From Bacteroidota bacterium (GTDB lineage: Bacteria; Bacteroidota; Bacteroidia; Chitinophagales; Chitinophagaceae), in the NCBI GenBank assembly GCA_016868855.1, contig VGFP01000001.1, positions 248,001 through 312,000 of the forward strand: DNA of 64,000 nucleotides, given 5' to 3'. Below are positions 1 through 64,000 of the stretch, piece by piece. Every line of letters starts with the position of its first letter. Positions within the stretch are counted from its first letter, which is position 1. The notes below the pieces were generated by a model. It was not told where the DNA came from. It saw only the letters and a list, made by a program, of their open reading frames with translations, and did no database searches. A program made the position numbers and the translations under genes.

Positions 1-696
1 GAATCCTTTGTCAATTAACAACCGGTGAATCGTTTCAGGAGTAAAATGATAAAGATGCCTGGGAACATCATAAGCAGCCCAATATTGATTGTAATAAGCT
101 GCGTCCCAAGATGAATGATTGGGTACAGCTATAACCAACACACCATTCTGTTTCAAAAGTCGCTTGAATACTTCAAGTGTTTCGTGCAAGTCATGCACAT
201 GTTCCAATACATGCCACAAAGTGATAGCATCAATAGAATTGGATGGAAGTTCTTTCAGTTGTCTGGGTGATGAAACTGGCGATCCGAGCAAAAGAGATGC
301 TTTTTCTCTTGCTCCATCATCTGGCTCCATTCCCATTACACTCCATCCCTGGTCTTGTACAAATTTCAGAAAAGCTCCAGTACCGCATCCGTAATCCAGG
401 AGGTTGCCTTTTTTTTGATGCGTGCTGGACTTCAGGAGATTAAACTTATGCTGCAATGAAATATTTCTTATAAACTGATAAGCTTGATTGAACAATCCTT
501 GCTTACTGTCGGTATGAGATATATATTCAGATGATTGATAATATTTCCCAATTTCTTGCTGGGCTGGAGGACGATCTGTATAAACAAATCCGCACTGTAT
601 ACACTTTACCAAATGAAACATTTCATTCGAAACTGTATAATCCTTCACTTCAAGAAAAGAACGTGACTCTCCATGCGAACAAATCGGACAACTCAA
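1..696 (-). CDS. class I SAM-dependent methyltransferase, 3' part cut by window edge
   Basis: The minus-strand frame is open from a TTG at 696 to base 1 (232 codons seen; the C-terminus lies outside the window). The N-terminus has a CPIC...CIQC pair of cysteine motifs (about residues 3-29), like a small zinc ribbon. A Rossmann motif I, LDYGCGTGAFL, lies near residue 97, and a later WHVLEHVHDL segment resembles the post-motif region of Methyltransf_23-type enzymes. The substrate cannot be told. In this frame a TGA lies at 709-711 and no ATG is available, so TTG at 694-696 is the likeliest start, giving MSCPIC. The start lies 5 bases after the stop of the upstream gene (701-1360), so it is probably the last known gene of the operon that begins at 6062. 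Confidence 0.8.
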   Translation of the reverse strand, partial: MSCPICSHGESRSFLEVKDYTVSNEMFHLVKCIQCGFVYTDRPPAQQEIGKYYQSSEYISHTDSKQGLFNQAYQFIRNISLQHKFNLLKSSTHQKKGNLLDYGCGTGAFLKFVQDQGWSVMGMEPDDGAREKASLLLGSPVSSPRQLKELPSNSIDAITLWHVLEHVHDLHETLEVFKRLLKQNGVLVIAVPNHSSWDAAYYNQYWAAYDVPRHLYHFTPETIHRLLIDKGF

Positions 697-700
697 TGTA

Positions 701-1360
701 TTATTTTTTCAATGAATAAGAAATGGCAGATTCACTTGTCTTTAGGCGGTTGTATCTGGCATCCAAAAAAGAAAAATTACCCAGAAAAAATCTTGCTGTA
801 ATGACAGCAGCGGCGATTGAAATCAATACCACAGATGCAATTTTCCACTCTGGCCATGCTATGCTTCTTCGCTGATCCTCGAAATATTGATGCAGGTCTT
901 CCGATGTTTGCATTCTATCACCAGTCAAAACATCATGTGAATATGATTCTCTGACAACATATTCGTATGGAATTTTACAAGTGAAAGATTCTAATTCTTT
1001 AAGGGGAAAAAATTCAATTCTCTTGGAATCATTCAGGGCAAAAAATCCAATTCCCTCCCACTCAACACGTCCGTTTAATTCCAACTGTTCCGCAACATGA
1101 TGGGAGAAAGAGTTGCACATTTGTTCCAGTTCACCATCTCCGATGTTCAGCTGAGATCGCAAATAAGAATTCCTGGATGTATCAGCATATTCAGTTGTTT
1201 GCTCAAAATGAAAGCGAAATACAGGAGAATAAAACAACTTATTGGCAAAATCATTGGTTGATGGCACCCGGATCAGGGATAACACGCCGAGTCCCGGTAA
1301 TCCGATTTCACCTTTTAGAGAAAAATATTTGTACAAATTCCTGGAGAACTCGCTGTTCAT
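701..1360 (-). CDS. HU-CCDC81-like membrane protein
   Basis: 219 aa. The N-terminal ~150 residues resemble the tandem HU-CCDC81 bacterial domains of Bacteroidota: an LPGLGVL turn near residue 21, and a second half with VEWEGIGFFAL. In other members these domains often precede a membrane helix and a SPOR domain. Here one hydrophobic helix lies at about residues 173-193 (ASVVLISIAAAVITARFF), followed by a short basic tail and no SPOR domain. The domain likely sits in the cytoplasm as a DNA- or protein-binding module anchored to the inner membrane, but that is inference from the family. It follows the outer-membrane protein gene by 2 bases, in the same operon. Confidence 0.65.
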   Translation of the reverse strand: MNSEFSRNLYKYFSLKGEIGLPGLGVLSLIRVPSTNDFANKLFYSPVFRFHFEQTTEYADTSRNSYLRSQLNIGDGELEQMCNSFSHHVAEQLELNGRVEWEGIGFFALNDSKRIEFFPLKELESFTCKIPYEYVVRESYSHDVLTGDRMQTSEDLHQYFEDQRRSIAWPEWKIASVVLISIAAAVITARFFLGNFSFLDARYNRLKTSESAISYSLKK

Positions 1361-1362
1361 TG

Positions 1363-3018
1363 TTATCTCTTTGCTGTTTTATCCAATGCAAACCTCAAGC
1401 CACCCAAAACATTGAAACCATATGCAGTGTATTGGTTCCAACGTTGGTATTGGATATTGGCAATATTATTCAAATCAAGCCAAAATCCCCATTTTTTATT
1501 CAAATTATATTTCACATTGATGCGCAGATCTGCAGCACTTTTCAATTTCACAGTTGAAATTGAATTGTTTGCAAATGAACCTGTCCAGAAATTACTGCTG
1601 AAACACAAATGGAGTTTTTCCAATGGCTTCCAATCGGTCTTCAATTCCCATTGAAACGGGAACATCCCAAATGGTTTTTCATACATAGCTTGACGCTGGA
1701 ATTGGGTCCACTTCAAAACTGATGAGAATGAAATATTCGCATTGAGGATGTATGAAATATTTGACTTTAAATCAATAGTTCTCAGAGATGATTCAAAAAT
1801 GGTCATAAAATCTTTTCCGATGGGTGCGGCGTTGATGAAAAGTGGAAGATTTTTATGAAGTGTTGACCCTGCTTGAAAGTCAACTGATAAACCATTTTCA
1901 CTTTGGAAGTCAACTCCTGCAAATAAATAATGCTGTTCATACACAGGGCTGATTAAATTGAGTTGTGGATTGATAAACGGATTGAACATCAATAATTTAA
2001 AAGGTGAATTGATTTCATACGTTGACAGATATCCACCCTTGGGTGTCCACTTGCCCTCATCTAATTTGTACTTTACAAACAAATTGGGAATAATCTTAAC
2101 GTTTCGATTAAAATATACTGGAATTGCCTTTACATCAATATTCCATTTTTGAAAAACCATGTCTGCTCCGATTGGCCATTGCAGCAAAAATACATCGTCC
2201 ACAAAAGATCGTTGAACAGCATTTACATGCATCCAGGATAACATAGGAGATGACTTGAAAAAGAGGTCTTTTTTCCATTCGAAATCGGCGTGCATACCAA
2301 TGGATGCACTTACGGTGTAATAGTTCTGGTTGGTTGTTAAATAATCAAAAGATGCAATGGGATTGACTTTCATTTTTCCCTCCTCACCTGCTATGTTGTA
2401 CAAAGAGGCATTTACATTAAAATTGGTAAATCGCTGCTTCAAATCTTCCTCCTTGATATTTGCAAACTGAATTCTGTCAAAGCCAAAAGTTCTATAATTA
2501 AAATCTTCTATGCGTGTTCCGATTTTATACTGATAATTTTCGGAAATCCTTTTCTTGAAAGATGCACCCAGGGTTCCAATGGCATGTTTTTGTCCGGGCA
2601 ATGCACCCTTCATTGACAGGTAATCGGCATTTACATTGAAAAATTGATCGGCTTTGCCAGATGCATATGCGATTGACCCATAGGGTGATTTCAAATTGCC
2701 GTAACCGAGATGAGCAATCACTTGATCGCCTTCTACTTCTTTGATTGGAGCATTGTATGCAAGAGGCTTGATTGTAAACCCGCTCATTGGGGTATTAAAT
2801 GAAAGCTTTACAGGTTCATATGAAAATCTATACTTGGTGGTATCTCTCGAAATGGCATCTGGACGAAATTCAATTTTCGATGATTTGATGATGCTGGGCT
2901 TGAACGAAGAAGTGATATTGATCTCCTCCTTGGTTGATTTATCAATTTGTGCTAAAACACATGCAGGTTTCAATTGAAACAAGAAAACAATCAACGATAT
3001 ATAAATGGATAATCTCAC
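1363..3018 (-). CDS. TonB-receptor-like outer-membrane beta-barrel protein without plug
   Basis: 551 aa beginning with GTG and a signal peptide (hydrophobic core near residues 5-20, cleavage after VLAQ). The rest has alternating aromatic/polar strands such as SIAYASGKADQFFNV and NISYILNANISFSSVLKW, and it ends close to a strand-like RFALDK. This is the look of a large outer-membrane barrel. No TonB box or plug domain is visible. The GTG start overlaps the stop of the TPR gene by 4 bases (GTGA at 3015-3018), indicating translational coupling. Pairing with a periplasmic TPR protein suggests an envelope complex; its function is unknown. Confidence 0.7.
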   Translation of the reverse strand: MRLSIYISLIVFLFQLKPACVLAQIDKSTKEEINITSSFKPSIIKSSKIEFRPDAISRDTTKYRFSYEPVKLSFNTPMSGFTIKPLAYNAPIKEVEGDQVIAHLGYGNLKSPYGSIAYASGKADQFFNVNADYLSMKGALPGQKHAIGTLGASFKKRISENYQYKIGTRIEDFNYRTFGFDRIQFANIKEEDLKQRFTNFNVNASLYNIAGEEGKMKVNPIASFDYLTTNQNYYTVSASIGMHADFEWKKDLFFKSSPMLSWMHVNAVQRSFVDDVFLLQWPIGADMVFQKWNIDVKAIPVYFNRNVKIIPNLFVKYKLDEGKWTPKGGYLSTYEINSPFKLLMFNPFINPQLNLISPVYEQHYLFAGVDFQSENGLSVDFQAGSTLHKNLPLFINAAPIGKDFMTIFESSLRTIDLKSNISYILNANISFSSVLKWTQFQRQAMYEKPFGMFPFQWELKTDWKPLEKLHLCFSSNFWTGSFANNSISTVKLKSAADLRINVKYNLNKKWGFWLDLNNIANIQYQRWNQYTAYGFNVLGGLRFALDKTAKR

Positions 3019-6000
3019 TTTTTCTTGTTATTGGATTTTTCTTTGTTTTCGACCACCTTCAACATTTCAGCAGCCTCCGTCTTCAATTCGGCCAGTGTAC
3101 AGTGTTCAATCACACTCTTCAGGGTTGCTTTGGCATTGAAATAATCCTCTTGAACTAGGAAAATTTCTGCCAACAATAGATAAGACTTGGTGATCCATTT
3201 TTCATAGGAGCCAGACTGTTCAATGGTTCGAATCGCTTCTTTTTCAGCATTTTCGTAATCATTCATTGAAAAATAGTTGCGGGCAATTTGGTACCTTGAC
3301 TCCGCTCCAATAGCATTTGAATAAGATGAAAGATTTCTGAAATACTCTGTAGATTTTTGATAATCATTTTTCATTTGAGCATCATATCCCATGATTGCAT
3401 TTGATAAAATAGAATCTTCTTTGGTTGCTATTGATGCTTCCATCAATTTTCGAGCCCAGGGAAGAGCATCTGCGTAGTTAGCAAGTTGGTATTGAGATTT
3501 TACAATTCCTCTCCTCGCTTCTGTTTGGGAATTTGCCGATGAGGCAATCTCACTCAATTGCAGATAACATCGAAGTGAAGAGGCATAGTCTCGCAACTCA
3601 TTGAAGTATATATTTGCAGCGTTTTGAAGAGATTTCTCATGAAAAGCAGTAACCCCCTTTGTAGCAATCGATTCAAACACTTGTGCTGCTTCTTTGTATT
3701 GCTTCGATTTCAGAAGTACATCTCCCTTCAATGCAAGCACATTTGCAATATATAAGCCCCCAGGAAACTGAGTTATATACCCATCCAAAGTATTGAGAAC
3801 CGAGGATGAGGGGTCTATTGCATATGCATTTTGAATAAACCTGTACATCAGCGAATCTTTTTCAACCTGGGTGATTGATTTTCCTGCTGACTCAAGGAAT
3901 CGCTGATAGTCATTGATTTTTCCATTCTCCAAAAACATCAGTTTTGCATTTTCCATCGCTTCGGAAGTCTGTGCTGAGCTTGGATACTGTTTGATCAAAA
4001 CATTGTATTGCTTTATGGCATCTTCTACCTCGTCAAGGTTGAAGTATGCAATACCGAGTTTAAGATAGATCAGTGGACGCAATTCGTGATGCTCATCCAA
4101 CTGTTCAAGCATTTTATTCAATAAGGGAATGGCATCGTCAAATAATTCCTCAGACATGTAGGTATCTGCCAGTTCCATGTTCATGAGTGATGAATAAGAA
4201 GATTGTGGATACCGGCTTATGGCATTTTTCAACATGGATATTTTTGATTCGGGTGACTTCATACCTTCCAGCATTGCGAGTTGGAAAGTAGCATAATCGG
4301 TTCCAAAGCCTTCAGATGCTGTTATCCTTGTGTAGAGTGTCTTTGCTTTTGTAAAGTTTTTATCCATATAACTGCAATCTGCAGCCCGAAGAATAGACTC
4401 TCTTACTTTTTGATCATTTACATCATTGTCAATTAAAAATACTTTTTCAAAATATACAGATGCCTTTTTGTAATCTTCTAATTCATAATAACAATAGCCC
4501 AAATTATAATTGGCGTTGATTTCATTGGCTTCACCGCTAGAATAAGATGGATTTTGCAGGTACTGCTGGAAAAGTTTTACAGCATTGCTGTAGTTGTTTT
4601 TTCTAAAGGATATTTCACCAAGCCAAAAAATAGAAAGTTGATGAAAGTTCGAAGAAGGGTATGTAGCCAATAGCCTGAGGATTTGCTCAGCATTTTCATA
4701 TTGCACATCGTATATCAACTCCAAACCACGACCATAATAGATTCTTGGAATCATATTTCTTACGACAGGATTGGATAAATCAAGTTTGTCTAGCAGATCT
4801 ATGGCAGCCTTGAAGTTGTTTGTTTTTGTATAATACTGAAGCAGCATCGCCTTTACTTCTTGATAGAATTTTGAATTGGGATACTCATCCATAAAAGATG
4901 TGATGGTTTTGAAACCCTGGTCTTCAAATCCCAATTCAAAAGATAGTTTACCATCCAGAAAAGTGGCAATCGCTTTTTTACTCGGATCCAAATTGGATGC
5001 AGTGCAATATTGGAAAGAAGTCCTGGCATTGGATTTATCACCCAAATCAAGATATGAGAGTCCCAGCACAAACATAGATTCAACGGCAATGTCATCCTTT
5101 CCTATGGACAAAGGCTTGAGTTGTTCAATGGCCTTGCTGTGTTTATCCAGATGATAATAACTGGTACCCCATTCAAATCGCTGCACTGGATTGAGTGAAA
5201 CTCCCTGAGCAATTATTTGTTCATACAAAGAAGCTGTCTTGGAATATTCATCTTGATTAAAATAGATGGATGAAAGCAATTGCATTATTTCCACCAAATG
5301 CAGTCCATCTGCATTCTTCAAATACGCTTCCCCATATTCAAGTGCTTTGCTCTCCATTCCTTTGTCATGGTATATATAAGCCAAGTAAAAAGGTATGGCT
5401 TTTGCATATTGTGGATCATTTTCAATGGCAGAAAAACTTTTCAGCGCCTCTTCATAATTATATTCTGAAAAAGCGATAAAACCCATATAATATTGAACAT
5501 CGTTCTTAAAGACTGACTGTTCAAGCTGCATCAGGCTTTTGAAATATGGCTTGGCATTGTCAAACTTTTTCTCAGAAAAATAAGAAACAGCTTTTTGAAA
5601 CTGGACCTGCTCATGCTGATCATTGCTTAAAAAATTGAGTTGGATTGACTCCAAATAAATCAGCGCCTCAGAAAACATGGAAAGTTCAAAATAATAATCA
5701 GCCAAGACAAAGGCCAAAACTGATTTATTTGATTTGTCAGAAGACGTGCGGAAGTATTCAATTCCATTGTTGATAAAAAAAGATTCTCGCTGGATGATCC
5801 CAATTTGAATACGCTTGAAAGTCAACTTTTCCCTTATAACATCGGTTACCGGGAAGTTGACCTTAGAACCAATGTTTTCGATATAATCGATCGCCGAGAG
5901 GTAGTGTTCTGAAGCAATCAATTCGTCAATTTGCTTCAACCACCTGTTTTGCAAAGAGTGTCCCGTGTTTTCCTGAGCACCTGCTGAAATGCTGAAAAAT

Positions 6001-6062
6001 ATACATCCCAGCAAAAACAACCGGCAAAAAAATGAACGTGTAAAGAGGAACTTCCTGTTCAT
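3015..6062 (-). CDS. large tetratricopeptide-repeat protein, exported
   Basis: 1015 aa. A signal peptide (RLFLLGCIFFSISAGAQ) ends near residue 29. Almost the whole protein is built of TPR-like helical pairs with recurring A..Y...DY..A...F and Y..A...F...... patterns, for example NYNLGYCYYELEDYKKASVYF and ANYADALPWARKLM, ending in a lysine-rich tail (KEKSNNKKK). TPR solenoids bind other proteins, and this one would act in the periplasm or at the outer membrane. It is the first gene of an operon with the barrel protein, the HU-CCDC81 protein and a methyltransferase. A TATTTTTG -7 element lies 15 bases upstream. Confidence 0.8.
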   Translation of the reverse strand: MNRKFLFTRSFFCRLFLLGCIFFSISAGAQENTGHSLQNRWLKQIDELIASEHYLSAIDYIENIGSKVNFPVTDVIREKLTFKRIQIGIIQRESFFINNGIEYFRTSSDKSNKSVLAFVLADYYFELSMFSEALIYLESIQLNFLSNDQHEQVQFQKAVSYFSEKKFDNAKPYFKSLMQLEQSVFKNDVQYYMGFIAFSEYNYEEALKSFSAIENDPQYAKAIPFYLAYIYHDKGMESKALEYGEAYLKNADGLHLVEIMQLLSSIYFNQDEYSKTASLYEQIIAQGVSLNPVQRFEWGTSYYHLDKHSKAIEQLKPLSIGKDDIAVESMFVLGLSYLDLGDKSNARTSFQYCTASNLDPSKKAIATFLDGKLSFELGFEDQGFKTITSFMDEYPNSKFYQEVKAMLLQYYTKTNNFKAAIDLLDKLDLSNPVVRNMIPRIYYGRGLELIYDVQYENAEQILRLLATYPSSNFHQLSIFWLGEISFRKNNYSNAVKLFQQYLQNPSYSSGEANEINANYNLGYCYYELEDYKKASVYFEKVFLIDNDVNDQKVRESILRAADCSYMDKNFTKAKTLYTRITASEGFGTDYATFQLAMLEGMKSPESKISMLKNAISRYPQSSYSSLMNMELADTYMSEELFDDAIPLLNKMLEQLDEHHELRPLIYLKLGIAYFNLDEVEDAIKQYNVLIKQYPSSAQTSEAMENAKLMFLENGKINDYQRFLESAGKSITQVEKDSLMYRFIQNAYAIDPSSSVLNTLDGYITQFPGGLYIANVLALKGDVLLKSKQYKEAAQVFESIATKGVTAFHEKSLQNAANIYFNELRDYASSLRCYLQLSEIASSANSQTEARRGIVKSQYQLANYADALPWARKLMEASIATKEDSILSNAIMGYDAQMKNDYQKSTEYFRNLSSYSNAIGAESRYQIARNYFSMNDYENAEKEAIRTIEQSGSYEKWITKSYLLLAEIFLVQEDYFNAKATLKSVIEHCTLAELKTEAAEMLKVVENKEKSNNKKK

Positions 6063-6076
6063 GTTGAATATCTACC

Positions 6077-6084
6077 CAAAAATA
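6077..6084 (-). promoter_or_regulatory. -7 element TATTTTTG of the TPR operon
   Basis: The minus strand reads TATTTTTG, an exact match to the Bacteroidota TAnnTTTG element, ending 14 bases before the ATG at 6062. It is divergent from the cinA promoter about 32 bases away. No clear -33 box was picked out. Confidence 0.5.
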
Positions 6085-6115
6085 AACCTTAAATCATGAG
6101 AATCAATCATTATTG

Positions 6116-6123
6116 TAACTTTG
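6116..6123 (+). promoter_or_regulatory. -7 element TAACTTTG of cinA
   Basis: Exact TAnnTTTG match, 37 bases before the cinA ATG, back to back with the TPR operon promoter. Confidence 0.55.
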
Positions 6124-6160
6124 CAGGACAGATATTAACACTGAGTTATACACATTTACA

Positions 6161-7411
6161 ATGGATCTGAACAAGCATATAGCCGCAACCATCATAACAA
6201 TTGGCGATGAACTGCTGATTGGACAGACCATCGACACCAACAGTGCCTGGATTGCATCATCACTTAATAAAATTGGCATCACCATCAAAAGAAGGGTTGC
6301 CGTGGGGGATGAATGGGACGCGATTTGGCAATCTTTGGAGGATGAAGGAAAACTGGCTCAGATCATACTGATAACAGGAGGACTTGGTCCAACATCTGAT
6401 GACATCACCAAATCGTTGCTCTGTAAATTTTTTGGCGGCAAGTTGGTCACCAACCAAGGTGCATTGGACAATGTGGTAGATATTTTTACAAAAAAACTTA
6501 AAAGACCCCTGCTGGAGAGAAATGTTAAACAGGCAGAAGTCCCCGATAATTGCATAATTATCCAAAACAAGAGAGGAACTGCCCCCGGCATGTGGTTCGA
6601 AAAAAACAACGTCATTTATGTGAGCATGCCCGGTGTTCCACATGAGATGAAAGGCATGATGGATGATTATGTGATACCTGAACTGATTAAAAAGTTCAAT
6701 GTGCATCCAGTGCAACACCGAACCCTGCTGACTGCAGGAATAGGTGAATCTTTCCTTGCGGAAAAACTCACTGATTTCGAAGCGAATCTTCCTGCCAATA
6801 TCAAACTTGCCTATCTGCCAAATTATGGAATGGTAAGATTGCGTCTGACCGATTTGCAGTCAGCCAGCGATCTTTCTAGGATTGATGAATATTTTCAATT
6901 GCTCAAATTGAAAGTACAGGACTTCATGGTTATCGATGATGATGTCAGCATGCAAGAAGTAATTGCTAGAAAATTATTGGAGACAGGAAGAAGCATTGCA
7001 GTAGCAGAGAGTTGTACAGGAGGACATATATCACAACTCTTTACGCAAATGGCCGGCAGCAGTCAGTATTTTTTAGGAAGTGTTGTCAGTTACTCCAACG
7101 AGATGAAACAGGACGCATTAAAGGTACCTGAACAAATCATCCAGGAATATGGTGCAGTCAGTTCACAAACAGTGGAAGCCATGGCTGAAGGAGTCAGAAA
7201 ATTATCCAATGCAGATCTTGGGTTGGCTACTTCGGGTATCATGGGACCAGCAGGCGGAACAGATGCAAAACCAGTTGGATTTGTATGGGTTGGTTTCAGC
7301 TCCAAAGAAAAAACAGCAAGTACAAGTTTTCAATTCCGCTTTGACAGGAAAAGAAATATTGAATTGACCGCCATCAGCGCATTGGATTTTCTGAGGAAAA
7401 ATATGGGATAA
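6161..7411 (+). CDS. cinA: CinA-family protein, nicotinamide-nucleotide amidase
   Basis: 416 aa, the usual two-domain length. The N-terminal molybdopterin-binding-like (COG1058) domain carries TIGDELLIGQTIDTNSAWIA (residues 13-32) and ITGGLGPTSDD (71-81). The C-terminal amidase domain (about 265-410) has AVAESCTGG (near 280-288) and IMGPAGGTDAKPVG. Family members deamidate nicotinamide mononucleotide in the pyridine-nucleotide salvage cycle, and the N-terminal domain has ADP-ribose pyrophosphatase activity in some species. It sits alone on its strand, 65 bases before the E2 gene, which has its own promoter motif. Confidence 0.95.
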   Translation: MDLNKHIAATIITIGDELLIGQTIDTNSAWIASSLNKIGITIKRRVAVGDEWDAIWQSLEDEGKLAQIILITGGLGPTSDDITKSLLCKFFGGKLVTNQGALDNVVDIFTKKLKRPLLERNVKQAEVPDNCIIIQNKRGTAPGMWFEKNNVIYVSMPGVPHEMKGMMDDYVIPELIKKFNVHPVQHRTLLTAGIGESFLAEKLTDFEANLPANIKLAYLPNYGMVRLRLTDLQSASDLSRIDEYFQLLKLKVQDFMVIDDDVSMQEVIARKLLETGRSIAVAESCTGGHISQLFTQMAGSSQYFLGSVVSYSNEMKQDALKVPEQIIQEYGAVSSQTVEAMAEGVRKLSNADLGLATSGIMGPAGGTDAKPVGFVWVGFSSKEKTASTSFQFRFDRKRNIELTAISALDFLRKNMG

Positions 7412-7450
7412 GTACTTCAGAAAGATAGTTTTACACATCCAATTTAAGAG

Positions 7451-7458
7451 TACCTTTG
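7451..7458 (+). promoter_or_regulatory. -7 element TACCTTTG of the E2 gene
   Basis: Exact TAnnTTTG match 18 bases before the TTG start at 7477. It supports that start rather than a later ATG. Confidence 0.5.
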
Positions 7459-7476
7459 CACTGAAATCATCTTCAA

Positions 7477-8790
7477 TTGGCAACAGCGAATGTCATAATG
7501 CCCAAGCTCGGTGAGAGCATTGTAGAAGCCACCATTCTGAAAATCCATAAAAAAGTTGGAGATGCCATCAATGTTGATGAAACATTGATGGACATCGCGA
7601 CTGACAAAGTTGACAGTGAAGTCCCCTCTACCGCCCAAGGTATCATTGAAGAGATCCTATGCAACGAGGGCGATGTTGTAAAAATTGGGTCAGTCATTGC
7701 CAAAATAAGATCAAACCAAGAAACAGTTATCTCTGAAAAGTCAGCACCAATTAACATTCCCTCTACCCAAGTCAACGGAAAGCATCAGCAGGCAGATGAA
7801 GACACGACAGTGCCTTATGTTCCATCACCAGTTGTCAAAAGAACTGAAAGTGCCAAGTTTTACTCACCGCTGGTAATGAATATTGCTACAAGTGAAGGCA
7901 TAGCACTGAGTGAGTTGGAGAGCATCAATGGATCTGGAACCGATGGCAGAATCACCAAAAATGACATACTAGGTTATTTGGCAAAAAAGAAAAGCGGTCA
8001 AACAGATTTTGTTTCCACAGCCGACAACCATACACAGGACCAATCCTATTCAAATATTTATACTACTGGAAAATCATCTGGCAATGTTGAAATCATTGAA
8101 ATGGATCGCATGAGACGATTGATTGCTGATCACATGACAAGGAGCAAATCTACCAGTGCACATGTAACAAGCTTTGCAGAGGCAGATGTAACCAACATGG
8201 TTCAGTGGAGAGAAGAAAATAAAAAAACATTTGAAAAAAGAGAGGGTGAAAAAATCACCTTCACTCCCCTCTTTATTGAAGCTATAGTTAAATGCCTCAA
8301 AAAATATCCATTGTTGAATGCAAGTGTTGTTGGCAATGAAATTCACATCAAAAAGGACATCAATATTGGTATGGCGACTGCACTCCCCAATGGAAATTTG
8401 ATTGTTCCTGTTTTGCAGCATGCTGATCAGTACAATATCATCGGATTGACCAAGCAGGTAAACAAACTAGCCAACAATACGAGAACAGGAAAGCTTCAAC
8501 CTTCTGACACACAAAACGGCACATTCACATTCACCAACATCGGCACATTTGGTAGCTTGATGGGAACTCCAATCATCAATCAGCCTCAGGTTGCCATTTT
8601 GGCCATTGGAGCTATTAAAAAGAAACCGGTTGTCATTGAAATCGATCAAGGTGACAGTGTTGGAATCCGACAAATGATGTTTGTATCCATGTCATATGAT
8701 CACAGAATCATTGACGGTTCGCTTGGATCTATCTTTTTAAATGAATTTGTAAAATGCCTGGAGGAGTTTGACCCCTCCAGAGACATATGA
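7477..8790 (+). CDS. dihydrolipoamide acyltransferase (E2) of a 2-oxoacid dehydrogenase complex
   Basis: 437 aa, TTG start giving MATANVIMPKLGES. Domains in order: a lipoyl domain (1-80) with the lipoylated lysine in TDKVDSE (K44); a linker; a peripheral-subunit-binding domain (about 128-168, YSPLVMNIATSEGIALSEL...GRITKNDIL); and the catalytic acyltransferase domain (about 205-437) with SYDHRIIDG near 404. The enzyme moves an acyl group from lipoyl to CoA. The substrate (pyruvate or branched-chain oxoacid) cannot be decided: no E1 or E3 gene is adjacent, and the oxoglutarate E2 is a separate gene at 39832. The gene ends 5 bases from the convergent S9 peptidase gene. Confidence 0.9.
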   Translation: MATANVIMPKLGESIVEATILKIHKKVGDAINVDETLMDIATDKVDSEVPSTAQGIIEEILCNEGDVVKIGSVIAKIRSNQETVISEKSAPINIPSTQVNGKHQQADEDTTVPYVPSPVVKRTESAKFYSPLVMNIATSEGIALSELESINGSGTDGRITKNDILGYLAKKKSGQTDFVSTADNHTQDQSYSNIYTTGKSSGNVEIIEMDRMRRLIADHMTRSKSTSAHVTSFAEADVTNMVQWREENKKTFEKREGEKITFTPLFIEAIVKCLKKYPLLNASVVGNEIHIKKDINIGMATALPNGNLIVPVLQHADQYNIIGLTKQVNKLANNTRTGKLQPSDTQNGTFTFTNIGTFGSLMGTPIINQPQVAILAIGAIKKKPVVIEIDQGDSVGIRQMMFVSMSYDHRIIDGSLGSIFLNEFVKCLEEFDPSRDI

Positions 8791-8794
8791 TCTT

Positions 8795-11737
8795 CTATTG
8801 ATCGAGATCTGTTTCGAGTCCCCAACTGATTCCCTTCTCAACTGCAGGCACTCCCTTGGTTAGCCAAACAGCAGGCTTTTCGCCCTTCAATTTCCAGTCA
8901 AAAAATTGTTGTTCCCTGATTTGGATATCTTTTCTGTTTTTTCGCTCTACCAGGTTATGTGCTTCTCCATTGTAATTCAACATCCAAACTTGTTTGCCCA
9001 ATCTTCTCATGGCTGTAAACATTTCGATTCCCTGATACCAGGGAACAGCACCATCAGCATCGTTTGCCATGATCACCAATGGAGTTGTCACTTTGGGCAA
9101 TGAGAACAGAGGGGAGTTGTCCAGATATGACTTGGTATTTTGCCAAAGTGTTGCACCAATCCTGCTCTGGCTTCTTTCGTATTGGAACTGGCGGTTCATT
9201 CCACTCTCCCACCTGATGCCACCATAAGCACTTGTCATGTTTGCCACTGGAGCACCTGCCCATGCAGCTGCAAAAAGTTTGGTTTTGGTAATAATATACG
9301 CTGCCTGATATCCACCCCAGCTCTGGCCTTGAAGTCCCATTTTGGTGCTGTCAACCCATCCTTTCTTTACAAGTGCTCTGGCACCGCTCACGATATAATC
9401 ATATGCTGATTTACCAGGCAGTGCATTGGCATAATAGATATCTGGAGCCAATACTATATATTCTCTGCTCACAAAAAATGGAATATTCAAGCGGCTTGGT
9501 GTTGGTGCAGGTGCCAGGTAGTTGTGTAAACCATCTGAGAGTGTTTCATAGAAATAAACAATCAGAGGGTATTTCTTACCAGGTTCAAAATTTTCTGGTT
9601 TGTACACAATTCCGGTTGCCTCTTTACCATTGTATGCTTTCCAATTGAACAATTCAGCTGTCATCCAGTTGTATTGTGACTGCTGTGGATTGATATTGCT
9701 CAACTGATTGTTGTTTGTAAAATCAGTGGTATGATACAAAGCAGGAGAATGGTTCACCGTTTCTTTTGTGAAAATGAATTGCTCTGCATTTTTTGCTTTT
9801 AAGAATGAACCTGATGCAAAAGAACCCAAGTGCAGCGGTTGAATAGGATCATTGCTACCAAGGATTAATTTACTAAAACCGGATTGTTTGTTCTTTTCGG
9901 TAAAAAGGCTCAAATAAATGACCTGACCATTGGAAAGAAATCTATTCTCTGGATCGGTTTCCAGGTAACGATAGCGAATAGTTGATTTTCTTCCTGCACG
10001 CTTGGTAATCGTAACCGGGTCTTGCTTTGCCTCGGGGTGCAATTTCCAAATATCAAATCGATCATATACCAGCAAGGCATCATCATTTTCCATCCATCTT
10101 ACAATGCCATAAGGTGTTGGCGCAGAGGGCATGTCATATTCTTCGTCATATAGTTTTACCGGGACTTTTTTACTGATACAAACCACTTTCTGATTATCGT
10201 AAGTGAAATACGCTTTTTGCATCATGTCATACCAAAATGCGTACTTGCCATTCGGGGAAACCTGTGCTTGTCCCAGGATGTCCGCTGCAAACATCTTTCT
10301 CTGACCAGTTAATGGATCAACACTGTAAAAATCTTTTTTGGTTGCACCTTCCCATTGCATGGGAATTCTTTTTCCCTTGTCAGTCATACCCAGAAAGAAA
10401 GATCCATCACCCTCTTTTGAAACCAACACCATTGGAAGATCCTTGTCTGCCAATTGAATGAATTGCTTCGTATCTATATCAACCATAGAAAGATAAGATC
10501 GCTTTCTTTCCTGATCAAGATTCTTCAACTGATATGGCTGTATATAATCATCGTTGTAATGCCATACATCAAGCTTTACCAAATCCATTTCAACCAACGA
10601 TGTGTCTTTTACTGGAGGGATGGGTATTGTTCCTAGAAATAATCTTTTGCCTGACTTGCTGAAATATGGGAAAGAAAAATCACTAATGGTCCAGTTGGCT
10701 TTCATACCAACTGTATATTTATCTGCAATGACAGCAGCTTGCTTGTCACCATTCTGCCAGAAATACAATTTGAAAAATTTCTGCGTTGACTTGATAGCAG
10801 TATCCACTTCTGCATGAAACGCAACCTGGTAGCCGTTTTCATCAACAGCCAGGTTTTTGATCTGATTTGCTATGCTGAAAATAGTATCCAGTCTTTTTTC
10901 TGCTAGTCTAAATATGGTAACCTGTGGACGAACAGATTTTTCTTTTTTATGATGGGTGGATGCCACTACAAGTAATTTTCCATTTTTACTCCATACATAT
11001 TCAGATACCAGTTTTATGGAATGTTTAAATCCGCCCCCCAATTGAAGAATGACAAGATCTGTCCCCTCCTTCAACTGGCTGCTCTCATCAGAACCATTCT
11101 CAGCATCCTCTTCCATCCAGGCTTCGTCACCTTCCTTCGCAGTTAGTTTTCTTTTTTGTTTTTTATCGGGGGTTTGCTCAATGATGATGGGAATTTTCTT
11201 TTTACTGGAATCGACTGACTTGGCAACAATTGTATCCTTTTTTACAATAGGTTTGGATGAATCTGTCGCGTTCAAGGAAGATAAATATGCCAAATACTGA
11301 TTCTTTTCATTCAGCTTATAAGAGATGACAGAGGGAATTTTATCGACTGCCATATTTGAGAGTGACAGAATCCCCAGAGAGTCTTTTGGCATCTCATCAG
11401 CTTTTTTCTTTTTTATTTTGGCATCACGAACATCCTTGTAAAATGGCTTGATTTTAAAAACTAAAAATTGATTGTCATTTGAAAAAGTTGCATTGTATCC
11501 ACGATCAATGATCATTTCAACAGATTTGGATGGGTTTTTAATTACCAGCCTGCCATCTCCTTCTTGTAGATCAATTGTGTAACATACCCAATCACCGTTG
11601 TCAGATATATTTTTCTCCCCCAATGTTTCCCATGTATCATAAACGGAGTGATCCAAGGGTTTTTTTTGAGCCTCTGTCGTCAACGGATACAGGAACATGC
11701 AAAAAATACCTGCAAAAAACAATGCACGAAATTTCAT
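8795..11737 (-). CDS. S9 family (prolyl oligopeptidase-like) serine peptidase, exported
   Basis: 980 aa. The signal peptide at 1-23 ends TTEAQ. A long N-terminal beta-propeller region (with Lys-rich inserts near residues 110-220) is followed by a C-terminal alpha/beta-hydrolase domain. The catalytic triad is visible: Ser in GQSWGG (about 803-808), Asp in ANDADGAVPW (about 892) and His in NGEAHNLVER (about 927). Enzymes of this type release dipeptides or acyl amino acids from oligopeptides in the periplasm. It is the last gene of a minus-strand run with EamA, glycosyltransferase and exonuclease; the 49-base gap before it may hold its own promoter. Confidence 0.9.
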   Translation of the reverse strand: MKFRALFFAGIFCMFLYPLTTEAQKKPLDHSVYDTWETLGEKNISDNGDWVCYTIDLQEGDGRLVIKNPSKSVEMIIDRGYNATFSNDNQFLVFKIKPFYKDVRDAKIKKKKADEMPKDSLGILSLSNMAVDKIPSVISYKLNEKNQYLAYLSSLNATDSSKPIVKKDTIVAKSVDSSKKKIPIIIEQTPDKKQKRKLTAKEGDEAWMEEDAENGSDESSQLKEGTDLVILQLGGGFKHSIKLVSEYVWSKNGKLLVVASTHHKKEKSVRPQVTIFRLAEKRLDTIFSIANQIKNLAVDENGYQVAFHAEVDTAIKSTQKFFKLYFWQNGDKQAAVIADKYTVGMKANWTISDFSFPYFSKSGKRLFLGTIPIPPVKDTSLVEMDLVKLDVWHYNDDYIQPYQLKNLDQERKRSYLSMVDIDTKQFIQLADKDLPMVLVSKEGDGSFFLGMTDKGKRIPMQWEGATKKDFYSVDPLTGQRKMFAADILGQAQVSPNGKYAFWYDMMQKAYFTYDNQKVVCISKKVPVKLYDEEYDMPSAPTPYGIVRWMENDDALLVYDRFDIWKLHPEAKQDPVTITKRAGRKSTIRYRYLETDPENRFLSNGQVIYLSLFTEKNKQSGFSKLILGSNDPIQPLHLGSFASGSFLKAKNAEQFIFTKETVNHSPALYHTTDFTNNNQLSNINPQQSQYNWMTAELFNWKAYNGKEATGIVYKPENFEPGKKYPLIVYFYETLSDGLHNYLAPAPTPSRLNIPFFVSREYIVLAPDIYYANALPGKSAYDYIVSGARALVKKGWVDSTKMGLQGQSWGGYQAAYIITKTKLFAAAWAGAPVANMTSAYGGIRWESGMNRQFQYERSQSRIGATLWQNTKSYLDNSPLFSLPKVTTPLVIMANDADGAVPWYQGIEMFTAMRRLGKQVWMLNYNGEAHNLVERKNRKDIQIREQQFFDWKLKGEKPAVWLTKGVPAVEKGISWGLETDLDQ

Positions 11738-11786
11738 AGAAAATCTTTGCGTTGAAATTAGTGATTTTATGATTTATTCCGGGATT

Positions 11787-12662
11787 CTATTTTGTCCCAG
11801 TTTGTTTATACACCCTTAAAGTTTGGATTACAACAGTCAGAAAAATGATAGCAATACCGATGTAAAAAGAAAGTCCAACTTCTTTATACTCTTTGAAAAA
11901 AAGGAATGCAAACGCGATTCCGTAAACAGGCTCTAAATTGAAACTGAGATTCACAGTAAATGGTGAAATTTTAGAAAGGGATCTGACAGATAGGTTGAAA
12001 GCCAGTACTGTGCAAAAAAGACTCAATACCAGCAACCATAGAAAATCAGGTATGGTCGGAAATATTTGTTGTGACGGATAATACATCAGGTAAAATGGCA
12101 ATAAAGCTGTGAGGATCAGAAACCCGCCAGACATCTCATACAGCGTGATGGTTTCAGGCTGTTGCTTTTGCATCATTTTTTTGTTCAGTATAGGAAATAC
12201 AGCAGCCAACAGGGATGAAATGATTCCAAACAGAATGCCTGTTCTGAAACGAGGATCAAAATGAAACATCAGGTAAATGCCTATAATTACCATACATCCA
12301 AGCAACATTTCCATCCATTCAAATTTTCTTTTGGAAATAATGGGATCCAGAATGGCTGAAAAAAAACCAATTGCAGAAAAACAGACAAGGGAGACAGAGA
12401 CATTGGCATATTTGATGCTTCCATAAAAAGTAACCCAATGCAGGGCAATGATTCCTCCTATACCTATCAAAGAAAAAGCATCAAGCATGTTGGTTTTGAA
12501 AATCTTTTTTGTTGTAAAAAAAAGAATCAGCAATGCAACAGCTGCAAACATCATTCTGTACCATACCAACAATGCTTCGTTGAGTTCAATCAATCTACCC
12601 AACACACCTGTGAATCCCGCCAGAAAGATGGCAGCATGCAATTGAAGAAAAGCCTTTTTCAT
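11787..12662 (-). CDS. EamA/DMT-superfamily transporter
   Basis: 291 aa with about ten hydrophobic helices arranged as two repeats of five. The first repeat starts at the N-terminus (LHAAIFLAGFTGVLGRLIEL). The second, about residues 150-285, includes FNLSVRSLSKISPFTVNLSFNLEPVYG, the typical EamA segment before the ninth helix. Such proteins export small metabolites or amino acids across the inner membrane; the substrate is unknown. It follows the glycosyltransferase gene by 11 bases. Confidence 0.9.
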   Translation of the reverse strand: MKKAFLQLHAAIFLAGFTGVLGRLIELNEALLVWYRMMFAAVALLILFFTTKKIFKTNMLDAFSLIGIGGIIALHWVTFYGSIKYANVSVSLVCFSAIGFFSAILDPIISKRKFEWMEMLLGCMVIIGIYLMFHFDPRFRTGILFGIISSLLAAVFPILNKKMMQKQQPETITLYEMSGGFLILTALLPFYLMYYPSQQIFPTIPDFLWLLVLSLFCTVLAFNLSVRSLSKISPFTVNLSFNLEPVYGIAFAFLFFKEYKEVGLSFYIGIAIIFLTVVIQTLRVYKQTGTK

Positions 12663-12673
12663 GATGAATCAAG

Positions 12674-13423
12674 TTAGGCAGATTTTCGAATATGTCTCAT
12701 AAAACTGCCGGAGAGGTATTGAAGCTGCAGAATCAATACGCCCAATGCTGCTTCTTTGATAATTCCTTTAGACATTTTTGAAGCACCCAATTCTCGGTCC
12801 TGAAATACAATGGGCACCTCCTTCAGCTTATAGCCAAGGTGCCAAGCTGCAAATTTCATTTCTATTTGAAATGCATATCCAACAAAATTGATCGCATCCA
12901 AATTCATTTCCTGAAGAACTTTCGAGGAATAGCAAACAAAACCAGCAGTGGGATCTTTAACGGGCATGAATGTAAGCAGGCGACTGTAAAGTGAGCCAGT
13001 CAATGAAATAATTTTACGTTTGAAAGGCCAATTCTTGAATGCACCTCCTTTGACATACCGAGAACCAATGGCTACATCTGCCCCATTGGAGCAAGCATCC
13101 AACAAGCGATTCAGGTCTTTTGGATCATGCGAAAAATCGGCATCCATTTCAAATAAATAATCATAACTGCGTTCCAATCCCCATTTGAATCCTTTGATGT
13201 ATGCTGTACCAAGTCCGAGTTTACCCGGACGCTCAATCAGATGAAGAAAATCTGCCCTGCTTTGCTGAAGGTCTTTGACAATTGTTGCAGTTCCGTCTGG
13301 TGAAGCATCATCAATGACCAGGATGTGGTAGTTGTTTTGAAGATTGGAAATAGCATCAACAATGAGTTGAATATTTTCTTTTTCCTTGTAAGTGGGTATA
13401 ATGACTAGTTTTTTCAATGCCAA
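12674..13423 (-). CDS. polyprenol monophosphomannose synthase-like glycosyltransferase (GT2)
   Basis: 249 aa, GT-A fold. It shows VIIPTYKEKENI (residues 7-18), VIDDASPDGTA (36-46), RPGKLGLGTAYIKGF and the metal-binding DAD in EMDADFSHDP (about 93-102). This is the pattern of Dpm1-type enzymes that move mannose (or another hexose) from a nucleotide sugar to polyprenyl phosphate at the inner membrane. There is no C-terminal membrane domain, so it is the short soluble form. The gene lies 5 bases after the exonuclease gene. Confidence 0.9.
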   Translation of the reverse strand: MALKKLVIIPTYKEKENIQLIVDAISNLQNNYHILVIDDASPDGTATIVKDLQQSRADFLHLIERPGKLGLGTAYIKGFKWGLERSYDYLFEMDADFSHDPKDLNRLLDACSNGADVAIGSRYVKGGAFKNWPFKRKIISLTGSLYSRLLTFMPVKDPTAGFVCYSSKVLQEMNLDAINFVGYAFQIEMKFAAWHLGYKLKEVPIVFQDRELGASKMSKGIIKEAALGVLILQLQYLSGSFMRHIRKSA

Positions 13424-13428
13424 CGGAT

Positions 13429-14205
13429 CTATGAATGTTTGGATTTTAACATGGTTCGGTTGAAGATCTCGGTTAGCTTTTGTTTGGTGTGCAGGGCAAA
13501 ATCATTCTTCATCATCCAGTCATAGTAGGATGGCTCATTCCTCAATACATCCTCTACATTCTTGCCTTTGTGCTTACCGAAGTTAAAGATTTCCTTGCCG
13601 TTTTCCATGACCATTCTTCTGGGAAAATCAATGATTACCTCTTCACCAATGACTTTGAGCACCGAATCTACCGAGTTACCGAGACTCTCGTATTTACCCA
13701 GTTGCGCAAGAAAAACCTCCCAACTTGCCGTAACATCTGCCTCCGCGCTGTGGGCATTGTCCAAATCTTTGTTGCAATAAAACTTATAAGCAGCTGAAAG
13801 ATTTCTTGGCTCCATGAGGTGGTATATTTTTTGAACATCCAGGAATCTCCTATCGTTTGTATCAAATTCCAATCCCGCTCTTAAAAATTCTTCAACCAGC
13901 AAGGGCCAGTCAAATTTGTTGGAATTGTATCCTCCCAGGTCCGCTCCTTCCATAAACTGGCGAATTTCATTTGCCACCTGTTTGAAAGTTGGGGCATCCT
14001 TGACCATCTCATCTGTGATGCCGTGGATCTCTGAGACTTCTTTTGGAATGGGACGTTCCGGATTGATCAACTTTCTTTTCATGAGGCGATTTCCATCCAT
14101 TGAAATTTTCAGCATGGCTATCTCCACAATTCTGTCTTGGGTAAAACTAAGTCCGGTTGTTTCTAAATCAATAAAAACCAGGGGTTTTTGTAGAATAATC
14201 TGCAT
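13429..14205 (-). CDS. DnaQ-like 3'-5' exonuclease (DEDDh)
   Basis: 258 aa. Exo I is FIDLETTG (residues 11-18, D13 and E15). Exo II lies around GGYNSNKFDWPLL, and Exo III in NAHSAEADVTAS (His and Asp of DEDDh). The family removes nucleotides 3' to 5' from DNA or RNA. A C-terminal segment FGKHKGKNVEDVLRNEPSYYDWM (about 210-235) is the small domain often found behind exonuclease X-like enzymes. It is not a full polymerase III epsilon subunit by context. It is the first gene of a minus-strand run ending at the S9 peptidase. Confidence 0.9.
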   Translation of the reverse strand: MQIILQKPLVFIDLETTGLSFTQDRIVEIAMLKISMDGNRLMKRKLINPERPIPKEVSEIHGITDEMVKDAPTFKQVANEIRQFMEGADLGGYNSNKFDWPLLVEEFLRAGLEFDTNDRRFLDVQKIYHLMEPRNLSAAYKFYCNKDLDNAHSAEADVTASWEVFLAQLGKYESLGNSVDSVLKVIGEEVIIDFPRRMVMENGKEIFNFGKHKGKNVEDVLRNEPSYYDWMMKNDFALHTKQKLTEIFNRTMLKSKHS

Positions 14206-14291
14206 TATAGTAAGATATGATCAGTGAATCTTTAAAAATAATGAAAGAAAATTTAACAGATGTATTATTGAATGAATTTATTTCAATGAAG

Positions 14292-14299
14292 TATATTTG
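14292..14299 (+). promoter_or_regulatory. -7 element TATATTTG for the small lipoprotein
   Basis: Exact TAnnTTTG match with a TTG 21 bases upstream (14268-14270) as a possible -33 element. It lies 18 bases before the ATG at 14317. Confidence 0.55.
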
Positions 14300-14316
14300 T
14301 GAACAACCTTTTACAC

Positions 14317-14442
14317 ATGAAACGTGTTTTTTTCCTTTTTGTTTTGGGTATTATCACATTGTCTGCTGTATCCTGTATGAGCGCCAAGGGCAATGCCAAA
14401 GGAGGTTGCCAAATCACTAGAAACCTGGTGGGATACAAATAA
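14317..14442 (+). CDS. small putative lipoprotein, 41 aa
   Basis: A short ORF starting MKRVFFLFVLGIITLSAVSC. Its basic start, hydrophobic core and cysteine at residue 20 look like a lipoprotein signal peptide, which would leave a mature peptide of about 22 residues with Gly, Lys and one more Cys (MSAKGNAKGGCQ). It has its own promoter motif and is followed 35 bases later by an outer-membrane protein gene on the same strand. No function is known to me. The alternative is chance, but signal peptide, promoter and spacing together favour a real gene. Confidence 0.6.
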   Translation: MKRVFFLFVLGIITLSAVSCMSAKGNAKGGCQITRNLVGYK

Positions 14443-14477
14443 GTCACTGATTTCTTTCTTACGCTTAAATCTTGCTT

Positions 14478-15497
14478 ATGAGAAATATACTCATGTTTTT
14501 TTTGCTATTGATTGCAGGCTCTGCTTTTGCACAGGAGGATACCACTGAGGTTTATGACTACAGTAAATTTGGCGATGCCGAGGGCGTAAAACGTTTTTGC
14601 ACCCAAAAAGTATTGAATCAGTCAGCACAACGCATTGTGAGCTTCGGATATGAGTACCATGGCGGATTCAGCATGCCTGATGTGAGACTTGCCTATATGT
14701 TGCCTGCCTCACAAAATTTCACTGTCAACAATTTTGCTGCCCTTCGTGCACAGGTCAACATCCCAGTCATATCCACCAATAAATTCATCTGGCAATTGGG
14801 GGCCAATTATTGGGGCAGTAAATACAATATTGAAAATCCAGGCACCAATTTATTCGCGAAAACGCTTCATGAGGGAACCATGACCAGCGCAGGCATCAAT
14901 TCAACCATTTTTAAACCATTGAATGAAAAGAATTTTCTCATCATTCAAGGCAGTGCGGATGCCAATGGAATATTCAAAAATTTAAGTGAAGTAAACGGAA
15001 AGTCAATCACTTTCAGTGCTACTGCCATTTATGGTTGGAAAACTTCAGAAAAAAATATGATCGGAACCGGTCTAGCCAGAACTTACCGTGCCGGTCAGGT
15101 AATCCACTTACCGGTTCTTTTTTGGAATAAAACTTTCAACGACAAATGGGGAATGGAATTGCTATTGCCTGCAAGGGGATTCTTGAGATACAATGTTTCA
15201 ACTACCAATATGTTTCAGTTTGGATTTGAATTGGAGGGAAATCAATTTTGGATGAATCTTCCGAATAGCAAGAACGGAAGTGTTTTTATCCAGCGAGGCG
15301 AGGTAAAGCCCAGAATCATGTGGGATAAAAAAATCAGTGGATTCATTTGGCTGAATGCCCAAGCGGGACTCCGCTATAATTACAGATTTGATGTGATGAA
15401 TGAATATGATGCCAGAAAAGAATCCCTGCGATACTTTACCAGCAATCTCGGGAATCCATTCTACTTCAATATCAGCTTGAACCTGGTTTCTCCCTGA
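14478..15497 (+). CDS. outer-membrane beta-barrel protein, DUF6268-like
   Basis: 339 aa from the ATG at 14478; a TTG 6 bases earlier is also in frame. The signal peptide MRNILMFFLLLIAGSAFAQ is clear. The body has repeated amphipathic strands rich in Asn, Trp and Phe (IWQLGANYWGSKYNI, GWKTSEKNMIGTGLARTY) and ends with FYFNISLNLVSP, a final strand. The resemblance to the DUF6268 family is from memory and not certain. It probably resides in the outer membrane. A strong terminator follows directly. Confidence 0.7.
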   Translation: MRNILMFFLLLIAGSAFAQEDTTEVYDYSKFGDAEGVKRFCTQKVLNQSAQRIVSFGYEYHGGFSMPDVRLAYMLPASQNFTVNNFAALRAQVNIPVISTNKFIWQLGANYWGSKYNIENPGTNLFAKTLHEGTMTSAGINSTIFKPLNEKNFLIIQGSADANGIFKNLSEVNGKSITFSATAIYGWKTSEKNMIGTGLARTYRAGQVIHLPVLFWNKTFNDKWGMELLLPARGFLRYNVSTTNMFQFGFELEGNQFWMNLPNSKNGSVFIQRGEVKPRIMWDKKISGFIWLNAQAGLRYNYRFDVMNEYDARKESLRYFTSNLGNPFYFNISLNLVSP

Positions 15498-15508
15498 TCA
15501 TACTATTA

Positions 15509-15535
15509 AAAAAGTCCGGCAATACCGGACTTTTT
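15509..15535. terminator. bidirectional rho-independent terminator
   Basis: Stem AAAGTCCGG / CCGGACTTT (15511-15519 with 15525-15533), loop CAATA, with A- and T-runs on either side. It can serve the plus-strand barrel gene and the convergent DUF2147 gene. Confidence 0.85.
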
Positions 15536-15552
15536 ATGTAAGATTTTTCAAT

Positions 15553-16056
15553 TTATTTCGAGACCTGTCTTGTCCAGGTATCTGTCCTCCCAATCAACGA
15601 AACCCCTATAAAACCCCTTACTTCAAGCGTATTTGCATTGTTCATTTTCATGGTACATGAATAGGTATTTCCATTCTTGGGATCATAAATATTACCTTCA
15701 TCCCAGATATTGTTTCCTTTGAAAACAAATCCCCATACATTGATCAGTCCAAGTACAGCCCTTGATCGCACTGCTTCATCAGGGTGATTTTTATCTATTT
15801 TAGGTTTTCCCGTCTCTGGATCAATGGGTTCTTTCAACCAAACCACTTTCCCCTGGTATTTGTCACCATTCTTATAAATTCGCACCATTGCATTTCCTTC
15901 ACCGGTTTTCCAAACACCCACAATTGCATCTGGATTGTCTTCGATTGTTTTTAAAGCAGGAATAAAAGAAAATGTAAAAAAAGCGGTACATGCCAAAATA
16001 AATAAACGCATTCCTCCTTTAAAAAATGTTTGAGCTTGAGAAGCAATCATATTCAT
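15553..16056 (-). CDS. DUF2147 family exported protein
   Basis: 167 aa from the ATG at 16056. The frame is open further upstream to 16182, but a TATATTTG promoter element at 16079-16086 lies inside that extension, so the shorter start is better. A hydrophobic segment (RLFILACTAFFTFSFIPA, about residues 17-34) follows a polar N-terminus. The mature part has the DUF2147 pattern: GVWKTGEGNAMVRIYKNGDKY, then KVVWLKEP, VLGLINVWGF, and DPKNGNTYSCTM near the end. These small periplasmic proteins have no assigned biochemical role. Confidence 0.85.
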   Translation of the reverse strand: MNMIASQAQTFFKGGMRLFILACTAFFTFSFIPALKTIEDNPDAIVGVWKTGEGNAMVRIYKNGDKYQGKVVWLKEPIDPETGKPKIDKNHPDEAVRSRAVLGLINVWGFVFKGNNIWDEGNIYDPKNGNTYSCTMKMNNANTLEVRGFIGVSLIGRTDTWTRQVSK

Positions 16057-16078
16057 AATAAACTGTTTGTTTTCATGA

Positions 16079-16086
16079 CAAATATA
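16079..16086 (-). promoter_or_regulatory. -7 element TATATTTG of the DUF2147 gene
   Basis: Exact TAnnTTTG on the minus strand, 22 bases upstream of the ATG at 16056. It decides that start. Confidence 0.55.
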
Positions 16087-16118
16087 GAAAAAATCATTTC
16101 CAAAAATGGATATAGAAT

Positions 16119-16322
16119 TTAATTCAGCAGGTTGTAGATGAAAAAAATAATAAGAATGATAATAATAATTATTGTAAACCAACCTTTTTTGTTAGATTTT
16201 ATTGCTACTCCTATTCTTTCTGAACTAATTTTATAGATCTCTGCAACTAATCCATCTATTTTTTCTTGAAATTTAGATGAATATTTACTGTTAAGTATTC
16301 CTATCTCTTTGTTACTCCACAA
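16119..16322 (-). CDS. small tail-anchored membrane protein, unknown function
   Basis: 67 aa. The first ~45 residues are polar and probably helical (KYSSKFQEKIDGLVAEIYK). The last ~20 are a single very hydrophobic helix (WFTIIIIIILIIFFIYNLL) ending three residues before the C-terminus. It is the last of three AT-rich genes on the minus strand, 30 bases after the 246-aa gene. Not recognised. The layout is of a small membrane-anchored partner, which is inference only. Confidence 0.55.
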   Translation of the reverse strand: MWSNKEIGILNSKYSSKFQEKIDGLVAEIYKISSERIGVAIKSNKKGWFTIIIIIILIIFFIYNLLN

Positions 16323-16352
16323 TTTTGATTCTATATAATATGATTCTCTATT

Positions 16353-17093
16353 TTAATCGTTTAGTAAATTATTGATAATATCATTCAAGCTGTAATACGA
16401 ACGAAAATCATCTTTAAATTTAACCTCTTTTAAATCAGATATAAAAGAGGAGTCAACATTTTCAATGTCGTAATATTCAAAATAAAAAATATTCTGAGGG
16501 TCGTATAAGAATGCTTTCTCCGTTACGGCCTTTTTTAGTTTGGATAATTTTTTATGGATGATTTTCGGATAAGCGTCAACAATTTCAATAATCGTATCTT
16601 TTGATAAAACATCCAAATCATTACTATAGACTAGATACCTGAAAACTTTTTTATATTTTTTTGCTATTGAATATAGTTGTTCTGAATTGAGTAAATTTAG
16701 TTTTTTTGTTTTATGCAATAATTCAAATGTTTCATCTTGATTAATGGTAATATTAAATAGAATGGTAGGTGAAAGTACCTCAAGAACATCATGATTTATT
16801 AATTGCTGTACCAAATTCAAATCATGCGAATAAAAATCTATTTCTGTGAACTTATTAGATACATAGTTTGTTGACTCAGATGTTTTGTCTGTAAAGCTTT
16901 GTAAGAGGTTTTCTGCAAATGTTCCCACAAATGATATAACTTCACGATTAATTTTAAGACTTTCTCCATATGCTTTTAGTTCTATTGTAGTGCCTTTAGA
17001 AGTGTAGTTTTCACTTTCTTTTGTTGTTTCAAAATAATCTCTATAATACTTTATATTTTGATTTGGCTCAAAATTATCAAAGTATAATTCCAT
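16353..17093 (-). CDS. hypothetical protein, 246 aa, island gene
   Basis: Not recognised. 246 aa, no signal peptide and no membrane helix. It is rich in Asn, Lys, Ile, Phe, Tyr and Asp, and strongly AT-biased compared with the surrounding genes. It has a helical look in the second half (NSEQLYSIAKKYKKVFRYL, HKKLSKLKKAVTEKAFL) and an acidic C-terminus ending NNLLND. It sits between a 61-aa and a 67-aa gene with gaps of 36 and 30 bases, so the three probably form an operon. The setting, beside recombinase and IS3 remnants, suggests horizontal gain. Confidence 0.65.
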   Translation of the reverse strand: MELYFDNFEPNQNIKYYRDYFETTKESENYTSKGTTIELKAYGESLKINREVISFVGTFAENLLQSFTDKTSESTNYVSNKFTEIDFYSHDLNLVQQLINHDVLEVLSPTILFNITINQDETFELLHKTKKLNLLNSEQLYSIAKKYKKVFRYLVYSNDLDVLSKDTIIEIVDAYPKIIHKKLSKLKKAVTEKAFLYDPQNIFYFEYYDIENVDSSFISDLKEVKFKDDFRSYYSLNDIINNLLND

Positions 17094-17129
17094 GTCAAGT
17101 TCACTTATTTTATCTTTTAGGAATTCTGG

Positions 17130-17315
17130 TTAGAGATATTTAAACTTCCGTATATGTGCCTTTGATTTGCTCTGAACTTTTTGTTTTAGAGCTAAATATT
17201 TGTCTAGTTTATCTGCAGCAAGCAGTTCTTCCAATAATTCTAGCTTCATGATTTCATTTAAGCTATTGATTTTTGCTTGCTTTTTTAGATAGGCAATTGC
17301 TAATTTGAATTCCAT
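17130..17315 (-). CDS. small hypothetical protein, 61 aa, island gene
   Basis: 61 aa, highly charged and helical (LKLAIAYLKKQ-like start, then LNEIMKLELLEELLAADKLDKYLALKQKVQ) with a basic C-terminus (KSKAHIRKFKYL). No recognised domain; a small coiled-coil or adaptor-like peptide would fit. It is the first gene of the AT-rich trio. Upstream lies AT-rich DNA without an exact TAnnTTTG element. Confidence 0.45.
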   Translation of the reverse strand: MEFKLAIAYLKKQAKINSLNEIMKLELLEELLAADKLDKYLALKQKVQSKSKAHIRKFKYL

Positions 17316-17325
17316 ATTAAGTGAT

Positions 17326-17500
17326 TTAAAAATAATTAATAATCAAATTCGAAGTATACAAATAATTATATTTATCTCCATAGATAAGTTTTGAACACAT
17401 CTCTTTAATTGCCAAAAAGCATAGTTTTTTTAATTTATTTCTCTCAACTTTTTTTGCTTTTCGGATTAGCCCTATAATACTCCCCAGTTGTTGGACCAAA
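17326..17500 (-). pseudogene. possible gene fragment upstream of the island operon
   Basis: An open minus-strand frame of about 58 codons without a good start reads ...RANPKAKKVERNKLKKLC, then FLAIKEMCSKLIYGDKYNY, then a TAA at 17326-17328. Its upstream end runs into what may be the end of the IS3 remnant. It could be the tail of a gene cut by that insertion, or chance in AT-rich DNA. Low confidence. Confidence 0.2.
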
Positions 17501-17552
17501 AGGTAAGAGTTCCTAAGTTAATATTTTGTGCTGTATTAGGCAACATTTTGGT

Positions 17553-17841
17553 TTAAAGATTTGTACTAGCCTCATTGGGTTTCATCCCAATGCCTTGGTG
17601 TTTTTTCTGATGATAATACTCGATATAGGTCTGAACTTTTTTCAAATAGTTCAAGACCTGTATCGCTGGGATTTAGGTAGATGTGATTGTACTTTATGGT
17701 TTTTCGGAAGCGCTCGATCCAAATATTATCTGTTGCACGTCCTTTTCCATTCATCGATATTTTAATTTCTTTACCCTCCAGGTAGTTCGTCCAACTTGGA
17801 CTGGTATACTGTGATGCTTGGTCCGAATTTATGATTTCGGG
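17553..17841 (-). pseudogene. IS3-family transposase (OrfB) C-terminal remnant, frameshifted
   Basis: It begins at PEIINSDQASQYTS (integrase-core DDE region, second Asp), continues through ISMNGKGRATDNIWIERFRKT (with the catalytic Glu) and KYNHIYLNPSDTG. An extra base in an A-run near 17650 then changes frame; the true end, VQTYIEYYHQKKHQGIGMKP, follows in the next frame to a TAA at 17553-17555. The N-terminal part (OrfA and the first half of OrfB) is missing. The upstream end joins directly to a recombinase fragment, so this is an IS remnant. rve-core IS3 family membership is clear from these motifs. Confidence 0.85.
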
Positions 17842-18061
17842 CATGTGACAGAAGAGAAAGTAATGAGTCGTTGAGTACCTGAGTTTGCTCCTCGCTTCCT
17901 TTGATGCGTTTGAGTTTGGCATTCCATTTGGATTTTTCAACCCAAAGTCCGGTGAAGACTTGAGTTCGATCCTTTCCCATGGTTATACTCATAACAATTG
18001 GATATAACTTTTGGGGGTTGGGCATGTTCCTTAAGAAGAAAGAAAAGTTTGGATTTTTCAT
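17842..18061 (-). pseudogene. tyrosine recombinase N-terminal remnant
   Basis: The first ~73 codons from the ATG at 18061 match the arm-binding N-terminal domain of Bacteroidota site-specific integrases: YPIVMSITMGKDRTQVFTG, then LWVEKSKWNAKLKRIKG, then SEEQTQVLNDSL. The frame then runs into IS3-derived sequence and stops at 17771. The core-binding and catalytic R..HxxR..Y domains are absent. Such integrases carry mobile elements into tRNA or tmRNA genes, and ssrA lies about 420 bases away. Confidence 0.75.
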
Positions 18062-18306
18062 AATAGTTTGAGTTAGTTAATAAATAAAAATCAAACTGTT
18101 ACAAAGAAGTTGGTGAAGTATGTGTTGAAGTTTTGTTGAAGTATTTTATTTCTGTTTTTTTTATGTCACAGAAACTTCAGCAAAAAACCGCATTTTTCAC
18201 ATAATTAACATTTTACAACACACCTCTATATCTGACCATATAAGTGTGGTAATAATAGACACATTTAATTATGTCTTTAATTAAGTGAAATTATTTGTGA
18301 CTTATT
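18062..18306. other. AT-rich intergenic stretch, no gene seen
   Basis: Between the recombinase fragment and the inverted repeat near 18.3 kb I see no ORF with coding character, no TAnnTTTG promoter and no RNA gene. It contains short T-rich runs and a repeated GTTGAAGT word (18111-18140). Confidence 0.4.
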
Positions 18307-18359
18307 AAAAAGGCTCTGAAACATACACTACGCGCGTGTTTCATGGGAGCGAGCTTTTT
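18307..18359. repeat. imperfect inverted repeat / hairpin
   Basis: The arms AAAAAGGCTC-TGAAACA (18307-18323) and TGTTTCA-(TGG)-GAGC-(GA)-GCTTTTT (18337-18359) can pair around a GC-rich loop. The flanking A- and T-runs give it terminator form on both strands. It could be a second terminator behind ssrA or an end of the former mobile element. Confidence 0.5.
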
Positions 18360-18379
18360 AAGCGAGCGACCAATATAAA

Positions 18380-18412
18380 TAAAAAAGTCCCCAGGATTAA
18401 CTGGAGACTTAA
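18380..18412 (-). terminator. rho-independent terminator of ssrA
   Basis: The minus strand reads AAGTCTCCAG-TTAATC-CTGGGGACTT followed by TTTTTA. It lies 65 bases downstream of the mature tmRNA 3' end. Confidence 0.8.
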
Positions 18413-18476
18413 TTCTTTGGGATGAATATTTCAAATAGTTTTATTTGAAATCTCAAGACACATAATGTGTCCAAAG

Positions 18477-18842
18477 TGGAGCTGGTGGGATTCGAACCCA
18501 CGTCCAAACATATTCCCGGAAAGCTTTCTACATGCTTATTTCAGCATTGTTTGTCGGAACCTGGCAGGAGCTGAGCAAACCAACCTTGTTCGTAGCTGAA
18601 TGGTCTTGATCAACCGTCACAGCCTTCGGTTGAAGCATCCTTGTTTTTTTTGATTCAGCGGGGTGACTTGGCAAAGGAAGGCCCGTCAGCGGGCTATAAT
18701 GGATGCGCAAATCACTGATTAGGCAGCCATGGCGTAAGTATTCTCGCCATTTGTACTTTTCGTATTCAGATTAAAGTGCAACATACGCAACGCACTGCAT
18801 GCTTACTTTCAAAGATCTACGCTGTCAAAACCGGTCAGCCCC
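18477..18842 (-). ncRNA. ssrA: transfer-messenger RNA
   Basis: The mature ends pair as an acceptor stem: 5' GGGGCTG (18842-18836) with 3' CAGCTCC plus discriminator A (18484-18477). The 3' part has the T-arm GTGGGTTCGAATCCCAC. CCA is not encoded. The tag reading frame GGC GAG AAT ACT TAC GCC ATG GCT GCC TAA lies around 18718-18748 and gives GENTYAMAA; the resume codon is probably GGC, possibly one or two codons earlier. The RNA rescues stalled ribosomes and marks the nascent protein for proteolysis. A terminator lies 65 bases beyond. Confidence 0.95.
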
Positions 18843-18919
18843 ATTTTGATGATGCAAAGTTACAAAATTGTGGGAAAGCATTTGTTAAAAGCAAAGAATG
18901 GGCTACATTTGCACCCCGA

Positions 18920-19003
18920 GCCCAGATGGCGGAACTGGTAGACGCGCTAGACTCAAAATCTGGTTATCGCAAGGTAGTGCAGGTTCGATTCCTGTTCTGG
19001 GCA
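18920..19003 (+). tRNA. tRNA-Leu (anticodon CAA)
   Basis: The acceptor arm GCCCAGA (18920-18926) pairs with TCTGGGC (18996-19002), discriminator A. The anticodon loop CTCAAAA gives CAA. There is a long variable arm, as in class II tRNAs, and T-arm GCAGGTTCGATTCCTGT. CCA is not encoded. It is divergent from ssrA with 77 bases between. Confidence 0.95.
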
Positions 19004-19016
19004 CATTCCTAGATTG

Positions 19017-19045
19017 AAGACGATTCTTAACTGAATCGTCTTTTT
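19017..19045 (+). terminator. terminator after tRNA-Leu
   Basis: Stem AAGACGATTC / GAATCGTCTT with loop TTAACT, then a T-run; starts 14 bases after the tRNA. Confidence 0.85.
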
Positions 19046-19443
19046 CATTATTGGATGAAATGCCCACCATTAAAGGAATCGCAGCAAATAAACTATTAAC
19101 GCGCTGAGTTCGAACTACCCCATTTTGTTTATCATAGAGAATTCCATCTGGAAACACTCTACTAATTTAGACTATATCTTGTCCACTTTATGCTGACGAT
19201 TTACAGCTTTCTCATGGATAAAAGGAGTCAGTTTTCCCTAAGATAACACTTATATGAACCTCCATAATTTTAATTAGCTAGTTAAATTTATGATCACCTA
19301 AAATCAGATAATCATTAGCTTAAATATTACATATTTGCTACATTAGGTACTCAGCATTCAAACAGAGATCACTACTATTTAAAGTCAGATATGTTTTATA
19401 TATCATGAAGAATTTGACTTGAACTAAATCTAGCAAAGAGCAC
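19046..19443. other. intergenic stretch, no gene seen
   Basis: About 400 bases without a convincing ORF, RNA gene or promoter. The short CTGAGTTCGAACTACC near 19104 resembles part of a tRNA T-arm, but no full tRNA can be built around it. Confidence 0.4.
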
Positions 19444-19471
19444 AAACCCGACAAATTATGTCGGGTTTTTT
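19444..19471 (+). terminator. rho-independent terminator, orphan
   Basis: Stem AAACCCGAC / GTCGGGTTT with loop AAATTAT and seven T. No gene immediately upstream on the plus strand was found, so it may end a small unannotated transcript from the preceding 400 bases. Confidence 0.75.
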
Positions 19472-19499
19472 TATTATCTGAATCGATCGGTTGGATACC

Positions 19500-19650
19500 A
19501 AAAAAAAACGGAACTGGTGGATCCCAGTTCCGCGATTCAGCAGTTTTTAAATCCTTTTACAGATCTTATGTTCTGCTTAACTCTCGACGGCAACGGAGCA
19601 TCACTCCGTCAACCGACTGATGTAAAACTACTATAAACAAATAGGGCAAA
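19500..19650 (-). ncRNA. candidate structured small RNA with terminator
   Basis: On the minus strand the segment can fold as follows. A closing stem AGTAGTTTT / AAAACTGCT encloses a 12-bp hairpin CGGTTGACGGAG / CTCCGTTGCCG and a small CAGA/TCTG hairpin. Then comes a strong terminator CGGAACTGG-(GATCC)-ACCAGTTCCG with at least eight T (19500-19533). There is no ORF of coding look. A TATTTG word is present near the expected 5' end, but not an exact TAnnTTTG promoter. The class is unknown to me; ends are approximate. Confidence 0.4.
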
Positions 19651-19772
19651 ACCATGTTGGTCATCAATATGAAACATGATTGAAATTTGCCGGCTGCATC
19701 ACAGCAATCATGATTTGACATACTGCTGAACAATATCTTGCACCCATTCTAACAACATAAAAACACTTACTG

Positions 19773-19931
19773 ATGGCAATTGTAAAAGTTATTGAAGTAA
19801 TGTGCAATTCTTCCAAGAGCTGGGAGGATGCTGCACAGCAAGCTGTGCTGGAAGCATCAAAAACACTGAAGCATATCAAGTCCATTTACCTGAATCAACA
19901 ACAGCAGCATCGAGTAGAGCAATCCATATAG
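19773..19931 (+). CDS. dodecin-family protein, C-terminally short (52 aa)
   Basis: It starts MAIVKVIEVMCNSSKSWEDA and continues AQQAVLEASKTLKHIKSIYL, the standard dodecin first strand, helix (SWEDA motif) and second strand. Dodecins form hollow 12-mers that store flavin or related cofactors. Family members usually run to about 65-70 residues, with a last strand ending in a pattern like VxxKVTFEV. Here the protein stops after NQQQQHRVEQSI, so the third strand is missing, and no frameshift that restores it is obvious in the next bases. It may be a decayed gene or a variant. Confidence 0.75.
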   Translation: MAIVKVIEVMCNSSKSWEDAAQQAVLEASKTLKHIKSIYLNQQQQHRVEQSI

Positions 19932-20181
19932 CCTATTGCCATTGGTTGCAATGTGTTTTTTTTGATGATACATAACCCTTGGTTTTTGTTTAAAAAATAA
20001 ATATCGCAGGCAAGCTATCTGTGTTGAAAGCGCAGAACCATGACTTGAAATGATAAAATTCTATAAAGAGTGAAATGATATTTTCACTTTTGCAGGGAAG
20101 TAAATTCAATGATGAGTATCAATCTTCGATATGAAGTCGGGTACTTAAAAAGTAGTAGTTTTACATTATTATTATCCGCAG

Positions 20182-21543
20182 ATGAACATCAAAAAAAATA
20201 TTCTTGAAACAATTGGAAACACTCCGTTGATTCAATTGAATAAAATCACCAAGTCACTTCCATGCACTGTATTAGCGAAAGTTGATTATTTCAATCCTGG
20301 CAACTCCATCAAAGACCGCATGGCACTCAAAATGGTGGAAGTAGCAGAAAAAGAGGGAAAGCTACAACCTGGAGGCACTATCATTGAATGTACTTCGGGA
20401 AATACTGGCATGGGACTCGCACTGGCTGCCATTGTCAAAGGCTATAAATGCATTTTTACGACGACAGATAAACAATCAAAAGAAAAAATTGACATTCTGA
20501 AAGCTGTTGGCACAGAAGTTATTGTTTGTCCCACGAACGTAGAACCGGATGATCCGAGAAGTTATTATTCGGTGGCAAGAAGACTTGCCAACGAAATTCC
20601 GAATGCTTTTCTATGCAATCAATATGATAACCTGGCCAATAGATTGGCACATTATGAGAGTACGGGTCCGGAGATATGGGAACAAACCGATGGAAAGATT
20701 ACTCACCTCGTTTGTACCGCTGGAACAGGTGGAACAGTTACCGGCACCGGGATTTACCTCAAAGAAAAAAATCCGAACATCAAAATATGGGCCATTGATG
20801 TGTTCGGCTCACTGCTCACCAAATATTTCCAAACCGGTGAAAAAGACATGAAAGAAGTGTATCCCTACATTTCAGAGGGATTTGGAGAGGATTTCGTACC
20901 TGAAAACTATGACATGCGCGTCATTGATCACTTCGAACAGGTAACGGATAAGGACGGAGCTGTAATGGCGAGAAGAATCGCGAAAGAAGAGGGACTCTTC
21001 TGTGGATACAGTGCTGGAAGCTGTTTTCAGGGATTGATGCAATTGAAAGATCAACTGAAAAAAGATGATCTGGTTGTATGTATTTTCCACGATCATGGAA
21101 GTCGCTATGTCGGCAAAATATACAACGACCAATGGATGATGGAAAGAGGATTCATGGAAGTGAAAACATTCAAAGACATCATTTCAGCCAGGGGGTCTAA
21201 ACAAAAATTGATTTCTGTTCAAACCAATCAGACAGTATCGGACGCCGTCGCTCTCATGCAGAAATATGAAATTGAACACATCCCGGTAATCGACGATCAT
21301 CAAATCGTTGGCTCCATCAGTGAGAACGGGTTGTTTCAGAAAATATTCAAGGAACCAGAAGTAAAAAATGCCAGTATTCAATCTGTTTTGGAAAAAGCAT
21401 ACCCGATGGTGGAATACAATACTCCTTTGGAAAAAATCAGTTCACTGATCAACAAGGAAAATGGGGCTGTCCTCTCCAAGGACGAAGGAGGTAGTTATCA
21501 TATTATAACAAAATATGACATCATACAATCACTGACCAAATAA
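20182..21543 (+). CDS. cystathionine beta-synthase (PLP enzyme with CBS domain pair)
   Basis: 453 aa. The PLP domain (1-~330) has ETIGNTPLIQL, the Schiff-base lysine in NPGNSIKDR, the phosphate loop TSGNTGMG and the GTAGTGGT-type loop (CTAGTGGTVTGTG). The C-terminal ~110 residues form two CBS motifs (TVSDAVALMQKYEIEHIPVIDD and the matching second half), as in human-type CBS. It condenses serine (or O-acetylserine) and homocysteine or sulfide in cysteine metabolism. No heme domain is present. It stands alone on its strand and ends one base before the convergent hisB. Confidence 0.9.
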   Translation: MNIKKNILETIGNTPLIQLNKITKSLPCTVLAKVDYFNPGNSIKDRMALKMVEVAEKEGKLQPGGTIIECTSGNTGMGLALAAIVKGYKCIFTTTDKQSKEKIDILKAVGTEVIVCPTNVEPDDPRSYYSVARRLANEIPNAFLCNQYDNLANRLAHYESTGPEIWEQTDGKITHLVCTAGTGGTVTGTGIYLKEKNPNIKIWAIDVFGSLLTKYFQTGEKDMKEVYPYISEGFGEDFVPENYDMRVIDHFEQVTDKDGAVMARRIAKEEGLFCGYSAGSCFQGLMQLKDQLKKDDLVVCIFHDHGSRYVGKIYNDQWMMERGFMEVKTFKDIISARGSKQKLISVQTNQTVSDAVALMQKYEIEHIPVIDDHQIVGSISENGLFQKIFKEPEVKNASIQSVLEKAYPMVEYNTPLEKISSLINKENGAVLSKDEGGSYHIITKYDIIQSLTK

Positions 21544-22683
21544 CTACAGCAACCCTTTTGTTGAAGGCAATGCATCCTGAAAAGGATCTTTTTTGATAGC
21601 CATGCGTATGGCTTTGGCGAATGCCTTGAAGATCGCTTCTATCTTATGATGCTCATTGTCACCTTTGCAATAAATATTCAAATTGCATTTTGCTCCATCT
21701 GAGAATGATTTGAAGAAATGGAAAAACATCTCGGTAGGCATTTCACCAATTTTTTCCCGTTTGAAATCTGCTTCCCAAACCAACCAATTTCTTCCACCAA
21801 AATCAATCAATACCTTGGCTTCAGCATCATCCATTGGCAATGCGAATCCATAGCGTTCCATTCCGCGCTTGTCTGCCAATCCCTTTGCAAATGCTTCTCC
21901 CAAAGCAATTCCCGTATCCTCAATGGTATGATGCTCATCAATGTGCAGGTCACCCTCCACTTGTATATCCAGGTCAATTTTCCCATGTCGTGAAATCTGA
22001 TCCAACATGTGATCAAAGAATCCGAGTCCGGTGTTGATATTGAACTTACCCGCTCCATCAAAATTTGCCTTTACACGAATTTTTGTCTCATTGGTATTTC
22101 TCGTATGTTCAACCATACGCAAACCATTTTTCAGAAAAGCGTATATGTCGCGCCAGCTATCTGTCTTCAATACAACAGTATTTTGCAGATCGCTTGACAA
22201 AGCTGAGATATCAAGTTGTCCTGCGCCGTCTGGGTTGTTGATAAAAATACATTTGGTACCTAAATTCCTGGCAAGCTCAATATCAGTTTTCCTGTCTCCA
22301 ATTACATATGAGCCAGCCAAATCGTAAGCTTCATTTCCAATGTATTTCCCCAACATGCCTGTTCCGGGTTTTCTGGAAAGTGAATTTTCATGGGGCATGC
22401 TGGGATCGATGAAAATTTCATCGAAAACAATGCCCTCACCTGCCAATGTTTGTAGAATATGCTGTTGAATAGGCTCAAAGTGTTCTGCAGGGAAAGATGA
22501 CGTACCCAATCCATCCTGATTGGAAACCATCGCCAATTCAAAATCGAATTCATTGGCAATGCGAGACAGAAATTGAAAAACATATGGATAAAAAACAAGT
22601 TTTTCAAAATGATCAATCTGAAAAGTGGGAGGCGCTTCTTTGATAAGAGTGCCATCACGGTCAATGAACAATACTTTTTTCAT
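21544..22683 (-). CDS. hisB: bifunctional histidinol-phosphatase / imidazoleglycerol-phosphate dehydratase
   Basis: 379 aa fusion. The N-terminal HAD phosphatase domain (about 1-165) carries FIDRDGTL and GDRKTDIELARNLG. The C-terminal IGP dehydratase (about 185-379) carries the metal-binding motifs FDHMLDQISRHG, DEHHTIEDTG and a final EHHKIEAIFKAFAKAIR. It catalyses the seventh and ninth steps of histidine biosynthesis. Its start overlaps the hisC stop by 4 bases. It is the last gene of hisGDCB; the remaining his genes are not in the window. Confidence 0.97.
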   Translation of the reverse strand: MKKVLFIDRDGTLIKEAPPTFQIDHFEKLVFYPYVFQFLSRIANEFDFELAMVSNQDGLGTSSFPAEHFEPIQQHILQTLAGEGIVFDEIFIDPSMPHENSLSRKPGTGMLGKYIGNEAYDLAGSYVIGDRKTDIELARNLGTKCIFINNPDGAGQLDISALSSDLQNTVVLKTDSWRDIYAFLKNGLRMVEHTRNTNETKIRVKANFDGAGKFNINTGLGFFDHMLDQISRHGKIDLDIQVEGDLHIDEHHTIEDTGIALGEAFAKGLADKRGMERYGFALPMDDAEAKVLIDFGGRNWLVWEADFKREKIGEMPTEMFFHFFKSFSDGAKCNLNIYCKGDNEHHKIEAIFKAFAKAIRMAIKKDPFQDALPSTKGLL

Positions 22684-23732
22684 GATTGCTTGAATGATTT
22701 TAATGTTTCGATCAATGCTTTATTTTCCTTCTCTGTTCCAACGGTTATCCGCAGACAGTCCTCACAGCGTTGAACATTGCTTCGGTCACGGACTACAATT
22801 TCACGGTCCAGCAAATATTCATATAATGCTTTTGCATCTTGAAATTTTACCAAAAGAAAATTGGCGTCAGACGGATAGATCTTTTCAACAGTTTCAATAT
22901 TCATCAAGTCCTTTTCCAATGCAGCACGCATATCAACAATAGCTTTGATCATATCATTCACCTGCCCTATTTCATCCAATGCCTTGAGCGCCAACTCCTG
23001 AACAGGTTCACTGATATTGTAAGGAGGTTTTACTTTGTTCATGTATTGAATGATCTCGCTCGAAGCAAAAGCCATTCCCATTCTCAATCCTGCGAGTCCC
23101 CATGCCTTGCTGAGTGTCTGCATCACAACCAGATTGGGGTAATCATTCAAATCAGCAACAAATGATTTTTGTCTGGAAAAATTGATATACGCTTCGTCAA
23201 TCACAACGAGTCCGTCGAAATTATTCAGGATCATTTCAATCGACTGGCGATCCATGCTATTCCCAGTTGGATTATTGGGTGAGCATATCCAAATGATCTT
23301 GGTATTGGGCTGAATGGACTGTTCCAATTGTTCAAGATCGATTTGAAAAGATGATGTCAACGGGACTTTCCTGATTGTTACATTGTTGATGTTAGCACTC
23401 ACTTCATACATGCCATATGTTGGAGGCATGATGATGACTTCATCTACTTTAGGTTCACAAAAACACCTTAGTAAAATATCAATGGGCTCATCGCTTCCAT
23501 TCCCAAGAAAAATCTGTTCAATAGGAACCTTCTTTATGAAAGATATCTTCTCCTTTACTTTTTTCTGTAAGGGGTCTGGATACCGATTGTACCATTTTGT
23601 CAATGGCGATCCAAGAGAATTTTCATTCGCATCCAGAAAAACAGAAGCCTTCCCTGAAAATTCATCTCTGGCAGATGAGTAGGGACTTAATTTTTTGATA
23701 TTGCCTCGAACAAGAGATGCTAGATTGAACAT
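22680..23732 (-). CDS. hisC: histidinol-phosphate aminotransferase
   Basis: 350 aa, fold-type I PLP enzyme. ICSPNNPTGNSM, VIDEAYINFS and the PLP-lysine segment TLSKAWGLAGLRMG are all present and in order. It moves an amino group from glutamate to imidazole-acetol phosphate. It lies 8 bases behind hisD and overlaps hisB by 4 bases. It shares the hisG attenuator. Confidence 0.96.
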   Translation of the reverse strand: MFNLASLVRGNIKKLSPYSSARDEFSGKASVFLDANENSLGSPLTKWYNRYPDPLQKKVKEKISFIKKVPIEQIFLGNGSDEPIDILLRCFCEPKVDEVIIMPPTYGMYEVSANINNVTIRKVPLTSSFQIDLEQLEQSIQPNTKIIWICSPNNPTGNSMDRQSIEMILNNFDGLVVIDEAYINFSRQKSFVADLNDYPNLVVMQTLSKAWGLAGLRMGMAFASSEIIQYMNKVKPPYNISEPVQELALKALDEIGQVNDMIKAIVDMRAALEKDLMNIETVEKIYPSDANFLLVKFQDAKALYEYLLDREIVVRDRSNVQRCEDCLRITVGTEKENKALIETLKSFKQS

Positions 23733-23740
23733 AAATAGAA

Positions 23741-25015
23741 TTAGTTTAATCTTACTTTTACAGCGTTGGCATGTGCCTGCAATCCTTCAGCCTCAGCCAT
23801 TACTATAATTGTATTGCCCAGTTTAGCAATTCCATTTTTGCTAATCTGCTGATAAGTAATCTTCTTTACAAAACTGTCCACACTGACCCCGCTATAGGTT
23901 CTGGCAAATCCATTCGTTGGCAATGTGTGGTTGGTGCCACTTGCATAATCACCTGCACTTTCTGGCGTATAATTTCCTATAAATACAGAACCTGCATGGA
24001 TGATACCGTCAACATACTTTTGAGGCTCATCAGAAGCGATGATCAAATGTTCTGCGGCGTATTGGTTTACAAAAGCAACCATTGAATCTGTGTCGCTCAG
24101 TAAAATCGCCTTGCTGTTTTCCAATGCCTTTGAAGCAATTGGTCCCCTATCCAATGTTGCCACCTGCCTATTCAATTCATTCATTGTATCCTGAATGACT
24201 TTCATCTGATTGCTAACCAGCATCACCTGAGAGTCAGGTCCATGTTCCGCCTGTGCCAACAAATCTGCTGCCACATAGGAGGGAATCGAAGTTTCATCTG
24301 CGATGATGCAAACTTCACTCGGACCAGCTGGCATATCAATCGCCAAACCTTCCAGCTGAACCAGCTGTTTTGCTGCTGTAACATATTGGTTACCCGGACC
24401 GAAAATCTTATCCACTTTTTGAATGGATGCAGTTCCAAATGCCATCGCAGCAATTGCTTGTGCACCACCAGCTTTGTAAATTTCTTTGATGCCAACAAGA
24501 CTCGCAGCGTATAAAATAGCAGGATGTATTTGCCCATTGGCAGATGCAGGAGTTGACATAACTATTTGATTGCATCCAGCAATTTGTGCAGGAACTCCCA
24601 ACATCAATACAGTTGAAAACAAGGGAGCAGATCCGCCAGGAATGTAAAATCCAACCCGTTGAATGGGCACTGATTTTCTCCAACAATAAACACCTTCGCT
24701 GGTTTCGATTTTTTTGGTCACCTCAATTTGTTGGGTATGGAATTTTGTAATGTTTTGATGTGCACGCAAAATGGCCTGCTGAAGTTCAACCGGAATCTTG
24801 CGTTCAGCATCTTTTATTTCTTTTTCTGTAATCAATAATTTTCGCACTGTAATTCCGTCAAACTTCTTGGTCAGAGATTTTACAGCTGTATCACCTTTTG
24901 ATTTAACCTGTTGCAAAATTTTGGATACAGTTTTATGCAAGGGAACCTGATCGATGACAGGCCTCTGCACAAGTGAATTCCAATCAGCCATTGAAGGCTC
25001 TTGATAAATTTTCAT
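23741..25015 (-). CDS. hisD: histidinol dehydrogenase
   Basis: 424 aa, normal length. Family motifs: PGGSAPLFSTVLMLGVPA, the FGPGNQYVTAAK loop, DMPAGPSEV, the zinc-site segment AEHGPDSQ and YASGTNHTLPT near the end. It performs the two NAD-dependent oxidations from histidinol to histidine. The gene is 3 bases behind hisG. Confidence 0.97.
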   Translation of the reverse strand: MKIYQEPSMADWNSLVQRPVIDQVPLHKTVSKILQQVKSKGDTAVKSLTKKFDGITVRKLLITEKEIKDAERKIPVELQQAILRAHQNITKFHTQQIEVTKKIETSEGVYCWRKSVPIQRVGFYIPGGSAPLFSTVLMLGVPAQIAGCNQIVMSTPASANGQIHPAILYAASLVGIKEIYKAGGAQAIAAMAFGTASIQKVDKIFGPGNQYVTAAKQLVQLEGLAIDMPAGPSEVCIIADETSIPSYVAADLLAQAEHGPDSQVMLVSNQMKVIQDTMNELNRQVATLDRGPIASKALENSKAILLSDTDSMVAFVNQYAAEHLIIASDEPQKYVDGIIHAGSVFIGNYTPESAGDYASGTNHTLPTNGFARTYSGVSVDSFVKKITYQQISKNGIAKLGNTIIVMAEAEGLQAHANAVKVRLN

Positions 25016-25018
25016 AAA

Positions 25019-25885
25019 CTATAATATCATTTTTTCAATAGGCACTACCAAAATTCCCTCAGCACCTGCTTTTTTCAATTGCTCGATCTTCTCCCAAAAT
25101 TCATCCTCGCTCAACACGCTGTGAACGCTGCTCCATCCCGACTCAGCCAGTGGTAAAACAGATGGGCTTTTCATGCCAGGTAGCAATGAGATGATCTCTG
25201 AAAGCTTTTCATTGGGCGCATTCATAAGCACATACTTGTTCTTCTTGGCCTTTTTTACAGCCCTGATTCTGAATAGTAGTTTTTCTAAAATTGTTTGTTG
25301 GTGTTTGTTCAACTGATTATTGGAAATCAAAACAGCCTGAGATTCTAGCAAAACTTCCGCTTCTTTCAATCCATTCATAAACAATGTACCTCCGCTGCTC
25401 ACCAAATCGACAACTGCATCCGCTAAACCGATGCCGGGTGCTATTTCAACAGAACCACTGATTTCATGCACAGTAGCATTGATATTGTTTTTTTTCAGGT
25501 AACCAGCAACAATGACTGGATAGCTGGTTGCAATGCGCTTGCCCTCGAGCGTAGAAGCCCCTTCGTAAGCGACTGTTTTTGGTAGGGCGATGGAAAGTCG
25601 GCATTTTCCGAAGCCCAATGCCTCGATGGTCTGGACATTCCGATTTTTTTCAGCCAGCACATTTTGGCCAACAATGCCAAGATCTGCCACACCATCTTCC
25701 ACATACTCAGGGATGTCATCATCCCTCAGAAAAAAAACTTCTATTGGAAAATTGTCAGAAACAGTTCTGAGCCGGTCTTTTACATTGCGCAGTTCAATTC
25801 CGCATTCTTTGAGCAAAGCAATTGAATCCTCAGAGAGTCTCCCTGACTTTTGAATGGCTATTTTCAGTATCGGTTCGTTGTGCAT
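25019..25885 (-). CDS. hisG: ATP phosphoribosyltransferase, long form
   Basis: 288 aa. The N-terminal catalytic domain has IQKSGRLSEDS and the PRPP-type region LVSSGGTLFMNGL. The extra C-terminal ~80 residues (NAPNEKLSEIISLLPGMKSPSVLPLA) form the ACT-like regulatory domain of the long HisG form, which is feedback-inhibited by histidine and needs no HisZ. It catalyses the first step of the pathway. Its transcription is preceded by a leader peptide and terminator (attenuator) at 25900-25989. Confidence 0.97.
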   Translation of the reverse strand: MHNEPILKIAIQKSGRLSEDSIALLKECGIELRNVKDRLRTVSDNFPIEVFFLRDDDIPEYVEDGVADLGIVGQNVLAEKNRNVQTIEALGFGKCRLSIALPKTVAYEGASTLEGKRIATSYPVIVAGYLKKNNINATVHEISGSVEIAPGIGLADAVVDLVSSGGTLFMNGLKEAEVLLESQAVLISNNQLNKHQQTILEKLLFRIRAVKKAKKNKYVLMNAPNEKLSEIISLLPGMKSPSVLPLAESGWSSVHSVLSEDEFWEKIEQLKKAGAEGILVVPIEKMIL

Positions 25886-25899
25886 TGTATTCTTTTTTA

Positions 25900-25929
25900 A
25901 AATAAAAAAGGCTTACCAAAGGCAAGCCT
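25900..25929 (-). terminator. his attenuator terminator
   Basis: Minus strand AGGCTTGCC-TTT-GGTAAGCCT (25929-25909) followed by TTTTTATTTT, just before the hisG start. Its 5' arm and loop (25916-25928) can instead pair with 25951-25964 in the leader: CCAAAGGGTGAGCC with GGCTTGCCTTTGG. That is an antiterminator. Confidence 0.9.
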
Positions 25930-25953
25930 GTATAATGTACATACAATAATGGC

Positions 25954-25989
25954 TCACCCTTTGGGAAAGAAATGATGATGATGATGCAT
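25954..25989 (-). CDS. hisL: his operon leader peptide (MHHHHHFFPKG)
   Basis: The eleven codons ATG-CAT x5-TTC-TTT-CCC-AAA-GGG-TGA are placed between the his promoter and the attenuator terminator. Five consecutive His codons sense charged tRNA-His. A ribosome that reaches the stop covers 25951-25964, so the terminator can fold. One that stalls on the His codons leaves that strand free to form the antiterminator. It uses the same principle as the enterobacterial hisL, with a shorter peptide and only two competing structures visible. Confidence 0.9.
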   Translation of the reverse strand: MHHHHHFFPKG

Positions 25990-26011
25990 GTTTAATATTG
26001 GTGACATGTGT

Positions 26012-26019
26012 CAAAGGTA
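26012..26019 (-). promoter_or_regulatory. -7 element TACCTTTG of the his operon
   Basis: Exact TAnnTTTG; a TTTTG -33 element lies at 26040-26044 with a 20-base spacer. The leader ATG is 23 bases downstream of the element's end. Confidence 0.7.
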
Positions 26020-26054
26020 AGATTCAAAAACATAATAGCCAAAACAGAAAATGA

Positions 26055-26062
26055 TTACTTTC
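26055..26062 (+). promoter_or_regulatory. -7-like element TACTTTCG before the GH16 gene
   Basis: One mismatch to TAnnTTTG and only 4 bases between it and the ATG at 26067. If it is used, the mRNA would have almost no leader. Confidence 0.3.
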
Positions 26063-26066
26063 GGGC

Positions 26067-26867
26067 ATGAAAAAACCGATTGCTGTCAATCTACTCCATG
26101 CACTTGTTTGCATTGTTCTTTTTGCATCACCAACTGCCATACAAGCCCAATGGAAATTGGTATGGAGCGATGAATTCAACAAAGAGGGACTCCCAGACCC
26201 CAGCAAGTGGGGTTATGATGTAGGTGGACATGGATGGGGCAACAACGAGCTCCAGTTTTATACCCAATCCAGAAAAGAAAATGCCAGGATTGAAAACGGA
26301 AAACTCATCATAGAGGCACATCGAGAACCAATGGAAGGAAAAGAGTATACCTCAGCCCGACTTGTTACGCGTGATATTGCCACATGGTCAAGCGGAAAAA
26401 TTGAAGTCAGTGCAAAACTGCCATCTGGTCTTGGTACTTGGCCAGCGATTTGGATGCTGGCGAATACCCATCCCCTCAAATGGCCGGATGATGGTGAAAT
26501 AGACATCATGGAACATGTTGGATACGACCAAGGCACTGTACACGCATCGGTCCATACCAAAAAGTACAATCATATTATAGGAACACAAAAAACCGACAAG
26601 ATATCTGTAATTGATTGCTCTGAAACTTTTCATCGCTATCAAGTAGAGTGGAACAATGACAGCATCAGCATTGGAATAGACGACAACTATTATTATTCTT
26701 TCAAAAATGAGAAAACCGGATACGATGCTTGGCCATTGTCTAATAAGTTTTATCTGCTGCTGAATCTAGCTGTGGGCGGAAACTGGGGTGGACAAAAAGG
26801 AGTTGCCAAAGATGTTTGGCCGAGGAGAATGGAAGTTGATTATGTACGTGTTTATCAAAAGAAATAA
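26067..26867 (+). CDS. glycoside hydrolase family 16 beta-glucanase, exported
   Basis: 266 aa. The signal peptide (residues 1-~27, ending IQAQ) precedes a single GH16 jelly-roll domain with WSDEFN at its start and the catalytic signature DGEIDIMEHVG (about 143-153, nucleophile and acid/base Glu). LNLAVGGNWGG and a final VDYVRVYQKK are the usual family features. It probably cleaves beta-1,3- or mixed-linkage glucan (laminarin-like) outside the cytoplasm; subfamily 3 is likely. It is divergent from the his operon and 12 bases before the M1 peptidase. Confidence 0.92.
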   Translation: MKKPIAVNLLHALVCIVLFASPTAIQAQWKLVWSDEFNKEGLPDPSKWGYDVGGHGWGNNELQFYTQSRKENARIENGKLIIEAHREPMEGKEYTSARLVTRDIATWSSGKIEVSAKLPSGLGTWPAIWMLANTHPLKWPDDGEIDIMEHVGYDQGTVHASVHTKKYNHIIGTQKTDKISVIDCSETFHRYQVEWNNDSISIGIDDNYYYSFKNEKTGYDAWPLSNKFYLLLNLAVGGNWGGQKGVAKDVWPRRMEVDYVRVYQKK

Positions 26868-26879
26868 AAAATCTGCTTT

Positions 26880-28796
26880 ATGAAAATTGAATTAACCATG
26901 CTGGGGCTCTTAATCAGCCTGATCTCTTTTGCACAAACAGACAGATGGCAACAACATGTCAATTATAAAATGGATGTGACAGTTGATGCAGAAAAAAACC
27001 TAATCAACGGAAAACAAAAACTTGAGTATACCAACAACTCTCCTGATACATTGCATGTCATCTACTATCATTTGCACTGGAATGCATTTCAGCCTGGAAG
27101 CATGATGGATGAAAGAAGCCAGCATCTTGGGAAAAAAAGTGTAACGGGACGACCTGATTGGGATCAGCGTGTGAGAGATCGAATTTCCAATTTGCAGCCA
27201 AATGAAATCGGCTATCAGAGAGTTAGCAATCTGAAAGTAAATGGTGTCAAGCAAAAAATAACTGAATACGAAACCATATTGAAGGTAACATTGACAAAGC
27301 CAATTCTACCAAAAACAAAAGCCCTGATTGAATTGGATTTCGAGGCGCAGGTCCCGGTACAAATCCGCAGAAGCGGCAGAGACAATGCAGAGGGTGTTCG
27401 GTTCAGTATGGCTCAATGGTATCCAAAATTATGTGAATACGACAGAAGCGGATGGCATCCAACGCCTTATGTTGCAAGAGAATTTTATGGTGTTTGGGGC
27501 GATTTTGAAGTGAACATTAAAATAGACAGCTCATTCACCATTGCTGCAACGGGATATCTTCAAAATCCCCAAGAGATCGGCCATGGATATCAATCAGCTG
27601 CTCTTCCATTCAAACCTGGAAAAGAGAAAATGTTGAATTGGAAATTCAAAGCGCCCAATGTGCATGATTTCGTTTGGGCAGCAGATCCCGGCTACATCCA
27701 CAAAAGCAAACAAATCAGAAAGGGACTCGTGTTGCATTCATTTTACAAAATAGATGAATCAATGCTTGGAAAACAATACGATGCCATGCCTGCAAGGATG
27801 AAGGAGAGAATGACCAAGAATGATTTCATCAATAATTACAGAATGGAATGGGAGAATGTACTTGACTTCGCTGCAAAGGCTGTCCCCTACATGGACAGTC
27901 ACTACGGAGAGTATCCCTACAAACAATACTCTTTCATTCAGGGTGGTGACGGCGGTATGGAATATCCCATGGCTACCCTGTTGAAAGGCGCCGGCAAAGG
28001 GGTGACGATTCATGAATTCATGCACAGCTGGTATCAGATGATATTGGGCACCAATGAGTCGTTGTATGCGTGGATGGATGAGGGTTTCACCAGTTGGGCT
28101 GAAGCCAATGTAAACAATTACCTTGAAAACTTTAAAGACAGCCTTCCTCACAAGTCGGCATATGATGCCATCATAGCATTGTCTAAAACCAGTTACAATG
28201 AGCCTCTGACAACCCACTCAGACCAATACAGCAGCAATGCTGCATACAGCATCAACGCGTATTCAAAAGGAGAAGTTTTTCTTGAACAACTGGGATATAT
28301 TGTAGGTGCTGATGTACGCGACAGCATCCTCATCAAATATTTTAACACCTGGAAATTCAAACATCCGGACGTGACTGACTTTATCAGGGTCGCTGAAAAG
28401 ACGAGTGGAATCCAACTGGACTGGTACAAAGATTTTTTTGTGAATACTTCCAAGACCATCGAGTATGCGATAGACAGCTTGTGGGAAGTGAATGGCAAGA
28501 TGCAAATCAGGTTTAAAAACAATGGCACCATGCCCATGCCATTGGATGTTGAACTGAGTTTCAAGGACGGTTCCAAAGAAATTGTTTACATCCCACAATA
28601 TTTGATGTTTGGCGAAAAACAAAATGAGTCACCCGCTGTTAAAAGAACAGTTGGTCAACCATGGAAATGGACCCATCCCACATATACCATCGCAGTAGAT
28701 CGTAAACTCTTCGATTTAAAAAAAGCAGAAATTGATCCACTTCAAAGAATGGCAGATACAGAGAGAAAAAACAATGTGCTTGTACTCAATTGGTAG
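26880..28796 (+). CDS. M1 family zinc metallopeptidase, exported
   Basis: 638 aa with a short signal peptide (to FAQ). The N-terminal beta-sheet domain includes LHVIYYHLHWNAF. The catalytic domain has the exopeptidase motif GGMEYPMATL, the zinc motif HEFMH (about 377-381) and the third ligand Glu about 19 residues later in WMDEGFTSWAE. It removes N-terminal amino acids, probably in the periplasm. The C-terminal ~120 residues are beta-rich. It is likely cotranscribed with the GH16 gene and the proline dehydrogenase 12 bases downstream. Confidence 0.93.
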   Translation: MKIELTMLGLLISLISFAQTDRWQQHVNYKMDVTVDAEKNLINGKQKLEYTNNSPDTLHVIYYHLHWNAFQPGSMMDERSQHLGKKSVTGRPDWDQRVRDRISNLQPNEIGYQRVSNLKVNGVKQKITEYETILKVTLTKPILPKTKALIELDFEAQVPVQIRRSGRDNAEGVRFSMAQWYPKLCEYDRSGWHPTPYVAREFYGVWGDFEVNIKIDSSFTIAATGYLQNPQEIGHGYQSAALPFKPGKEKMLNWKFKAPNVHDFVWAADPGYIHKSKQIRKGLVLHSFYKIDESMLGKQYDAMPARMKERMTKNDFINNYRMEWENVLDFAAKAVPYMDSHYGEYPYKQYSFIQGGDGGMEYPMATLLKGAGKGVTIHEFMHSWYQMILGTNESLYAWMDEGFTSWAEANVNNYLENFKDSLPHKSAYDAIIALSKTSYNEPLTTHSDQYSSNAAYSINAYSKGEVFLEQLGYIVGADVRDSILIKYFNTWKFKHPDVTDFIRVAEKTSGIQLDWYKDFFVNTSKTIEYAIDSLWEVNGKMQIRFKNNGTMPMPLDVELSFKDGSKEIVYIPQYLMFGEKQNESPAVKRTVGQPWKWTHPTYTIAVDRKLFDLKKAEIDPLQRMADTERKNNVLVLNW

Positions 28797-28807
28797 TATT
28801 GACATAA

Positions 28808-30028
28808 ATGAAATCGAGGATGTTGAATTTCAACGATACTGAGAAGGCATTTGCCTACAAAACAGATCAGCAACTGAAAAAAGCAAGGTTCCTTTTTGGA
28901 ATCATGCAATTCAATGGATTGGTTAAACTCGGAACGATCCTTACTCCTTTTGCCCTGAAAATTCACCTGCCCATCAAAGGCATTATCAAGAACACGCTTT
29001 TTGAACAGTTTGTCGGTGGCACATCACTTGAAGCATCCTCAGCTGTAATCAGCATGTTGGAAAATCAAAAAGTAGATGTCATTCTTGATTATGGTGTAGA
29101 GGGCGGAGAATATGATGATGGTAGATATGATGCAGCATTGGAAGAATTCGTCAAGGTAATTCGTTTTGCAGCCACCAAGAAAAATGCACCGTTTATCAGC
29201 GTAAAGCTAACCGGACTCGCTTCCACCAAATTATTATCCAAGCTGAACCTGAATGCTTACGAAGTATCTGAATTTGTATCAGACCAAAGAATGAATGAAA
29301 AATTAGCCTTGCTTGATGTGCATGAAAAAGCGGCTTGGGAAAAACTAGTAAAAAGAACCGAGAAAATATGTTCGATAGCGAGTGAATTGGGTTTGGGAAT
29401 CATGATCGATGCAGAGGAAACTTGGATCCAGGATCCCATTGATCATATTGCATTGAAGATGTCCAGAAAATTCAATCAAAAGAAATCAGTTGTATACAAT
29501 ACTTTACAATTTTACAGGCATGACAGGATAGCTTTCATGCAGGCAGCCTACCAGGACAGCCTGGATCATGGATATCAACTTGCAGTCAAAATTGTGAGAG
29601 GTGCGTATATGGAAAAAGAAAGAGCAAGAGCAGAAAAATTACAATACAGATCCCCTATTCATATCAACAAAGAGGCAGTTGACAAGGATTACAATGAGGC
29701 CATTGATTTTCTCATCCAACACCATACAACGTGTTCTGTCATTGTTGCCTCTCACAATGAAAATAGTACTCTGAAGGCAGTACAACTATCCATACAGGAA
29801 AATGCCCAAGATGCACTGCATTTTTCTCAATTGTATGGAATGAGTGATAACCTGACTTTTAATTTGGCTTCTGATGGCTACCATGTGTCCAAATACCTTC
29901 CATTCGGACCAGTGGAGGAAGTTATTCCCTACCTCTTGAGAAGGGCACAAGAAAACAGCTCGGTAGCAGGTCAAACCAGCAGGGAATTGTCATTGATCCG
30001 AGAAGAATGTAAAAGAAGAGGTATTTAG
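28808..30028 (+). CDS. proline dehydrogenase
   Basis: 406 aa, FAD-dependent beta/alpha-barrel of the single-domain type. Recognisable are ISVKLTGLAS, the active-site strand LGIMIDAEETW, YNTLQFYRHDR, LAVKIVRGAYMEKER and the C-terminal YLLRRAQENSSV with the substrate-binding R-R pattern. It oxidises proline to pyrroline-5-carboxylate; the P5C dehydrogenase is not next to it. An alternative start is M5 at 28820 (MLNFNDTEKAF), which matches usual N-termini slightly better. Confidence 0.93.
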   Translation: MKSRMLNFNDTEKAFAYKTDQQLKKARFLFGIMQFNGLVKLGTILTPFALKIHLPIKGIIKNTLFEQFVGGTSLEASSAVISMLENQKVDVILDYGVEGGEYDDGRYDAALEEFVKVIRFAATKKNAPFISVKLTGLASTKLLSKLNLNAYEVSEFVSDQRMNEKLALLDVHEKAAWEKLVKRTEKICSIASELGLGIMIDAEETWIQDPIDHIALKMSRKFNQKKSVVYNTLQFYRHDRIAFMQAAYQDSLDHGYQLAVKIVRGAYMEKERARAEKLQYRSPIHINKEAVDKDYNEAIDFLIQHHTTCSVIVASHNENSTLKAVQLSIQENAQDALHFSQLYGMSDNLTFNLASDGYHVSKYLPFGPVEEVIPYLLRRAQENSSVAGQTSRELSLIREECKRRGI

Positions 30029-30105
30029 TCCCAATTTGTAATTACAATGCTTACGTATAAATACTGAATAGCTCAAAAACAACTTTTGTGGGAGTATGTT
30101 TTTTT

Positions 30106-30113
30106 TAACTTTG
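30106..30113 (+). promoter_or_regulatory. promoter TTTG-N17-TAACTTTG
   Basis: -33 TTTG at 30085-30088 and an exact -7 TAACTTTG, 71 bases before the response-regulator ATG. This leaves a leader of about 65 bases. Confidence 0.6.
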
Positions 30114-30183
30114 GATATCCAAACATGCAACATTTTTTATAGGTTGGAAATCCACTAAATTCTATGATCCAAAATAAGCTTCC

Positions 30184-30828
30184 ATGACAAAAAAAGTGAG
30201 AATTATCATCGCTGATGATCATTTATTGATTGCTGAGACATGGGCAACGCTTATCAACTTGGATCCAGAGTTCGAGGTTGTCAAAGTGTATGACAATACG
30301 AAAACGATGATCGACGAGATCACGGAGATACTTCCTGATGTTGCCATTCTTGACATCAACATCAATCCATTTTCAGGCATCGAGGCGACTACAATGATCA
30401 AAAAGCTCGCACTTGGAACCAAGATCATCGGGGTATCAATGCACAACCAACCATCTTTTGCCAAAAAGATGATCCGCAATGGTGCAACGGGTTATGTAAC
30501 AAAGAACTCATCCAAATTGGAGATGTATGATGCCATCCGATCTGTGATGAAAGGTGAAAAATTCATCTGTGCAGAAATTCAACGGAACATCACCAATCAA
30601 TTATTGGTTGAAGAAGAAGATAACAAGCTCAGCAAGTTGACTGAAAGAGAAATTGAGATCATCAAGCTGATCAAAAACGGTTCGACCAATAAGGAAATTG
30701 CTGAAACATTGTTCCTCTCACCTAGAACGGTTGAGACGCACAGGGCCAGGATTTTAAAGAAACTGGGACTCAAAAATTCACTCTCATTGGTGAAATACAT
30801 CAATGAGTCGTTTCTGGACCTATACTAA
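30184..30828 (+). CDS. NarL/LuxR-family response regulator
   Basis: 214 aa. The receiver domain (about 4-120) has the acidic pair in ADDH, the phospho-acceptor Asp in DVAILDIN (about 54-58), the Thr/Ser switch in GVSMHN and a lysine in VTKNSS. The C-terminal LuxR-type HTH (about 150-214) reads LTEREIEIIKLIKNGSTNKE, then IAETLFLSPRTVETHRARIL. It should bind DNA as a dimer after phosphorylation. No histidine kinase gene is next to it, so its partner lies elsewhere. Confidence 0.95.
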   Translation: MTKKVRIIIADDHLLIAETWATLINLDPEFEVVKVYDNTKTMIDEITEILPDVAILDININPFSGIEATTMIKKLALGTKIIGVSMHNQPSFAKKMIRNGATGYVTKNSSKLEMYDAIRSVMKGEKFICAEIQRNITNQLLVEEEDNKLSKLTEREIEIIKLIKNGSTNKEIAETLFLSPRTVETHRARILKKLGLKNSLSLVKYINESFLDLY

Positions 30829-30836
30829 CGGGTAAA

Positions 30837-32162
30837 TTATTCCCCCCAAATATTGTCTTTTCCCTGGAGCCAATCCTTTACCAGATTGGTTGTGACTGAT
30901 TTTGGTCTCTCCAATGGCATGGCAAGCGCTCTGTCCCAACACAAACTTGCCAAAACACCCAATGCCCTGCTTACACCGAAAAGCACGGTATAGAATTCAT
31001 ATTCAACCATGCCATAATGAACCAGTAAAGCTCCGCTGTGTGCATCAACATTTGGCCATGGATTCTTGACCTTTCCAAGTCCATTTAAAATATCCGGAAC
31101 AGTTTCATAAATCCTCCAAACAGTTTGCACCAAAGCATCATCCGGCATGTGTTTCTTTCCAAATTCCATCTGGGCTGTAAAACGTGGATCGGTTTTTCTG
31201 AGAACAGCATGTCCATAGCCGGGAACAACTTTTCCTTCAGAGAGTGTTTTTTTAACGTATTCTGCAATTTGATCTTTGGAAGGAAGATCGACCCCAAGAG
31301 CCTCTCTCATTTCAAAAATCCATTTTATAACTTCCTGATTTGCAAGTCCATGTAAGGGTCCAGCTAAACCATTCATTCCTGCAGAAAAACTGAGGAAAGG
31401 ATCACTCAAAGCAGATCCAACCAGATGGGTAGTATGTGCTGAAACATTTCCACCCTCATGGTCTGCATGGATGGTCATGTATAAACGCATCAATTCTTTG
31501 AATCCCTCTGACTCATATCCCATCATGTGGGCAAAATTACCTGCCCAGTCCAACAACCCATTCGGCTCGATATGTTCTCCGTTTCTGTATTTTCTTCTAT
31601 AGATATATGCTGCGATGCGAGGCAACCTTGATATCAAATCCAACGAATCGTCAAATGTCGCATCCCAATAATCCTTTTTGCTCATCCCTGCCGCATAGGA
31701 TTTGGCGAAATGACTTCCATTTTGGAGGGCCATGATTCCAACAACGAACATGGTCATTGGATGAGAAGAAACAGGCAATGCTTCGATGGTATCAAACACA
31801 TAGTTAGGTACATGTGAGCGTCTCTGCAATGTAGCTGTGATCAAATCTGCTTCTTCTTGTGAGGAAAGCTCCCCTAGCAACAGCAAGTGGAAAAGCGCCT
31901 CTGGGAGTGGTTCATCACCGCCAGGAGCTTTTGGAAGCTTTTCTTTTAGTTCCGGTATGGAATATCCCCTGAATCGGATGCCCTCATTAGCATCCAGCAA
32001 GGATGTTTCTGTAACGAGTCCTGTCATACCACGCATCCCCTGATAAATTTGAGCCAGGGTGACTTCACCAATTACCTTGTTACCATGCTCTTTGAGCATT
32101 TGTTTGATTTCAGCACCTACTTCGTCGGCTTTTTGCTTGAATCTTTCCTTTATCAGGTCCAT
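30837..32162 (-). CDS. gltA: citrate synthase
   Basis: 441 aa from the ATG at 32162 (MDLIKERFKQ); the frame is open up to 32219, but a promoter-like TAACTTTA at 32201-32208 lies in that extension. Active-site residues: His in HADHEGGN, His in AGPLHGLANQEV, and Asp in RKTDPRF. VPGYGHAVLRKTDPR is the family signature. It has the look of the eukaryote-like (type I) enzymes, including LLDANEGIRFRGYSIPE, rather than the NADH-regulated proteobacterial type. It catalyses the entry step of the TCA cycle. Confidence 0.95.
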   Translation of the reverse strand: MDLIKERFKQKADEVGAEIKQMLKEHGNKVIGEVTLAQIYQGMRGMTGLVTETSLLDANEGIRFRGYSIPELKEKLPKAPGGDEPLPEALFHLLLLGELSSQEEADLITATLQRRSHVPNYVFDTIEALPVSSHPMTMFVVGIMALQNGSHFAKSYAAGMSKKDYWDATFDDSLDLISRLPRIAAYIYRRKYRNGEHIEPNGLLDWAGNFAHMMGYESEGFKELMRLYMTIHADHEGGNVSAHTTHLVGSALSDPFLSFSAGMNGLAGPLHGLANQEVIKWIFEMREALGVDLPSKDQIAEYVKKTLSEGKVVPGYGHAVLRKTDPRFTAQMEFGKKHMPDDALVQTVWRIYETVPDILNGLGKVKNPWPNVDAHSGALLVHYGMVEYEFYTVLFGVSRALGVLASLCWDRALAMPLERPKSVTTNLVKDWLQGKDNIWGE

Positions 32163-32200
32163 GGAAAAAGAATAAGGGTTACGATTGAATTTTGGAGTCG

Positions 32201-32208
32201 TAAAGTTA
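32201..32208 (-). promoter_or_regulatory. -7-like element TAACTTTA of citrate synthase
   Basis: One mismatch to TAnnTTTG, 39 bases upstream of the ATG at 32162. It argues against the longer reading frame start at 32219. Confidence 0.35.
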
Positions 32209-32254
32209 AAGCAAAGCATGCTAGTCTGCTTAACTAAAAAGGGAAAAACTTGGA

Positions 32255-33337
32255 TTATTTAGGAGCTTTTACATATATACGCCATGCGACATATGCAAAA
32301 ACCATGTTAGGTATCCATGCAGCCAAGTAGGGATTCAAATCGCCTTTGGTTGAAAAGATGGTCGAGAATCTGTCAAAAAGGATAAAAACTGCACATACAA
32401 GCAATCCAATCGCAAGGTGTATTCCACTCCCACCCCTGATTTTTCTGAAGGAAATCAATGCTCCAATAAGGGTCAGCACCAAAACGGAAAAAGGAGTGGC
32501 CATTCGATGTGCATTCTCCATTTCCAGCTCCTTGATGGTTTCAGAGCCCCTGAGACGTTCCTTTTGAATCCTTTTCAACAATGCGGGTGTTTCCATTCTT
32601 GTTTGTATGAACCGATCAAAATAGAGATCGTTCGGGTCGAAAGGGAATTTTTTATACGATTCGTAATTGAAACTCACCTGCTCATCTAAGCCGTTGATGG
32701 TTCTTTCAACTACACCTGTCAGTTTCCATTTTTTTCTTGTCGTGTCCCAGGAAATATTATCAGCACGCAGGTTATAAACCAACTTGTTGTCTTTCACTGT
32801 CTCCAAAAAAAAAGTACCTCCCATTTTAGCAGTTGTGTCGTAATACCTCATACCTGCATAACTGAAAGAATCGATCCTCATATACACACCATTGCTTGGA
32901 GTGCTGGTGAGCATATTGGGCATGTATTTTATTTCAAATGTAGTCCGGATCGTGTTGGCACGGGGGATGATATAGGCATTGGAAAAAAAGAGCAAGAGAG
33001 AAAGCATGATGCCTCCAATCCAGTAGGGACGCATGAGTCTATGGAGACTTACCCCTGAAGACAGAACAGGAATAAATTCCGACCTGTTTGCCATTTTGGA
33101 GGTGAAGAATATCACCGAAATAAAAACAAAGAGCGGAAAAAGCAACGCAACGATATGAGGAATGAAACCAATATAATAAGTGAAAAAAATCTGCTCTGAG
33201 GTGAGTCCGGATTTTGCAAAATCATCCGTATGTTCAGAAATATCAACTACCGTGCTGATCAAAGTAAGCAAGAGGACAGAAAAAAAGAATGTCCGCAGAA
33301 AATTTTTCAGGATATACCAATCGATCTTGCTCAACAT
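32255..33337 (-). CDS. LptF/LptG family permease
   Basis: 360 aa. The N-terminus IDWYILKNFLRTFFFSVLLL and the order three helices, large periplasmic jelly-roll-like domain (about 120-270), three C-terminal helices are those of YjgP/YjgQ proteins. These subunits form the inner-membrane part of the LPS transporter LptB2FG, which moves lipopolysaccharide toward the outer membrane. Bacteroidota members are often found as single scattered genes, as here. A TACTTTTG -7 element ends 7 bases before the ATG. Confidence 0.9.
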   Translation of the reverse strand: MLSKIDWYILKNFLRTFFFSVLLLTLISTVVDISEHTDDFAKSGLTSEQIFFTYYIGFIPHIVALLFPLFVFISVIFFTSKMANRSEFIPVLSSGVSLHRLMRPYWIGGIMLSLLLFFSNAYIIPRANTIRTTFEIKYMPNMLTSTPSNGVYMRIDSFSYAGMRYYDTTAKMGGTFFLETVKDNKLVYNLRADNISWDTTRKKWKLTGVVERTINGLDEQVSFNYESYKKFPFDPNDLYFDRFIQTRMETPALLKRIQKERLRGSETIKELEMENAHRMATPFSVLVLTLIGALISFRKIRGGSGIHLAIGLLVCAVFILFDRFSTIFSTKGDLNPYLAAWIPNMVFAYVAWRIYVKAPK

Positions 33338-33344
33338 ATCCCTG

Positions 33345-33352
33345 CAAAAGTA
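33345..33352 (-). promoter_or_regulatory. -7 element TACTTTTG of the LptF/G gene
   Basis: Exact TAnnTTTG, with only 7 bases between it and the ATG at 33337, so the transcript would be leaderless or nearly so. Confidence 0.5.
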
Positions 33353-33356
33353 TCAT

Positions 33357-34670
33357 TTAATCTTTTGAAAGATACTTAGAGTAGGTTTCCAGACACCTTT
33401 TTCTTGCAAATTCATGTTGCACCATGGGTTGAGGATATTCCAATGAATCAAATTCCGGTACCCACTGACGAATGTATTTACCTTCTTTGTCGAATTTTTC
33501 TGTTTGTAAATAGGGATTGAAAACCCTGAAATAAGGGGCTGCATCGCATCCAGATCCTGCTGCCCATTGCCAACCACCATTGTTGGCTGCAAAATCATGG
33601 TCGAGCAATTTTGCAGCAAACCATGACTCACCCCATCTCCAGTCAATCAGTAAATGCTTGGTGAGAAAGCTTGCAACAATCATTCTTACGCGGTTGTGCA
33701 TGAAACCAGTCTGACTCAATTCTCTCATCCCCGCATCTACAATGGGATAACCAGTTTGTCCGTTGCACCATTTCTCAAATTCATCCTCATTGTTTCTCCA
33801 TCTGATATTGTCGTATTCCTTTTTAAATGAGTGTCCCTCCGATATGTGTGGAAAGTTGGATAAAATGGATTGATAAAAATCCCTCCATATCAATTCATTC
33901 AAATAAGTTTCATTGAGTTTTGATGCAGTAACAGCCAACTCTCTGATGCTGATGGTCCCGAAACGCAGATGCACACCCAATTTGGAAGTCCCGTTGATGG
34001 CCGGAAAATCTCTTTGCTGGGAATATTTCTTGATGATATCGTTTGGAAAATTATTGGAGGGGAATTGAAAAGGTTTTTCTTTAAATCCTATGGATGAGAG
34101 AGAAGGGAAATCACCTGGCACATATTTAAAAAATTGAGCAAAGTGTTTTTCAGAGGGAAAATGTTTGATGGGTTGATTGGATAAATTGAATTTCCACTTT
34201 CTTGAATAAGGGGTAAATACTGTGTAGGGGTTGCCGTCATCTTTTGCAACTTCCAGTTTTTCGAAAATTACCTGGTCTTTATAATCATGAAAACTTATGC
34301 CATTGGATTGCAAAAGTTCTGCAACCTGTTCATCTCTCTCCTTTCCATATTTTTCATAGTCCCGGTTGGTAAAAACCTGTTTGATTTTATGGCTTTTGAT
34401 CAACTTTTTGAATGCGTTGATAGGTTTGTCATGCAAAACAGTGAGGCCTGAGCCGTGCTTTCGCAATTCTTGATCGATTGATTGAAGTGATTGGTGGATA
34501 AATTGAACCCTCAGCTGATAAGGTTTCTCCAATCGATCCAAGATATTGTTATCAAATATAAAGATGGGAAGAACGTGCAAACCTGACTTCAGCGCATGGA
34601 AAAGTCCGTGGTTGTCATGCAACCTCAAATCCCGACGGAACCAAAAAACATTTACCTCTGGATGATTCAT
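33357..34670 (-). CDS. phr: deoxyribodipyrimidine photolyase (class I, cryptochrome family)
   Basis: 437 aa from the ATG at 34670; a TTG three codons earlier is in frame. The N-terminal antenna-binding domain begins VFWFRRDLRLHDNHGL. The C-terminal FAD domain has LNELIWRDFYQSIL, then GQTGYPIVDAGMREL, then TGFMHNRVRMIVASFL and FAANNGGWQWAAGSGCDAAPYFR, including the flavin-contacting Asn and Trp-rich electron path. It repairs UV-induced cyclobutane dimers with light. The gene lies just upstream of the LptF/G gene on the same strand. Confidence 0.95.
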   Translation of the reverse strand: MNHPEVNVFWFRRDLRLHDNHGLFHALKSGLHVLPIFIFDNNILDRLEKPYQLRVQFIHQSLQSIDQELRKHGSGLTVLHDKPINAFKKLIKSHKIKQVFTNRDYEKYGKERDEQVAELLQSNGISFHDYKDQVIFEKLEVAKDDGNPYTVFTPYSRKWKFNLSNQPIKHFPSEKHFAQFFKYVPGDFPSLSSIGFKEKPFQFPSNNFPNDIIKKYSQQRDFPAINGTSKLGVHLRFGTISIRELAVTASKLNETYLNELIWRDFYQSILSNFPHISEGHSFKKEYDNIRWRNNEDEFEKWCNGQTGYPIVDAGMRELSQTGFMHNRVRMIVASFLTKHLLIDWRWGESWFAAKLLDHDFAANNGGWQWAAGSGCDAAPYFRVFNPYLQTEKFDKEGKYIRQWVPEFDSLEYPQPMVQHEFARKRCLETYSKYLSKD

Positions 34671-34714
34671 GGAATCCAAAACAATTCCAACAGAAAATAG
34701 TTTAATCTGGAGTT

Positions 34715-34957
34715 TTAAGCCGGGCGGCTTTCAATGATGCCGGATTTTACAGCATACATGACCAGTCCGGCGAGAGACTTCGCTCCTGTCTTTACCTTGA
34801 GTTTGTCCCTTATGGCTTCTACAGTTCGCAGACTCAATTCAACTTCATCTGCGATTTCCTTGGTACTTTTCTCTTCACAGATGAGTCGCAAAACAGTAAT
34901 TTCCTTTTCAGAAAGCTTGGCATCTACCGGCAGATTTGCCTCCGCCTGACGCTTCAT
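34715..34957 (-). CDS. short LuxR-type HTH regulator, receiver domain missing
   Basis: 80 aa. Residues ~12-75 are a complete LuxR HTH: LSEKEITVLRLICEEKSTKE, then IADEVELSLRTVEAIRDKLK, then AKSLAGLVMYAVKSGII. In full-length relatives this follows a ~130-residue receiver domain, which is absent. The frame stays open about 48 codons further upstream, reading GQISVDQLILYSE...QSIFDGLRMKRQ, but without ATG, GTG or TTG and running into the mnmA promoter. So this is either a stand-alone DNA-binding protein or the tail of a truncated response regulator. Confidence 0.7.
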   Translation of the reverse strand: MKRQAEANLPVDAKLSEKEITVLRLICEEKSTKEIADEVELSLRTVEAIRDKLKVKTGAKSLAGLVMYAVKSGIIESRPA

Positions 34958-35097
34958 CCTGAGTCCATCAAAGATCGATTGATGGAAAGATTTGGACTGA
35001 AAAACACAGCGGGACTCGTTTTTTTCGCTGTAAAGAATGAGTTGATCGACTGAAATCTGTCCAGCATTCCCACCCTCCTTTTACCAGCGGCATTTCA

Positions 35098-35105
35098 TAA
35101 CTTTG
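35098..35105 (+). promoter_or_regulatory. -7 element TAACTTTG of mnmA
   Basis: Exact TAnnTTTG, 6 bases between it and the ATG at 35112. It overlaps the in-frame TTG at 35103, which is therefore not the start. A leaderless mRNA is likely. Confidence 0.55.
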
Positions 35106-35111
35106 CAGTGT

Positions 35112-36206
35112 ATGAGTAAAAAAGGAAAAGTACTGGTTGCAATGAGCGGTGGTATAGACAGTACAGTTGTAGCATTGATGCTGCACGAACAAGGATATGA
35201 AGTGATCGGGATTACCATGAAAACATGGGATTATGCCACTGCCGGTGGAAGTAAAAAAGAAACTGGATGTTGTAACCTGGATTCATTCAACGATGCGAGG
35301 GCTGCAGCTGTTCATCATGGATTTCCACATTATATCATTGATATCAGGGAAGAATTTGGGGATGCGGTTATTGAAAATTTCATAGAGGAATATATGGCGG
35401 GAAGAACCCCCAATCCTTGCGTGATGTGCAATACACATATCAAATGGAGGGCCCTGTTGAAAAGAGCCAACGCACTTGACTGTGAATTTATCGCTACAGG
35501 GCATTACGCCAATATCAGAGAAGAAAACAATCGCTTCATCATCAGCAAAGGGATCGACGAAACCAAAGACCAGAGTTATGTACTCTGGGGACTCCAACAG
35601 GACCTGCTATCCCGAACCATGCTTCCTCTGGGCAGCTACCGAAAAACTGCCATCAGACAAATGGCCATAGATTTTGGCTATCCAGAGTTGGCCAAAAAAA
35701 GCGAGAGCTATGAAATTTGTTTTGTACCCGACAATGATTACAGAGGATTTTTGAAAAGAAATGTGGAAGGAATCGATGAGAAACTTAAAGGCGGTCTATT
35801 CGTTGATAAACATGGAAAAATATTGGGCAAACACAGTGGTTACCCTTTTTATACCATTGGGCAGCGAAAAGGTCTGGAAATTACCCTGGGCAAACCTGCA
35901 TTTGTAACTGCCATTGATCCCCTTACCAATACTGTTGTTTTGGGTGATGAAGATGATCTACTGAAAAATGAAATGCAGGTTGGGCAGGTGAATATGATCA
36001 AATATGACCATATTGAAGATGGTAAAGAGTCAATCGTAAAAATCAGATACAAAGACTCAGGCAATCAGGCTACCCTTTTCAATGAGGGGAAAAATATCGG
36101 TGTTCATTTTTATGACAATGCCAAAGGCATCGCACCCGGACAATCAGCTGTTTTTTATGAAGGAAACGATGTGATCGGTGGTGGCATCATTCAAAGAGAA
36201 AAATAA
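35112..36206 (+). CDS. mnmA: tRNA-specific 2-thiouridylase
   Basis: 364 aa from the ATG at 35112 (MSKKGKVLVAM). The PP-loop SGGIDST sits at residues ~12-18. The catalytic cysteines are in NPCVMCN (about 101-107) and YEICFVPD (about 199-206). It activates U34 of tRNA-Lys, Glu and Gln with ATP and replaces O2 by sulfur. The C-terminal domains (GQRKGLEITLGKPAFV, then a beta-barrel) complete the usual length. It is followed after one base by the broken lipoprotein gene. Confidence 0.96.
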   Translation: MSKKGKVLVAMSGGIDSTVVALMLHEQGYEVIGITMKTWDYATAGGSKKETGCCNLDSFNDARAAAVHHGFPHYIIDIREEFGDAVIENFIEEYMAGRTPNPCVMCNTHIKWRALLKRANALDCEFIATGHYANIREENNRFIISKGIDETKDQSYVLWGLQQDLLSRTMLPLGSYRKTAIRQMAIDFGYPELAKKSESYEICFVPDNDYRGFLKRNVEGIDEKLKGGLFVDKHGKILGKHSGYPFYTIGQRKGLEITLGKPAFVTAIDPLTNTVVLGDEDDLLKNEMQVGQVNMIKYDHIEDGKESIVKIRYKDSGNQATLFNEGKNIGVHFYDNAKGIAPGQSAVFYEGNDVIGGGIIQREK

Positions 36207-36207
36207 G

Positions 36208-36969
36208 ATGAACTCATTTCGTTTCATCATATATGCATTGCTTGTTGCCATCAGCTTAGGTTGCAGCAAAACAACTGAAACAATTAGGAGCAATAGTATC
36301 CAATCCTACATGCCGCTTGAAATTTGAAAATTCATTGTTTACAATCTTGATTCAACTGTTTATACAAATCTGGGCAGTAAGAAAGAAGTCCGCAGCTACC
36401 AAATCAAAGACACCATTCAATCTTTCACAACCGATAACCTCGGCAGAAAAGTATACAGAATTTCCAGGTTGATGAGAAGTCAGATTGACAGCAACAATTG
36501 GCTCAATATATACACCTACAACGCCATCGCAGACAGTACCAGACTAGAAATCATTGAAGCCAATCAAAGATACCTGAAACTTATGGTGCCCATCAAAGAG
36601 GGCTTTTCCTGGAAAGGGAATACCTATATCAACACGATAAGCAATCCTGAACTACAATTTCTAAACAACTGGGAATACAGGTACATGGATGTACAAAAAA
36701 ACATCAGTATCAATAATATTGGCTTTTCCAATACAGTCAGCGTTTTACAGAGAAATGACACCATCAACAATCCCACCAATAAGAATGTCTTTTCTGAAAT
36801 TAATTATTCAAAGGAAGTTTTTGCTGAAAACATTGGACTGGTATTCAAAGAATTCAAACACCAGGTCTGGCAACCACCCAATGCGAATAACAACGATGGA
36901 TATTTTGAGGACAACAGCTACGGTATAAAAATGTCTATCTTGAGGCATAATTTTTCAATTGCAAAATGA
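36208..36969 (+). pseudogene. lipoprotein gene interrupted by in-frame TGA
   Basis: The ATG at 36208 begins a lipoprotein signal peptide (FIIYALLVAISLGC, Cys at 19). The same frame runs to a TAA at 36967-36969, broken only by TGA at 36325-36327 (codon 40, ...YMPLEI-stop-KFIVYNLDST). Reading quality is coding-like on both sides, and all 253 codons share one frame. A GGA or TGG codon changed at one base would restore a full protein of about 253 aa. Translation might also restart at the ATG at 36469. The function is not known. It overlaps the following subtilase start by 4 bases (ATGA). Confidence 0.75.
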
Positions 36970-38636
36970 AATATTTTGTTGTCGCTGCTTTGCTACTGCT
37001 CAGCTTTGATGCACAATCACAATATTCAAGGTATGTATTGGAGCTGACAGATAAAAAGGGCACCAAGCATACCCTATCAGCTCCGCAATCATTCTTGTCA
37101 CCAGAAAGCATTGATAGAAAAAAAAGATTCAATATTGCCATTGACAGTGCTGATATGCCTGTATCTGCGATATATGTTGACAGTATTTCCAAAATGGGGA
37201 ATCTACAAATTATTGGCAGTTCAAAATGGATGAATCTTTTGCTTATCCAAACAACAGATGCAGCGGCGATTCAAAAAATCAACACGCTTGGTTTCATAAA
37301 AAAACAGTCCCCAATTGCCAACAGCATCCCAAAACCCAATCAGATTGAAAAAGATCAAATTCTCACGTTGCCCAATCAATTCTACGCAACTGAAAAAACA
37401 AGTGAAAATTCGATCAACTATGGAAAGAGCCAGAGTCAAATTGCCATTCACAATGGAGCATATTTGCACGACAAAGGACTAAAGGGATCGGGTATTAAAA
37501 TTGCAGTTTTTGATGCGGGATTTTTCAAATACCTCAGCTATGATGCATTTGATAGCTTACGCAGAAGAGAAAAAATAAAGTATACATGGGATTTTGTGAG
37601 CAATCACAGATTTGTAGATGAAGACGATGCACACGGGATGAGCTGCCTCTCCATCATGGCAGCAAATTTACCTGGTAGATTTGTAGGAAGTTCTCCAGAT
37701 GCAGAATATTATCTATTCAGGACTGAAAACGCAAGATCAGAATACCCAATAGAAGAGGTCAACTGGTTAATGGCAGCTGAAAGAGCAGACAGCATTGGTG
37801 TAGACATCATATCGTCATCACTGGGATATACCACTTTTGATGACAAGATTTTTGATCATTCCTACAGCGATTTGAACGGAACAGGAACCATCGTAAGCAA
37901 AGCCGCTTCCATGGCAGTTTCCAGGGGAATGATTGTCTGCAGCAGCGCTGGAAACGAAGGAGATGACCCTTGGAAATATATTTCAGCTCCTGCTGATGGG
38001 AAAAACGTGCTGGCAGTTGGCGCCATCAACACATCCAATCAAATTGCACCATTTTCCGGATTTGGTCCAAGTGCAGACGGAAGAACCAAACCAGATGTAG
38101 TTTCTGTTGGCTTCAATACTCAATTGATCGCATCAGATGGAAACATTGGACTTGGAAACGGAACATCTTTTTCTAATCCAAATATTGCGGGACTCATTGC
38201 CTGTCTCTGGCAAGGCTTTCCTGAATTCAACAATCTTGAAATCATTCAGGCGATTAAACAATCCTCCGATCAATACTTGAATCCAGATAACAGAAGAGGT
38301 TACGGAATACCCAATATGCAGCTTGCATATGAAGATTTGAGCAAACAACGAGATATCAGAAATGCAAAGAAAATATTGATTGAAAAAAATATAGTTGTGT
38401 ATCCAAATCCAATCAATGACCATTGCAAGATTGCATACAAAGCTTTACAAGATGGAAATTTTCAATGGAAACTGATCAACTTAAATGGACAATCCATCAG
38501 ATCTGATGAACAAAAAGTGAAATCAAATCAATATTATGTTTTTGATATAAAAAATTTATCAACCATTCCGAAAGGAACATATTTTCTCAGCTACATCAAT
38601 GGTGCCGAAAAAGGAATCATTAAAATTATAAAGTAA
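36966..38636 (+). CDS. subtilisin-like serine protease (S8) with type IX sorting domain
   Basis: 556 aa. Signal peptide MKYFVVAALLLLSFDAQSQ. The S8 catalytic domain shows Asp in AVFDAGF (about 181), His in DDAHGMSC (about 221), the oxyanion Asn in SSAGNEGD and Ser in GNGTSFSNPN (about 400). The C-terminal ~80 residues (VVYPNPINDHCKI, LINLNGQ, NLSTIPKGTYFLSY, GIIKIIK) form a Por-secretion-type sorting domain, so it should be exported through the T9SS and released or anchored on the surface. Its start overlaps the broken lipoprotein gene. Its end overlaps the convergent RsmB-like gene by 11 bases. Confidence 0.93.
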   Translation: MKYFVVAALLLLSFDAQSQYSRYVLELTDKKGTKHTLSAPQSFLSPESIDRKKRFNIAIDSADMPVSAIYVDSISKMGNLQIIGSSKWMNLLLIQTTDAAAIQKINTLGFIKKQSPIANSIPKPNQIEKDQILTLPNQFYATEKTSENSINYGKSQSQIAIHNGAYLHDKGLKGSGIKIAVFDAGFFKYLSYDAFDSLRRREKIKYTWDFVSNHRFVDEDDAHGMSCLSIMAANLPGRFVGSSPDAEYYLFRTENARSEYPIEEVNWLMAAERADSIGVDIISSSLGYTTFDDKIFDHSYSDLNGTGTIVSKAASMAVSRGMIVCSSAGNEGDDPWKYISAPADGKNVLAVGAINTSNQIAPFSGFGPSADGRTKPDVVSVGFNTQLIASDGNIGLGNGTSFSNPNIAGLIACLWQGFPEFNNLEIIQAIKQSSDQYLNPDNRRGYGIPNMQLAYEDLSKQRDIRNAKKILIEKNIVVYPNPINDHCKIAYKALQDGNFQWKLINLNGQSIRSDEQKVKSNQYYVFDIKNLSTIPKGTYFLSYINGAEKGIIKIIK

Positions 38637-39810
38637 TCAAGGCAGCAAAGAGTTGATCTCCCCTCTGCGGATAGCCTATAAAATATTGTTGCTTCAATAT
38701 GTTAACAGGATGCTTGGCTGCCAACACTTCTAGCACTGCTTCATTCTCTTTGGCAAAAACAGAACAGGTAATGTACAAGAGATACCCATGTTGATTGATA
38801 AAGGGCAATAAATTTTCAACAATTTTGACTTGTCGCTGATGATATAATTCTATTGTTGCCAGATCAAAGGATCGAAGCCATTCCGGACTCCTGCCCCATG
38901 TACCTGAACCAGTGCATGGCACATCTGCAATGATCAAATCAAGTCCATCAGATGGCAAATACTGCTTAGCAACTTGAACTGAAAGGGAGTTGCTCAGGTC
39001 AACACAAAACGCTTGCTGAATAGGCACCTTGGCCAATGCCATCCGTCTGGAGAGCTCCTCCAGGATATTCTCTCTGATATCTGAAACAAAATGATGCTTA
39101 AAATGAAAAGCATCTGCTGCCAGAATTGACTTTCCACCACTTCCTGCACAGGCATCCCAAACAGAATCAGCATTCAAAAGATAATCCTTGAGCAAACCGA
39201 TGGTTTTTTGAGAACTGATGTCCTGTACCACTACATCGCGGTCTACATCAAACCATTTTGTCAAATCAATCTGCTGTTCAAATCCAATAAGACCACCTTC
39301 TGAAAAATGAGGAACCTCCTGCATTGATAATTGCTTGGTTATGTGGGACTGCGTTTGATGGCGAATGTTGATATAAACGAGAGGTTTGATCAGATGACTG
39401 AAATTGAAAGCTGAAGCATCTATTGCGCCGGTTAGGTCACTGCGAAAAACAAAAATCTTAGATGCATCAAATGCAGGAAATGGCTTTTGAAGGAATGCTG
39501 ATTTCTCTTCTATAGCTGCATCAATACTGGTACACAGATTTGGATTTGTGATCTGTAAAAATCCATTGTCTGATGAATGGGTAAGATAAAATCCAATGAT
39601 GATTTGATCCTGTATGGGATATGATATTGCTGATTGTCCAATTCTAAAGTACCCAAAACATAGATCAGCAATATTTTTTCGGTCTTTTGATCCAAACTTT
39701 TTATGCTTTCGGAAATGATTTTTTAGAAAGACACTGAATGGTTCATTGAATTGATAAGCTTCAATGATGTCAATGGCTGATCGAAGGTATTGCTGATGAA
39801 AAACAGCCAT
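38626..39810 (-). CDS. RsmB/NOP-type RNA (cytosine-5) methyltransferase
   Basis: 394 aa. The C-terminal catalytic domain has motif I VWDACAGSGGKS, the proline-cysteine motif DVPCTGSGTWGR and the catalytic-cysteine region YITCSVFAKENE, with HGYLL before it. This is the pattern of rRNA m5C methyltransferases related to RsmB. The N-terminal ~150 residues lack a clear NusB-like region, and the exact rRNA position is unknown. It lies 21 bases downstream of odhB on the same strand. Confidence 0.9.
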   Translation of the reverse strand: MAVFHQQYLRSAIDIIEAYQFNEPFSVFLKNHFRKHKKFGSKDRKNIADLCFGYFRIGQSAISYPIQDQIIIGFYLTHSSDNGFLQITNPNLCTSIDAAIEEKSAFLQKPFPAFDASKIFVFRSDLTGAIDASAFNFSHLIKPLVYINIRHQTQSHITKQLSMQEVPHFSEGGLIGFEQQIDLTKWFDVDRDVVVQDISSQKTIGLLKDYLLNADSVWDACAGSGGKSILAADAFHFKHHFVSDIRENILEELSRRMALAKVPIQQAFCVDLSNSLSVQVAKQYLPSDGLDLIIADVPCTGSGTWGRSPEWLRSFDLATIELYHQRQVKIVENLLPFINQHGYLLYITCSVFAKENEAVLEVLAAKHPVNILKQQYFIGYPQRGDQLFAALITL

Positions 39811-39831
39811 GATCTGTATGTTTGAGGTGGA

Positions 39832-41031
39832 TTAAAGCTCCAACAATGATTTCACGGGGTCTTTTCCGAAAAGAAGTTGTTGAGGATTTTCAAGCAATTC
39901 CTTGATTCTTACTAAAAATCCAACACTCTCCTTTCCATCAATGATTCGGTGATCATAACTCAATGCCAGGTACATCATCGGCCGAGCAACTATTTGACCT
40001 TTGATGACAATGGGACGCTCTTCTATCTTATGCATGCCCACAATCGCAGATTGTGGAATATTGATGATCGGCGTACTCAAAAGTGAACCAAAAACACCTC
40101 CATTGGTAATGGTAAATGTTCCACCCTGCATTTCCTCCAACGTTAATTTATTTTCCCTCGCTTTTGTAGCAAGCTCAATTACCTTCTTCTCAATATCAGC
40201 CATGGAAAGACTTTCTGCATTTCTGATGACCGGCACAACGAGTCCCTTGGGAGCAGAAACAGCAATTGAAATGTCACAGTAGTCATGGTAAATCAATTCA
40301 TCGTTGCTGATATACGCATTTACTGCAGGAAATTCCTGAAGGGCATACGCAGCAGCTTTGGTGAAGAAACTCATGAATCCGAGGTTGACTCCATGCTTTT
40401 CTTTGAACTTGTCTTTGTGTTGCGCTCTGATGTCCATTACAAAACTCATGTCCACTTCGTTGAAAGTAGTGAGCATGGCTGTTGTGTTCTTGGCTTCCAC
40501 CAAACGCTTGGAAACAGTTTTTCTCAACTGTGTCATTTTCTCCTTGCGTTCGCTTCGACTGAATAATTCAACACCAGGCTTGCGTCCAGGATTAGAAAGA
40601 GCTTCCAATACATCCTGTTTCAAAATTTTTCCACCCGAACCAGAAGGAGCAATTCCTTTGGCATCAACCTTTTTATCTGCAATGATGGCAGCAGCTACAG
40701 GTGTAGCTTTTACATCTGCTTTGGATGCTGCTTCCACTTTTGGCGCAGCAGCAGCTTTTTCTTTTTTCTCGATAGGTGCAGCAGATTCGGGACGTTTGGC
40801 TTTTTCGTCAATTGAACAGACAACATCTCCAATTGCCAAAGTATCTCCTTCCTGAACCTTGATCTTCAATATTCCAGCCTGCTCTGCATTGATTTCAAAA
40901 GTTGCTTTTTCGCTCTCGATCTCTGCCAGCACTTCATCTCTCTCCACCCATTGTCCATCTTGTTTAAGCCATTTCGCGAGACTCACCTCGTTGATGGATT
41001 CACCTACAGTTGGCACTTTAATGTCTATCAT
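39832..41031 (-). CDS. odhB: 2-oxoglutarate dehydrogenase E2, dihydrolipoyl succinyltransferase
   Basis: 399 aa. The lipoyl domain (1-78) has the modified lysine in [11 protein letters not shown]. An Ala/Lys-rich linker follows, then a subunit-binding segment ending [12 protein letters not shown]. The catalytic domain has [16 protein letters not shown] (about 355-370, catalytic His and Asp). [15 protein letters not shown] is characteristic of succinyltransferases. It works with odhA, 29 bases upstream on the same strand, in the TCA cycle. The E3 lipoamide dehydrogenase is elsewhere. Confidence 0.95.
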
Positions 41032-41060
41032 AATATTCAGTTAATTGGTAGTTATAGAAG

Positions 41061-43796
41061 TTATTTGCCTGAGAATGCTTTTTTCATCAATGCTTCCTGC
41101 TCTGCAGCATGCACCTTGCTGTAACCAGTTGCTGTCGCTGCACTTGCAGTCCTGGACACTATTTCAAAAGAAAACATATCGACATTCATTCTCATGAATG
41201 ATGCAGCACCCATGTTCAATGGTTCTTCCTGAACCCATGTCCATGTTGCCTTGGGATATTTAGCTTTGATGGCTTCCAGTTGTTTGACAGGCAGTGGATA
41301 TATCTGCTCCAACCTTACAACCGCAGTATCGGTAATACTGTTTTGCGTCCGGTAATCATTCAAATCAAAATATACTTTACCGCTGCACAAGAGAATGCGT
41401 TTTACTTTTTTCACATCAACCGATGCATCGTCTATTACTTCTTTGAAAGTCCCGTTGGTAAAATCATCTACTGATGAATAAGAACCGGGATGTCGAAGAT
41501 TTGCTTTGGGAGAAAAATTGATCATGGGCTTTCTGAAATTCCATGTCAGTTGTCTTCTCAATGCATGGAAAAGATTGGCTGAGGTTGAAATATTGGTAAT
41601 GACCATATTCAGTTCAGCACACATTTGCAGATATCGTTCCATGCGGGCACTGCTGTGCTCCGGACCTTGTCCCTCGTATCCATGGGGCAACAACATCACC
41701 ATGCCATTCATCCTGTTCCACTTTTGTTCGGCTCCTGAAATGAACTGATCGATCATGGTTTGTGCGCCATTGGAAAAATCACCGAATTGTGCTTCCCACA
41801 ATACCAAGGCATTTGGATTGGCCAATGCATACCCATATTCAAATCCAAGTACGCCATATTCACTCAGCAATGAGTTATAAATGCTGAAAGAAGTTTTTGC
41901 TCCAGGTACATTGCTCAGCCTGTTGTAGGATTGATCCGTTTTCTCGTCCATGATCACAGCATGCCTGTGACTGAAGGTGCCTCTGCGCACATCCTGACCG
42001 CTCATGCGAACATCCTTTCCCTCAGCAAGCAAACTTGCATATGCAAGCAATTCACCAGTTGCCCAATCAACTTTGTTTTCTTTTTCCAACAACGTGACTT
42101 TATCCTGGAGGAGTTTCTCGATTTTTTTCAATGGTTTAAAACCCGACGGGACCGACATGATATGATCGAAGAGCAACTTGAATTGCTTTTTGTCGATCGA
42201 AGTATCAGGTGATTTTTCAAAGTCTTTTTCACTTGCCTTAACCAAACTCTTCCAAACCAGTTCAGGTGCCTGGTAATGATAAGGCAATGGATGCTGTTTC
42301 ACCTCGTCCAAACGCTCCTGTAAATCTGACCAGAATTTCTTTTCCATCTCTGCAGCGAGTGATTGTATTTCGGGAGTCTGATCGGCCTGCAGCAGAGAGA
42401 TATAATTTTCACGTGGATTTAAATGCTTCTCAATAATAGAATAGAGACGGGGTTGGGTGAATTTGGGATCATCTCCTTCATTGTGACCATGGCGTCTGTA
42501 GCAAACCAAGTCAATGAATACATCGCTGTTGAATTTTTGTCTGTAGCGTGTCGCAATTTCCATGCATTTGACAACTGCTTCAGGATCATCACCATTAACG
42601 TGCATCACAGGTGCATGCACCATTGCTGCAAGGGAAGTACAATAATCGGCCGTTCTGGCATCTTCAAAATCAGTTGTAAATCCAATTTGATTGTTGATTA
42701 CAAGATGAATGGTTCCTCCGGTGTAATAACCGTCCAGTCCAGACATTTGAAGGATTTCATAAACGATGCCTTGTCCTGCTATGGATGCATCACCATGAAT
42801 CAAGACAGGAAGTATAGAATCGTACTGACTGTTGTACATCACATCTGCCTTGGCCCTTGAGAATCCCAATACAACAGGATCTACAGCTTCCAAATGTGAA
42901 GGATTGGGCATGAGTTTTAAAGCGACTGTTTGTCCACCGCTTGTTTGGACCTCACTTCCATATCCAAGATGATACTTCACATCCCCACTTCCCATGGTTT
43001 GGTCGGGTGTTGACTTTCCTTCAAACTCACTGAAGATGTGTTCATAGGTTTTACCCATGATATTGGCAAGCACATTCAATCTTCCACGGTGTGCCATACC
43101 TATTACCACTTCTTTCACACCCAATTCTCCTGCAGTATTGATCATGGCATCCAAAGCAGCGATCGTTGTTTCACCGCCTTCCAATGAAAATCTTTTCTGC
43201 CCAATGTATTTGGTATGGAGGAATTTTTCGAAAATCACACCCTGGTCCAACTTCTCTAATATTCTCTTCTTTTTGTCCAATGGTACCGCATTCGGAAAAT
43301 GTATCTCCATTTCCTGTGTCAGAAAATCGATTTTTTCCTGATTGCTGATGTATTTGAATTCAATACCCACGTGCGCTGCATAGCAACGGGTCAGGTGTGC
43401 AAGTATCTGCTGCAATGTTACAGTTCCCAATCCGATGAGATTACCAGCATGGAATGAACTGTTCAAGTCATCCTCAGATAAACCAAAGAAACTCAGATCT
43501 AAATTCGCACCCCTGTCTTTTCTTTTACGAATAGGATTGGTATTTGCAATCAAATGCCCTTTGTTTCTATACCCTAAAATGAGCCTATAAACCCCCAACT
43601 CTTTTTTCCAATCCAGATCAGACAGAGTAGAAACGGACACGCTGCCGTTTGACTGTAGCTGACTCACTGCAAAATCGAATCCCTCGAAGAATTTTCTCAA
43701 ATCGGGGTCAATATTACCAGGTGATTTAGAAAACTCCTGGTACAAATTTTCTATGTACGAGGGATGGGATGAAGTAATGTATGAAAAGTCCTTCAT
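41061..43796 (-). CDS. odhA: 2-oxoglutarate dehydrogenase E1
   Basis: 911 aa from the ATG at 43796 (MKDFSYITSSHPSYIENLYQ). The frame extends to 43865, but that part overlaps the likely promoter region. The thiamine-diphosphate fold is shown by GMAHRGRLNVLANI, HGDASIAGQGIVYE and IGFTTDFEDAR. The transketolase-like second half contains LWEAQFGDFSNGAQ and LPHGYEGQGPEHSSARMER. It decarboxylates 2-oxoglutarate and succinylates the lipoyl group of OdhB. A near-consensus GATATTTG lies at 43830-43837. Confidence 0.96.
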   Translation of the reverse strand: MKDFSYITSSHPSYIENLYQEFSKSPGNIDPDLRKFFEGFDFAVSQLQSNGSVSVSTLSDLDWKKELGVYRLILGYRNKGHLIANTNPIRKRKDRGANLDLSFFGLSEDDLNSSFHAGNLIGLGTVTLQQILAHLTRCYAAHVGIEFKYISNQEKIDFLTQEMEIHFPNAVPLDKKKRILEKLDQGVIFEKFLHTKYIGQKRFSLEGGETTIAALDAMINTAGELGVKEVVIGMAHRGRLNVLANIMGKTYEHIFSEFEGKSTPDQTMGSGDVKYHLGYGSEVQTSGGQTVALKLMPNPSHLEAVDPVVLGFSRAKADVMYNSQYDSILPVLIHGDASIAGQGIVYEILQMSGLDGYYTGGTIHLVINNQIGFTTDFEDARTADYCTSLAAMVHAPVMHVNGDDPEAVVKCMEIATRYRQKFNSDVFIDLVCYRRHGHNEGDDPKFTQPRLYSIIEKHLNPRENYISLLQADQTPEIQSLAAEMEKKFWSDLQERLDEVKQHPLPYHYQAPELVWKSLVKASEKDFEKSPDTSIDKKQFKLLFDHIMSVPSGFKPLKKIEKLLQDKVTLLEKENKVDWATGELLAYASLLAEGKDVRMSGQDVRRGTFSHRHAVIMDEKTDQSYNRLSNVPGAKTSFSIYNSLLSEYGVLGFEYGYALANPNALVLWEAQFGDFSNGAQTMIDQFISGAEQKWNRMNGMVMLLPHGYEGQGPEHSSARMERYLQMCAELNMVITNISTSANLFHALRRQLTWNFRKPMINFSPKANLRHPGSYSSVDDFTNGTFKEVIDDASVDVKKVKRILLCSGKVYFDLNDYRTQNSITDTAVVRLEQIYPLPVKQLEAIKAKYPKATWTWVQEEPLNMGAASFMRMNVDMFSFEIVSRTASAATATGYSKVHAAEQEALMKKAFSGK

Positions 43797-43933
43797 TGTT
43801 AGGGTATATGGGTTTGACAAATCGGTTCGCAAATATCGTTGATTTAAGCCAAAAAAATAAGTCAAAAATCATGCATAACTGATTGAATTTCCGACAAAAA
43901 CACGTGTTTTTTGGTTGTTTAGGGGAAGTCACT

Positions 43934-43941
43934 TACCTTTG
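43934..43941 (+). promoter_or_regulatory. promoter TTTG-N20-TACCTTTG of rpsT
   Basis: -33 TTTG at 43910-43913, spacer of 20, and an exact -7 element 24 bases before the rpsT ATG. It is the clearest full-consensus promoter in the window together with that of the his operon. Confidence 0.7.
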
Positions 43942-43965
43942 CAAACCATAAAAAGAATAGACAGC

Positions 43966-44226
43966 ATGGCAAACCACAAGGCAACCCAAAAAGATGTACG
44001 TCAAGTTGAAAAGCGCAGGGAAAGAAACCGCTATCAAGGCAAAACAACCCGCAACGCTATGCGTGACTTACGTGCATTGACAGATGCAACCGAAGCAGCT
44101 AAAAATTTGCCTGATGTACTGAGCAAAATCGACAAGCTTGCAAAAAAAGGTATCATCCACAAAAACAAGGCTGCTAACTTGAAGAGCTCACTGACCAAAG
44201 CAGTGGCCAAAACAAAAAAGGCTTAA
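43966..44226 (+). CDS. rpsT: 30S ribosomal protein S20
   Basis: 86 aa from the ATG at 43966 (MANHKATQKDVRQVEKRRER). The frame opens earlier at 43915, but that region holds the promoter. It is Lys/Ala-rich and helical throughout, with RNAMRDLRAL and GIIHKNKAANLKSSLTKAV as in S20 proteins. It binds 16S rRNA in the small subunit. It has its own promoter and a strong terminator, so it is a single-gene unit. Confidence 0.96.
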   Translation: MANHKATQKDVRQVEKRRERNRYQGKTTRNAMRDLRALTDATEAAKNLPDVLSKIDKLAKKGIIHKNKAANLKSSLTKAVAKTKKA

Positions 44227-44246
44227 CATCTTATACATAAATTTTT

Positions 44247-44276
44247 AAAAGAACATCCCCCGGATGTTCTTTTTTC
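44247..44276 (+). terminator. rpsT terminator
   Basis: Stem AAAAGAACATCC / GGATGTTCTTTT with a CCC loop, followed by T's. Confidence 0.9.
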
Positions 44277-44301
44277 GTTTATGGCATCCCTCTTAAATCT
44301 T

Positions 44302-44309
44302 TACCTTCG
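44302..44309 (+). promoter_or_regulatory. -7-like element TACCTTCG of guaA
   Basis: One mismatch to TAnnTTTG, with three bases between it and the guaA ATG, suggesting a leaderless mRNA. Confidence 0.4.
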
Positions 44310-44312
44310 CAT

Positions 44313-45848
44313 ATGACCGAGAAAATTCTAATCCTTGACTTTGGCTCCCAATACACACAGCTGATCGCGAGGGCCATCAGAGAAGCAAATGTTTATTGTG
44401 AAATCGTCCCTTACCATCATCCGATTTCATATACCAATGATTTGAAAGGTGTGATCCTCTCCGGTTCTCCCTTCTCGGTGAACGATGAAAAGGCTCCAGA
44501 AGTAAACATCAGGGAAATTGCTCAACAAAGAAATGTGCTTGGTATTTGTTATGGGGCACAATTGACCTCCAAACAATTTGGGGGAAGGGTTGAAAGAAGT
44601 GAAAAGAGAGAATATGGCAGAGCTCAACTGAATATCACCTCATCAAATACACTGCTCGAAGGCATTCCTTCCCAATCTCAGGTATGGATGAGCCACGGCG
44701 ATTCCATCTTGAATCTTCCGCAGCAGGCAAATGTCTGCGCGATCACCGATTCAATTCCCGTAGCTGCTTTTCAACTGAATGAACCAGGATGCAATGATGT
44801 ATACGGACTCCAATTCCATCCGGAAGTATATCACTCTTCATTCGGAAAACAGATCATCCAAAATTTCCTCTATAAAATTTGCGGTTGCAAGGGTGACTGG
44901 ACACCGGCACATTTCATCTCAGATACAGTAGCAGCTTTAAAAAAACAGATTGGTGATAAGAAAGTTGTCATGGCCTTGAGCGGTGGAGTCGACTCCACCG
45001 TTGCAGCTACATTGATACACAAAGCCATTGGTAAAAATCTGTTTGGAATATTCGTTGACAACGGAGTACTTAGGAAGGGTGAATTTGAAACTGTACTTAA
45101 AACCTATGCACAACTTGAGCTCAATGTGAAAGGTGTGGACGCCAAACAAAGATTTTATGACGCGCTGAATGGATTGACCAATCCCGAAGAAAAAAGAAAA
45201 GCGATTGGCAAAACCTTTATCGACGTATTCGATCATGAATCACATCAGCTGCAGGATATTTCGTTTCTCGGACAAGGAACCATCTACCCTGATGTAATTG
45301 AAAGTGTTTCCGTACATGGTCCCTCTGTAACCATAAAATCACATCACAACGTCGGCGGACTCCCCGATACCATGAAACTTTCACTGGTGGAACCGCTCCG
45401 ATTCCTGTTCAAGGATGAGGTGAGGAAAGTGGGACTCGAATTGGGTATTCCTCATGAACTGCTGTTCAGACATCCATTCCCCGGACCCGGACTTGCCATC
45501 AGGATTCTTGGAGAAATAACTGAAGAAAAAGTTGCTCTCCTGCAAGAGGCTGATCAGATTTATATCGAGGGACTCAAAGAGCATCAATTGTATGATAAAG
45601 TTTGGCAGGCTGGCGCCATCCTCTTGCCTGTTAAATCGGTCGGAGTCATGGGAGATGAAAGAACCTATGAATATACCGTTGCATTGAGAGCAGTAACCTC
45701 CGTCGATGGTATGACAGCCGATTGGGCACATCTCCCCTATGAATTTCTTGGAAAAATTTCCAATGAAATCATCAACAGGGTAAGGGGCATCAACAGGGTT
45801 GTGTACGACATATCCAGCAAACCTCCTGCTACCATTGAGTGGGAATAA
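44313..45848 (+). CDS. guaA: GMP synthase (glutamine-hydrolysing)
   Basis: 511 aa, normal length. The class I glutamine amidotransferase domain (1-~190) has Cys in GICYGAQ (about 78) and His/Glu in [11 protein letters not shown]. The ATP-pyrophosphatase domain has the PP-loop [12 protein letters not shown] (about 220). The C-terminal dimerisation domain ends KPPATIEWE, the invariant GuaA ending. It converts XMP to GMP. It is convergent with, and directly abuts, the PD40 gene. Confidence 0.97.
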
Positions 45849-46922
45849 TCAATCCACCCAGTCAGCAATAAAAATATTGGTATCCCTTGTTCCACCATTG
45901 TTTCTGTTGGAACAGAAAACAATCTTTTTTCCATCTATGCTGAACATGGGGAAAGCATCGAAACCTTTGTCGCGACTTATTTTACGCAAATCTTTGCCAT
46001 CCTCATTCATCAAATAAAGATTGAAAGGGAATCCACGTTTGTATTCATGATTAGAAGCAAAAATGATGGTTTTGCTGTCTGGCATATATGCCGGTGCCCA
46101 GTTTGCTTGTCCAAGTTGACTGACCTGTTTAGCATTGGATCCATCCGCATTGGCAATCCATACCTCCATTTTAGTGGGAGCTACAAGATTCTCCTTCAAC
46201 AGTTCCTTGTACTCCTTGATTTCCTCATCTGTCTTTGGCCTGGAAGCACGCCAAATGATTTTTTTCCCATCCGGACTAAACCATGCTCCACCATCATAGC
46301 CAAGATCAGATGTAATACGTTTGATGATGCCTGATTTCAAATGCATGGTATACAAATCAATATCACCATCCCTTGTAGAAGTGAAGAGCATGGTCTTGCC
46401 ATCTGGTGATATTGTGGCTTCTGCATCGTATCCCGGACGATCGGTTAGATTTTTCTTGATATTGCCTTTGGTATCAGAAAGAAAAATATCATAGCTGTCA
46501 TACAAGGGCCAAATGTATTTGTTGCCGTATTTGCTGCGGTCAGGCACTGGTGGACAGTCTTCGCTTCCCAGATGAGTAGAAGCATATACAACATGTTTGC
46601 CATCTTTCAAAAATGCTCCGCAGGTTGTTCTGCCTTTGCCATTGCTTATTTGAATCGGAACAAATTTTTCGTTTTTCTTGGTTGGAACTTTCCCGATAAA
46701 AATCTGATCACAGGCAATACCCTCTTTTGGATTTGTTTTCTGATAGATGATCCACTTGCCATCAAAACTGAAATACGCCTCTGCATTGTCGCCACCAAAT
46801 GTCAACTGTTGTATGTTTTTAAAATGAGGCTCGTTGGCGTACTGGATTGAATCCTGCGAAACAGCTGATTGCAGCATTGCGGTAAGAGAAAAACCGATCA
46901 AAAAGAAAAAACGTTTATACAT
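45849..46922 (-). CDS. TolB-like PD40 beta-propeller protein, exported
   Basis: 357 aa from the ATG at 46922 (MYKRFFFLIGFSLTAMLQSA), with a signal peptide ending VSQ. The mature part is a beta-propeller of WD40-like PD40 repeats: AYFSFDGKWIIYQ, ATISPDGKTMLFTSTRDGD, AWFSPDGKKIIWRAS, PMFSIDGKKIVFCSNRN. It probably binds a partner in the periplasm; no catalytic domain is attached. A TACATTTG promoter element lies upstream, divergent from the TPR lipoprotein. Confidence 0.85.
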   Translation of the reverse strand: MYKRFFFLIGFSLTAMLQSAVSQDSIQYANEPHFKNIQQLTFGGDNAEAYFSFDGKWIIYQKTNPKEGIACDQIFIGKVPTKKNEKFVPIQISNGKGRTTCGAFLKDGKHVVYASTHLGSEDCPPVPDRSKYGNKYIWPLYDSYDIFLSDTKGNIKKNLTDRPGYDAEATISPDGKTMLFTSTRDGDIDLYTMHLKSGIIKRITSDLGYDGGAWFSPDGKKIIWRASRPKTDEEIKEYKELLKENLVAPTKMEVWIANADGSNAKQVSQLGQANWAPAYMPDSKTIIFASNHEYKRGFPFNLYLMNEDGKDLRKISRDKGFDAFPMFSIDGKKIVFCSNRNNGGTRDTNIFIADWVD

Positions 46923-46944
46923 TCTTGGAATTTTCAAATGAGCG

Positions 46945-46952
46945 CAAATGTA
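46945..46952 (-). promoter_or_regulatory. -7 element TACATTTG of the PD40 gene
   Basis: Exact TAnnTTTG on the minus strand, 22 bases upstream of the ATG at 46922. It rejects the earlier in-frame start at 46961. Confidence 0.5.
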
Positions 46953-47006
46953 CAGATTCATACCAGGACTCCTGTCATGGAAAATTCATAAAACCAAGAC
47001 ATTTTG

Positions 47007-47014
47007 TAGCTTTG
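47007..47014 (+). promoter_or_regulatory. -7 element TAGCTTTG of the TPR lipoprotein gene
   Basis: Exact TAnnTTTG with three bases before the ATG at 47018. It excludes the upstream in-frame start at 46925. Confidence 0.5.
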
Positions 47015-47017
47015 CAC

Positions 47018-47587
47018 ATGATCAGGGACTTTATCACAGGCCACGCTCCTATTGGTTTTTGCATGTTCATGGGGATCAGCTGCGTCCAAACAAGTCCTGA
47101 TAACAATGCAAGTCCCGAGACAGCTACTGCAGGCAATCAATCCCCCTTTGAGCAGCTATATCAATTTGCCAATCAAAAAAATCAACAATGTATTGTTTTG
47201 AGCGATTCCATCATCCATGGAACAAGCGATCCCAATACAATAGCTGAAGCATATTTCATCAAGGGGTTGTACTATGCAAATACACAAGACCCTTCGAAAG
47301 CCATGGCCAGCTTTGATTCGACCATTCAGAACAATTACACCTACTACGATGCTTATATAGAGAAGGGAATTTTACTTCACCAGCATGGTGCATTTGAGCA
47401 AGCGCTGGAATCCCTCCAGATGGCACTCAATTTGACCAAAAATAATCCCGATCTTTATTACTGGATCGGGAAATCTTATGAAGGGTTGAACAATAAAAAG
47501 GAAGCTGTGAAATTTTATGAGTGGACACTCCAGGCAGATCCTGACTATGCGGCAGCGCAGGAATCTTTAAAAAGAATAAAACAATAA
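47018..47587 (+). CDS. TPR lipoprotein
   Basis: 189 aa from the ATG at 47018. The signal peptide MIRDFITGHAPIGFCMFMGI ends in SC (lipobox, Cys at 22). The C-terminal ~110 residues carry three TPR units (KAMASFDSTIQNNYTYYDAY, then EQALESLQMALNLTKNNPDL, then KEAVKFYEWTLQADPDYAAA). It is likely a lipid-anchored scaffold in the periplasm. One base separates it from rpe, so the two are cotranscribed. Confidence 0.82.
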   Translation: MIRDFITGHAPIGFCMFMGISCVQTSPDNNASPETATAGNQSPFEQLYQFANQKNQQCIVLSDSIIHGTSDPNTIAEAYFIKGLYYANTQDPSKAMASFDSTIQNNYTYYDAYIEKGILLHQHGAFEQALESLQMALNLTKNNPDLYYWIGKSYEGLNNKKEAVKFYEWTLQADPDYAAAQESLKRIKQ

Positions 47588-47588
47588 C

Positions 47589-48236
47589 ATGGCCATCATT
47601 GCACCCTCCTTGCTTTCAGCGAATTTTCTTCAATTAAATGATGCTTGTGACATGATCAATCATTCAGAAGCTGAGTGGCTGCATCTGGATGTGATGGATG
47701 GAAGATTTGTTCCAAATATCAGCTTTGGTATTCCAGTCATTTCTGCTGTTAGAAAAGCTAACAAAAAAGTATGCGATGTTCACCTGATGATTGAGGAGCC
47801 TGAAAAATTCACGCAGGCCTTCAAAGATGCCGGAGCGGATGTATTGACTGTTCATGTTGAAGCATGCAATCATCTTCATAGAAACATCCAACACATTAAA
47901 TCGCTTGGCATGAAGGCGGGAGTAGCGATCAATCCACATACACCATTAGAGGCGTTGAAGGAAATCATTGGATTTGCTGATCTGATATGTGTAATGTCAG
48001 TTAATCCTGGCTTTGGAGGTCAACAATTTATTAACGCAACATTAAATAAAATTGAACGGTTGAAAAACCTGATCATTCAAAAAGGTGCACAAACCCTGAT
48101 TGAGGTTGATGGAGGCGTTACCATAAAAAATGCCACTGATATTGTAAAAGCGGGCGCTGATGTGCTTGTCGCGGGAAATACCGTATTCAATTCCAACGAT
48201 CCGATTGCAACAATCAAATTGTTAAAAAGCATCTGA
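47589..48236 (+). CDS. rpe: ribulose-phosphate 3-epimerase
   Basis: 215 aa TIM barrel. APSLLSANF at the N-terminus, the metal site in LHLDVMDGRFVPNI, CDVHLMIEEPEKF, VMSVNPGFGGQQF and EVDGGVTIKNA are the standard Rpe motifs in order. It interconverts ribulose-5-phosphate and xylulose-5-phosphate in the pentose phosphate pathway. It is downstream of the TPR lipoprotein gene. Confidence 0.97.
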   Translation: MAIIAPSLLSANFLQLNDACDMINHSEAEWLHLDVMDGRFVPNISFGIPVISAVRKANKKVCDVHLMIEEPEKFTQAFKDAGADVLTVHVEACNHLHRNIQHIKSLGMKAGVAINPHTPLEALKEIIGFADLICVMSVNPGFGGQQFINATLNKIERLKNLIIQKGAQTLIEVDGGVTIKNATDIVKAGADVLVAGNTVFNSNDPIATIKLLKSI

Positions 48237-48331
48237 TCATTCAAGTTCATTCAGATACACTGAACAAGTTTACTAACAGGGTGTTGATAAATTAGTATTG
48301 GGTTATACCCTGCAGTTTGGTTAAATTTATA

Positions 48332-49339
48332 ATGAACAAGCAATCTTTGAATAACCACTTAAACTTCAACACATTGACTGAAACCATTATCAACCTTGAA
48401 TCTGTAAATCCGATTGAATTCTTTGGTGCAAACAATGGCAAATTAGATCTCCTCAAAAAAAGATTTCCTCTTTTAAAAATCCTCAGCAGAGGCACACAAC
48501 TCAAATTGAGTGGAGCTCCTGAACAAATAGAACAGGCAAAAGAAAAAATTGACATGCTTGTTCAGTATTTGCAAAGAAACGGCAATGTTAGCCACAATTA
48601 CTTTGAACAAATACTGGGAGGAGATGATGCTGAGAGCATTGACAATTTTGTAGACAAACATCCCAATGATGTTCTTGTGTTTGGGCCCAATGGTAAATCA
48701 GTTCGTGCCCGGACACAAAACCAGAAAAAAATGGTCGCATCGGTAGAAAAAAATGACATCATCTTTGCGATTGGTCCTGCGGGCACCGGTAAAACCTATA
48801 CTGCAGTTGCACTTGCTGTAAGAGCCTTGAAAAACAAAATGGTCAAAAAAATCATCCTTACTCGTCCAGCGGTTGAAGCCGGCGAAAGTCTAGGTTTTTT
48901 ACCAGGTGATTTGAAAGAAAAAATTGATCCTTACTTGAGACCCTTGTATGATGCATTGGATGATATGATTCCGGCTGACAAGCTTGGCTATTATATGACT
49001 ACCAGGGTGATTGAGATTGCTCCTCTGGCTTACATGCGGGGTCGTACCCTTGACAATGCATTCATCATTTTGGATGAGGCCCAGAACACGACAGATCTCC
49101 AGATTAAAATGTTCCTCACACGTATTGGATCAAATGCGAAAGCAATCATTACGGGTGATCTGAGCCAAATTGATCTGCCCAAAAATCAAAAAAGCGGATT
49201 GGACAAAGCAACGAGGATACTCAAAAACATAGATGGCATAGCACATATTGAATTGGATGAAGAAGATGTTGTAAGACACCGATTGGTAAAAGCCATCATA
49301 CGTGCGTATGATAAAGAAAGAGAAAAAAATGATCAATAA
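48332..49339 (+). CDS. PhoH family ATPase
   Basis: 335 aa from the ATG at 48332 ([12 protein letters not shown]); a TTG at 48317 is in frame but precedes a TAAATTTA promoter-like element. After an N-terminal KH-like region (about 1-85), the P-loop domain has Walker [16 protein letters not shown], the [21 protein letters not shown] segment, [19 protein letters not shown] (Walker B) and [11 protein letters not shown]. PhoH proteins are thought to act as ATPases/helicase-like factors in RNA metabolism and often sit near YbeY, which is not adjacent here. Confidence 0.95.
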
Positions 49340-49754
49340 ATTATCCCGTTTTATTTGTCTCATTTGCATGTCAGTTTTTGTGGCATGCCAGGAGCCTGAA
49401 GGATTTTCGGTTTCAGAAGATCCATTGGATGCAGGAAGGGAGTTTGTGAGGGCTGTACTCGATGGTGATTTTGAAAAAGCTTCATTGTATGTTTGTGACA
49501 ATGCTGAGGACAAAGAAATATTCGATCGTTATAAACAATACATGAAAAAACAGCCAAAAAGCGAGAGACTGCAATTTAAATCTTCATCTATCATAGTAAA
49601 CAGCGTAGAGAACCTGAATGACAGTGTGACGATCATCAATTTTTCAAATTCACATACCATGAAGCCGGCTGATTTGAAAGTTGTCAAAGAAAAAGACGAA
49701 TGGAAAGTGGATTTCAGTTATACCTTTTCTGGAAACCTCCCAGCCAATGATTAA
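49329..49754 (+). CDS. small lipoprotein with DUF4878-like domain
   Basis: 141 aa from the ATG at 49329, overlapping the phoH stop by 11 bases. The signal peptide [20 protein letters not shown] has a lipobox-like VFVAC. The mature part matches the NTF2-like DUF4878 layout: ...[20 protein letters not shown], then a central region, and [16 protein letters not shown] near the end. Its role is unknown. An earlier in-frame ATG at 49302 is less likely. Confidence 0.75.
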
Positions 49755-50124
49755 TTTTTATAATAGCATGCTGGTCATTGTTGGCAGTGCCATTGGTGGA
49801 GGATGCAGATTTTGGATCAGTACACTCATTCAGAAACAATCCAACGGCAGTTTCCCGCTGGGAACTTTTACAGTCAACATGGTTGGTTGCTTTGCGATTG
49901 GATGGGTAGCAGCCACGGCAGAAAAATACAGCACGGACCAAACAAGTTTGATGCTTCTCCTGGCAACAGGTTTTTGCGGTGGGTTTACTACCTTTTCAGC
50001 ATTTGCCATGGAGAATGTACAATTGATAAAAAGTGGATGGAATCTGCAATCAGCAGCATATGTAGTATTATCTGTCGTGATGGGTATTGTTCTTGTAAAA
50101 TTGGGACTTACATTGTTTAAATAA
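49747..50124 (+). CDS. crcB: CrcB/FluC fluoride ion exporter
   Basis: 125 aa with four hydrophobic helices. The family features are GSAIGGGCRFWIS, GTFTVNMVGCFAIG and the signature TGFCGGFTTFSAFAMEN. It starts at the ATG at 49747, overlapping the lipoprotein stop by 8 bases; an earlier in-frame ATG at 49681 adds a non-family N-terminus. It forms antiparallel dimers that let toxic fluoride leave the cytoplasm. No fluoride riboswitch was seen upstream, since the gene sits inside an operon. Confidence 0.93.
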   Translation: MINFYNSMLVIVGSAIGGGCRFWISTLIQKQSNGSFPLGTFTVNMVGCFAIGWVAATAEKYSTDQTSLMLLLATGFCGGFTTFSAFAMENVQLIKSGWNLQSAAYVVLSVVMGIVLVKLGLTLFK

Positions 50125-50517
50125 ATGGAATTCAAGAAAGATATTTCAATGGAGACAGTTATTTATTTGATCCTGATCGGAATTGCAGCAGGATTTTTAG
50201 GCGGCATGGTAGGCATCGGAGGTGGTGTAATCATCGTTCCTGCATTGGTATTGTTGTTGGGAATTACACAACACCATGCACAAGGAATTTCACTTGCCAT
50301 GATGCTTTTCCCTGTCGGCATATTGGGCGTGATCAATTATTACAAAAAGGGGTATGTTGATTTTAAATTTGCGGGTCTGATTGCTGTAGGTTTCCTCTTG
50401 GGAAGTTATCTGGGCAGTAAATTTTCTTTGAGTCTCCCCCAAGAAACAGTCAAAAAGATATTCGCCATCGTCATGATTGTCCTTGCCGTCAGAATGCTGC
50501 TTACAGGTAACAAATAA
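50125..50517 (+). CDS. TauE/SafE (TSUP) family half-size membrane protein
   Basis: 130 aa with about four hydrophobic helices. LIGIAAGFLGGMVGIGGGVIIVPAL is one TSUP repeat with the glycine-rich loop. Ordinary TSUP proteins have two repeats (~250 aa); a single-repeat protein would have to dimerise. It starts immediately after the crcB stop, and an alternative start is M9 at 50149. The substrate (organic acid or sulfur compound) is unknown. Confidence 0.85.
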   Translation: MEFKKDISMETVIYLILIGIAAGFLGGMVGIGGGVIIVPALVLLLGITQHHAQGISLAMMLFPVGILGVINYYKKGYVDFKFAGLIAVGFLLGSYLGSKFSLSLPQETVKKIFAIVMIVLAVRMLLTGNK

Positions 50518-50524
50518 ATTGCAA

Positions 50525-51574
50525 TTACTGGTACTGAATATACATCGGTACAGGCTTCAGTTTTAGCAACCCTGCAGGTGTAAGCATTCGATGAGGAGGC
50601 TCCTTCAAATCATTCTTATAAAACAATTTGAATCCGGTAAACTGAATAGGTTCTGCATATACAAACTGTTTATAGGTGTTGATTTTTCTTGCTGGAGCTC
50701 CCCATCCGTCCATGTCGACGATGAGTTGGACTTCCGGATTTTTTTTGATGGACTTGTAATCACGTAACATGTTCTGTGTAAATCTGTGAATCACCAACAT
50801 CTTAGGAGGTAGATTGTATTTCTGAACAAGTTCTTTTAAATATTGTGAAGCGTAGTTGATATCCCCTGCATCAAAGGTTCCAATGACAGTCCCCGGCCGC
50901 TGCCCTCCTTTCATTGAAAACTCAGGGTCAATGCCCAGATTAACATTGGGCATCTGAAGATATTTTTCAATCACGGGAATTTCTTCGCGAAGATTGCTGA
51001 GACCGACTTGAATATCCAAAAAGACCAAAGCATCTATTTCTGAGGCCATCGCCATCACTTTGTCAATTTCTTTATTGGGCATGCGCAGTCTGTATTTGCC
51101 GGCAGATCCTGGAGAACCTTGTGCAGTCGTAACAATATAATGCAAGGCAGCTTTTACTGGTGTTGAAGGATCAGCCTTTCGCCAATTTTCCAGTTCACCC
51201 TTGAGTTTTGCAAACATTTGGGGCTTGGGAAGTTCTCCGAGGATTCCCATCCTGGTTGAATAGAGGTTCCCAAAATAAGCGATGATTCTATGGTGTGGTA
51301 GCCATGCTCCTGCCAAAGGAAAATCTCCCTTGAATTTCCACTTGTCAGAACTGTCTCCGTTCAACATGGCATTGAACTTTTTCCTGTATGCAGCAGTATC
51401 CATCGTGGGCACGACTGCCTTATCTGCCACTTTCTCTATTTTTGAAACTGCGGTACTTGTTTTTAATGATGGATCTGACTGTGCATTGGAGCAGGATGAA
51501 AAAGTGAACCCTGTCACAAGCAATGCGAATATGAGGATGTCTGACTTCTTATGATCGTTTTTCATGTTGAACAT
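50525..51574 (-). CDS. lipoprotein of unknown function with TIM-barrel-like fold
   Basis: 349 aa. Lipoprotein signal ILIFALLVTGFTFSSC (Cys at about 28), then a Ser/Ala/Lys linker. The body has WLPHHRIIAYFGNLYSTRMG near the start, DALVFLDIQVGLSNLREEIP, NLGIDPEFSMKGGQRPGTVI, PPKMLVIHRFTQNML and VDMDGWGAP. This strand-ordered pattern looks like a (beta/alpha)8 barrel with conserved acidic ends. Similar lipoproteins of unknown function exist in other phyla (from memory). A TACTTTTA element lies 8 bases before the ATG at 51574. Confidence 0.75.
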   Translation of the reverse strand: MFNMKNDHKKSDILIFALLVTGFTFSSCSNAQSDPSLKTSTAVSKIEKVADKAVVPTMDTAAYRKKFNAMLNGDSSDKWKFKGDFPLAGAWLPHHRIIAYFGNLYSTRMGILGELPKPQMFAKLKGELENWRKADPSTPVKAALHYIVTTAQGSPGSAGKYRLRMPNKEIDKVMAMASEIDALVFLDIQVGLSNLREEIPVIEKYLQMPNVNLGIDPEFSMKGGQRPGTVIGTFDAGDINYASQYLKELVQKYNLPPKMLVIHRFTQNMLRDYKSIKKNPEVQLIVDMDGWGAPARKINTYKQFVYAEPIQFTGFKLFYKNDLKEPPHRMLTPAGLLKLKPVPMYIQYQ

Positions 51575-51614
51575 TGTTGCGTAAAAGTAACAAAGTCAAC
51601 CCAAATTAGTGTCA

Positions 51615-54212
51615 TCAGGACTTCTCATTTCTGAATACCACCAATCCATCAAATACGTCTATGATGACCGGTTTGGTTTTATCAATATCCCCTGCCAGAA
51701 TCCTTTTAGAGAGTTGGTTTACGATTTCTTTCTGTATCAGTCTCTTCAAGGGTCTTGCGCCAAACTGAGGATCAAATCCGTGTTCAGACAAATACTCAAG
51801 GGTATAGGGTGTAAAAGAAAGTTCAATTTGATTTTCTTTCACTAATTGTTGAATTGATTTCAACTGAATTTCTATGATTTTCTTCAGTTCCTTTTTCTTC
51901 AGCGGCTGGAACATGATGATTTCGTCGACCCTGTTCAGGAACTCCGGACGAATGGTCTGCTTCAAAAGGTTCATCACTTCCACCTTTGTTTTTTCTGCAA
52001 CTTCATCAACTTCTTTCTCACCAACATTTTCAAATGCATCCTGGATAAGGTGACTTCCCAAATTACTTGTCATGATGATGATGGTATTCTTAAAATTGAC
52101 AAGTCTGCCTTTGTTATCGGTGAGCCTCCCATCATCCAATACCTGCAGCAGCACATTCCACACGTCGGGATGTGCTTTTTCAATTTCATCCAGCAATACC
52201 ACGCTGTAGGGTTTTCTTCTAACCGACTCTGTCAGTTGACCCCCTTCGTCATATCCCACATAACCCGGAGGTGCACCCACCAATCTGGATACGGTATGCT
52301 TCTCTTGGTATTCACTCATGTCTATTCTTGTAATCATGCTCTCATCATCAAACAGATAAGCAGCAAGCGCTTTTGCCAATTCCGTTTTACCCACACCTGT
52401 TGTACCCAAGAATATAAATGAGCCAATTGGTTTTTTAGGATCCTGGAGACCTGCCCTGCTTCTCCTGATGGCATCTGCCACAGCTGTAATGGCCTCTTCC
52501 TGTCCAACTACGCGTTCATGCAAATGGTCTTCGAGTTGCAATAATTTTTCTCGATCAGACTGCATCATCTTTGAAATAGGAATGCCAGTTGCCTTTGCTA
52601 CATTCTCGGCAATGTCCTCTGCATCAACCTCTTCCTTCAACAATCTTTTTTCGTTTGTCTTGGACAGCTCCTCGCTCAAAACTGCAATTTCGGTTTCCTT
52701 TTGCTTGATTTTTCCATAACGGATCTCTGCGACGGTACCGTAATCGCCTTCCCGTTCAGCTTTTTCAGCCTTTAATTTAAGTGCTTCAATTTCTGATTTT
52801 GATGATTGTACTTTTTCTACAAGTTCTTTTTCAGCCTTCCATTTAGACTTGAGGGTATCTCTCTCAACTGCGAGGTTGGCAATTTCTGTATTGAGCTCTT
52901 TCAATTTCACTTCATCGTCTTCGCGCTTGATCGCCTCGCGCTCAATTTCAAGCTGGCGGATCTGGCGTTCAAGCTTATCCAATTCCTCCGGCATGGAATT
53001 CATTTCGAGTCGCAATTTTGCCGCACTCTCATCAATGAGATCAATGGCTTTGTCGGGAAGAAAACGGTCGGTGATATAGCGTTGAGACAATTCAACTGCT
53101 GCAATGATGGCTTCATCTTTGATGCGAACATGATGATGTGTTTCGTATCTGTCTTTGAGTCCACGCAGAATAGAAATGGCATCCTCCACACCCGGTTCTT
53201 CAATCATCACTTTTTGAAATCTTCGTTCCAGTGCTTTGTCTTTTTCAAAATATTTCTGGTACTCATTGAGCGTGGTTGCACCGATGGCCCTCAATTCTCC
53301 TCTGGCCAATGCAGGCTTTAAAATATTGGCAGCATCCATTGCACCTTCTCCACCACCGGCCCCGACCAATGTATGTATTTCATCAATGAAGAGGATGATT
53401 TCACCATCACTGGTTGAGACTTCTTTGACAACACCTTTCAAACGCTCTTCAAATTCACCCTTGTACTTGGCTCCTGCGATAAGCAATCCCATGTCGAGTG
53501 CATAAATGAGTTTATTCTTCAGGTTCTCTGGCACATCACCGTTTACAATGCGCATGGCCAACCCTTCCGCAATGGCTGTCTTACCAACACCCGGTTCTCC
53601 AACAAGAATGGGATTGTTTTTAGACCTTCTGGTGAGAATATGCAGTGTTCTGCGAATTTCCTCATCACGACCAATCACCGGATCCAATTTACCCTGTCTT
53701 GCCATTTCAATCAGGTTCTTTGCATATTTATTGAGTGCATTGAATTGCGTCTCTTGTGTTTGGCTTTTAACCGACTCTCCTTTTCTCAATTCTTTGATGG
53801 AAAGCATCAATCCCTTTTCTGTGAGTCCAGCCTCTTTCAGCATCCGCGCTGCAGCATCATTGCCGCCTGCCATGGCCATCAATATATGTTCAGGCGTTAC
53901 AAACTCATCATTGAACTTGCTCAACAAGGAACCAGCTCTCAAAAAAATGGTATTGGCATCTCGGCTGAGTGATTGAGCAGGTTCGCCAGATGATACGGGA
54001 AGCTTCTTGATGGCCTCGTCCAACTTGCTATTCAAAACCTGAATGGAAACATTGTTTTTCTTGAGCAAATATTCAACCGGAGAATTTTTTTGCTCCAGCA
54101 TTGCCTTCAAAACGTGTTCGGCTTCGATCGCAGGGTTACCTGCATTGAAGGCAGCCTGTTGGGCAGACTGAACAATTTCGGAGGCCTGTATGGTAAAGTT
54201 GCTTAAATTCAT
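51615..54212 (-). CDS. clpB: ClpB disaggregase
   Basis: 865 aa from the ATG at 54212 (MNLSNFTIQASEIVQ). The order is: N-terminal Clp-N repeat domain; AAA1 with GEPGVGKTAIAEGLA and ILFIDEIHTLVGAG; the coiled-coil M-domain (about 405-525, highly charged, KLERQIRQLEIEREAIK); AAA2 with GTTGVGKTELAKALA and VVLLDEIEKAHPDVW; and the C-terminal small domain. It threads aggregated proteins with DnaK's help after heat stress. No heat-shock promoter could be assigned. Confidence 0.97.
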   Translation of the reverse strand: MNLSNFTIQASEIVQSAQQAAFNAGNPAIEAEHVLKAMLEQKNSPVEYLLKKNNVSIQVLNSKLDEAIKKLPVSSGEPAQSLSRDANTIFLRAGSLLSKFNDEFVTPEHILMAMAGGNDAAARMLKEAGLTEKGLMLSIKELRKGESVKSQTQETQFNALNKYAKNLIEMARQGKLDPVIGRDEEIRRTLHILTRRSKNNPILVGEPGVGKTAIAEGLAMRIVNGDVPENLKNKLIYALDMGLLIAGAKYKGEFEERLKGVVKEVSTSDGEIILFIDEIHTLVGAGGGEGAMDAANILKPALARGELRAIGATTLNEYQKYFEKDKALERRFQKVMIEEPGVEDAISILRGLKDRYETHHHVRIKDEAIIAAVELSQRYITDRFLPDKAIDLIDESAAKLRLEMNSMPEELDKLERQIRQLEIEREAIKREDDEVKLKELNTEIANLAVERDTLKSKWKAEKELVEKVQSSKSEIEALKLKAEKAEREGDYGTVAEIRYGKIKQKETEIAVLSEELSKTNEKRLLKEEVDAEDIAENVAKATGIPISKMMQSDREKLLQLEDHLHERVVGQEEAITAVADAIRRSRAGLQDPKKPIGSFIFLGTTGVGKTELAKALAAYLFDDESMITRIDMSEYQEKHTVSRLVGAPPGYVGYDEGGQLTESVRRKPYSVVLLDEIEKAHPDVWNVLLQVLDDGRLTDNKGRLVNFKNTIIIMTSNLGSHLIQDAFENVGEKEVDEVAEKTKVEVMNLLKQTIRPEFLNRVDEIIMFQPLKKKELKKIIEIQLKSIQQLVKENQIELSFTPYTLEYLSEHGFDPQFGARPLKRLIQKEIVNQLSKRILAGDIDKTKPVIIDVFDGLVVFRNEKS

Positions 54213-54270
54213 ACCGTATAGTTTTTTGTATTTTGGGCAAATCACTCACCAATCCACAAAACAGGAAAAT

Positions 54271-55311
54271 ATGTCAGAAAAAAACTACATAACATGTCGC
54301 AAATGCAGTCTGGCTCTGATTTTCATGCTATTTCTGCAGTATGTTGATGCGCAGGACTTCAATAACCTGCAAACAATATTAAAAAGCAACGGCAAAACCC
54401 TGGGCAAGCAATACACAGTTGTAGTACAAAAAGGAGGAAAAAATATTTTTCTCGCAGAAACGGATGAACTCAAATTGAAAGTGCCAACACCCATCGGACA
54501 TGCAAGTGCATGGATCAGTGCTGCTTTGGTTATGACCTTTGTCGATCAAAACAAATTAAGTCTGGATGATCCCATAGCAAAATACTTGCCTGATTTCAAA
54601 AAAAATATGAAGGGGTACATCACAGTGAAGCATTGCCTAACCCAAACAACCGGACTCGATGCGGATGCAAGTGGGATGATGAAAGCTGCCTCTAAAAACA
54701 AGTTTTTAACCCTCGAGGAGGAAGCAGCATTTTATGCTACAAAAAAATTGATTGTAGATAATCCGGGTGATGCATTTTCATACAGCAGTGTTGGTCTCAA
54801 TATCTTGGGAAGGGTGCTGGAAGTAATCAGTAAAAAATCATTCGACCGTTTGGCTGCAGAAAGAATATTCAGACCATTGGGGATGCGAACCGCGTCTTTC
54901 TTCAACGAAGATGGCAATGCTCCGAATCCCACTTCAGGAGCATCCTGCTCAGCTTTTGATTATTTGAACTTTATGCAAATGTTTACAAACAAGGGAATGT
55001 TCATGGGAAAAAGAGTGTTGTCTGAAAATGCCATTCAAACATTGCTGACCATTCATTATCCTGATCAACGAATCAGGTACAGTCCAGAGGGAAGCAATGG
55101 AATCAAATATGCCATGGGAAGTTGGGTGCAGGAGATCAATGAAGACGGCAAAGGAAATATTTATTCCGCCTGGGGACCAACGGGCGCAACTGCCTGGATG
55201 AATGTAAACAGAAATTATTTCGCTGCTATTTTTTCAAGTGAATTACAAAATGGTCAACGTATGCAATTGATCAATCAATTGAGGCAACTGATTGATGAGC
55301 AATTTGAGTGA
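54271..55311 (+). CDS. beta-lactamase/PBP-like serine hydrolase fold, catalytic Ser and Lys replaced
   Basis: 346 aa from the ATG at 54271, with a signal-peptide-like segment (CSLALIFMLFLQYVDAQ). It has the class C beta-lactamase-like fold: LVMTFVDQNKLSLDDPIAKY, LTQTTGLD, FSYSSVGLNILGRVLEV (Y171), and WGPTGATAW (about 300). The place of the SxxK motif, expected before W-(I/L)-(S/T)-A-A, reads PIGHASAWISAA: H77 where the nucleophilic Ser should be and A80 where the Lys should be. The protein is therefore probably not a hydrolase by the usual mechanism. It is divergent from clpB and 9 bases upstream of queG. Confidence 0.85.
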   Translation: MSEKNYITCRKCSLALIFMLFLQYVDAQDFNNLQTILKSNGKTLGKQYTVVVQKGGKNIFLAETDELKLKVPTPIGHASAWISAALVMTFVDQNKLSLDDPIAKYLPDFKKNMKGYITVKHCLTQTTGLDADASGMMKAASKNKFLTLEEEAAFYATKKLIVDNPGDAFSYSSVGLNILGRVLEVISKKSFDRLAAERIFRPLGMRTASFFNEDGNAPNPTSGASCSAFDYLNFMQMFTNKGMFMGKRVLSENAIQTLLTIHYPDQRIRYSPEGSNGIKYAMGSWVQEINEDGKGNIYSAWGPTGATAWMNVNRNYFAAIFSSELQNGQRMQLINQLRQLIDEQFE

Positions 55312-55320
55312 TCCCTTGGT

Positions 55321-56253
55321 ATGAAAACATCCACCATAGATAGATCAACGCTTGTAAAAAATTTAGCAATGTCGCATGGTTTTGACCAATGTGGCATTTC
55401 AAAGGCTGCTCCATTGGATGAGGATGCAAGAAGACTGGAGAAATGGCTTCAACATGGCTTTCACGGGGAGATGCATTACATGAGCAATCATTTTGAGCTC
55501 AGGGTTGATCCCACGAAATTGGTGCCTGGTGCGAAGTCGGTCATTACCTTGTTGTACAATTATTTTCCAGAAGAAACACAAAAGTCTTCTGCTCCTAAAG
55601 TTGCTAAATATGCATATGGAGAGGACTATCATCTGATCATCAGAGAAAAATTGAAAATTTTTCTGCAATCCATTAGAGAAAAATTAGGCAATATAGAAGG
55701 AAGAGGATTTGTTGATTCCGCGCCGGTGTTGGAAAGAAGTTGGGCACAAAAAAGCGGGTTGGGGTGGATTGGTAAAAATGGAAATTTGATCAATAAAAAA
55801 ATGGGGTCTTTTTTCTTTATTTCCACACTTATCACTGATCTTGAACTTGAGCCGGATATTCCTCATGCAAAAGATTATTGTGGCACATGCAGCAAATGTG
55901 TAGATGAATGTCCAACAGAAGCCATCCTGATCAACAAAACGATTGATGCCTCTAAATGCATTTCTTATTTTACCATTGAATTAAAATCGAAGGATTTTCC
56001 TGAGGATTTATCATCCAAGAGTGAAAATTGGATTTTTGGTTGCGATATCTGTCAGGATGTTTGTCCCTGGAACCGTTTCTCAACACCCCACCAACATCCT
56101 GAACTTGAACCGATCAAGGAGCTGATGCAATTTGACATAGAAGATTGGCTCCAGTTGAATGAAGAGAGATTCAAAACAATTTTTAAACAATCACCATTGA
56201 AGAGAAGCGGACTCGAGGGCATTAAAAGAAATCTGCGCCTTTATCAAGCTTGA
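55321..56253 (+). CDS. queG: epoxyqueuosine reductase
   Basis: 310 aa. The N-terminal cobalamin-binding reductase part includes GRGFVDSAPVLERSWA with the catalytic Asp and GLGWIGKNGNLI. Two 4Fe-4S clusters are visible as CGTCSKCVDECPTEA (about 187-201) and FGCDICQDVCPWNRF (about 239-253). It reduces epoxyqueuosine to queuosine in the wobble position of tRNAs. The length is that of the short QueG form without HEAT repeats. Confidence 0.95.
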   Translation: MKTSTIDRSTLVKNLAMSHGFDQCGISKAAPLDEDARRLEKWLQHGFHGEMHYMSNHFELRVDPTKLVPGAKSVITLLYNYFPEETQKSSAPKVAKYAYGEDYHLIIREKLKIFLQSIREKLGNIEGRGFVDSAPVLERSWAQKSGLGWIGKNGNLINKKMGSFFFISTLITDLELEPDIPHAKDYCGTCSKCVDECPTEAILINKTIDASKCISYFTIELKSKDFPEDLSSKSENWIFGCDICQDVCPWNRFSTPHQHPELEPIKELMQFDIEDWLQLNEERFKTIFKQSPLKRSGLEGIKRNLRLYQA

Positions 56254-56257
56254 TGTT

Positions 56258-57349
56258 TTACTCCCACTTGAATACCTTGATGGCAATGGCATACACTACA
56301 ACTCCCCAAATCAGTAAAATCTGAAGCTGGGGTATGCAGTCATACAAATGGGCGCCTTCAAATGCTACGTTTCGCATGGCCTGGTTCAGGTGTGTCAACG
56401 GAAGCAAATTGCAAAAGGGTTGCAGCCAGGTTGGGAAATTTTCAACAGGGAAGAAAGTACCAGCCAACAGAAATTGAGGAAGGGTAACAATATTTGCAAA
56501 AGGAGGAATGGTGCTCTCGCTTTTTGCCACTCCACTTACTACAAATCCGAATCCCATGAAAATAATAAGTCCAACGAGACTCAATACGATCAGCTCTACA
56601 AAAGTTATCCAGCCGTTCACCAAAGTGAAATTGAACACAAAATGTCCAAATAGTAAAATGACAACTGCCGTGATCATTTGAAAAACAATTCGACCCAATC
56701 CCTCACCCAGCACTATGTAGGTCCGTATGATAGGAGTTGCGAAAAATCTTTTCAACACCAATGTCTGACGAAGATTGAAGAAGATAAAAGCAACACCGAA
56801 TACACCTGCACTCAAGAGAGAGAAACCGAGCTGACCGGGTAAAATGAAATCAATGGTGCGGTAAATTCTGCCGGGAATCATTTGCTGGCTCACTACTGCA
56901 TATGTCTCCTGTTCGGGCACATGCTGTTGATTCAATTCAGCGATGGCTTGTTGAACAATGGACTGCAAGAGTCCTATTTTATCTGCAGAAGCAGATGAAC
57001 TGGTCAATTCAATGTTGTACTTGGGAAGCTGCTGTTGAGGAAGTTCGACGATTTTTAAAATAGCTGTGATATGCCCCCGGGAAAGTTCATCCAGTGCCTT
57101 TTCTTTGGTTGCAACGATGATCTTCAGGTTCTTCTTTTCAATGATTGACTTATACAAGTCATTGTTATTGGACGAAGCGGGGTCGAATACAATTTTAATG
57201 ACCGGTGAACTGGAGCTCAGAAATCCAAAAACCAGTATGAATATGATGGGAAATAGAAAACTAAAAATAACAGCAGAGGGACTTCTAAATATAGAAGTAA
57301 GACTGGCTTTTGAAATGGCCAGCATGGCCTTCCACTGATTGTATTGCAT
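56258..57349 (-). CDS. ABC-2 type transporter permease
   Basis: 363 aa. One N-terminal membrane helix (AVIFSFLFPIIFILVFGFL) is followed by an extracytoplasmic domain of about 130 residues, then five helices from about residue 175 on: PGQLGFSLLSAGVFGVAFIF, then VILLFGHFVFNFTLV and others, with NLLPLTHLNQAMR before the last. This is the ABC2_membrane_3 layout of drug or lipid exporters. No ATPase gene is adjacent in the window. It begins 8 bases after the sppA stop and is likely cotranscribed. Confidence 0.9.
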   Translation of the reverse strand: MQYNQWKAMLAISKASLTSIFRSPSAVIFSFLFPIIFILVFGFLSSSSPVIKIVFDPASSNNNDLYKSIIEKKNLKIIVATKEKALDELSRGHITAILKIVELPQQQLPKYNIELTSSSASADKIGLLQSIVQQAIAELNQQHVPEQETYAVVSQQMIPGRIYRTIDFILPGQLGFSLLSAGVFGVAFIFFNLRQTLVLKRFFATPIIRTYIVLGEGLGRIVFQMITAVVILLFGHFVFNFTLVNGWITFVELIVLSLVGLIIFMGFGFVVSGVAKSESTIPPFANIVTLPQFLLAGTFFPVENFPTWLQPFCNLLPLTHLNQAMRNVAFEGAHLYDCIPQLQILLIWGVVVYAIAIKVFKWE

Positions 57350-57357
57350 ACTTGAAA

Positions 57358-59112
57358 TTAGTGAATTGAAAATTCAAATGGGAGTCTGGCTTTTACTTCA
57401 CCTGTTTCTGCCTTGATTTGCTTCATGCGCTGCATCAGTTTGTAATTGTCCGTTCCCAATTCAGCCTCCAGCTTGCTGGAGCTGAACTCCCTGGAATATT
57501 GGTTGATGAAGTATTCAATCACAGATTCTGGCTCAGGATATTTTTTCAGTTTATATTCTTTGATGCCAGCTTTCTTTGCTGCATACTTGATGGCGTCTTC
57601 CAAGCCTCCAATAGAGTCAACCAAGCCAATGCCCAATGCCCTTGCGCCAGTCCAGACCCTTCCTTGTGCAATGCTGTCAACATCAGCCAGTTTCATTTTT
57701 CTCCCTTCTGCTACCCTGCCCAGGAAATCCTGGTATATATGATCAACCTCTTGTTGGATGATGCGTTTCTCTCCATCCGTCATGGGTCTCGTTACAGAGG
57801 GCGCATCAGCATAAGGCGATGTGCTGATCCTGTCAAATGTGATACCCAGTTTGTTTTTAAAAAATCCTGAAAAATCAGGCACAATGGAAAAAACCCCGAT
57901 AGAGCCAGTGATGGTATTGGTTTCCGCAAAAATCTTGTCAGCATTGCATGCAATGTAATAACCTCCGCTGGCTGCAACATTGCCCATGGAGACAATGACT
58001 TTTTTACCAGCTTTTTTATTGAGCTCAATTTCTCTCCATATGATTTCACTGGCGAAACTGCTACCACCTGGTGAATTGATGCGCAGCACAATGGCTTTGA
58101 CTGACTTATCCATCCTCAACTTCTTAAGCAAAGCCAGGTAATCGTCAGATCCTATTTGATCCGGACTTCCCTTGCCATACACAATATCACCATCAGCAAC
58201 CACCAATGCAATTTTGTCTTTGTTGTATGAGGTATTCAATGATGTGGCTTTGGCATATTTAGCCAGTGTGATGAAATTGATTTTATCATCTTCTTTGAGT
58301 TTCAATTTTGTTTTCAAGATGGACTTGAATTCATCATCGTACTTTACACCATCAATCAAGCCATATTGCAATGCATCCTGGGGACGCATCAATCTGTAGT
58401 CATCTGCATACGCCTTTAGACTGTCCTTTGACTTCTTTCTGGAGTCAGCCGATTTCTTGAGCAAGTCACCGTAAATATCATTCAGCCAAACAGATGTTTG
58501 TATTTTATTGGCTGGAGACATCTCGGTTGTTCTGAAAGGCTCGGTAGCACTTTTGAATTTACCGGCATAGAATATCTGCGGATTGATATCGAGCTTGTCA
58601 ATCAGGTTCTTGAAAAAAACATATTCAACCGACATGCCTTGCCATTCAAACATGCCTTTGGGATGACAATAAATCTTGTCGGAAACAGAAACGAGTCCGT
58701 ATGCTTTCTGTGTGATATAATCGCCATAGGCATAAATGAACTTGCCGGTATTCTTGAATTTTACAAGTGCCTTCCTCAATTCATCTGAATTGGCATAACC
58801 ATTGGCATTCCCTTTTGCCACCAGGTATATCCCCTTGATAGAGGTATCAGAAGCTGCGTGTTCAATCAGTTGCAGCGATGTGAGAAAATCAGGATTTTGC
58901 TCATCGCCTGTCAATCCCTGTAAAGGATCATCGGCTACCTGCTCCTTCAACTCTTGGGTTAGGTCAATAACCAGCACAGCATTTGATTCAAGTGTTGGTT
59001 TCTCACTTGCAATAAAGGCTCCTGCAATTCCAAAAAACAGGAGGAATAGGAGTCCGAAGAACACAATCAACGCCAGCAATGAAGCAAAAAATGATTTGAA
59101 GAAATTTTTCAA
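57358..59112 (-). CDS. sppA: signal peptide peptidase SppA, 67-kDa type
   Basis: 584 aa from a TTG at 59112 (MKNFFKSFFASLLALIVFF). The frame continues upstream to 59256, but a TAATTTTG promoter element at 59131-59138 lies in that part, and it overlaps folK. An N-terminal membrane anchor is followed by two S49 domains. The catalytic Lys is in ITQKAYG (about 133) and the Ser in GNVAASGGYYIA (about 380). It digests cleaved signal peptides in the inner membrane. The ABC permease follows 8 bases later. Confidence 0.95.
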   Translation of the reverse strand: MKNFFKSFFASLLALIVFFGLLFLLFFGIAGAFIASEKPTLESNAVLVIDLTQELKEQVADDPLQGLTGDEQNPDFLTSLQLIEHAASDTSIKGIYLVAKGNANGYANSDELRKALVKFKNTGKFIYAYGDYITQKAYGLVSVSDKIYCHPKGMFEWQGMSVEYVFFKNLIDKLDINPQIFYAGKFKSATEPFRTTEMSPANKIQTSVWLNDIYGDLLKKSADSRKKSKDSLKAYADDYRLMRPQDALQYGLIDGVKYDDEFKSILKTKLKLKEDDKINFITLAKYAKATSLNTSYNKDKIALVVADGDIVYGKGSPDQIGSDDYLALLKKLRMDKSVKAIVLRINSPGGSSFASEIIWREIELNKKAGKKVIVSMGNVAASGGYYIACNADKIFAETNTITGSIGVFSIVPDFSGFFKNKLGITFDRISTSPYADAPSVTRPMTDGEKRIIQQEVDHIYQDFLGRVAEGRKMKLADVDSIAQGRVWTGARALGIGLVDSIGGLEDAIKYAAKKAGIKEYKLKKYPEPESVIEYFINQYSREFSSSKLEAELGTDNYKLMQRMKQIKAETGEVKARLPFEFSIH

Positions 59113-59130
59113 CGTAACTGATTTAGATGG

Positions 59131-59138
59131 CAAAATTA
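59131..59138 (-). promoter_or_regulatory. -7 element TAATTTTG of sppA
   Basis: Exact TAnnTTTG, 18 bases before the TTG at 59112. It decides the TTG start. Confidence 0.55.
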
Positions 59139-59171
59139 AAGAACTTTGGCCGCCCTGGGGGTATAGAATGT

Positions 59172-59660
59172 ATGAACAAAGTTTATTTATTGATAGGTGG
59201 TAATGTTGGCGACAGACAGGGGAATCTTGAGCAGGCCAGGAGAGAAATTGCTGCAACTATCGGCAGTATCAGCCGAGCCTCCTCCATTTACGAGACAGCT
59301 CCTTGGGGAAATCAATCACAGGGTGCATTTTTAAACCAGGTGCTCGAAGTACTATCCCCTATGGAACCTGAAGCTGTCATGGAAAGCGCGCTCTCCATAG
59401 AACAGCACATGGGGCGAATTCGCCAGGGCTTGAATCAGCCCAGAACCATAGATATTGACATTCTTTATTTCAACGATGAAATAATCAATTGGGACGGATT
59501 GACAATTCCGCATCCACGGATTGCTGATAGAAAATTCGTACTTATCCCCATGCATGAATTGAATCCTGATTGGATAGACCCCACTCATCAACAAACAATC
59601 TTTCAACTGTTGGATGCTTGTCGAGATGAACTTGCAGTAAATAAACTCGATGCAATGTGA
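59172..59660 (+). CDS. folK: 2-amino-4-hydroxy-6-hydroxymethyldihydropteridine pyrophosphokinase
   Basis: 162 aa from the ATG at 59172 (MNKVYLLIGGNVGDRQGNL). The HPPK features are SSIYETAPWGNQSQGAFLNQ and the signature QPRTIDIDILYFND with metal-binding Asp residues. It transfers pyrophosphate from ATP to hydroxymethyldihydropterin in folate synthesis. An earlier in-frame ATG at 59127 would overlap the sppA promoter. A near-consensus GAACTTTG at 59141-59148 could be its -7 element. Divergent from sppA. Confidence 0.95.
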   Translation: MNKVYLLIGGNVGDRQGNLEQARREIAATIGSISRASSIYETAPWGNQSQGAFLNQVLEVLSPMEPEAVMESALSIEQHMGRIRQGLNQPRTIDIDILYFNDEIINWDGLTIPHPRIADRKFVLIPMHELNPDWIDPTHQQTIFQLLDACRDELAVNKLDAM

Positions 59661-59693
59661 ACAACAATAAACCGGTAATAGAAAAAGCTTTGA

Positions 59694-59701
59694 TAAGTTT
59701 G
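59694..59701 (+). promoter_or_regulatory. -7 element TAAGTTTG of the deoxynucleoside kinase gene
   Basis: Exact TAnnTTTG, five bases between it and the ATG at 59707. Confidence 0.5.
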
Positions 59702-59706
59702 GATGC

Positions 59707-60339
59707 ATGAAATATAGATTTATTGCGATAGAGGGAAATATTGGAGCAGGAAAAACAACCCTTGCTCACTTGTTGGCAAAGCATTTCAATGCGAGATTGA
59801 TATTGGAAGAATTTGCCGACAATCCTTTTCTATCGAAGTTCTATGAGAATCCCTCCCAGTATGCATTTCCGGTAGAGCTCTTTTTTATGGCAGAAAGATT
59901 CAAACAACAGAAGGACCTGGTTAGTCAGCAGGACCTGTTTCAAACCACTACCATTTCCGATTATTTATTTACCAAATGTCTGTTGTTTGCAAAAGTAAAC
60001 CTGCCGGAAGACGAGTTCAGGTTGTATCAAAGATTGTTTGAGATCACCCAACAGCAAATTCATCAGCCAGACTTATTGATTTACCTCCATTCACCTGTTC
60101 AAAAACTGCAGGAAAACATCAAAAAGCGCAACCGCGCTTATGAGCAAAATATTCCCAACGATTATCTTTTCAGCATACAGGAAACATACACGCATTATAT
60201 CAAGCAACACAATTACAAAACGCTGTATGTTGATGCAGCACAAGCAGATTTCCTGGGAAATGACAAACACCTTGAAACCATCATTTCAGCACTGGAGAAA
60301 GATTATGAAATCGGCCAACACCTGATTTCTCTCCCCTAG
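59707..60339 (+). CDS. deoxynucleoside kinase
   Basis: 210 aa. P-loop EGNIGAGKTTLA (residues 8-19), then LEEFADNPFLSKFY, the substrate-binding region with FFMAERFKQQ, the DRS-like segment in TISDYLFTK, and the LID region with KKRNRAYEQ. This is the dNK/deoxyguanosine-kinase-like family that phosphorylates deoxynucleosides for salvage. The base preference cannot be told. It lies 46 bases after folK on the same strand. Confidence 0.92.
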   Translation: MKYRFIAIEGNIGAGKTTLAHLLAKHFNARLILEEFADNPFLSKFYENPSQYAFPVELFFMAERFKQQKDLVSQQDLFQTTTISDYLFTKCLLFAKVNLPEDEFRLYQRLFEITQQQIHQPDLLIYLHSPVQKLQENIKKRNRAYEQNIPNDYLFSIQETYTHYIKQHNYKTLYVDAAQADFLGNDKHLETIISALEKDYEIGQHLISLP

Positions 60340-60353
60340 TCACACGAATACAC

Positions 60354-60361
60354 GATCTTTG
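60354..60361 (+). promoter_or_regulatory. -7-like element GATCTTTG of the MFS gene
   Basis: One mismatch to TAnnTTTG, five bases before the ATG at 60367. Confidence 0.3.
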
Positions 60362-60366
60362 CACGC

Positions 60367-61611
60367 ATGTTCGGCTTACTTCGACATAAAAGCTTCTCCG
60401 CGTTGGCACATGCAGAATTCAGCACCTATATCGTCGCGCGCTTTTTCTTCATCATGGTATTGACCATGCAGGCAACATTGATCAGCTGGAAAGTTTTTGA
60501 AATCACGAAAGATCCATTCAGCATTGGATTGATAGGACTGGTTGAGTTTGTGCCTGCAGTGATCATGGCTTTGTACTCTGGCTATATCATTGATAAGAGT
60601 GACAAAAAAAAGTTATTGCACCTGAGCATTGCAGCCAATTTATTGCTCACCATTTTATTTGCCTATATCACCAGCAAAGACGCATCCAATTACTTGTCCC
60701 AACATACAGTGTTGATCATCATATACATCATCGCCTTTTGCACGGGTATTGCACGTGCCTTCAGCGGTCCCACTTCATTTGCATTGGTGAGCATGCTGGT
60801 GCCCAAAGAAAAAATCCCCAACGCCATCAGCTGGCATAGCAGTTCATGGCAGATTGCAGGAGTAGGCGGACCCGCATTGGGGGGATTGTTATATGGCGCT
60901 AAAGGCATCACTTTCACATTCACCCTGATGATCATCATGATGACCATTGCAGTGATCATTTTGTTCTTTATCGGACCAAAGCCGCCTGCAACCCAACTGA
61001 AAGGTGAACCCATGCTCAAAAGCATCAGAGAGGGATTCAAATTCGTATGGAATACCAAAGAAATTTTGGGAGTCATAACACTTGACCTGTTTGCAGTTTT
61101 TTTTGGTGGAGCAACTGCATTGCTCCCCTATTTTTCTGATGTGATACTTAAAACAGGAGCAGAGGGATTGGGCATCCTGAGAGCGGCACCAGGAATAGGT
61201 GCCATCATTGTTATGCTCATCATCAATTTTATACCCATGAAATCCAATCAGGGAAAATGGATGTTGCTTTGTGTAGCAGGATTTGGATTGAGCATCATCA
61301 TATTTGGTTTGTCAAGTTGGTTCTGGATCTCATTTGGAGCATTGCTGATCTCAGGTCTATTGGATGGCATCAGCATCATCGTCAGATCAACAGTGCTTCA
61401 ACTCAAAACACCCGAGCATATGAAAGGAAGGGTTTCAGCACTGAATAGCATCTTCATCATTTCCTCCAATGAATTAGGGGCTTTTGAAAGTGGTTTTGCA
61501 TCAAGAATCATGGGAGTTGTTCCATCTGTAGTATTTGGAGGAGCCATGACCATTGGCATAGTGGTCTATACTTGGTTCAAACTGCCCGGTGTGAGAAAAA
61601 TCACTTATTAG
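60367..61611 (+). CDS. MFS transporter (MFS_3 type)
   Basis: 414 aa with about twelve hydrophobic helices. Features are FEITKDPFSIGLIGLVEFVPA near helix 2, the basic loop DKSDKKKLLHLS, IARAFSGPTSFALVSMLVPK, and MKGRVSALNSIFIISSNELG in the second half, typical of the EntS-like/MFS_3 exporters. The substrate is unknown (drug or siderophore-like efflux is usual for the family). It ends 1 base before the convergent YkgJ gene. Confidence 0.93.
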   Translation: MFGLLRHKSFSALAHAEFSTYIVARFFFIMVLTMQATLISWKVFEITKDPFSIGLIGLVEFVPAVIMALYSGYIIDKSDKKKLLHLSIAANLLLTILFAYITSKDASNYLSQHTVLIIIYIIAFCTGIARAFSGPTSFALVSMLVPKEKIPNAISWHSSSWQIAGVGGPALGGLLYGAKGITFTFTLMIIMMTIAVIILFFIGPKPPATQLKGEPMLKSIREGFKFVWNTKEILGVITLDLFAVFFGGATALLPYFSDVILKTGAEGLGILRAAPGIGAIIVMLIINFIPMKSNQGKWMLLCVAGFGLSIIIFGLSSWFWISFGALLISGLLDGISIIVRSTVLQLKTPEHMKGRVSALNSIFIISSNELGAFESGFASRIMGVVPSVVFGGAMTIGIVVYTWFKLPGVRKITY

Positions 61612-61612
61612 T

Positions 61613-62098
61613 CTACCTCGCCTCCTGCATCAACTTTTCGATTACAAAATAAGCAGCCGGACAAAAGCTTGTATTTTTCAGCGTCAGCTGAGGACGCTTG
61701 ATGAAAACATCTTCATCAGTATACGGAAACCTTCGGCAATCTGAAGGACGATCATCGTAAATGGAACAAAAATTGTCTGAACCAAGGAAGGGACAAGGCT
61801 TGTTTTTTAAAACATAATCGCCCTCTTCATCTATTTTGAGATAGGTTTCAATGAAAACACTCTCTTTTAAAGAAAGCACCTTGCTGATGCGTTTGATATC
61901 GGGTGTTTTGAACCTGGGGGAATAATGTTTGCAGCAATTCGCACATGCCAGACAATCTACCTGTTCAAATGCCTCCTCATGAAGGGCGGGCAGCTCACGG
62001 ATGACCTTGTTTTTATCGGCCCTGGCCAGAAATTGTTTGTACAGCTTTTGACGTTCAGATGACTTCTTTTCCCAGTTTTTTAACAATGCCTCAGACAT
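61613..62098 (-). CDS. YkgJ family cysteine-cluster protein
   Basis: 161 aa. The cysteine cluster is CLACANCCKHYSPRF (about 49-63) with further cysteines in KPCPFLGSDNFCSIYDDRPSDCRRFPY (about 100-126). The family (UPF0153/CxxCxxCC) is thought to bind a metal or an Fe-S cluster and has no confirmed reaction. A TAATTTTG promoter element lies only 4 bases upstream of the ATG. Confidence 0.9.
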   Translation of the reverse strand: MSEALLKNWEKKSSERQKLYKQFLARADKNKVIRELPALHEEAFEQVDCLACANCCKHYSPRFKTPDIKRISKVLSLKESVFIETYLKIDEEGDYVLKNKPCPFLGSDNFCSIYDDRPSDCRRFPYTDEDVFIKRPQLTLKNTSFCPAAYFVIEKLMQEAR

Positions 62099-62102
62099 GG
62101 CT

Positions 62103-62110
62103 CAAAATTA
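62103..62110 (-). promoter_or_regulatory. -7 element TAATTTTG of the YkgJ gene
   Basis: Exact TAnnTTTG, four bases between it and the ATG at 62098, implying a leaderless mRNA. Confidence 0.5.
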
Positions 62111-62202
62111 GTCCAAATCACGCAAGCAATGATTGTTTCACCAATTAATCCACATTCAGTTATCAACTTGCACAAAGCATTCAATCAGTGCTGGGATTGA
62201 AG

Positions 62203-62210
62203 TAAATTTG
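62203..62210 (+). promoter_or_regulatory. -7 element TAAATTTG of gcvP
   Basis: Exact TAnnTTTG, 38 bases before the gcvP ATG. Confidence 0.5.
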
Positions 62211-62247
62211 CAGCTCTAATTGACCCTAACCTTAAATCGTTGGTTAC

Positions 62248-64000
62248 ATGAATCTTATTGAGCAACAATCAAAAGAATTTCAGTCAAGACATATCGGAAC
62301 AAGTGAATCAGAAATGAACGAGATGCTTCACCTCACCGGTGAAAAAAATCTCGATGAGCTGGTTGACAAAACCATTCCATCCAATATCAAAAATCAATCA
62401 TCCATGCAATTGCCTGCTTCAATGAGTGAGGCAGCTTATTTACAGCATATCATGGAAGTTGGACAAAAAAATATTGTTGCAAAAAATTTTATTGGTCAGG
62501 GTTATTACGGTACACATACACCAAGTGTGATTTTGAGAAATATTTTTGAGAATCCAGGTTGGTACACACAATACACGCCCTACCAAGCAGAGATCGCACA
62601 GGGACGGTTGGAAAGTTTGTTGAATTTCCAAACCATGGTTACAGATCTCACCGGACTCCCAATTGCAAATGCATCGTTGCTCGATGAGGCTACTGCTGCT
62701 GCAGAAGCAATGACCATGTTTTTCAATTTTCTGAACAAGCAGGATCATATTGAAAGACCAAAGTTTTTTGTAGATGAGGACTGCTTTCCTCAAACATTGG
62801 ATGTACTGATCACCAGAGCATTGCCGGTTGGTATTGAAATCGTGGTTGGTAAAGCAGCATCCGCTAACATAGACAACAGCTATTTTGGTGCGCTTGTGCA
62901 ATATCCCAACAATATCGGGGGACTCGTCAACCACAAAGAATTTATTGATAAGGTGCACGCTGTGGGAGCATATGTAGTCATGACAACTGATTTACTTGCA
63001 TTGACCCTGATTGCCTCTCCAGGTGAACTGGGTGCAGATGTTGCCTGCGGATCGGCGCAAAGATTTGGCGTTCCCCTTGGATATGGGGGTCCGCATGCCG
63101 CCTTCTTTGCAACCAAAGATGAATTCAAAAGAAATATACCTGGACGCATCATTGGCATCAGCATCGATGCCCATGGTAACAGGGCATTGAGAATGGCGCT
63201 TCAAACCAGAGAACAACACATCAAAAGAGAAAAAGCTACATCCAATATATGCACTGCTCAGGCGCTTCTTTCAAACATGGCAGCCATGTATGCGGTTTAC
63301 CATGGTCCATCTGGATTGAAAAAAATTGCAACCCGGACATCCATGTTGGCAAAAACTGCAGCGGAAGCTATCAAGAGCAAAGGATTTCAGCTCGCTTCCG
63401 AATCATTTTTTGATACAATTGCCGTGCGTACAAATGATGCAGAGCGCATCTTTTCTGCCGCTGCAAAAAGAAATATCAACTTTAGAAAAATTTCAGCAGA
63501 TTCTCTTGGTATTTCTTTTGATGAGACTTCAACTCCACCTGATGTATTGGATATTTTGCAATGCTTTGATGAGAACAGTACAGCAGCCATTGCGCTTTCT
63601 GAAAATGAATTGCTGTCCAATATTCCAACTGCACTAACCAGAACATCTCCTTATTTGTTGCATCCTGTGTTCAATTCACACCACAGTGAAAGCAAAATGA
63701 TGCGGTATATCAAATCACTTGAGAACAAAGACCTCTCACTCAATACATCGATGATTTCTCTTGGAAGTTGCACCATGAAATTGAATGCTGCTTCTGAAAT
63801 GATGCCATTGAGCTGGGCTTGTTGGTCATCCATTCACCCTTTTGCCCCCTTGCATCAAACCAAGGGTTATCAACAAATCATTGATGAGTTGTCAGCTTAT
63901 CTCAGTGAGATAACCGGATTCGATGCATGCAGTCTGCAGCCCAACAGCGGCGCCCAAGGCGAGTATGCAGGATTGCTGACGATTCGTGAATACCATTTGT
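62248..64000 (+). CDS. gcvP: glycine dehydrogenase (decarboxylating), P-protein, cut by window edge
   Basis: 584 codons seen from the ATG at 62248; the full enzyme is about 950 aa, so the C-terminal part with the PLP lysine lies outside. The start has FQSRHIGTSESEMNEMLHLTG. The first half shows FIGQGYYGTHTPSVILRNIF, ANASLLDEATAAAEAM, GSAQRFGVPLGYGGPHAAFF and IKREKATSNICTAQALL. The second half begins with ISLGSCTMKLNAASEM and SLQPNSGAQGEYAGLL. It decarboxylates glycine in the glycine-cleavage system. H- and T-protein genes are not in the window. Confidence 0.96.
   Translation, partial: MNLIEQQSKEFQSRHIGTSESEMNEMLHLTGEKNLDELVDKTIPSNIKNQSSMQLPASMSEAAYLQHIMEVGQKNIVAKNFIGQGYYGTHTPSVILRNIFENPGWYTQYTPYQAEIAQGRLESLLNFQTMVTDLTGLPIANASLLDEATAAAEAMTMFFNFLNKQDHIERPKFFVDEDCFPQTLDVLITRALPVGIEIVVGKAASANIDNSYFGALVQYPNNIGGLVNHKEFIDKVHAVGAYVVMTTDLLALTLIASPGELGADVACGSAQRFGVPLGYGGPHAAFFATKDEFKRNIPGRIIGISIDAHGNRALRMALQTREQHIKREKATSNICTAQALLSNMAAMYAVYHGPSGLKKIATRTSMLAKTAAEAIKSKGFQLASESFFDTIAVRTNDAERIFSAAAKRNINFRKISADSLGISFDETSTPPDVLDILQCFDENSTAAIALSENELLSNIPTALTRTSPYLLHPVFNSHHSESKMMRYIKSLENKDLSLNTSMISLGSCTMKLNAASEMMPLSWACWSSIHPFAPLHQTKGYQQIIDELSAYLSEITGFDACSLQPNSGAQGEYAGLLTIREYHL

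Follow-up and report, generated by a model that had tools for sequence, protein, structure and literature searches.

The his attenuator of enterobacteria combines a leader peptide rich in His codons with mutually exclusive protector, antiterminator, and terminator hairpins, the terminator being placed before hisG; this leader, hisL, is represented in Rfam by His_leader (RF00514). The element that we describe here, upstream of a hisGDCB operon in a member of the Bacteroidota, has the same kind of His leader and three exclusive hairpins. It differs from the enterobacterial one in having a 17-aa leader with five His codons, a leader RNA of ~100 nt, a stop codon inside the antiterminator strand, and a start that is predicted to be leaderless, which would be its distinctive trait within a known type of attenuator. 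A 2010 survey of attenuation in bacteria by Lopatovskaya et al. may already include his attenuators of Bacteroidetes.

Leaderless attenuators have been described in other phyla. The trpL (rnTrpL) leader of Sinorhizobium meliloti is likewise leaderless at the leader ATG, with regulatory codons and a terminator/antiterminator pair, but it senses Trp and has been studied experimentally, whereas the hisGDCB element is predicted from sequence (PMC7298713). The ilvBNC operon of the actinobacterium Corynebacterium glutamicum likewise has a leaderless peptide with an anti-antiterminator, antiterminator, and terminator, although its regulatory codons are for branched-chain amino acids and its terminator and antiterminator have been mutationally tested (PMC11857589). 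Leaderless leader peptides also occur among mycobacterial Cys ORFs (PMC9031893). Runs of three to five consecutive His codons before the his operon were likewise predicted by comparison in the Bacillus cereus group and other Firmicutes, which is again another phylum, and the excerpt of that paper mentions no leaderless start (PMC9413887).

Within the phylum of our genome, there are clues for leader-peptide attenuation before amino acid operons of Flavobacterium psychrophilum, including structured elements before hisG and pheA (the same genes as here) that are conserved in other Flavobacteriaceae and have no Rfam matches (PMC9723704). The hisG element there is likely to be the same as ours; the text describing it gives neither leader sequences nor structures. 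A search of titles and abstract openings for a Bacteroidetes or Bacteroidota his attenuator, with most subscription journals outside its coverage, returned none beyond that paper (PMC9723704).

The histidine leader before hisGDCB

The window, i.e., the whole 64,000-nt stretch of DNA analyzed (contig VGFP01000001.1, assembly GCA_016868855.1), carries the following features of the operon, promoter, and leader ORF. All coordinates are window positions.

26040 to 26044, minus strand: −33 promoter element TTTTG, read directly, 20 nt ahead of the −7 box
26012 to 26019, minus strand: −7 promoter element TACCTTTG (TAnnTTTG), read directly, with the leader ATG 4 nt on
26007, minus strand: predicted transcription start, the A of the leader ATG, from the box spacing in Flavobacterium
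25954 to 26007, minus strand: leader ORF hisL, MSPILNMHHHHHFFPKG, stop TGA, with the start codon kept in the nearest relatives
25972 to 25986, minus strand: five His regulatory codons (CAT x5), read directly
25019 to 25885, minus strand: hisG, first gene of the operon (PF01634 and PF08029)
23741 to 25015, minus strand: hisD (PF00815, Histidinol_dh)
22680 to 23732, minus strand: hisC, an aminotransferase of class I/II (PF00155), named from its operon position
21544 to 22683, minus strand: bifunctional hisB, HAD phosphatase and IGPD (PF00475, PF13242)

Along the minus strand, TTTTG is followed by 20 nt, TACCTTTG, ACAC, and the ATG at 26007–26005, so that the promoter reported before hisG in the preliminary description is indeed present (26044–26012). 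The leader stop codon occupies 25956–25954 and is followed by a 24-nt spacer and then the terminator hairpin; 68 nt, including the terminator and its U-run, separate the stop from the hisG ATG. A divergent plus-strand ORF (start 26067) flanks the element on the side opposite hisG (start 25885). For the hisH-hisA-hisF-hisIE genes of the same genome, no own-strand His leader was found.

The leader had been read as MHHHHHFFPKG, an 11-aa peptide that begins at Met 25989. The His codon ORF is there and this Met is in frame, but the length does not hold, and the leader is most likely 17 aa with its start at 26007, 18 nt upstream of that Met. This is because the ATG 4 nt past the −7 box is retained in the nearest relatives (L003, L004, L005, and L032), whereas Met 25989 (Met7 of the 17-aa frame) is K or S in the same four loci.

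Predicted competing RNA structures

The RNA segments of the element are the following.

25985 to 25991, minus strand: strand 1 of the protector hairpin, ACATGCA (Met7 and part of the first His codon), pairing with 25945–25939 in the ribosome-free fold
25951 to 25964, minus strand: strand 2, the 5' strand of the antiterminator (last leader codons and stop), 13 pairs with 25928–25916
25939 to 25945, minus strand: strand 2b, TGTATGT, partner of strand 1, within the apical hairpin of the antiterminator (fold and permutation)
25930 to 25944, minus strand: apical hairpin of the antiterminator, GTATGTACATTATAC (folds of 25964–25896 and 25972–25913)
25916 to 25928, minus strand: strand 3, 5' arm and loop of the terminator, common to the antiterminator (fold and comparison)
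25909 to 25929, minus strand: intrinsic terminator hairpin, AGGCTTGCC-TTT-GGTAAGCCT, 9 bp with a TTT loop, −13.3 kcal/mol
25899 to 25908, minus strand: U-rich tail of the terminator, read directly

The 9-bp terminator with its T-run was identified correctly from the start (hairpin 25929–25909, tail 25908–25899) and folds alone at −13.3 kcal/mol. The same is true of the complementarity between 25951–25964 and 25916–25928, estimated at about 13 pairs, for which the fold gives exactly 13. The antiterminator (25972–25913) folds at −20.6 kcal/mol, and none of 200 shuffled sequences was as stable. The whole-leader fold began at 26004, three nucleotides inside the predicted transcript.

The statement that only two structures compete has to be withdrawn. 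Folding points to three (protector, antiterminator, and terminator), the third being a covarying protector hairpin in which strand 1 pairs with strand 2b (1:2b). Pairings 1:2b and 2:3 cross and are therefore mutually exclusive, which is classical protector logic. The protector is modest in the window itself (−7.7 kcal/mol). Its inclusion is supported by comparison, as the energies of strand 1 with its own 2b partner beat 5000 of 5000 permutations across 64 loci.

Conservation among hisG upstream regions

We compared 111 hisG loci (30 from the genome itself and related genomes, 80 from named public contigs, and the locus of the window again), from which nine identical upstream sequences were dropped, leaving 102 unique loci with that of the window included. 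It should be noted that these loci share ancestry and cannot be counted as independent events. Among named public contigs, those whose HisG is most similar mainly carry the label Chitinophagaceae or Bacteroidota.

A His-rich leader ORF occurs in 100 of the 102 upstream regions (in L017 it starts with GTG); none was found in the other two, L022 and L049. An intrinsic terminator was detected in 95, and in 91 of these the leader end pairs over at least 6 bp with the 5' arm of the terminator. Absence of the ORF or of the alternative pairing from close relatives had been named as a reason to doubt the element, and most of the loci compared have both. The stop codon lies within this pairing in 72 of the 95 loci, and the antiterminator is more stable than the terminator in 78 of 95. 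In some loci, the stop codon has moved and the complementary strand has been kept: the stop is later in L025, L087, L090, L097, and L105 (GGTARGCC) and earlier in L006 (GGGGAAGCC). These shifts around an unmoved strand argue that the motif owes its conservation to the RNA and not just to its role as a stop.

Sampling was also extended to the class. Among 197 genomes searched (those <85% complete were excluded), 89 had a HisG match and 80 upstream regions were fetched; the nine left out were the genome of the window, one already included, three split or partial, one at a contig edge, and three same-genus repeats. At least three His within seven residues were found in 67 of the 80 (25 of 800 shuffled sequences and 3 of 80 reverse strands), and at least four within seven in 58 of the 80 (none of 800 dinucleotide shuffles or 80 reverse strands). 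By the criteria used, 13 of the 80 lack a His leader. A terminator accompanies 58 of the 67 leaders and was not detected with nine; when present, there are at least six antiterminator pairs in 48 of 58 and fewer in 10. The sequences indicate that a histidine attenuator is common among the hisG-bearing genomes sampled from this class. Thus, the element was rightly placed in a Bacteroidota setting, but it is not an isolated case, given the 67 of 80 class-wide leaders and the precedent in Flavobacterium. These counts indicate that hisG is usually controlled, in the genomes sampled, by attenuation of the classical type that depends on coupling. Such attenuation needs a ribosome close behind RNA polymerase, and the leaders therefore offer a test of transcription–translation coupling in Bacteroidota.

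A few loci deserve separate mention. Leaders in L094, L132, L142, L149, and L175 end in His-rich ...HHSS or HHHSS and have no detected terminator, and may possibly work in a different way, Rho-dependent or translational, in other families of the class. Contigs labeled Pyrinomonadaceae or Acidobacteria (L077, L088, L102, and L110) encode HisG proteins 64%–66% identical to that of the window, together with a His-rich leader, which suggests either that hisG was transferred along with its leader or that the contigs were misbinned. On a contig labeled Comamonas (L081), hisG and its His leader resemble Chitinophagaceae loci, and this contig is probably misbinned.

Covariation and partner permutation

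For alignment and permutation, 68 clusters were reduced to 64 loci by dropping L077, L101, L102, and L110 as too divergent. The terminator (3:4) is the best-supported structure of the element: 98.8% of alignment cells are paired, and seven of nine pairs show two-sided changes, a result reached by 0 of 500 shuffles. The 2:3 helix is 94.7% paired, but in its core eight pairs there is little covariation: between 29 and 65 of 500 shuffles match the observed measures, as these pairs either hardly vary or mostly switch to G-U. The case for 2:3 rests on conservation and on the displaced stop codons described above, whose complementary strand stayed in place. RNAalifold run on alignment A1 returned the terminator alone. 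We think this is because MAFFT did not keep strands 1 and 2b in register, and partner permutation was used for this reason. In this procedure, 3:4, 2:3, and 1:2b each had 0 of 5000 re-pairings as good as the own partner. The control combinations gave 3536 (1:3), 2294 (mid:3), 390 (1:4), and 454 (2:4) of 5000. Strand 1 against region 2 gave 2 of 5000, which we read as spill-over because the segments as cut share 7 nt.

A predicted leaderless start

In F. psychrophilum, the TAnnTTTG box occupies −12 to −5 (PMC9723704), and in Flavobacterium johnsoniae promoters with 4 or 5 nt from box to start, with G at −5, were taken as probable (PMC6847099). Applied to the 4-nt gap of the window, this spacing places +1 on the A of the AUG, the fifth nucleotide after the G, and we therefore predict that the leader mRNA is leaderless. 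The box-to-ATG gap is also 4 nt in other loci, in total 50 of the 102 (window included), among them L038 from Lacibacter cauensis, a relative that can be cultured; it is 7–8 nt in 17, and 16 have no TAnnTTTG box within 40 nt of the leader ATG. The closest ATG to the His codons already has a 4-nt gap in 45 of 102 loci. Only four of the 67 class-wide leaders have this gap (L125, L126, L137, and L138), and the two other genera of the same family sampled class-wide have gaps of 18 (L118) and 7 (L123). By this spacing, the leaderless start is predicted to be concentrated in the group of the window and sporadic elsewhere. None of the 369 ORFs with 200 aa or more in the fetched DNA has gap 4, although this is a weak control, as any box within 40 nt was present in only 11 of 369.

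TAnnTTTG-N4-ATG occurs 48 times in the genome of the window (which is small) and the reversed pattern 24 times. Of the 48 sites, 36 have an ATG that begins an ORF of 113 aa or more, this being the first in-frame ATG in 34 of the 36. From these patterns, the genome seems to use many leaderless starts, a habit that the gap-4 leader would fit. Reported proportions of leaderless or near-leaderless starts in three species of the phylum are those of a minority class: 5.5% in F. psychrophilum (PMC9723704), about 3.7% with a 5' UTR under 10 nt in Bacteroides thetaiotaomicron (PMC7366714), and 13% with up to 10 nt in F. johnsoniae (PMC6847099). Bacteroidota ribosomes generally do without Shine-Dalgarno signals (PMC10783764). 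If the AUG is truly leaderless, it would allow such ribosomes to bind immediately and keep pace with RNA polymerase, and the 4-nt gap provides a way to test whether leaderless initiation gives tighter timing.

Predicted behavior of the proposed switch

Overall, we consider that the element is probably a ribosome-mediated attenuator of hisGDCB transcription, which senses how much charged tRNA-His is available by means of a 17-codon leader predicted to be leaderless, with a probability of about 0.88 based on comparison and folding. To the observed anatomy, conservation, and capacity to form the structures, this model adds a start site, ribosome stalling, and a change in readthrough, all of which we infer. 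Transcription would begin on the AUG of the leader, and a ribosome would load once the 5' end emerges, there being no 5' UTR. With ample histidine, the ribosome would reach the stop codon inside strand 2 and cover that strand, strand 3 would be left free, the 3:4 terminator would form, and RNA polymerase would halt before hisG. With scarce histidine, the ribosome would wait on the CAT codons, covering strand 1 and leaving strand 2 bare; strand 2 would then take strand 3 before strand 4 is made, allowing readthrough into hisG. If no ribosome loads, strand 1 (with the His codons) could pair with 2b, crossing and disfavoring 2:3, and termination is the classical expectation.

Folds of 95 loci in which a ribosome hides RNA up to 16 nt from the P-site agree with much of this. 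With the ribosome mid-run, the nascent 5' arm of the terminator pairs with upstream RNA in 92 of 95 loci; with the ribosome at the first His, this is so in 89, and at the last His in 88. The corresponding counts are 20 of 95 with the ribosome at the stop and 57 of 95 without a ribosome. In minimum-energy folds of the full-length leader, the terminator is still present in 68 of 95 loci with the ribosome mid-run. As the terminator usually wins at full length, the switch would have to rely on the antiterminator forming first, i.e., on timing. For the window, the terminator disappears from the folds with a ribosome stalled at His and is retained with one at the stop codon. Without a ribosome, the nascent fold of the window has the terminator arm captured and the full-length fold terminates; thus, the protector may not suffice by itself, and this is the least certain step. 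The originally proposed logic, antitermination upon stalling at His codons and termination upon reaching the stop, is well supported by the comparison and the masked folds.

Several other readings need to be weighed. The same attenuator might be translated from Met 25989 as an 11-aa peptide, from an mRNA with an 18-nt 5' UTR. That Met is in frame with the leader, and a 5' UTR of around 23 nt is typical of Bacteroides (PMC7366714), but its replacement by K or S in the closest relatives, which keep the ATG 4 nt past the −7 box, makes this unlikely, as does the fact that the ATG nearest the His codons is already at gap 4 in 45 of 102 loci. Alternatively, control might act on translation of hisG, by re-initiation or occlusion, rather than on termination. 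Leader ORFs close to genes have been proposed to raise translation (PMC4833913), and a leaderless mycobacterial Cys ORF acts on translation (PMC9031893). The 68 nt with a terminator and U-run between the leader stop and the hisG ATG, and retention of the terminator in 95 of 102 loci, speak against such control, which we regard as very improbable.

It is harder still to credit that the hairpin is a constitutive intrinsic terminator, or one that trims transcripts, next to a His-rich ORF that arose by chance and senses no histidine. The terminator is, admittedly, the best-supported structure. However, the His runs are kept class-wide far beyond shuffled expectation, the 2:3 and 1:2b pairings of own partners beat 5000 of 5000 permutations, and the neighboring gene is divergent, so that the hairpin ends no upstream gene on the minus strand. 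Equally hard to credit is an incidental ORF beside some other sensor (an RNA-binding protein, a T-box, or a small-molecule riboswitch), even though a terminator/antiterminator pair alone would fit any sensor. A search of 501 nt (25700–26200) against Rfam returned 12 matches at E up to 10, all well short of their gathering scores, and the element matches no Rfam family; no T-box or riboswitch was among the 12, nor was the His_leader model. A leader of ~100 nt leaves little room for an aptamer, and in other operons the leader codons correspond to the pathway (His, Phe/Tyr, Trp, and Lys), as we describe below.

Leaders before other amino acid genes

One gap-4 site of the same genome (L220) starts a leader, MSTRSNWYSFYFYFYFTSRPGALC, that spans L220:1513–1587; the 5' arm of a terminator complements the leader end, and prephenate dehydratase follows. 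In upstream regions of prephenate dehydratase (that of the same genome included), at least seven Phe or Tyr within 10 residues occur in 28 of 30, compared with 0 of 600 shuffles; the upstream DNA of the two without such a leader was 111 and 51 nt long. In these Phe/Tyr leaders (L220 and L240–L269), the gap is 4 in seven, 5 in 15, 6–7 in four, and 34 or none in two, so 22 of 28 begin 4–5 nt past TAnnTTTG.

An RNA model built on the His leaders was applied to 36 genomes; it recovered the hisG sites and, in many genomes, a second site. At 14 of 20 fetched places away from hisG, this second site is a Lys-rich leader before asd, and one asd protein behind such a leader was confirmed by Pfam. The other six of the 20 matches (L340 and L348–L352) have no pathway leader and look like chance terminators. 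Upstream of asd, at least five Lys within 10 residues occur in 19 of 30 regions (6 of 600 shuffles), with 18 of the 19 at gaps 7–10. The Lys leaders (L333–L339, L341–L347, and L353–L382, from same-genus genomes; e.g., MNQNKHIKKNKKQSHREG) are accompanied by a terminator and strand complementarity. In partner permutation, their 2:3 pairing is nearly invariant and received no support (3969 of 5000), and the 1:3 control was itself low (53 of 5000); 1:2b gave 0 of 5000 on 14 sequences, with 16 of 30 skipped by the motif filter. A search of the genome of the window (87% complete) for asd gave no match.

Judged from these sequences, the Lys-rich leader before asd is a candidate lysine leader-peptide attenuator. 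If real, it would be of rare or new specificity and would extend the set of amino acids known to be sensed by attenuation. No lysine leader peptide before asd was found in titles and abstract openings, with most subscription journals outside this coverage; an ORF of Sinorhizobium that contains Thr and Lys codons and precedes a gene of the aspartate pathway has been suggested as a leader (PMC10117765). Upstream regions of ilvD and homoserine dehydrogenase (20 loci each, several short) contained no convincing Ile/Leu/Val or Thr/Ile leader. It is possible, at a little under even odds, that a set of near-leaderless three-hairpin attenuators governs the His, Phe/Tyr, Trp (plus His), and Lys pathways in this Chitinophagaceae clade, with the His and Lys switches maybe being paralogs with changed codon specificity. 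Paralogy is suggested because the His-only model finds the Lys leaders and both use a protector helix of the CATAC/GTATG type.

Leaders with Trp runs (WWWHNNS, WWWHTHS, WWWHSNS, or GWWHSNS) precede trpE in four of 20 loci; by the criterion used, the remaining 16 have no clear Trp-run leader. In the genome of the window, a one-Trp leader was recognized by eye before trpE, 5 nt after a CAAATTTG box. Because a His codon directly follows the Trp codons in the Trp-run leaders, the trp-his cluster may sense both amino acids. In 12 genomes, hisA/hisF lie on the same contig and strand as trpE, about 7–8 kb after it (the genome of the window, G000:C1 376838–385248, L308 and L331; and G001, G002, G004, G007, G008, G011, G013, G016, G017, G020, and G022). 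In the genome of the window, hisH follows a trpA-like ORF, as judged by eye.
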